Source: a virus. Taken from it: a stretch of DNA of 22,321 nt. The stretch lies in IMG/VR virus record IMGVR_UViG_3300021197_001309, positions 1 through 22,321 of that record, one strand, 5' to 3'. The position numbers and the translations under genes are program-made. Below the pieces are notes generated by a model. The model saw only the letters and a program-made list of their open reading frames with translations. It searched no databases and was not told the DNA's origin. This document shows, piece by piece, positions 1 through 22,321 of the stretch. Position 1 is the stretch's first letter. Every line of letters begins with the position of its first letter.

Positions 1-42
1 TAATTAAACCTAAAGAGGCTTAGAATAGCGTACAGGAGCTTA

Positions 43-585
43 CTATTTATACCTAGTAGGCCATGTAGTTCTTAAACTAGCTTTATAAGGCACCTTGACA
101 TCATAAGCTGTCTTGGCATCAGGATCATTCCTAGCTTTATCATGAGCCGCTTGTGATACACCACCTATAATAACACTACCTGAAGCTGCTGTCCCTGTAA
201 CCGCTGTAGTTGTAATTGAACAACCTATCAAACTAGGTTTTGCTAATAGGTCTGCTAGTAGTTTATCATAACCTGCATCACTAGATGAAGATACACCAAC
301 ATCCCATTCCTCCGTAACTTTTACACTGCCAATTTCTTCTGTCTTTTTCTTCAAACTCCCAGATCCTGCAGAACCCGCACTACCTTGTTCTGATTTCCTA
401 GATAACCAACGTAATGTCTCTAAGGTACTGTAGTAGAGGATATCACAATCCGTATGAGAGGTGGTTTCCATTACATGTTCGATAAGCCTAGTCATATCTG
501 CATCTGTTATTACTGATGTTGGTAGGTTACCTAACCAGAAACGAACATCATCTATTGTTTGTACTACACTTACTGTGAAACTCAT
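43..585 (-). CDS. Putative head-tail connector / neck protein (180 aa)
   Basis: The protein starts with an alpha-helical region (about residues 10-70, with a WLGNLP...TDADMTRLIEH stretch) typical in style of small connector or adaptor proteins that sit between portal and tail. A Ser/Gly-rich linker (68-76) follows, then a KKKTEEIGSVKVTEEW segment (about 78-93), which recalls the 'EkiGdvsveys' phrase common in head-tail adaptors, then a YDKLLADLL helix. I infer a structural role in the head-tail joint from this pattern and from the minus-strand head genes at the other end of the window. The ATG is preceded by GAGG nine bases upstream, and an extended -10 promoter lies at 639-647. Family assignment is by resemblance only; it could be another small virion protein. 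Confidence 0.5.
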   Translation of the reverse strand: MSFTVSVVQTIDDVRFWLGNLPTSVITDADMTRLIEHVMETTSHTDCDILYYSTLETLRWLSRKSEQGSAGSAGSGSLKKKTEEIGSVKVTEEWDVGVSSSSDAGYDKLLADLLAKPSLIGCSITTTAVTGTAASGSVIIGGVSQAAHDKARNDPDAKTAYDVKVPYKASLRTTWPTRYK

Positions 586-638
586 AAATACTTTCCTCTA
601 TATTTTCTTTAAATAATTGTTGATCTTTAATATTACCT

Positions 639-647
639 ATTATAACA
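639..647 (-). promoter_or_regulatory. Extended -10 promoter for the 585-43 gene
   Basis: The minus strand reads TGTTATAAT, a perfect TGn extended -10 hexamer, inside the longer string ACTATGTTATAATA that recurs at 4891. The -35 is weak (TTATTG with a 16-base spacer). It lies 54 bases upstream of the ATG at 585 and points toward it. Confidence 0.6.
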
Positions 648-680
648 TAGTTCCCGTAGACAATAACTAGGAGAATAAAT

Positions 681-2321
681 ATGAAAAGAGAAGATATAGT
701 AAACCCGTTTGATTTCCCTCTATCGAGAGACCAAGAAGACGTAGTAATGTTAGCGATGGATGATAATAATCCCGTAGTGTTGGTAGACTCGATCGCAGGA
801 AGTTCGAAATCTACCTCACAAGTAGTGATGTCACATAACATCTATAAACGTAGTATGTACCTTACATTTAGTAAAGCTTTGGCAGTGGAAGCATCAACTA
901 TGTTCCCAAGTCACGTAGAGTGTAAAACTATACACGCATTAGCTTTCCGTGAGGTTGGTCACGCTTACGCAAATAGACTAACAAGACCAAGAGGTGCTTA
1001 TAAGAACGTAGGTGGTACTGGTAATGAACTTGCTAAACTTTACCGTATGAAAGATATGGAACTTACCGAAAACCACAAGGTATCTGCTAATGCCATAGGT
1101 TTGATGGTTAAGAACACCGTAGCTAAGTACGAAGCCTCTGACGATTTAGAACTAGAGTTAACCCATATCCCTGAGTACATGATTAAAACAGCTATGAACA
1201 AGGTCACGGGACACCTAAAGAAACACTTGATTAAGAAGAAAGCTTCCAACTTACGTAGGTTAGTTTTATCTTACTCTGAACAGTTATGGAAAGATCGTGT
1301 TAACCTAGATAAGAGTGTCCTATGTACTCACGACACTTACGTTAAGATATGGTCATTGACTAACCCAATTATAGATACAGATGTATTGTTTCTGGATGAG
1401 GTACAGGACGCATCAAACGTATTCGTTGGTATCGTTAAGAAACAGGTAGGTAGATGTAAGATGATACTAGTAGGTGATCCAGACCAAAACCTCTACGCTT
1501 GGAGGTACTCAGTAAATGCACTTGAGCTTGTGGATGGTGTGGAAGGTAAGTTAGGTCAGTCTTTCAGATTCGGACCTAAGGTAGGTGAACTGGCGGAAAC
1601 CATATTAGGTAACGGTAGGTCGGTTAAAGGTTGGGAACAGTTAGATACAAAGATTGGGTACGAAGCAGTAGTTGATGAATCAAAACCTTTTGCTAAACTA
1701 TACCGTGTCAATGCGGCGTTAGTATCAGATGCCTTGGACTATATCTCTGAGGGTAAGAAAGTTAATATAGACATTGATGTTAATGATTACATTAAGATCC
1801 TACAGTGTGCAGAGAAACTATACTTGGGTGATACTAAGAAAGTTAAGCACGAGGAGATCGTACCTTACGATGATTGGGATGAATTGAAGGTAGAAGCTGA
1901 GTACAGTGGTATGCTTAAGCGTGTAGCTAAGATAGTTGAGAGTGGTCAGGTGAACCGTAGTGTCACTATCCTTAAAACACATAAGAACACTACAACACCT
2001 GATGTTATTTTAAGCACATCACATAAAAGTAAGGGAAAGACTTATCAACAAGTTATAATTGACAATAGTGCTTGGGAGAGTAATTATGACTCAGAGGGTG
2101 TTTGGGTAGGTATCTCAGAGGGTGAGAAGAGATTACTCTATGTAGCTGCAACTAGGGCATCACACGCACTTGAGTATAATAACACCATACGTGAAATGGT
2201 TGAGTTGAGAGAATCAGGTGGTGATGTATATGCAAGTAGGTCAGACGATAACAATGATCACTTGAGAGCATTACTTAGACGTAAATTAGCACAAGAATGT
2301 CAATCTTGGGATAAAGAATAG
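681..2321 (+). CDS. FBH1/UvrD-like SF1A DNA helicase (546 aa)
   Basis: An ATP-dependent superfamily 1A helicase expected to move on single-stranded DNA and unwind or remodel replication and recombination intermediates. Motifs appear in order: Q-motif region near FPLSRDQED (12-20), Walker A as AGSSKST (39-45, K43), motif Ia YLTFSKALAVEA (60-71), CKTIHALAFR (81-90), a HDTYVKIWSL block (217-226), DEVQD motif II (239-243), GDPDQ motif III (265-269) followed by YAWRYSVNAL, an FRFG motif IV (295-298), TSHKSKG motif V (446-452) and LLYVAATRA motif VI (485-493). The HD.Y.K.W.L and VNAL blocks point to the FBH1-like branch. The P-loop has SSKST where UvrD proteins usually have GTGKTT. The start has AGGAG nine bases upstream. 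It heads a plus-strand cassette with three small genes, inside minus-strand virion genes. Confidence 0.9.
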   Translation: MKREDIVNPFDFPLSRDQEDVVMLAMDDNNPVVLVDSIAGSSKSTSQVVMSHNIYKRSMYLTFSKALAVEASTMFPSHVECKTIHALAFREVGHAYANRLTRPRGAYKNVGGTGNELAKLYRMKDMELTENHKVSANAIGLMVKNTVAKYEASDDLELELTHIPEYMIKTAMNKVTGHLKKHLIKKKASNLRRLVLSYSEQLWKDRVNLDKSVLCTHDTYVKIWSLTNPIIDTDVLFLDEVQDASNVFVGIVKKQVGRCKMILVGDPDQNLYAWRYSVNALELVDGVEGKLGQSFRFGPKVGELAETILGNGRSVKGWEQLDTKIGYEAVVDESKPFAKLYRVNAALVSDALDYISEGKKVNIDIDVNDYIKILQCAEKLYLGDTKKVKHEEIVPYDDWDELKVEAEYSGMLKRVAKIVESGQVNRSVTILKTHKNTTTPDVILSTSHKSKGKTYQQVIIDNSAWESNYDSEGVWVGISEGEKRLLYVAATRASHALEYNNTIREMVELRESGGDVYASRSDDNNDHLRALLRRKLAQECQSWDKE

Positions 2322-2331
2322 GAGAATACAT

Positions 2332-2445
2332 ATGAAACTTAACGGAGGCCACCTGTTTTATGCAATTATGTTTATTGTACCTTCAGTGGCAATCATACCC
2401 ATCTTTTCCATGAACACCCTACAACTTACCATAAGACAAGTGTAG
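2332..2445 (+). CDS. Small membrane protein (37 aa)
   Basis: A 37-residue reading frame starting 10 bases after the helicase stop. Its ATG follows an AGGAGAATACAT ribosome site nearly identical to that of the helicase. Residues 7-26 (HLFYAIMFIVPSVAIIPIFS) form one hydrophobic segment long enough to cross a membrane, followed by a short polar tail. No family is recognised. A second reading frame is open across the same bases (from 2343), so the coding frame is not certain. Confidence 0.45.
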   Translation: MKLNGGHLFYAIMFIVPSVAIIPIFSMNTLQLTIRQV

Positions 2446-2450
2446 GTCTT

Positions 2451-2600
2451 ATGGAGACAGGTTACAAGACCTGTTTTCATGGAGTGATGTATTGGAATGA
2501 TGATAGGGGTTTAATAGTGCAACCCGATGGTAATCCTGTGCAATGTTATGGTAAGATACGTTTAACAGAAACACAATATAAAGAATTTAATGGGGAATAA
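2451..2600 (+). CDS. Small hypothetical protein (49 aa)
   Basis: The ATG at 2451 has AGG five bases upstream and the frame runs to a TAA two bases before the next start, as expected in a tight operon. The product is soluble-looking, with CFHGVMYWNDDRGLIVQPDG near the start and a helical RLTETQYKEF end. The reading frame is open upstream to 2343 without a standard start codon and encodes a Cys/His-containing stretch there, so the true protein may be longer (alternative start or frameshift from the 37-aa frame). Function unknown. Confidence 0.5.
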   Translation: METGYKTCFHGVMYWNDDRGLIVQPDGNPVQCYGKIRLTETQYKEFNGE

Positions 2601-2602
2601 AT

Positions 2603-2974
2603 ATGAGTAATGAAATAGGACAACCAACACAACGTGGTTCAGGTGAACTTAACCTCTTTATAGGTGAGACAGTAGTGATATCTAAAGGCAAACATCACCC
2701 ACCTAACCTGACAGTAGCACAGATCAATAAAGATTACCGAGTGATACAGAACCATTCAGGTCATTTCCCTAGTAAATTTATGATCAAGAATTGTGGCAGA
2801 GATTGGGGTCATGTAGTGGTAGATGTGACCAAAGAAGAGTTTGATATTATCTCTGACTCTATCCGAGCATATAAGAAGAATCAAACAGGGGCTGTACAAG
2901 CGTACTCTTATATCTTAGGTTATTGTGAGGCTAAAGGTTTGAACTTGATTGATGAAAGTATCTTAGAAATATAG
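2603..2974 (+). CDS. Hypothetical protein (123 aa)
   Basis: Last gene of the helicase cassette, starting two bases after the preceding stop with a GGGGA ribosome site. The middle (about 25-75) looks beta-rich (VVISKG, YRVIQNHSGHFP, WGHVVVDVTKEEF). The C-terminal half is helical (EEFDIISDSIRAYKK, AYSYILGYCEAKGL). It has no signal peptide or membrane segment and I recognise no family. Its position suggests co-expression with the helicase, and a terminator follows its stop by 15 bases. Confidence 0.75.
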   Translation: MSNEIGQPTQRGSGELNLFIGETVVISKGKHHPPNLTVAQINKDYRVIQNHSGHFPSKFMIKNCGRDWGHVVVDVTKEEFDIISDSIRAYKKNQTGAVQAYSYILGYCEAKGLNLIDESILEI

Positions 2975-2988
2975 TAGCAGATACAAAG

Positions 2989-3018
2989 AAGCCACAAACA
3001 AATTAATGTCTGTGGCTT
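2989..3018. terminator. Bidirectional terminator between convergent genes
   Basis: The arms AAGCCACA and TGTGGCTT make an 8-bp stem around a 14-base loop that contains AAATTAAT. On the plus strand it runs into TTTT, ending the helicase cassette. On the minus strand it is followed by TTCTTTG, a few bases after the stop at 3024. The loop core is shared with the terminator at 18907-18936. Confidence 0.8.
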
Positions 3019-3023
3019 TTCTG

Positions 3024-3374
3024 TTATAAAGTACTTGTGTAGAATGATAAACCTTTGAAGTGTGCTTCTGTAGTACCATCAACAATCTTCAATGTTAACC
3101 TCTGTAACCCTGTACTTGGGAATAATACACTTGTATCAGCAATAACTAAAGATACTTGTCCATTAGCTGAATCGGTATGTGTTAATGGTATATCCGTACC
3201 ACCTAATAATAGTGATACCGTAAAACCTGTAACATCTAAAGGATTAGCACCCTCGTTAATTGTTAGGTTTATTGTATATACGTTCTTATCAAGAAGTAAT
3301 ATCTCTTCATCCAACCCTGCGTAATTACCAGAATCTTTATCTATTATAGCTGTCAGTGTTTTAGTTAAAGCCAT
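3024..3374 (-). CDS. Small beta-sandwich virion protein, BppU-N-like (116 aa)
   Basis: Short, strand-rich protein with no signal or membrane segment. The order of strands (YTINLTINEGANPLDVTG, then FTVSLLLGGTDIPL, then a GQVSLVIADTSVLFPSTGLQRLTLKIVDG end) resembles the N-terminal domain of baseplate or receptor-binding scaffolds (BppU/DUF2479 style), which anchor fibres to the virion. That similarity is judged by eye. Its start sits three bases after the stop of the lectin-like gene 3378-4058, and the AGAGGTG ribosome site lies in the end of that gene. A terminator follows the stop directly. Likely a structural partner of its lectin-like neighbour. Confidence 0.65.
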   Translation of the reverse strand: MALTKTLTAIIDKDSGNYAGLDEEILLLDKNVYTINLTINEGANPLDVTGFTVSLLLGGTDIPLTHTDSANGQVSLVIADTSVLFPSTGLQRLTLKIVDGTTEAHFKGLSFYTSTL

Positions 3375-3377
3375 AAA

Positions 3378-4058
3378 CTACACCTCTCTTACTTTAGGTT
3401 GATGATGAACTTTCAGGTTAGATAACTGACCACCTTGTGTTTGAAAGGCTGTATCAATAAACATCTTACCTGTACAATGCTTAGGTGAGGTGTACACTAA
3501 CTGATTATCTACGTAGTATTTAATCTCCCCATCTACACGCTCAAGCTCTAATAGAGACCCCTCTGTATAAGTAAGGTCACCTATCTTACGGAATGCTCCC
3601 TCCCTAGCCTCCAGACCCCTTGTTGTTGCATATAGGTGGTAGTCTATATTGTCGTAACTACCACCACGTTCTACAGTACTCAACCCAAACACTAAGATCT
3701 TATCAGTACGGTTGATATTAGCAGATACATAACCATCCCCCTCAAAACCCTCAATACTGAATGTACCACTACCCCACTCAGTAGGTGATATTTTAGTGAT
3801 AGTGCCGTTCTCGACTGAAAAGCTTTCAGGTAAGATAAAGAAATGCTCTTGGATAGGTTCTATTTTATCACAAGCAGAAAGAAATTCCTTATAGTGTGTT
3901 AAGGCTTCAAAAGCTATATTAGCACTATCTACTGGGAAAGTCTTGTTACCTGCTCTGTGTATTTCTAACCCACCATCAGGTAAGGCTTTTAGGGATAAAC
4001 CCCCATCTTTAGTATTGACCTCTTTTGCTAGGTCAAACAATTCTTGTACGTTTCTCAT
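3378..4058 (-). CDS. Lectin-like (ConA/LamG-type) virion protein (226 aa)
   Basis: The N-terminal third (1-75) is helical and could anchor the protein. Residues about 80-218 look like a jelly-roll glycan-binding domain: WGSGTFSIEGFEGDGYVSAN, then KILVFGLSTV, then YDNIDYHLYATTRGLEAREG, then LLELERVDGEIKYYVDNQLVYTS. The 'GDGYV...GLS...IDY.l...G...v.e.G...d.l.i.r.dg.i.Y..n..lvYts' order is that of concanavalin A-like modules in surface proteins. It probably binds cell-surface sugar as part of a fibre or head decoration. AGGAG precedes the ATG, and the gene lies between the membrane protein 4075-4371 and the small gene 3024-3374. Confidence 0.65.
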   Translation of the reverse strand: MRNVQELFDLAKEVNTKDGGLSLKALPDGGLEIHRAGNKTFPVDSANIAFEALTHYKEFLSACDKIEPIQEHFFILPESFSVENGTITKISPTEWGSGTFSIEGFEGDGYVSANINRTDKILVFGLSTVERGGSYDNIDYHLYATTRGLEAREGAFRKIGDLTYTEGSLLELERVDGEIKYYVDNQLVYTSPKHCTGKMFIDTAFQTQGGQLSNLKVHHQPKVREV

Positions 4059-4074
4059 TAGATCTCCTGTTAAT

Positions 4075-4371
4075 CTACCTAGGTTTATGTGAATACTGTT
4101 CCAAACCTCTTATACGCTCCGAGAGAACTCCGTGAGCCTCCTCTAAGGCGTTAATGCGCTCATCTGGTATACTGTACTCACTTTTAGCTTTAAGCTCTAT
4201 CTCTAAGGCGTAGGCATCCATAATCCTGTTTAAAGGTGGACTAGGATCAATACCTATAATCTTTAATGAGATAGCAAGGACAAGGAATACACCTGATATA
4301 GAGAACACCCACTTAGGGGCACTACTAATAGCCTTATCTTGTATATTCGTTTTATCTTTTTCTGTTGACAT
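4075..4371 (-). CDS. Single-pass membrane protein with coiled coil (98 aa)
   Basis: A polar N-terminus (1-20) is followed by one membrane segment at about 21-41 (WVFSISGVFLVLAISLKIIG). A short Pro linker (IDPSPP) leads to a charged helix or coiled coil at about 54-91 (ALEIELKAKSE, RINALEEAHGVLSERIRGLE). This layout fits a holin or an inner-membrane spanin-like protein, but no endolysin or outer spanin is adjacent, so lysis is only a possibility. It could instead be a phage protein that acts at the host membrane. AGGAG lies eight bases before the ATG. The gene starts about 20 bases after the terminator at 4393-4414, so expression would come from read-through or an unseen promoter. Confidence 0.75.
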   Translation of the reverse strand: MSTEKDKTNIQDKAISSAPKWVFSISGVFLVLAISLKIIGIDPSPPLNRIMDAYALEIELKAKSEYSIPDERINALEEAHGVLSERIRGLEQYSHKPR

Positions 4372-4392
4372 GATATTCTCCTATAAACAATA

Positions 4393-4414
4393 AACCCCGC
4401 CCGAAGGCAGGGTT
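4393..4414 (-). terminator. Rho-independent terminator after 4432-4815
   Basis: On the minus strand AACCCTGCC pairs with GGCGGGGTT around a TTCG tetraloop, 9 bp with one T.G wobble, then TTTATTGTTT. The same position is a C-A mismatch on the plus strand, so the structure is built for minus-strand RNA. Confidence 0.85.
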
Positions 4415-4431
4415 AAAAGATTAGGTGACTA

Positions 4432-4815
4432 CTAAAAATCACCTTCAAGTAAGATTACAAGTTCCCACTCACCATCTGCCGCAAAACCCGCAGGAGTGAT
4501 TTGAATCTTATCATAGGCTTGGTTGTTGAATACAGTAGTTAAACCGTCATCCCAAGCGTGAGATAAAGCAGCAGTTGTTGTACCACCATTAATCTGCATA
4601 AACTTAGAACCATCAACACTACCTGCTAAGGCAATAGTTGCATCTACATCTAGAGTACCTACAGGAGCACCTGCATTATCATACTCTTCTTTAGTCATGA
4701 TCTTACCGTGAGGGTACTGAAGACTACCAACTTCTACTTCTACAGCATCATTACCTGTACCACGTACTGTGATAGCTTTACGTAGAACTGTAGGGATTGT
4801 TTGTAACTTACGCAT
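4432..4815 (-). CDS. Probable virion structural protein (127 aa)
   Basis: Single-gene unit with its own extended -10 promoter (4891-4899) and terminator (4393-4414). The product is beta-rich: residues 14-32 (AITVRGTGNDAVEVEVGSL), a KIMTKEEYDNAGAP helix, then a repetitive strand region ending WELVILLEGDF. No signal peptide or membrane segment. Being transcribed alone with strong signals suggests a product needed in quantity, such as a head or tail surface protein. The divergent gene 4967-5341 also makes a small strand-rich protein of nearly the same size, so the two may be partners. No family recognised. Confidence 0.75.
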   Translation of the reverse strand: MRKLQTIPTVLRKAITVRGTGNDAVEVEVGSLQYPHGKIMTKEEYDNAGAPVGTLDVDATIALAGSVDGSKFMQINGGTTTAALSHAWDDGLTTVFNNQAYDKIQITPAGFAADGEWELVILLEGDF

Positions 4816-4890
4816 AATATTTACCTTTTCTTTAGTTATGGGTTGGTGATTATATAAAGATTGTGGTCCACCAATTCACTCTCTACACGT

Positions 4891-4899
4891 ATTATAACA
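4891..4899 (-). promoter_or_regulatory. Extended -10 promoter for the 4815-4432 gene
   Basis: The minus strand reads ACTATGTTATAATA, the same 14-base string as at 639-647, with a poor -35 (TTCGTT, 17-base spacer). It is back to back with the plus-strand promoter at 4927-4935. The two -35 regions overlap, so polymerases may compete. Confidence 0.65.
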
Positions 4900-4926
4900 T
4901 AGTATTTAGGAGTAACGAAACTATCG

Positions 4927-4935
4927 TGTTATAAT
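4927..4935 (+). promoter_or_regulatory. Extended -10 promoter for 4967-6195
   Basis: TGTTATAAT lies 32 bases before the ATG at 4967. The -35 is not recognisable. A short inverted repeat, TATCG (4922-4926) and CGATA (4944-4948), flanks the -10 and could be a weak operator. Confidence 0.65.
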
Positions 4936-4966
4936 GTACTTGTCGATAATAAACTAAGGAAATAAT

Positions 4967-5341
4967 ATGGCTAATTCATCACAAGTAGATAAGTACACAA
5001 GTAAGTTAGAAGATCTTACACAAGCGGGAGGGGCAACTACCCTTGAAATGGGTCAATGGAGAGCACCTATGACTCAAGTGAGTTTCTCTTTCACAGGTAA
5101 TACAGATGATCTAGGTAGTTTAGCTTTTCATGTTAAATATCACCCTGATGCTAACTGGGAAGTGTTACTCGATGCAGCAGGTGCTGCAAGAACAGTTACC
5201 CTAAGTGATGCAGACCTACAATCGTTTACCATAGTAAACAACTGGGTACATGAGATACGTGTTACACCAACAGGCGTGACAGGATCATACTCTATGTATT
5301 GTTATCAAGATGCACTTGCACTAGGTAGAGAGCATTACTAG
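4967..5341 (+). CDS. Probable small virion protein, beta-sandwich (124 aa)
   Basis: After a polar helix-like N-terminus (SSQVDKYTSKLEDLTQAGG) the protein is made of strands: QVSFSFTGNTDDLGSLAFHV, WEVLLDAAG, ARTVTLSDADLQSFTIV, WVHEIRVTPTGVTGSYSMY. This is the look of a small surface or capping domain of a virion, but no family can be named. It is first in a two-gene plus-strand operon, with AAGG before the ATG and a dedicated promoter. The lectin-like gene at 5350 begins eight bases after its stop with an AGGAGG site, so the two products are probably made together and may assemble together. Confidence 0.75.
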   Translation: MANSSQVDKYTSKLEDLTQAGGATTLEMGQWRAPMTQVSFSFTGNTDDLGSLAFHVKYHPDANWEVLLDAAGAARTVTLSDADLQSFTIVNNWVHEIRVTPTGVTGSYSMYCYQDALALGREHY

Positions 5342-5349
5342 GAGGCTTT

Positions 5350-6195
5350 ATGTTAGGAACTAGACATAATGGTTGGAGTGGTGTTGCTAAAGCAGTCAGT
5401 ATAGGTGTAAGGCATAATGGGTGGAGTGGTACTGGCTTAATTGGTGCGGTATCAACCTTAGATGATGGCTCGGGTGGAGGGAGTGGGTCTGCACCCTTTA
5501 ATCTCTTCAACAAACCTGTTATTAGTGGAGTATACCCCGTAGCACAAGTATGGACACACCCTAGCTTAACCATACCTCAGCATTTCAAGGTTACAGCTAG
5601 AATACTAGTAGATGGTAATAGTAATCAGGGCATCTTTGGTCAAGGGTATGAGACAGGTGGGTCAGTACAAGGTTCTCTAGAGTTCTCTGTACGAAAAAAT
5701 GCAGCTACGGACGAGTTATCTTTCAGGTTTGACTGTACTGATGGTACTTGGGGTAACAGGTCTACTTTGAATTATACTGTAGATAATCCAAATGCTGTCA
5801 TAGATACCTCCATTGAAATAGATCAGGTAAACAACCTAATCACTTTAATAGTGGACGGAGTAGAATCCACAACACCACTGGTTGCACCAATAATGCAAGA
5901 TGCAGATCCGTTTGTCATAGGCGGGGTAGCAGATGGGGGTGATTACCAACTCCACATGACATCTGCTATGATCTACGATTTTATGTTAGAAGACTTCAGT
6001 GCGGGTACAACTCCTATACTACTTGACATGGTAACCCAAACTGGTAATATAGCTAATACAGGGGATTCTGGCACAGCTAACTTAACAAAAGTTAACAGTA
6101 CTACCAGAACAGAGAACGTAATATATACCCCCGCAAGTAACACTGTGAGGTTAGACTTAGATACAACATTCGAAGATTATGGTGTGCACGTATAG
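5350..6195 (+). CDS. LamG/ConA-like lectin virion protein (281 aa)
   Basis: The N-terminus carries two copies of RHNGWSG (residues 5-11 and 21-27) separated by nine residues, then a Gly/Ser linker (about 41-49). Residues about 74-220 look like a LamG-type jelly roll: FKVTARILVDG, SLEFSVRKNAATDELSFRF, SIEIDQVNNLITLIVDGVES, and the end AMIYDFMLEDFS. Such folds bind glycans, so host surface or environmental sugar is the likely target. The last 60 residues form a further strand-rich part. A strong AGGAGG precedes the ATG. The N-terminal duplication may be the docking point on the virion or on the product of 4967-5341. Location in the particle cannot be told from sequence. Confidence 0.7.
   Translation: MLGTRHNGWSGVAKAVSIGVRHNGWSGTGLIGAVSTLDDGSGGGSGSAPFNLFNKPVISGVYPVAQVWTHPSLTIPQHFKVTARILVDGNSNQGIFGQGYETGGSVQGSLEFSVRKNAATDELSFRFDCTDGTWGNRSTLNYTVDNPNAVIDTSIEIDQVNNLITLIVDGVESTTPLVAPIMQDADPFVIGGVADGGDYQLHMTSAMIYDFMLEDFSAGTTPILLDMVTQTGNIANTGDSGTANLTKVNSTTRTENVIYTPASNTVRLDLDTTFEDYGVHV
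5362..5430 (+). repeat. Two direct 21-base repeats encoding RHNGWSG
   Basis: Copies at 5362-5382 and 5410-5430 differ at two bases (A/G and T/G), 48 bases apart and in frame. They encode the paired RHNGWSG motifs at the start of the LamG-like protein. Confidence 0.8.
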
Positions 6196-6200
6196 TGCAC
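6184..6200 (+). terminator. Weak stem-loop at the end of 5350-6195
   Basis: GTGCAC, GTATA, GTGCAC forms a 6-bp stem overlapping the TAG stop (6193-6195), followed by TTTATCT on the plus strand. Short stem and poor U-tract, so it may only assist the larger hairpin at 6223-6247. Confidence 0.35.
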
Positions 6201-6222
6201 TTTATCTACCTAAGTAACTAGA

Positions 6223-6247
6223 TAGAGACAAAAGGATCTTGTCTCTA
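6223..6247. terminator. Hairpin between convergent genes
   Basis: TAGAGACAA and TTGTCTCTA form a perfect 9-bp stem around a 7-base loop, midway between the convergent ends of 5350-6195 and 6274-7635. No strong U-tract on either strand, so it is a weaker terminator or an RNA 3'-end stabiliser. Confidence 0.55.
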
Positions 6248-6273
6248 CCCTACAACAAATATCAGTATTTATA

Positions 6274-7635
6274 CTATAGGTACACTATCTCAAAATCCAA
6301 ACCTATTAGATTACCACTACCGTGACAGATTATCTGTAAACCATTGTTTTGCATATTAGCATCTGTCACAAACACCATACCACCTATCCCCCTCCCAAAG
6401 AAACCTAAAGATTGTTGTCCTATAAAAAACTCAACAACTCCAGTCCCCGACATCAAACTGCCACCTTCGTTGATTAGTCTTATAAAACCCTTAGCACCTC
6501 TTTCAGCTATAAACCCACCAAACAAACTATTACTTGTTCCCAACATAATAGATTGTACTATGTAGGGTGTTTCTGTAGGGTGATACCCAAAACCAAAAGA
6601 CACTGTTGCAGGATTATTACCGAGATCACCTGAACTAAGTCTGACACGGTAACCTTCAAAAGAAGGTTGACTACCTAGCCAAGGTGTATTATATTCTCCC
6701 TCATAGATGTTGTTACTGGGGTAAAAGAAAGTATCCTTACCTACATTGGTGCTGAACCTCCTTATTAAGTGGGTAACCTTACCACCAATATTAGCATTTG
6801 GGAGTATACTGGAAAGGTAATCTTGCGGAACAGTCTCTGGTGTGTTTGTCCCTATATCCTCTAAGATCTTACTGTCTGTGTAGAAGTTACGTAGTATTGT
6901 ATTATTTAAGCCCCAACTAGCGAAGGTTGCTGCGTGGTATATACCCGATGGTGCTTCATTCCTGTTAACTAGGTCTTCAGGGTGAGTAGTTGCTGAAATA
7001 CTAGGGTAGCCTAGAAAAGAAGTCCAACCTGCATTGAAGTTAGAAGAGTGTAACGTACTAACATTACCACTGTCTATACTTACACCTCTGTGAAACAGTG
7101 TATCCCTATACCCATTAAATTGGTACTTGTAGTCACTAAAGGTCTTTAATGGCCTTCTAGTACCATCAACCTCAGCAACCTTATAGACTAGTAGGTTTTT
7201 TATTTGAAAGGTATCACTGCCACCTAATCCCGTGTACCGTATAGCGACATGAGAGGATTCATTAACCCTAATAACATTAAACGCCCTCAGTGGGTGTTTA
7301 AAGCCGTATAGACTATTAAGATTAGGTGTGTTAGGGTGCACCTCACCAAATAAAAGATCCACGGATTGTCCATTGTACATATGTTGCACTGTTTCGTTAG
7401 TATTGTAATAGTCGAACTCTACAACATAGATACCAGCAGGGACATGATTTTGGTGTGTGTGCCCTACTATATTATCAGAGGAGTTAACTACAGAACCTAA
7501 AGACCAATTAGCAGGGACAGCCCCTGCTACTGGTGGAGATGCTTGGGCCGCTGAGAATTGACAAGATACTTCCTCCAGTATCTCCCCTGTATTACTTGTT
7601 TTAGGTATTACCCAGTCGTTCAATTCCGAACTCAT
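6274..7635 (-). CDS. Fibre-like virion protein (453 aa)
   Basis: A one-gene minus-strand unit with its own promoter at 7682-7690. The protein is Gly/Asn/Ser/Thr-rich with many short strands and no membrane segment, as in tail fibres or spikes. Residues about 40-155 look like a carbohydrate-binding beta-sandwich (VPANWSLGSVVNSSDNIVGH, then AGIYVVEFDYYNTNETVQHM, then HVAIRYTGLGG). It contains an HTHQNH cluster at 59-64, echoing the HxH metal-binding motifs of the collar-like proteins nearby. The C-terminal half has Gly-rich strand repeats (FGFGYHPTETPYIVQSIMLG, LGFFGRGIGG) and could be a receptor-binding tip. AAAGG precedes the ATG. Role and family are inferred from composition only. Confidence 0.65.
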   Translation of the reverse strand: MSSELNDWVIPKTSNTGEILEEVSCQFSAAQASPPVAGAVPANWSLGSVVNSSDNIVGHTHQNHVPAGIYVVEFDYYNTNETVQHMYNGQSVDLLFGEVHPNTPNLNSLYGFKHPLRAFNVIRVNESSHVAIRYTGLGGSDTFQIKNLLVYKVAEVDGTRRPLKTFSDYKYQFNGYRDTLFHRGVSIDSGNVSTLHSSNFNAGWTSFLGYPSISATTHPEDLVNRNEAPSGIYHAATFASWGLNNTILRNFYTDSKILEDIGTNTPETVPQDYLSSILPNANIGGKVTHLIRRFSTNVGKDTFFYPSNNIYEGEYNTPWLGSQPSFEGYRVRLSSGDLGNNPATVSFGFGYHPTETPYIVQSIMLGTSNSLFGGFIAERGAKGFIRLINEGGSLMSGTGVVEFFIGQQSLGFFGRGIGGMVFVTDANMQNNGLQIICHGSGNLIGLDFEIVYL

Positions 7636-7646
7636 AATTTTTCCTT

Positions 7647-7675
7647 TTGAGAATATAATGGATACGTGTTACAAT
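7647..7675 (+). promoter_or_regulatory. Sigma-70-like promoter for 7713-9072
   Basis: The best full promoter in the window: -35 TTGAGA (7647-7652), a 17-base spacer, and an extended -10 TGTTACAAT (7667-7675). It overlaps the minus-strand promoter at 7682-7690, so each start point falls in the other's -10 region. Confidence 0.75.
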
Positions 7676-7681
7676 ATAACT

Positions 7682-7690
7682 ATTATAACA
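7682..7690 (-). promoter_or_regulatory. Extended -10 promoter for the 7635-6274 gene
   Basis: The minus strand reads AATGTTATAAT, 47 bases before the ATG at 7635. The -35 is unclear. Transcription from here would start near 7675, inside the -10 of the opposite promoter. Confidence 0.6.
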
Positions 7691-7712
7691 TTAAACATAG
7701 AGAGAGAGTATT

Positions 7713-8351
7713 ATGAGAGAAATTACAGGTTTTGGTGATGCAGGAGAGAAATTAGTTCAGTTCGCAGCGGAAGGTGAATATACCAAGAAATTCGGACTAG
7801 TTGATGGTGACGGAGATATCATAATACAGGATATGATACCCTGTGTAGCTAATGCTCATCCAAATGACGGTAACGAATGTATTTATATTAGAGACCTAGA
7901 GGAAAGTATAGAGTTACATGAGTGGGCTAAAGCTACAGGTCTTACCTACATCCCTGCATACTTCCACGAATTTGATAAGTGTCCAGATGAAGTATTATTA
8001 TGTTTCGGACTCATGGATGAAGAAGAGAATAAGACCCTTGTAGCCCAAAACCTAGATGAAGTTATAGAGGATAAAACACACCCTGTAGAGAAATTAACAG
8101 TAGAGTCTGAAGCCAAAAGAGAATCTCTTAAAGAAGGTAAAAGTTTCGGTGATAAGTTAATGGAAATGGTACATGAGAGAGGAACTGTCACTTATAGATT
8201 AGGTACTGTAGAGTCCGAGATTAAACGGATGGAAGAAGAATTCCAAGAGAAGATGCAAGATCTAACTACAGAGAAAATAGCAGTGCTAGAAGTGATCGAC
8301 ACTTACGATAAAGCTATTAGAATCTTCTTCGAGGAGAAAGGTAATGCCTAA
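7713..8351 (+). CDS. Acidic coiled-coil protein upstream of the oxygenase (212 aa)
   Basis: The N-terminal part (1-115) is mixed and acidic (FGLVDGDGDIIIQDMIP, NECIYIRDLEESIELHEWAK), perhaps a small globular domain. The C-terminal part (about 118-210) is strongly helical with heptad-like charge: KLTVESEAKRESLKEG, then TVESEIKRMEEEFQEKMQDL, then LEVIDTYDKAIRIFFEEK. This predicts a coiled-coil dimer or oligomer. Its stop overlaps the oxygenase start by eight bases (ATGCCTAA), which implies translational coupling, so it may be a partner or substrate of the oxygenase. No family recognised and no signal or membrane segment. Confidence 0.75.
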   Translation: MREITGFGDAGEKLVQFAAEGEYTKKFGLVDGDGDIIIQDMIPCVANAHPNDGNECIYIRDLEESIELHEWAKATGLTYIPAYFHEFDKCPDEVLLCFGLMDEEENKTLVAQNLDEVIEDKTHPVEKLTVESEAKRESLKEGKSFGDKLMEMVHERGTVTYRLGTVESEIKRMEEEFQEKMQDLTTEKIAVLEVIDTYDKAIRIFFEEKGNA

Positions 8352-9072
8352 CCTAGAAAATAAAACACGTAACGGTGCTATCAGCATATACCACGAGTGT
8401 TTACCTCCAGAACTTGCTAAAAGAGCTTACGAGCTTTTTGAAGAACACAGAGAAGCAGGTATGAGTTGCTTAGGTAGTTCTTTTGGTGGTGTTAACACCG
8501 ATGTGAAAGATAGTTCTGATATGACACCAATTACACAATTACCTAGAGACCACGAATTTTACAAAGTATCGGATGAGATAGAGATGCACGTGTTTCGTTG
8601 CTTAGTGGATTACTATAAAGATAATAAAGGTTTACTGTTAGGGTACTTCAAAGGTACAAACTTAGGAGATTATAATTCAGTAGAAGATATAGAAACTATT
8701 ATTGCTAGGGTTTTTAGATTAGAGCATGGACAGTATCAACACTATAAGAAAGTAGAAGGTGAGAGGAAGAGAGGAGGAGGTTACCCTGCAAACCACGCAG
8801 AGTGTTGTGTACAGAGACATGCAGACCCTGCGGAGTATCTATATAGAAGATTAACTTGGATGTTAACGCTTAATGAGTTACCTGTAACCAAAGAGCAATA
8901 CGGCTATACTGTGTTTACAAATCAGAAAATAGCTGTAAGACCTAAAGCAGGTCAACTGGTGTTATTCTCCCCTTGGATGGATTGTGAGCACAGAGGTAAT
9001 AGAGTTGACGATGTTGAGAAAAGTATCATAACTGCTTGGGTAAGTGACCATTGCCCACCTAAGCCAGAGTAA
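8344..9072 (+). CDS. 2OG-Fe(II) oxygenase, prolyl 4-hydroxylase-like (242 aa)
   Basis: The fold's hallmarks are present: RVFRLEHGQYQHYKK (about 122-136), the iron ligands H159 and D161 in RHADP, then RRLTWMLTLNE (168-178), the strand pair GYTVF...IAVRPKAGQLVLFSP (187-210), the third ligand H216 in CEHRG, and K226 in EKSIITAW for the 2-oxoglutarate carboxylate. Such enzymes use O2 and 2-oxoglutarate to hydroxylate proteins, bases or small molecules. The target is unknown; virion fibres or the coiled-coil protein encoded just upstream are candidates. The ATG overlaps the previous stop, with GAGG upstream, and a strong terminator starts two bases after the stop. It is the second gene of a plus-strand cassette facing fibre genes on both sides. 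Confidence 0.85.
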   Translation: MPNLENKTRNGAISIYHECLPPELAKRAYELFEEHREAGMSCLGSSFGGVNTDVKDSSDMTPITQLPRDHEFYKVSDEIEMHVFRCLVDYYKDNKGLLLGYFKGTNLGDYNSVEDIETIIARVFRLEHGQYQHYKKVEGERKRGGGYPANHAECCVQRHADPAEYLYRRLTWMLTLNELPVTKEQYGYTVFTNQKIAVRPKAGQLVLFSPWMDCEHRGNRVDDVEKSIITAWVSDHCPPKPE

Positions 9073-9073
9073 T

Positions 9074-9099
9074 AGGAGACCTTCGGGTCTCCTTTTTAT
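9074..9099. terminator. Strong terminator after the oxygenase gene
   Basis: AGGAGACC and GGTCTCCT pair perfectly around a TTCG tetraloop, followed by TTTTT on the plus strand. On the minus strand it lies just after the stop at 9109 but has only a weak U-tract, so it may end both convergent units. Confidence 0.9.
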
Positions 9100-9108
9100 T
9101 ACCTAAAA

Positions 9109-9732
9109 CTAATTTACAATACCATGACCTAGGAACATGATAGGGTGTAGTATCACACTATCAGGTCTAGTTTCATCATCCCAGAAGTCGTTAGTTATGT
9201 TATGGTTGTGATCACCTCCTCCAGTAGTACTAGCGGTTGTGAAGCTACTACCAAACGTATGACCGTGATTACCTCCTGAAGTACTACTGCCCGTAATCAG
9301 TGAACCTGTAGTTCCGTGACTACTGTACCACCTATTGTTAGAACTATTATTCATCCTATTAGGTTGATTATAAGTAGAGTAGGAGTAGTAGGATACATTA
9401 GCACTATAAGAGTTACTTGTTCTGTTGTGATTGTGAGCTGAGTTACCATTACCCGTGTTATTGCTATTTACTGCGGTAATGTTAAAACCATGCTTGTGAT
9501 TACCCGTAGTATCTACATGAGATATATTAGCGATAGAGGTCCTGTGATTATTCCTAATACCATCCCAGTCCCCACTCTTAAGGTAAGAGTCCGTAAGATC
9601 AGGTAATACTACAACACCGTACAAAGTAGAGGTTACACTCCGGCCATCACAATACCAATACCCGTCAGGGAGATCATTCATATCACCATGATACCATTCA
9701 ACAGTATTCAGATTACTATATTCAAAAATCAT
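9109..9732 (-). CDS. Tail-collar-like HxH protein, copy 3 (207 aa)
   Basis: The N-terminus matches phage tail collar domains: GYWYCDG (24-30), then VVLPDLTDSYLKSG (41-54). The rest is Asn/Ser/Thr/Gly-rich with four HxH motifs at H79/H81, H100/H102, H156/H158 and H175/H177. In T4 gp12 and gp37, HxH motifs from three chains bind metal ions that hold the fibre together, so a trimeric metal-pinned fibre or spike is inferred. The protein ends with SVILHPIMFLGHGIVN, the position of the usual collar-domain end strand. It is last of three tandem paralogues, starting two bases after the previous stop. It is the most diverged copy, with an Asn/Tyr-rich stretch at 107-137. Confidence 0.8.
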   Translation of the reverse strand: MIFEYSNLNTVEWYHGDMNDLPDGYWYCDGRSVTSTLYGVVVLPDLTDSYLKSGDWDGIRNNHRTSIANISHVDTTGNHKHGFNITAVNSNNTGNGNSAHNHNRTSNSYSANVSYYSYSTYNQPNRMNNSSNNRWYSSHGTTGSLITGSSTSGGNHGHTFGSSFTTASTTGGGDHNHNITNDFWDDETRPDSVILHPIMFLGHGIVN

Positions 9733-9734
9733 TA

Positions 9735-10313
9735 TTAAACCCCTACATAAGTTATGTACCTAACTTGAACATTGTTAGGTTCTGTAACAGCATCACCTCC
9801 AGAGACATCATGCGAGTGTGTTGCGTTACTAGAATTACCTGCATTGTAACCAGTGATATTGTGAGAATGTGTCCCTGTATTACTCATAGTTCCTGAAGCA
9901 TTCACCGTCACAGTTCTTGATGTCGTACTGTTACTAATATTAGCAAAGATAAAATTAGCAGAGTTATTAAGGCCCTTATTGATTACACTATGTGTATAAG
10001 TACGTGCCGTAGTGTTAGCAGTATTGTGACTATGGTTACCACTAGCACTTACATTGAAATTCCCAGAAGGGGTATGTGTATGAGATTCTGTAGAGGTACC
10101 ACCTAGATTACTGACAGGTGTTGCAGTAGACATACCGCCAATATCACCTACTGCGGAAGCAGAGTCTTGCTTTAAATAGTGTCCATCAGGTATGTTGACA
10201 GTAGTGACACCGTTATATGTATTCCCATCACAAAGTGCGTACCCTATAGGTATAGTGTCATTACTGACATACATTATAATACTACCTACCATCTCCTCTT
10301 GTATTCTAAACAT
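9735..10313 (-). CDS. Tail-collar-like HxH protein, copy 2 (192 aa)
   Basis: Begins with a collar-type sequence, GYALCDG (24-30) then VNIPDGHYLKQ (39-49), like W..CDG and PDLRGRF in tail collar domains. Four HxH motifs lie at H78/H80, H94/H96, H149/H151 and H166/H168, with spacing close to that of its two neighbours. Between the second and third motifs is a Thr/Ser/Asn-rich section (97-145). It ends NVQVRYITYVGV. The ATG overlaps the stop of the upstream paralogue by eight bases (ATGTTTAG), implying coupled translation and matched amounts of the two proteins. It is probably a virion fibre or baseplate-tip subunit stabilised by Fe or Zn; the metal and location are inference. Confidence 0.8.
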   Translation of the reverse strand: MFRIQEEMVGSIIMYVSNDTIPIGYALCDGNTYNGVTTVNIPDGHYLKQDSASAVGDIGGMSTATPVSNLGGTSTESHTHTPSGNFNVSASGNHSHNTANTTARTYTHSVINKGLNNSANFIFANISNSTTSRTVTVNASGTMSNTGTHSHNITGYNAGNSSNATHSHDVSGGDAVTEPNNVQVRYITYVGV

Positions 10314-10941
10314 TTAATACCTCTTCGATATAAACTATATGATTAACAATAACATGATCAGGTTGAGTCACTGTTGCATCACTTACCATCGAACTGGCCT
10401 GATGAGAGTGTGTGGTTGATGCTATATTACTACGGAAAAGCATAGTATGACTATGGTTATGAGAGTTAACATGTAGAGGTACAGATACCCCTCGGTCTCT
10501 AGAGCCACCACCTGTACCATTAGCGTCATTACTATACCTATCGCTACCACTACCACCATCAGCATTACCACCCCGCATATTGACCTTCATGTAAGGTATA
10601 GCTATAGTAAAACCTGTATGAGTATGAGCACCTGCACTACTGGTATTAGCTGAAGCATTAGTCTCATTACCGTGACTATGCTCACCACCACTCAATATTA
10701 CAGGGTTATCTGGAGCACCTGTAGCTTGACTCAATGTAGTACCTGTTATATCTGTAGATAAAGTAGAGGCTCTTATATACCGACCTTGTATATCAGGTTT
10801 AGTGTATGTACCTACCGTAGTCCCATCAGCAAGATGCCAATGAGTCCCTACGAGGGTAGCAAGATCACCTGTGAAAGGTCTTACTATCCCCGTTGCAGCA
10901 GGTTTCAAGACCTGCTGACTCCCCGCATTTGGAAAAAACAT
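10306..10941 (-). CDS. Tail-collar-like HxH protein, copy 1 (211 aa)
   Basis: First of three tandem collar-like genes. The collar signature is present but altered: HWHLADG (34-40) where copies 2 and 3 have ALCDG or WYCDG, then KPDIQGRYIRAST (48-60), the classic PDLRGRFIRG motif. HxH motifs lie at H88/H90, H106/H108, H161/H163 (extended as HNHSH) and H178/H180, plus H34/H36. Residues 119-155 form a Gly/Asp-rich loop (NMRGGNADGGSGSDRY), likely exposed. It ends HVIVNHIVYIEEV. It starts three bases after the stop of the 839-aa fibre-like gene and should be co-transcribed with it. Inferred role: virion fibre or tip subunit held by metal ions. Confidence 0.85.
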   Translation of the reverse strand: MFFPNAGSQQVLKPAATGIVRPFTGDLATLVGTHWHLADGTTVGTYTKPDIQGRYIRASTLSTDITGTTLSQATGAPDNPVILSGGEHSHGNETNASANTSSAGAHTHTGFTIAIPYMKVNMRGGNADGGSGSDRYSNDANGTGGGSRDRGVSVPLHVNSHNHSHTMLFRSNIASTTHSHQASSMVSDATVTQPDHVIVNHIVYIEEVLNV

Positions 10942-10944
10942 ATA

Positions 10945-13464
10945 TTACGGATTCCTTATTAAGTGTAACTGACCATGTTGAACATTTAATGTAAATCTCT
11001 CACCTTCTGTAAGAGAACCTACTTCATTGTCTCGTAAATCTTCCGTACCTATGATTTCCACATCCCAATCTAAATCTGAGAAAGGTACTGGTGTTACAGA
11101 CCCATCAATAGACTTATTGGCACTGTACAAACTACCCATGTATTCCACATAATCACCATGTGAGTATACGAGACTTTGATGATGTGCTAGTGGTGTACTA
11201 TTGTCAGGTACCATCATACGTCTGAGTGTAGGCCAAGCATCCAAATCAGTAGCTGCACCTTCTACGTAAGACCCGTATCTCCAACCAGTGACACCATTAT
11301 CCATGTAATCTCCCTCAGAATAATCATTATCATTCTGGGTAGGAGGAAGTATATCTGTAGATGTATGTACTTTTTGTAAGTTAGGGTTGTACCTATCCCC
11401 TAGTGTAATAGGGTTTTCAGAAATAACATCATAAGAAAACTGCTTACCTGTAGTACTTCCTGCTACATCTACTGTTAGGGTGTCTCCTACTTTCAACTGC
11501 TTGGGGTTGAAATCTACGGCAGAACCTGTACCATTTACAGCAGGAACGTAATTATTGGTTTCGGTTATAATGAATTGTTCTTCGCCTCTTACCCAACCTA
11601 AGAATCCCCACTCCCCTGTACCTCCGTCTGCTGTTTCATCGTAAACGAATCTTTTACCTGATGAAGTTTCTGAAAGATCTCCTGTCGTGAACCAATCATT
11701 ACTTTTAAAAGCGTCTACGTGTATATTAAGTTGGTGGGTACGAGTCCCATACTTACTTCTTCGGTCGATCCACTCGATAGTTCCTCCAACTTCATCTACC
11801 TTAGCTGTATAGAGGACCACTTTATCACTACCTGTACTGGTATTTCTAACCTCTAAAGTGTCATTGTCACTCGCAACAAAGATATCACCTTGCACAGTAC
11901 TAGGTACGTAATTCCCATCTGTTGTCTCAACAACAACTACAGCCTTAGCTCTAAGATTAGGTATTACTTCAAAAGCATCGACATTAGAAGCTTGGTCTTC
12001 TACATATTTAAACAAGTCACCTAGGTTATTACGTATAATCTCACCCTCATAGTAGACTAAATCATCTCGTGTAGGGATAATATCGGTGTTTGCAAATGAT
12101 ACTCTTGTAGGGTGACCATGTACGTAATTAGCACCCCAAGTAATATTCTTATTATCATAATCTATTACACAACCTTCGTTATAGTGTTTCGTTTTAACAT
12201 TAGGTGTGTAAGTTGATACATAAGTGTCCCCATCTACAACCATTGTACCGTTAATATACGGGTAGTCGGTAGCGTAAGCTATTATAGCTGTGTCAGTACT
12301 TAGGTAGTTATGTTCTACACTACAGCGTAACACAGAGAATAGAGGCCAAGCAGAAGCGTCATCTACTGCACCAAACACATAATTATGCAGTCTTGGTGTA
12401 TTACCCTCTTTGGTCAGTATGATATCCCCGTTCTTATAGATATTATCATCTTTTGTAGGGGTAACCCAACTCCCATCATTAGCTTGTGCTAATTTAATAC
12501 CTTCAGCTTTTAATACGGTCTGACCACCAAATAATACACCTAGATCAGTAGTAGGTACAGGGGCTGCTTCATTATACTCATAGTACATAACACCTAGGTT
12601 CAGGTCGAATACAATATCATCTTGTAAATATTTCTTAGCGTTCTGTACAGGAGCTAAAGTTTCGTTCCATACTTTAGGTTTTCTCCAATTACGTTTAACA
12701 TCTGTTTGAATACCATCCGTACCTAACTTAGTTAAGTAAGCTAGTTCAAAATCACCCGCAGTCGTAGGTATACTCTCATCAAACTCAAACCAATAACCCT
12801 CATGACCTTCATCACCCTCAAGTAACAATCTAACATTATCACCGTGTATAGGTCTACGTATACGATACTTGTCTTCATCACTTACATCAACATCAGCTAG
12901 GTAACCTGCTAAGTATTGGATAGGATTATCATAACCGAGAGCATCAGTACCTTGCATTGTGAATGTGGTAGGTGCTCTAAATGTTTGGTAACCTTCAAAG
13001 TTATCGAAATCAAAGTGGAAACCTAGTACAGCAGAGTAACCACCAAACAAGATATTGTACTTACGGTTAAGATAGTAATCCCCTTCAAATATAGAGTCGT
13101 GTAAGAAGTTGGTTGTCCTGTCATCTAGGTTTAAAGCAGGGTCAAAATCATCAGCAGTTAATACACGTAGACCGTTAAGTTTAGATTCATTAACCCATGC
13201 ACTGTTAGTAGGGTTACGTTTGAATATGAACTCACCCTCTGTAGTCCGTTGTAAGAATAAATCATTTGCATGATAGGCAGGGACTGTGATATCTTCTGGA
13301 GTCTCTGTAGGTGCTATATCTGAGGTGAAAAGACTAGCCCCACGGAATTCAGAAACTGGGACTCTGAATAGTGAGAAATTGGTAGGGTCAGTTACTACAA
13401 CCTGATGCCCATTAACTACGTTCTTATTGGCTTCTAAAGCCAAACTGGATACCTTACGAGGCAT
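10945..13464 (-). CDS. Large repeat-containing fibre-like virion protein (839 aa)
   Basis: First gene of a four-gene unit with the three collar-like proteins. Three repeat units share the pattern P-T-x-x-D-x-x-Y-x-x-G-[DE], at about 335-380 (TPTKDDNIYKNGDI), 463-505 (IPTRDDLVYYEGEI) and 705-750 (PPTQNDNDYSEGDY); the first and third end in a DxxAWP segment. Near the C-terminus (about 762-800) VYSHGDYVEYMGSLYSA followed by a Trp resembles CBM5/12-type chitin-binding modules, which fits glycan binding. No membrane segment. AAAGGAT precedes the ATG, and an extended -10 lies 38 bases upstream. Likely a long fibre or spike that carries the collar proteins; the assignment rests on composition, repeats and context. 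Confidence 0.75.
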   Translation of the reverse strand: MPRKVSSLALEANKNVVNGHQVVVTDPTNFSLFRVPVSEFRGASLFTSDIAPTETPEDITVPAYHANDLFLQRTTEGEFIFKRNPTNSAWVNESKLNGLRVLTADDFDPALNLDDRTTNFLHDSIFEGDYYLNRKYNILFGGYSAVLGFHFDFDNFEGYQTFRAPTTFTMQGTDALGYDNPIQYLAGYLADVDVSDEDKYRIRRPIHGDNVRLLLEGDEGHEGYWFEFDESIPTTAGDFELAYLTKLGTDGIQTDVKRNWRKPKVWNETLAPVQNAKKYLQDDIVFDLNLGVMYYEYNEAAPVPTTDLGVLFGGQTVLKAEGIKLAQANDGSWVTPTKDDNIYKNGDIILTKEGNTPRLHNYVFGAVDDASAWPLFSVLRCSVEHNYLSTDTAIIAYATDYPYINGTMVVDGDTYVSTYTPNVKTKHYNEGCVIDYDNKNITWGANYVHGHPTRVSFANTDIIPTRDDLVYYEGEIIRNNLGDLFKYVEDQASNVDAFEVIPNLRAKAVVVVETTDGNYVPSTVQGDIFVASDNDTLEVRNTSTGSDKVVLYTAKVDEVGGTIEWIDRRSKYGTRTHQLNIHVDAFKSNDWFTTGDLSETSSGKRFVYDETADGGTGEWGFLGWVRGEEQFIITETNNYVPAVNGTGSAVDFNPKQLKVGDTLTVDVAGSTTGKQFSYDVISENPITLGDRYNPNLQKVHTSTDILPPTQNDNDYSEGDYMDNGVTGWRYGSYVEGAATDLDAWPTLRRMMVPDNSTPLAHHQSLVYSHGDYVEYMGSLYSANKSIDGSVTPVPFSDLDWDVEIIGTEDLRDNEVGSLTEGERFTLNVQHGQLHLIRNP

Positions 13465-13501
13465 ACTTATATCCTTTATATTTTACTTTATTGTTAATAT
13501 G

Positions 13502-13510
13502 ATTATACCA
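13502..13510 (-). promoter_or_regulatory. Extended -10 promoter for the 13464-9109 operon
   Basis: The minus strand reads TGGTATAAT, a perfect extended -10, with no clear -35. It follows directly after the hairpin that ends the upstream gene, so it re-initiates transcription for the fibre/collar unit. Confidence 0.6.
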
Positions 13511-13534
13511 TAAAAGTATTATTCATGTTATACT

Positions 13535-13552
13535 AGCCCTCCGAGGAGGACT
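13535..13552 (-). terminator. Hairpin after the 937-aa gene
   Basis: On the minus strand AGTCCTCC pairs with GGAGGGCT (one T.G wobble, tight loop) five bases after the stop at 13558. There is no clear U-tract, so termination may be partial or factor-aided. Confidence 0.5.
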
Positions 13553-13557
13553 GTAAA

Positions 13558-16371
13558 CTATCGTGTATCAACAGGAGGAGCGGGATCAGCAGGGTATGTG
13601 CCAGATAAGTCACCACCATCAACTACAGTAGAAGCTAGATTAACATTATAAGGTGTAGCCCTATAACTATATCTACCGTCCCTTCTCGTACTGAATTTAT
13701 AATGTATAGATGCATTGTGTGGTACATTTATGTCTATCCTAGTATCCAAACCACGACCATGTGTAGCTATGTAGATAGTCAGTTGTCCCGTACAACCTTG
13801 AGGCCAATCCTCTCCGAAAGCAAAAGAAACATCGAAATTCTTAACCTGATCATAAGGGATGTGTACGACCAAAGGATTCACTGTGAAGGTATTAGCTGTA
13901 GCCGTTTCGACACCTTGTACCAGTAAAGGCTCATAGTAAGCTTCCTGACCTGATGTGAATATCCATTGATGTTCATCTGTATCACCATAGAGAGCTTCTA
14001 GATCACTCCAGAACAACACCTCACCATCTTCATCAGTAAGCCACATATCACTAGGGACTTCATGTAGAGTAGGCCAATTGTGCTCTGTAGCATAAGCCCA
14101 TTCTTGCTCACCTTGGATCTCATCTACACGTTCTTCAAGGTCATCACCTGTAACAATAGGGCTTTCTACAACTTGAACAACTTGTGCCTTAATACTAGGA
14201 ACAAAAGCACCATTATCGTAATAACCATAAACCTTTACAGGTTCTTGGAAGTGGTAGGTTATTCGTCTAGGAGTGGCACGATTAACAGTGAAAGATTTCC
14301 TTGGTAACCTAAGTCTCTCGTACACAGGACTATCTGGATTAAGAGTAGGTTCTATCTTGTAATTGGCATCATATTGTTTATCTAAGAACTTGTACTTATT
14401 CATGTTCTCTTGTAATTCTTCTGAACCCTGTAGGGTAGAAGAGATCACAGTACGGTAAGATATGGGATCAGGTCCATCATACCTAATCAAAGGGAATAGG
14501 TTCTCTACATTCACAACATCCCAATGAGCAGTGTTTAATTCGGACTCAAATACCGAGTCTAAACTCAAGCTCAGGCTACTCATCTCTACTACAGAGGTAG
14601 GTACAATACCTGAATTAAGTCTATTTATGTCACCTTCAGTCCAGAACTCCTTTCTTGTAGAATCATCTTGGAAGAGTATGTGCAGACCACCCTTACCAGA
14701 GGCTAGGTATGTTTTATCGTTGTAATTACCTAAGACCGCTTCATTAGATTTTGTGTGTTCTGCGGGTGCAGCTAGTTGTGTATACTGTAAGTTATTCTCT
14801 ATAGGATACCATACACCAACCCCGTTATCTATTACAGTATTAGAGTTCTTCCATATCTGATCACGGAAATTTGATTCATCTAGTATATTAACATAACTAA
14901 GATATTCTACTTCTGCTTTCTGTCTAGGTACAAACTGATTCTTTATAGTACCTGAAACTTCATCAAAATAACTGTAGGTACCACCAGATAACTTAACCCT
15001 ATGACCATTAGCTATAGTCAGTCTTGTAATAGTCTTTGCAAACCTAATATCTTTATATTTAGGGTTTATATCGTAAAGATTAAAACCTGTTGTAAGATTG
15101 AAAGAACCATTAATACCCGCATTAAGTCCTGCAACAGATATGTTTTCCCACTGAAGATTACCATCAAAATCTTCAACAGATACCCGTACAGGTGCACCAT
15201 TGATGTTGTCTGTTGTTTCCAGTGTATCAAAAGCTAAAGTATTAAATCTTATATGTGTTGTATCAGTATTATAGTTAATATTACTGACCCAAGATATTTC
15301 TGTGAAACTTCCTGCTTCTGGATTATCTGTGTGGTCAAGAACTATGTCTTCATCAAACAAAGGCCTGTTGTCTATAGTAGATTCACTTAATACTGTATCA
15401 GCCCTTTGAACCTCCGTACCTTTCTTAGTCTCTAGTACTGTCTGATGTTCTGAGTTACCGAAGTTAAAGTCTTGGTTCTCACCAGATACTGTGAACAACT
15501 CTCTAAGTTCAGGATTACCATCTTCATCTAAAGAGTTAGTTGTAAGATCAACACTGATACCGTGTGGTTGTGTTAATACCAATCCATCCGTAGCCGCACT
15601 ACCACCTATCTTGAACTTAGTACTCCAATCAAAGACACCATCACTTACTTCATCATAACGCTCAAAATGTAAGTGAGCAGAATCCTCAGCAGTGATCCTC
15701 CACCTAGAGTCTTCATCCTCTAAGGTAATAGTGTTACCAGAAGAACCACCTGCACCACCTGTCTGACCATTATAGAAAAACCCACAAAGGTAGATGTCTG
15801 TACTGGGGAAACTTGCACTTGGTGGGGCATCTGCATCCGATATAAGTAACATACCTACCGCAGGGTTCCAGAAGTGTGAAACCCAATTACCATCATTACC
15901 TACCGCAGTAGATATCATATTACCATTACTAGGTGGTCCTGAGAAGATAATAGGAGAATACGCAGCAGATGGAAAACCATTAGCTCTTGGTACTAACTGA
16001 GGTTGTATCCAGTTACGCTGTACACCATCAGCAGGGGTGTTATAGGTATTGAATGCTACGTAAGATTTATTATTTGTACCTGCTACAGGTGTTAATCTAA
16101 TAGCCGTAGCATCATTGAAAGTACCATCATCATTGATACCGTATCTTCCAATTATATTGCTATTTGCTACAGCATGACTTACAGCTTGTGCAAAGTTATT
16201 AGCAGGTAGTGCTTTAAGGGAATTCATCTCAGACCAGATACTACTAGGGTCTACTATGAAGCTATTAGGTTGTAACTTCTCGTACCAAGAGGTATTATCA
16301 TTACTATCAATGGTTCCGGCTGCTAAAACCGACCCTGCAAGCTTGATAATCTCATCATTAGAAAAGGCCAT
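13558..16371 (-). CDS. Large virion structural protein (937 aa)
   Basis: A long, acidic, strand-rich protein without membrane segments. The N-terminus (1-60) is helical, with LAGSVLAAGTI and WYEKLQPNSFIVDPSSIWSE, the kind of opening seen in large marine-phage structural proteins that attach to the particle. A Gly-rich hinge (GGAGGSSGNT) is near residue 210, after which runs of strands alternate with loops. The last quarter includes an acidic helical section (DDLEERVDEIQGEQEWAYAT) and a strand-rich end (DVSFAFGEDWPQGCTGQLTI). The ribosome site AGAGG lies in the end of the tiny gene 16374-16523, whose stop is two bases away, so translation is coupled. Probably a fibre, spike or head appendage; I cannot name a family. 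Confidence 0.75.
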   Translation of the reverse strand: MAFSNDEIIKLAGSVLAAGTIDSNDNTSWYEKLQPNSFIVDPSSIWSEMNSLKALPANNFAQAVSHAVANSNIIGRYGINDDGTFNDATAIRLTPVAGTNNKSYVAFNTYNTPADGVQRNWIQPQLVPRANGFPSAAYSPIIFSGPPSNGNMISTAVGNDGNWVSHFWNPAVGMLLISDADAPPSASFPSTDIYLCGFFYNGQTGGAGGSSGNTITLEDEDSRWRITAEDSAHLHFERYDEVSDGVFDWSTKFKIGGSAATDGLVLTQPHGISVDLTTNSLDEDGNPELRELFTVSGENQDFNFGNSEHQTVLETKKGTEVQRADTVLSESTIDNRPLFDEDIVLDHTDNPEAGSFTEISWVSNINYNTDTTHIRFNTLAFDTLETTDNINGAPVRVSVEDFDGNLQWENISVAGLNAGINGSFNLTTGFNLYDINPKYKDIRFAKTITRLTIANGHRVKLSGGTYSYFDEVSGTIKNQFVPRQKAEVEYLSYVNILDESNFRDQIWKNSNTVIDNGVGVWYPIENNLQYTQLAAPAEHTKSNEAVLGNYNDKTYLASGKGGLHILFQDDSTRKEFWTEGDINRLNSGIVPTSVVEMSSLSLSLDSVFESELNTAHWDVVNVENLFPLIRYDGPDPISYRTVISSTLQGSEELQENMNKYKFLDKQYDANYKIEPTLNPDSPVYERLRLPRKSFTVNRATPRRITYHFQEPVKVYGYYDNGAFVPSIKAQVVQVVESPIVTGDDLEERVDEIQGEQEWAYATEHNWPTLHEVPSDMWLTDEDGEVLFWSDLEALYGDTDEHQWIFTSGQEAYYEPLLVQGVETATANTFTVNPLVVHIPYDQVKNFDVSFAFGEDWPQGCTGQLTIYIATHGRGLDTRIDINVPHNASIHYKFSTRRDGRYSYRATPYNVNLASTVVDGGDLSGTYPADPAPPVDTR

Positions 16372-16373
16372 AA

Positions 16374-16523
16374 TTAACCTCTTGCTTGGAACTGAGAGAT
16401 TATATGATTAATCTGTGATTCACTCAGAGTTAGACGTTCTTCCTTAACACTATTTATTTTTATTATTAATTGATATTTTCCGTTACCGAGGTCTATCAAA
16501 CCTACATCTTTAAATAATTCCAT
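16374..16523 (-). CDS. Small hypothetical protein between two structural genes (49 aa)
   Basis: A complete frame with AGAGG five bases before the ATG, 11 bases after the previous stop and two bases before the next start. The gap it fills is otherwise unexplained. The product reads as strand then helix: LIDLGNGKYQLIIKINSVKE followed by SESQINHIISQFQARG. It may be a small chaperone or connector for its large neighbours. No family recognised; support is from spacing and ribosome site. Confidence 0.7.
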   Translation of the reverse strand: MELFKDVGLIDLGNGKYQLIIKINSVKEERLTLSESQINHIISQFQARG

Positions 16524-16534
16524 AAGAACCTCTG

Positions 16535-18385
16535 TTAGAATGAAGCAGTTACCTGATCAATTATTACATTATTGGATATCTCAAACCTAACCAATACCCC
16601 ACGTTCTACATTAGCACCACCGAAAGTACAGGTTATAGTGTTACCTACTATATTAACCTGACAACCACTAGTAGCAGCAGACTGGGTAGTCCCGTCATCA
16701 AACGAAGCGAAGTTGTAAGTATCGTGAACCCAAATAGAATTAACTTTACTTAGTTCAGGGTTAGCAGGATCAAAAGCAGGTGGTATATTAAGGTTAGGTG
16801 ATGTCGGTGCCGAAGAACCTAACTTCCAAAGATATATCTTAAGGTCACCACTATTAAGATCAAAAGCAACTCCGTCCCTAGTTACAATATTGAAGGTCAT
16901 GCTACCGTAACTTGTGGTCGGGTTAGCAGCTAAGAACTCTCTGAAGAATACAGCACTGTTTGTTAGTCCACTATAATCTGGTTGTACTCTTGCATTGTTC
17001 GCAGCATCTTCATTAGGTGTATATGTAGAAAGATTATTACTACTACCTATAGCACCATCTACATTCTCATCAATGTCGAATATACTGGTTGGTCTCATAA
17101 GAGCACCACCGAATACAGCAGCCTCTCCATTTACAAGAAAGTCTTGACTATTCCAAGCGGTAGTGTAATCTCCTTGTAACCGCCTAGACTCACCATTGAA
17201 TGTTTCAATTAGATTAGTAGAGTCATCTAAGAAGGTATCTACACAAGTGGTTACGGTACTTGAGTTGAAAGGACTACTCATCTGCCAAGAATCTCTTACA
17301 CGGATACTCGCAGTAGAATCACCTATATGCCTGAAGTTAGCTCTGTTAATAACAACCCTACTCTCATCTGGGGAGTATAACATATCGTTATCGAAGCGAT
17401 CCTTAGTGGCAGTTTCTACGAAGATAAAGTCTTGGTCATGTGTCCAAGGCGATACATTGTAATCAGCTACACCCGTACCGTGAGTTTCGATAAGTAAACT
17501 TTCTGTCGGTCTACTAGAGTCTCTATTGTGTTCATGTATAACACCCGTAGCAACTTCCCACTGAGAACCAGTAGTAAAGTAACTGATACCTGAGATATGT
17601 TTCAATACTGTATTCACTTGGTAATCTACAGGCTCAACCATACTGAAAGCAAGACCACCTTGGATATCATTAGTGATAGTTACAGCAGGGTTAGCTACAT
17701 CGTCTAAGAAGAACTCTTCCGTGAAAGTCCTTATGGTAAAGTCGAAGTCTGTATGAGTAAATGTAACTCTGAAACTACCAGAAGTATGACCATTACCTGC
17801 ATCCAGTAATAAACCTGCTAAACCAACTTCCATACGAACAGTAGCTGCATTCCTACTACCATCACCATCAGGTGCTGTATTAGCTACCCTGAAGTTAACT
17901 CTACCTTGTGTTTGTATTGAATCACCTGCACTAGAGAACGTGTGGTCAAAGTAGTTAGCACCTAAGTCTATACCTGTAACTTGTATACGCATAGAGGAAG
18001 TACCACCAAAACCAGTACATTGACCTGATTGCCATGAGATAGTACCAAGTTGTGTAGCTTTCTTTGTTGTACCTACCCAGTTCTCGTTTAATCCTGCTAG
18101 GAAATTACCTGTTGGTTCTCCTACCCTAACGTCAGTATTAGCTCTATCCGTAACACCGAACGGAAAGGGCGGGAGGAAGTTAGGTGGGACACCTAATATG
18201 ACACAACTAGGATCATCTGCATCTGTATACGCTGTAAAACCTAAACCATCACCTACTACTATTCTAGCAGCTTGTGGAGACACTTCGTTAGATATATCAC
18301 AGTCAGTATTATTCACTGCTACTGCTCCGCCACCTGAACCACCTCTACCCGATGGGATACCCGAGCCACGACTCTTTATACTCAT
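16535..18385 (-). CDS. Large virion structural protein with Gly-rich N-terminus (616 aa)
   Basis: First gene of a three-gene minus-strand unit with its own promoter at 18412-18420. The first 22 residues are basic and Gly/Ser-rich (SRGSGIPSGRGGSGGG), probably a flexible attachment arm. The remainder is rich in Thr, Ser, Asn and Asp and strand-forming (SMRIQVTGIDLGANYFDHTF, then NAATVRMEVGLAGLLLD, then RVTFTHTDFDFTIRTF). A Pro-rich stretch, VPPNFLPPFPFGV, is at about 65-77. The C-terminal 80 residues (ATSGCQVNIVGNTITCTFGG and onward) look like a separate beta domain. AGAGAGG precedes the ATG. Probably a fibre or head-surface protein; no family can be named. Confidence 0.75.
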   Translation of the reverse strand: MSIKSRGSGIPSGRGGSGGGAVAVNNTDCDISNEVSPQAARIVVGDGLGFTAYTDADDPSCVILGVPPNFLPPFPFGVTDRANTDVRVGEPTGNFLAGLNENWVGTTKKATQLGTISWQSGQCTGFGGTSSMRIQVTGIDLGANYFDHTFSSAGDSIQTQGRVNFRVANTAPDGDGSRNAATVRMEVGLAGLLLDAGNGHTSGSFRVTFTHTDFDFTIRTFTEEFFLDDVANPAVTITNDIQGGLAFSMVEPVDYQVNTVLKHISGISYFTTGSQWEVATGVIHEHNRDSSRPTESLLIETHGTGVADYNVSPWTHDQDFIFVETATKDRFDNDMLYSPDESRVVINRANFRHIGDSTASIRVRDSWQMSSPFNSSTVTTCVDTFLDDSTNLIETFNGESRRLQGDYTTAWNSQDFLVNGEAAVFGGALMRPTSIFDIDENVDGAIGSSNNLSTYTPNEDAANNARVQPDYSGLTNSAVFFREFLAANPTTSYGSMTFNIVTRDGVAFDLNSGDLKIYLWKLGSSAPTSPNLNIPPAFDPANPELSKVNSIWVHDTYNFASFDDGTTQSAATSGCQVNIVGNTITCTFGGANVERGVLVRFEISNNVIIDQVTASF

Positions 18386-18411
18386 ATTTTATTCCTCTCT
18401 TTAATATAACC

Positions 18412-18420
18412 ATTATAACA
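18412..18420 (-). promoter_or_regulatory. Extended -10 promoter for the 18385-13558 operon
   Basis: The minus strand reads TATGTGTTATAAT, a perfect extended -10, 27 bases before the ATG at 18385. The -35 is weak (TTCAAT at a 17-base spacer). Confidence 0.65.
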
Positions 18421-18457
18421 CATAACCAAAATTAATTGAAAATACATAAAATAAACA

Positions 18458-18486
18458 CTTTACCACCATAAATAAACACGTATACT
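18458..18486 (+). promoter_or_regulatory. Candidate promoter for the KilA-N cassette
   Basis: CTTTAC (18458-18463), a 17-base spacer and TATACT (18481-18486). It lacks the TGn extension of the other promoters. It is divergent from the promoter at 18412-18420. Confidence 0.4.
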
Positions 18487-18523
18487 CTACACCAACTAAA
18501 CAATAAAAGGATAAGGAGTGCAA

Positions 18524-18627
18524 GTGAGTAGTTTATAAAAGATAAAAGCCAAATATGGCGTTTACGTAGAAATCAAGAACGTATGAAAGAAATTAAAGAT
18601 AAATTAAAATTGGAGAATAACAAATGA
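18524..18627 (+). pseudogene. Possible frameshifted small basic ORF before KilA-N
   Basis: AAGGAG is followed five bases later by GTG, but that frame stops after four codons (TAA at 18536). In the -1 frame the sequence is open from 18532 to a TGA at 18625-18627 and encodes a basic helix (IWRLRRNQERMKEIKDKLKL). Its stop overlaps the KilA-N start as ATGA. Either a one-base change broke the gene, or translation shifts frame here, or only the 14-codon frame from ATG 18583 is used. Upstream coding signals and the ATGA junction support a real former gene. Confidence 0.35.
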
Positions 18628-18890
18628 TTAAATTGAAATTGAATAGTAAAGATATAGAAGTAAGAGAGCAAGACGGAAAGTATTGTTTAAACGATATATA
18701 CAAAGCTTCTGGTTATGGACGTAGTAAAGAACCTAGTAAATTCTTTGTAACTAAGCGAGGACAAGAAATCTTGTCATCGGTATCTTACATTAATATTAAA
18801 GGGGTTAAGGAGGCTTGGACAGATAAACTTTCCGTTTATAAATACGCATCTTGGGTAGATAGTCTAGTTTCAGAAGACCCCGAAGACTAA
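18624..18890 (+). CDS. Minimal KilA-N domain protein (88 aa)
   Basis: The whole protein is about one KilA-N domain, a DNA-binding module common in phage and large DNA virus regulators. The signature is seen in order: YCLNDIYKASGYGRSKEPSKF (20-40), a helical TKRGQEILSS (44-52), an IKGVKEAWTD section (58-67) and YKYASWVDSL (72-81). Most KilA-N proteins carry a C-terminal partner domain such as ANT; this one ends at the acidic tail SEDPED. A role in transcription control or DNA binding is therefore inferred. GGAG precedes the ATG. It sits alone on the plus strand between two minus-strand virion genes, with a candidate promoter upstream and a hairpin just after its end. Confidence 0.85.
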   Translation: MIKLKLNSKDIEVREQDGKYCLNDIYKASGYGRSKEPSKFFVTKRGQEILSSVSYINIKGVKEAWTDKLSVYKYASWVDSLVSEDPED

Positions 18891-18906
18891 TCTCCAGATA
18901 CAACAA

Positions 18907-18936
18907 AGCCTCTCAGTAAATTAATACCAAGAGGCT
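18907..18936. terminator. Bidirectional hairpin between convergent genes
   Basis: AGCCTCT and AGAGGCT pair over 7 bp around a 16-base loop containing AAATTAAT, with CTT after it on the plus strand and TTGTTG on the minus strand. It separates the convergent KilA-N and Calx-beta genes. Confidence 0.65.
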
Positions 18937-18945
18937 CTTACCTAA

Positions 18946-19836
18946 CTAATCTCGTCTACCACTCTGTATGATAGCTTGTACAAACACTGTCCCATTCGTC
19001 ATATCACTAGCATCAGCAGCAACAACTGCATTAGGTGTAAAGGTCATACTCACCATAGGTACATCATCTATAATAACAGTCCTTATATTACTATCACCAT
19101 CTGTATCTAAACTCAGGTCAAACATATCCTGTGAGCTTGTCGAGGGGTTTATCAGCGGCTCGGTAGCCACTAAGTCATGCATTTGTATACTTAAATCTAT
19201 TGTACCCTCTAAGGCAGGCGTGACAGCCACATCCTCTATCAAACCAATAGCACTATCCCTCTCTGCAAGGAATAACATATTAGGATCAGATAAGTTACTT
19301 AGTGTAATAGTGAATACCTTATAAGTGTTAGCACCACCTGTCCATAAACCATCATCATTAGTACCTACAGTAACATCAATAGAATCCGTACCTGCTAATA
19401 CCGTAGCTGTACCCGTCAAGATACCAAAATCACCATCAACACTCACACCGTGAACATCATTGATATAACTGAACGTATCATCTCCTGTAGAATTAGTATC
19501 CCTTAAACCCTCATGGTCAATAGCACCACCGTGTGTAATAGTCCAATCAACACTTGTATCGGTAGCCACAGGCTCTGTCAGGCTTACCGTAAAGGTCATA
19601 TCAGTCCCTTCTGCTACCAATGTACATATTTGCTTATAGTCGTGTTCTAAGTAAACGCTAGGACGTATCTGAGGTGGTATATTATTATTATTATCAGCAT
19701 CTAGGAAAGGTAGTGTAGGTGCTACCCATTCTTTTAGGGAGATGAAGTATGTATCACCAACAGGTAGGTCAATAAGATGACTGTCACCTGCTGAACATGA
19801 AAGGGGTTTGGTTACTATAGTCTTATTATATTGCAA
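18946..19836 (-). CDS. Calx-beta domain virion protein, TTG start (296 aa)
   Basis: Residues about 60-200 form a Calx-beta-like domain: LVAEGTDMTFTVSLTEPVAT, TSVDWTITHGGAIDH, GTATVLAGTDSIDVTVGTND, then a KVFTITLSNLSD strand and an AERDSAIGLIED end. These modules bind Ca2+ or act as adhesive spacers in surface proteins. The C-terminal 90 residues are a further strand-rich region. I chose TTG at 19836 because GAGG lies eight bases before it. The longer GTG start at 19872 would lie inside the terminator stem at 19862-19890, and its extra residues (LVAFFVLEDSK) look like read-through of that hairpin. The gene follows the head operon and is probably a head or tail surface protein. Confidence 0.75.
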   Translation of the reverse strand: MQYNKTIVTKPLSCSAGDSHLIDLPVGDTYFISLKEWVAPTLPFLDADNNNNIPPQIRPSVYLEHDYKQICTLVAEGTDMTFTVSLTEPVATDTSVDWTITHGGAIDHEGLRDTNSTGDDTFSYINDVHGVSVDGDFGILTGTATVLAGTDSIDVTVGTNDDGLWTGGANTYKVFTITLSNLSDPNMLFLAERDSAIGLIEDVAVTPALEGTIDLSIQMHDLVATEPLINPSTSSQDMFDLSLDTDGDSNIRTVIIDDVPMVSMTFTPNAVVAADASDMTNGTVFVQAIIQSGRRD

Positions 19837-19855
19837 TTTACTATCCTCTAATACG

Positions 19856-19890
19856 AAAAAAGCCACTAACACCTATTAAGTGTCAGCGGC
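19856..19890 (-). terminator. Terminator at the end of the head operon
   Basis: On the minus strand a 13-bp stem (GCCGCTGACACTT with AGGTGTTAGTGGC, three G.U wobbles) is followed by TTTTTT. The wobbles become A-C mismatches on the plus strand, so it acts on minus-strand RNA. It follows the stop of 19900-20451 by nine bases and overlaps the upstream alternative start of the Calx-beta frame. Confidence 0.85.
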
Positions 19891-19899
19891 ATAAATAGG

Positions 19900-20451
19900 C
19901 TACTCTGAGATAGCTTCTTCAATAACTTTTATCATGGCATCAAGCTTAATCGTAGGCTTAACTGTAATACCAAACTCAGCAGCATATACCGCTAAATCAT
20001 TCTTACCTTTCTGTTTGTTAGGGAAAGACTTAACCTTCTCCATATCAATCACAGGCTTAGTTTCTGTCTCTGTTTCTTCTGGTTCATCTACTGAGAAGTC
20101 CAGTAAAGAATCGTCAGGGACTGTAGCAGATAAATCACCTACTGATGGTAACTCTTCCTCTACCACTTCTGTGACTACAGGAGCATCAGCTAGGTAGTAC
20201 ATCATCCAACCAAACTGACCTTTCTGTTGACATCGTTTAGGATCAAACCTTTTAGATTCTTCTAAGTAAGGGTTTACAGCAGCTACAAACTGAGGCATAC
20301 TACGTGCCCTGTGTGGCTTTAAACCATCTTCTGTCTCAACATAGAATGTATAACGATAACCACGCACACTGTTGTCGTAGTCTAAAGCTTTTACTTGTTC
20401 TTTAAGGTGAAGGAAGAACTGTTTATTATTCTTGAAGTAATTATGACTCAT
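19900..20451 (-). CDS. Head-operon protein with HeH/SAP-like C-terminus (183 aa)
   Basis: The gene directly after the capsid gene. Residues 1-90 are mixed helix/strand (FFLHLKEQVKALDYDNSVRG, GLKPHRARSMPQFVAAVNPY, GQFGWMMYYLADAP). A long acidic linker (about 92-135, rich in Glu and Asp) leads to a small helical domain at about 145-183 (KGKNDLAVYAAEFGITVKPT, LDAMIKVIEEA) that resembles HeH/SAP-type nucleic-acid binding folds. Its place after the capsid gene is that of lambda FI, but sequence similarity to FI is not evident. It may aid DNA packaging or head completion. AGAGAGAG precedes the ATG. Terminators lie both before (20508-20533) and after it. Confidence 0.65.
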   Translation of the reverse strand: MSHNYFKNNKQFFLHLKEQVKALDYDNSVRGYRYTFYVETEDGLKPHRARSMPQFVAAVNPYLEESKRFDPKRCQQKGQFGWMMYYLADAPVVTEVVEEELPSVGDLSATVPDDSLLDFSVDEPEETETETKPVIDMEKVKSFPNKQKGKNDLAVYAAEFGITVKPTIKLDAMIKVIEEAISE

Positions 20452-20507
20452 TTATTATCTCTCTCTTTTATTTCGGTATACACTCAAAAGGAATATATAT
20501 TGAAATA

Positions 20508-20533
20508 AAAGAGAAGCACAAAGGCTTCTCTTT
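20508..20533 (-). terminator. Terminator after the major capsid gene
   Basis: AAAGAGAAGC and GCTTCTCTTT form a perfect 10-bp stem around a 6-base loop, followed on the minus strand by TTTTATTT. It lies about 30 bases after the capsid stop and would limit read-through into 20451-19900. Confidence 0.9.
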
Positions 20534-20561
20534 AAATGACCTAAGTCATTGATTTAATTGA

Positions 20562-21590
20562 CTATACGGTGAACGTGTAGTGTGCAATTAATTCTGGACG
20601 AGTTACAACAGCTAATACTGAAGTCTCAGACTCTGCTTTAATCTGACGTAACTTCTCATCAATGTATAAGTAAGCTTCTTGGATAGCTTCCTCTTGACCA
20701 TTAACAGTATTACGAGGACCGAAACGCATCTCGAATAAACCCATGCCCATAGGGAATGCATAACCTTGTGCAGTTGGGATTTCACCAGAAATATCTTCGA
20801 TGAATGTAACACCCTGCCACGATAAGATACGTGAGTTAGATAAACCACCTAAACGCTTACGAGCAGGTTCAACTTCTGAAGCATAATTAGCGTAAGCTTC
20901 TACATAATCAGCATGGTCTTTAAGTGCAGAGAATGCACCAGAACCCATCAACATTACGATTTCGTAGTTATCACCTTCATCACCTGCTGTAGCTACAACA
21001 TGTTGACGGAACAATTCAAACTCATTTGCAGGGTTTGAAGTTTGGTCAGTTAAATCATAAGTCTTAGCACCACCCGCAGCACCATTGAACATGTCAGCAT
21101 TAGCAACACCCCAAACAGCTTGATAGTTACGAGCTAAGTTAGGACGAGCAACACCTGCTGCATCTGGAGCAAAACCACTACCTTTAAGTGCAGTGTACAT
21201 TGCTTTCTTGATAGTACGTGCATGACCACGTTGGAAACGAGCAATAAACTCAGCTACTTTACCTGCAACTGATTCCCATTCCTGAGTACCAAATTTACGT
21301 AAGTTAAGTAATTCAGTTTGCTTGATACCTTTATCTAATGTGAAGAAAGGTAATTCAAGGTGTGCATCTTGAGCACCGTTATCACCCGCTGTTTGACGAT
21401 CAGCATCACGAGCAACAGAGTACATATCATCTGTACCGTCAATACGGCGTTCAAATGTTGCTACTGTAGAACCTGAAGTGTCTTTATTGAAAACACCCAT
21501 CTTCTCTAGCATATTATCTTCACGATCAACTAAAGTCATTAGTTGAGAGAAGTCCTGTAAGTGTTGATCACCTGATTGAATAGTTGGCAT
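20562..21590 (-). CDS. Major capsid protein, lambda gpE-like (342 aa)
   Basis: The protein is the length of lambda gpE (341 aa), with similar order: an N-terminal arm, a mid-N region with FERRIDGTDDMYSVARDADR (about 47-66), then LELPFFTLDKGIKQTELLNL and RKFG (78-102), in the position of the gpE strand and helix. The C-terminus has FPMGMGLFEMRFGPRNTVNG, YLYIDEKLRQIKAESETSVL and a final RPELIAHYTFTV strand, as in the Phage_cap_E family. It would build the icosahedral shell. It follows the decoration gene by 28 bases with AGGAT before the ATG and is closed by a strong terminator, matching a highly expressed head gene. Family placement is by pattern, with good context support. Confidence 0.85.
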   Translation of the reverse strand: MPTIQSGDQHLQDFSQLMTLVDREDNMLEKMGVFNKDTSGSTVATFERRIDGTDDMYSVARDADRQTAGDNGAQDAHLELPFFTLDKGIKQTELLNLRKFGTQEWESVAGKVAEFIARFQRGHARTIKKAMYTALKGSGFAPDAAGVARPNLARNYQAVWGVANADMFNGAAGGAKTYDLTDQTSNPANEFELFRQHVVATAGDEGDNYEIVMLMGSGAFSALKDHADYVEAYANYASEVEPARKRLGGLSNSRILSWQGVTFIEDISGEIPTAQGYAFPMGMGLFEMRFGPRNTVNGQEEAIQEAYLYIDEKLRQIKAESETSVLAVVTRPELIAHYTFTV

Positions 21591-21618
21591 TATATTATCC
21601 TATTAATTATTATTGTTA

Positions 21619-21969
21619 TTATACAGCTTGAGTTTTCTTAGCGAAGGCAGTAATCTGAGCACCAGTAAGAGGTGTAGAACCAATCTTAAGTGCATTAGAG
21701 TTGAACTTAACCCAATCTAAACCAGAAACAGCAGAAACTGTTAATACGTCATTTGTAGCAATATCAGTGTTAGTGATTGCAACATCATCAATTACATAAG
21801 CGATTGCAGCAGCAATATCACCGTCAGCAGCTTCTGTACGAGCAGCAACTAATAGAGTGCCGTTAGTCATAGTAGGTGTTTTAGTAACTTGGATTGTTTC
21901 GTGAGTCATTGTTTGTGATGCACCTTGAAGTGAATCAATTACAACCTGTTCGCGAGTGTAAATAGCCAT
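21619..21969 (-). CDS. Head decoration protein, gpD/HDPD-like (116 aa)
   Basis: Close in size to lambda gpD (110 aa) and placed, as gpD is, between scaffold and major capsid protein. The N-terminus (1-30) is a flexible arm (AIYTREQVVIDSLQGASQTM) as in gpD. Residues 38-116 give the beta-rich decoration fold: MTNGTLLVAARTEAADGDIA, AAIAYVIDDVAITNTDIAT, NDVLTVSAVSGLDWVKFNSN, then a TPLTGAQITAFAKKTQAV end. It probably binds the capsid lattice as trimers and stabilises it. AAGG precedes the ATG. Transcription should run through to the capsid gene; no promoter is seen between them. Confidence 0.7.
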   Translation of the reverse strand: MAIYTREQVVIDSLQGASQTMTHETIQVTKTPTMTNGTLLVAARTEAADGDIAAAIAYVIDDVAITNTDIATNDVLTVSAVSGLDWVKFNSNALKIGSTPLTGAQITAFAKKTQAV

Positions 21970-21992
21970 TTTATCTTTCCTTTAGAATAATA

Positions 21993-22321
21993 TTATTTAG
22001 AGTTTAATTTAGCACGTGCTTTAGCGATAGTTTCAGTCATATCTGGTACAACTGTAGTATCTACTGTCTCAGAAACCTGAGCTTCTTCCGCAGTCTGTTC
22101 TTTCTCACCGAAAGATTTACGAATCTCTTCAGCTTCTTCTTTAGCTTTAATAACAGCAGCACCCATATCAGTGAAAGCTTTAATAAGAACTACTGCACTT
22201 GCTTCATCAGCTACTAGAGCTTTAACGATAGCAGGTTGGTCAGCTTCATCAATAGCACCTAAACTCTTAACTACTTCAGCAGTATCAGCTTCAATCTTAG
22301 CAGCTTTTAAGATAGCTTCTT
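21993..22321 (-). CDS. Scaffold / capsid-assembly protein, C-terminal part (partial)
   Basis: Open from the window edge to a TAA at 21993-21995, giving 108 residues. The sequence is Ala/Glu/Lys-rich and helical (ILKAAKIEADTAEVVKSLGA, AAVIKAKEEAEEIRKSFGEK), then an acidic linker and a basic end (IAKARAKLNSK). Internal scaffolds of tailed phages typically have such a helical, charged body and a basic C-terminal hook that binds the capsid protein. Position just before the decoration and capsid genes supports this. The 5' part, which might carry a protease domain as in lambda gpC, lies beyond the window. Confidence 0.75.
   Translation of the reverse strand, partial: EAILKAAKIEADTAEVVKSLGAIDEADQPAIVKALVADEASAVVLIKAFTDMGAAVIKAKEEAEEIRKSFGEKEQTAEEAQVSETVDTTVVPDMTETIAKARAKLNSK

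Follow-up and report, generated by a model that had tools for sequence, protein, structure and literature searches.

Three tandem paralogues with four HxH motifs each

When three adjacent genes of a tailed phage encode paralogous fibre-tip proteins, do their products make one tip of three chains or three tips? We addressed this question at positions 9109-10941 of the window, the whole 22.3-kb virus record analysed here, which belongs to a marine Vibrio-type phage. A preliminary description had recognised three adjacent collar-like paralogues with four HxH motifs each at this locus, and the open reading frames, lengths and motif spacings proved to be exactly as quoted. All three genes lie on the minus strand. 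The first, C1 (211 aa, 10306-10941), encodes a collar, HSH88, HTH106, a tip, HNHSH161-165, HSH178 and the C-terminal strand TQPDHVIVNHIVYI; the second, C2 (192 aa, 9735-10313), encodes a collar, HTH78, HSH94, a tip, HSH149, HSH166 and the strand TEPNNVQVRYITYVG; and the third, C3 (207 aa, 9109-9732), encodes a collar, HKH79, HNH100, a tip, HGH156, HNH175 and the strand WDDETRPDSVILHPIMFLG. The HxH motifs start at residues 88/106/161/178 in C1, 78/94/149/166 in C2 and 79/100/156/175 in C3, with spacings of 18/55/17, 16/55/17 and 21/56/19, respectively. C1 carries two extras, HWH34 and the doubling of its third motif (HNHSH, 161/163). Compared with composition-preserving shuffles, the motifs were enriched in all three chains (0 of 5000 shuffles for C1, then P = 0.0008 and 0.0044; all three P <= 0.005), and the other window genes checked contained at most one HxH each. 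The chains are also mutually related, with Smith-Waterman z-scores of 6.5-10 between pairs.

The genes are tightly packed. The stop of C1 and the start of C2 overlap by 8 nt (10306-10313, ATGTTTAG), with a Shine-Dalgarno-like GAGG inside the end of C1 as ribosome-binding site, in line with the earlier claim that translation of these two genes is coupled. C2 and C3 are separated by 2 nt (9733-9734), with AGGGG just upstream, and each of the three genes has a purine-rich ribosome-binding site.

The chains resemble a shortened T4 gp37 tip

For the comparisons that follow, triplets were assigned to two types: the C-type comprises the window and contig L002 (C) together with the 140-kb contig L017 (D; 219, 205 and 203 aa), and the S-type comprises Shewanella phages 1/4 and 1/40 (S), Vibrio phage VCPH (V) and the ackermannvirus GR28A (E). 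The label "collar-like" was correct, although its family match was weak: of the window chains only C2 matched PF07484 (Phage tail collar), at 16.9 bits against a cut-off of 24, C1 and C3 had no match in this search, and D1 scored 13 bits. The Pfam gathering score was not reached, and C1-C3 are not formal members of this family. A profile built from the nine C-type chains matched three of 177,635 PDB sequences, all modestly: 6ov6 (1.8e-5), the Pseudomonas phage tail fibre 9nxk (4e-4) and the T4 gp37 tip 2xgf (0.0079). At the level of sequence profiles, the C-type chains are related to solved collar-needle tips of the gp37/gp12 type. Single-sequence phmmer searches of the PDB with C1, C2 or D2 returned nothing significant. 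A profile of 15 C, S and V chains returned only unrelated PDB proteins because C- and S-type chains align poorly, and it was not usable.

Across the nine C-type chains, the invariant columns were M1, the eight HxH histidines, and a threonine and a proline near the C-terminus (T190 and P192). The sequence pattern of two HxH motifs on either side of 55-62 residues was present in all nine, and a C-terminal motif, (E/T)xP..V...I, occurred in every chain. The heads between the inner motifs differed among the three proteins, at 21-31% identity to the first row of the nine-row alignment. This layout has a counterpart in the T4 gp37 tip (PDB 2xgf, residues 785-1026), in which a collar is followed by descending HxH motifs (883, 915 and 929), a head, ascending HxH motifs (966, 980, 989 and 998) and a C-terminal strand that closes the collar; gp37 aligned with C1-C3 at Smith-Waterman z-scores of 4.4-7.3. 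Judged by sequence, each C chain resembles a shortened version of this tip, with an N-terminal collar, two HxH motifs, a tip of ~55 aa, two further HxH motifs and a closing C-terminal strand, and C1-C3 match a short form of it that has neither shaft nor anchor. T4 gp37 differs in being one long chain that forms a homotrimer with seven HxH motifs, whereas the window has three short stand-alone chains with four each, and its head between the inner motifs measures 37 residues compared with 55 in the window chains. Since gp37 has seven HxH motifs in a like order, four per chain are ordinary, and the earlier view that four such layers are unusual had to be given up; the two-arm layout is the same, and HxH-rich fibres occur in other marine phages (PMC11705849).

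Structure prediction gave a partial picture. The AlphaFold2 monomer of C2, made from 6 sequences, had a mean pLDDT of 30. The monomer of D2, made from 9 sequences, was confident only at the collar (residues 12-51) and the C-terminal strand (195-205), where pLDDT was mostly 70-90, and its needle and head lacked confident structure. The confident parts would fit the two parts that form the gp37 collar, namely residues 811-860 and 1016-1026 (PMC12724248). An unmodelled needle and head would be expected when the monomer of an intertwined trimer is predicted, although this is not proof of one. A Foldseek search with the D2 model, of which only the collar and strand were confident, gave no match below 1e-3.

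Other fibres share parts of this architecture. Within the phage collection, D2 had its nearest detectable relatives in the single-copy tail fibres of Vibrio phages KIT05_14, V07 and 1.262.O, which have the same collar, C-terminal strand and HxH motifs but are encoded by one gene, carry an N-terminal anchor region before the collar and are presumably homotrimeric. The fibre of the marine Alteromonas phage R22Y likewise has several HxH motifs per chain, for which iron binding has been proposed (PMC11705849); it differs in being a single gene with a homotrimer model and with its HxH motifs in the N-terminal half. Taken together, these comparisons support the view that C1-C3 are paralogous collar/HxH fibre-tip units in tandem and are related to the tip of T4 gp37.

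The slot behind the ~840-aa protein holds one gene or exactly three

The triplet lies downstream of a conserved module on the same strand. Immediately upstream is an 839-aa fibre protein (10945-13464, minus strand), the conserved anchor of the slot, preceded by a 937-aa protein (13558-16371, minus strand; phrog_33494) that is conserved in all relatives and a 616-aa protein (16535-18385, minus strand; phrog_31482). The gene for the latter served to find relatives and retrieved 13 records, 111-158 kb in length, that comprise Vibrio, Shewanella and Pseudoalteromonas phages. The window also encodes a major capsid protein E (20562-21590), and a short KilA-N domain gene (88 aa, 18624-18890, plus strand) sits on the opposite strand between the 616-aa gene and a 308-aa gene of the structural module.

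Downstream of the conserved 937-aa and ~840-aa genes, the slot contained one gene in some genomes and exactly three tandem collar genes in the others. C-type triplets were found in two related contigs besides the window, L002 (84, 78 and 83% identical to the window's) and L017, and S-type triplets in the Shewanella phages, VCPH and GR28A. Intact sets consisted of three genes in all 7 triplet-bearing phages or contigs found. The S-type genes examined are all annotated "hypothetical protein". Single fibre genes replace the triplet in other relatives (L004 20338-21525; L009 21214-22557; L010 20302-21486; L007 20744-23743). The one fibre gene of phages 501E54-1 and HNL01 has its match to tail fibre families in an S74-like intramolecular chaperone region; a single gene of similar length in K354 is annotated as a tail fiber protein, RYC has one 999-aa gene, and 1.121.O has a 277-aa gene without HxH. 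Whole tip types are exchanged at this slot. The ~840-aa fibre protein also differs by tip type in its last ~90 residues, which probably form its docking part because they change with the tip. In the C-terminal part of the C-type 839-aa protein we also noted a GSLY.A...G..PVPF...DWD stretch with a weak CBM_5_12 match (E = 0.72), which was absent from the other types aligned.

Several candidates were not counted as triplets. Vibrio phage YC, a close relative of GR28A, retains a remnant of the C-terminal part of the third gene (61% identity over 82 aa; L034 4552-6997, corresponding to 139551-141996) and has other short open reading frames in place of the triplet. Five weak viral-contig matches (L022-L026) were ordinary single collar fibres. 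A search of genome contigs with the C3 alignment found no relative.

The genes beside the triplet also vary. On the opposite strand, a 2OG-Fe(II) oxygenase gene (242 aa, PF13640) and a 212-aa gene of unknown function occupy 7713-9072 (plus strand). By tblastn, both were present in L017 (17298-18643), and L002, a record that stops at this point, has the oxygenase; neither was found by tblastn in the fetched regions of the other relatives, and the two genes may belong to the C-type cassette. A strong hairpin with a T tract for the plus strand (9074-9093) lies between the oxygenase gene and the convergent C3 and is probably their shared terminator. Further away, a 281-aa protein (5350-6195, plus strand) begins with two RHNGWSG repeats; L017 and Vibrio phage 1.121.O share its first ~30 residues at 67-89% identity, and the remainder has no match, as if a conserved leader had been joined to different bodies.

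Genes of the triplets group by position across phages

Position-specific relationships were clearest among the S-type triplets. In tblastn searches of 50,697 phage records, the first gene of GR28A (E1) retrieved first genes only, the second gene of Shewanella phage 1/4 (S2) retrieved second genes only, and the best and reported places for the third gene of VCPH (V3) were third genes. When gene position was mapped as a label on a tree of the 12 S-type chains, it required two changes, the fewest possible, a value that none of 200 shuffles matched. Lineage-specific triplication was rejected for S (p-AU 0.006), V (0.043) and E (0.024) as well as for C (0.013) and D (0.010), these values being uncorrected for the number of tests, and is therefore disfavoured by the sequences of both types. 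First genes of the S-type were not recovered as one clade on this tree, on which V1 was unstable; holding them together gave a p-AU of 0.38, and V1 was as close to S3 as to S1 by z-score.

Among C-type chains, C1 paired best with D1 (z = 16.9 vs 10.2 and 10.7 for D2 and D3) and C2 with D2 (18.1 vs 12.3 and 7.0 for the other D chains). In contrast, C3 scored lower with D3 (7.4) than with D2 (12.8), although a WDxETRP motif is common to C3 and D3 only, and positional clades for the second and third C-type genes were neither shown nor rejected. The sequences accordingly support grouping by position across viruses for the S-type as a whole and for the first C-type position, and do so weakly for the third C-type position. 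Between types, the chains are barely alike (z below 4), and C-type chains score higher with gp37 (z = 4.4-7.3). One triplication common to both types, with gene positions retained, was not favoured, since a clade of the first genes of both types was rejected (p-AU 0.0096). Two separate triplications in one slot appear to be the simpler reading, with certainty limited by long branches throughout. The paralogues are real, as first described, and the triplication is an old event common to other phages rather than a local one.

Four further features are signs that the chains work side by side. All junctions within the triplets are tight, ranging from an 8-nt overlap to a 3-nt gap, and relative to L002 all three window genes are under purifying selection (dN/dS = 0.16, 0.10 and 0.08). 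Histidine arrangement depends on position: in S, V and E, first genes have HxH then HxxxH and second and third genes HxH then HxH, and the doubled third HxH is found in C-type first genes only. Finally, the inner HxH motifs lie 55/55/56 residues apart in the window and 62/60/62 apart in L017, so that in this one comparison head length agrees within a phage and shifts between phages. In several S-type first and second tip genes, the last codons (encoding, for example, MRIY or TRVY) hold the GAGG of the next gene (L005 20285-21016; L006 22245-22995; L033 11475-12320), and C-terminal sequence and coupling may constrain each other in these genes.

A heterotrimeric tip as the best reading

The domain layout, the conservation of HxH motifs, the position-specific orthology and the exchange of one gene for three in the slot can all be read directly from the genomes. 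Our best reading, to which we assign a probability of roughly 0.6, is that the three genes encode one heterotrimeric (1:1:1), metal-pinned receptor-binding tip. We favour it because a published virophage triplet forms a 1:1:1 heterotrimer: in virophage DSLV2, three consecutive gp37-tip-like collar proteins co-purify as a ~55 kDa complex of this composition, and its tail proteins have similar lengths and cluster by position across viruses (PMC12724248). The likeness to the window, namely three consecutive paralogous collar genes with position-wise grouping, is one of description rather than of sequence. The virophage differs in having a double jelly-roll capsid with the tip on a capsomer, whereas the window belongs to a tailed phage in which the tip follows a long fibre protein. 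A term search of that paper found no mention of HxH or metal. A heteromeric receptor-binding tip of another build is formed by DEV gp54-gp55 on the gp56 homotrimer (PMC12892993).

From these parallels we infer trimerisation, heteromeric composition, metal and receptor binding as follows. Each chain would be a stand-alone, shortened gp37-type tip whose base is closed by the N-terminal collar and the C-terminal strand; two HxH motifs would lie on the descending strand and two on the ascending strand, with the ~55-60 intervening residues as the tip head. Around the three-fold axis, the three different chains would each contribute HxH pairs to hold a metal ion, which is iron in T4 gp37, at as many as four levels, and so pin the needle. 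Equal amounts of the chains would result from the tight packing and translational coupling of their genes, and the heterotrimeric tip would cap the presumably trimeric ~840-aa upstream fibre protein, a role that the product of a single homotrimeric tip gene would have in related phages. Several points count against a heterotrimer: position-specific orthology and coupling would be equally expected of three specialised homotrimers; the third position is the weakest, with C3 nearer overall to D2 than to D3; the first S-type position is not recovered as one clade; and the coordinated head length comes from one comparison.

We consider it unlikely, though worth weighing, that the genes encode three separate homotrimeric tips or spikes, specialised receptor binders carried together on one virion at different sites. 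Such an arrangement would agree with the homotrimeric state of the known collar/HxH tips of tailed phages (T4 gp37 and gp12) and with the single-copy collar/HxH fibre genes of Vibrio phages KIT05, V07 and 1.262.O, and three specialised roles could explain the position-specific orthology. However, C1-C3 all lack an anchor or shaft ahead of the collar, a single adjacent upstream fibre protein is at hand as docking partner, head lengths are alike within a phage and unlike between phages, and one gene occupies the slot in other relatives.

The preliminary description had proposed either a heterotrimer or three alternative tips. The former is a serious option; the latter, in which one of the three would be used per fibre or virion and host range widened by mixing or switching, fits less well because of the position-specific orthology, the matched lengths and the coupling of all three genes, and we regard it as improbable. 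Tandem variant receptor binders are known in phages generally, and the divergent heads would suit such a role. Variable gene number would then be expected, in contrast with the constant three of intact sets; each gene has a ribosome-binding site of its own, all three are under purifying selection, and recombination sites, for which there was no systematic search, were not noted. It is very improbable that one or two of the proteins help in assembly as capping chaperones and are absent from the virion tip itself: fibre genes often precede chaperone genes, as gp37 precedes gp38 in T4, but the collar, the four-HxH layout and all eight histidines are common to all three proteins, and to our knowledge fibre chaperones are unrelated to their clients.

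We also advance a wider proposal, tentatively and at slightly less than even odds: obligate heterotrimeric metal-pinned tips would have evolved at least twice in tailed phages (C-type and S-type), in the same slot and with a fixed chain order and chain-specific histidine geometry, so that a fibre with three-fold symmetry would end in an asymmetric receptor-binding tip. The literature searched, with most subscription journals outside its scope, yielded no collar/HxH heterotrimer in a tailed phage, and as far as found there, the three-gene tip arrangement is known so far only from the virophage. The fold is known; what is new is that several tailed-phage lineages have conserved it in a three-gene form.

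It is generally assumed that phage fibre tips are homotrimers, in which one mutation alters three sites at once. If the heterotrimer is real, a tip whose three chains evolve separately could recognise an asymmetric receptor, or more than one receptor, and would follow a different course of evolution, and the tripartite tail of the virophage would be tied to tailed phages. The idea would also give the S-type genes now annotated as hypothetical a likely function, and it is directly testable, since the S-type phages (Shewanella phages 1/4 and 1/40, VCPH and GR28A) have been isolated and their genomes sequenced.
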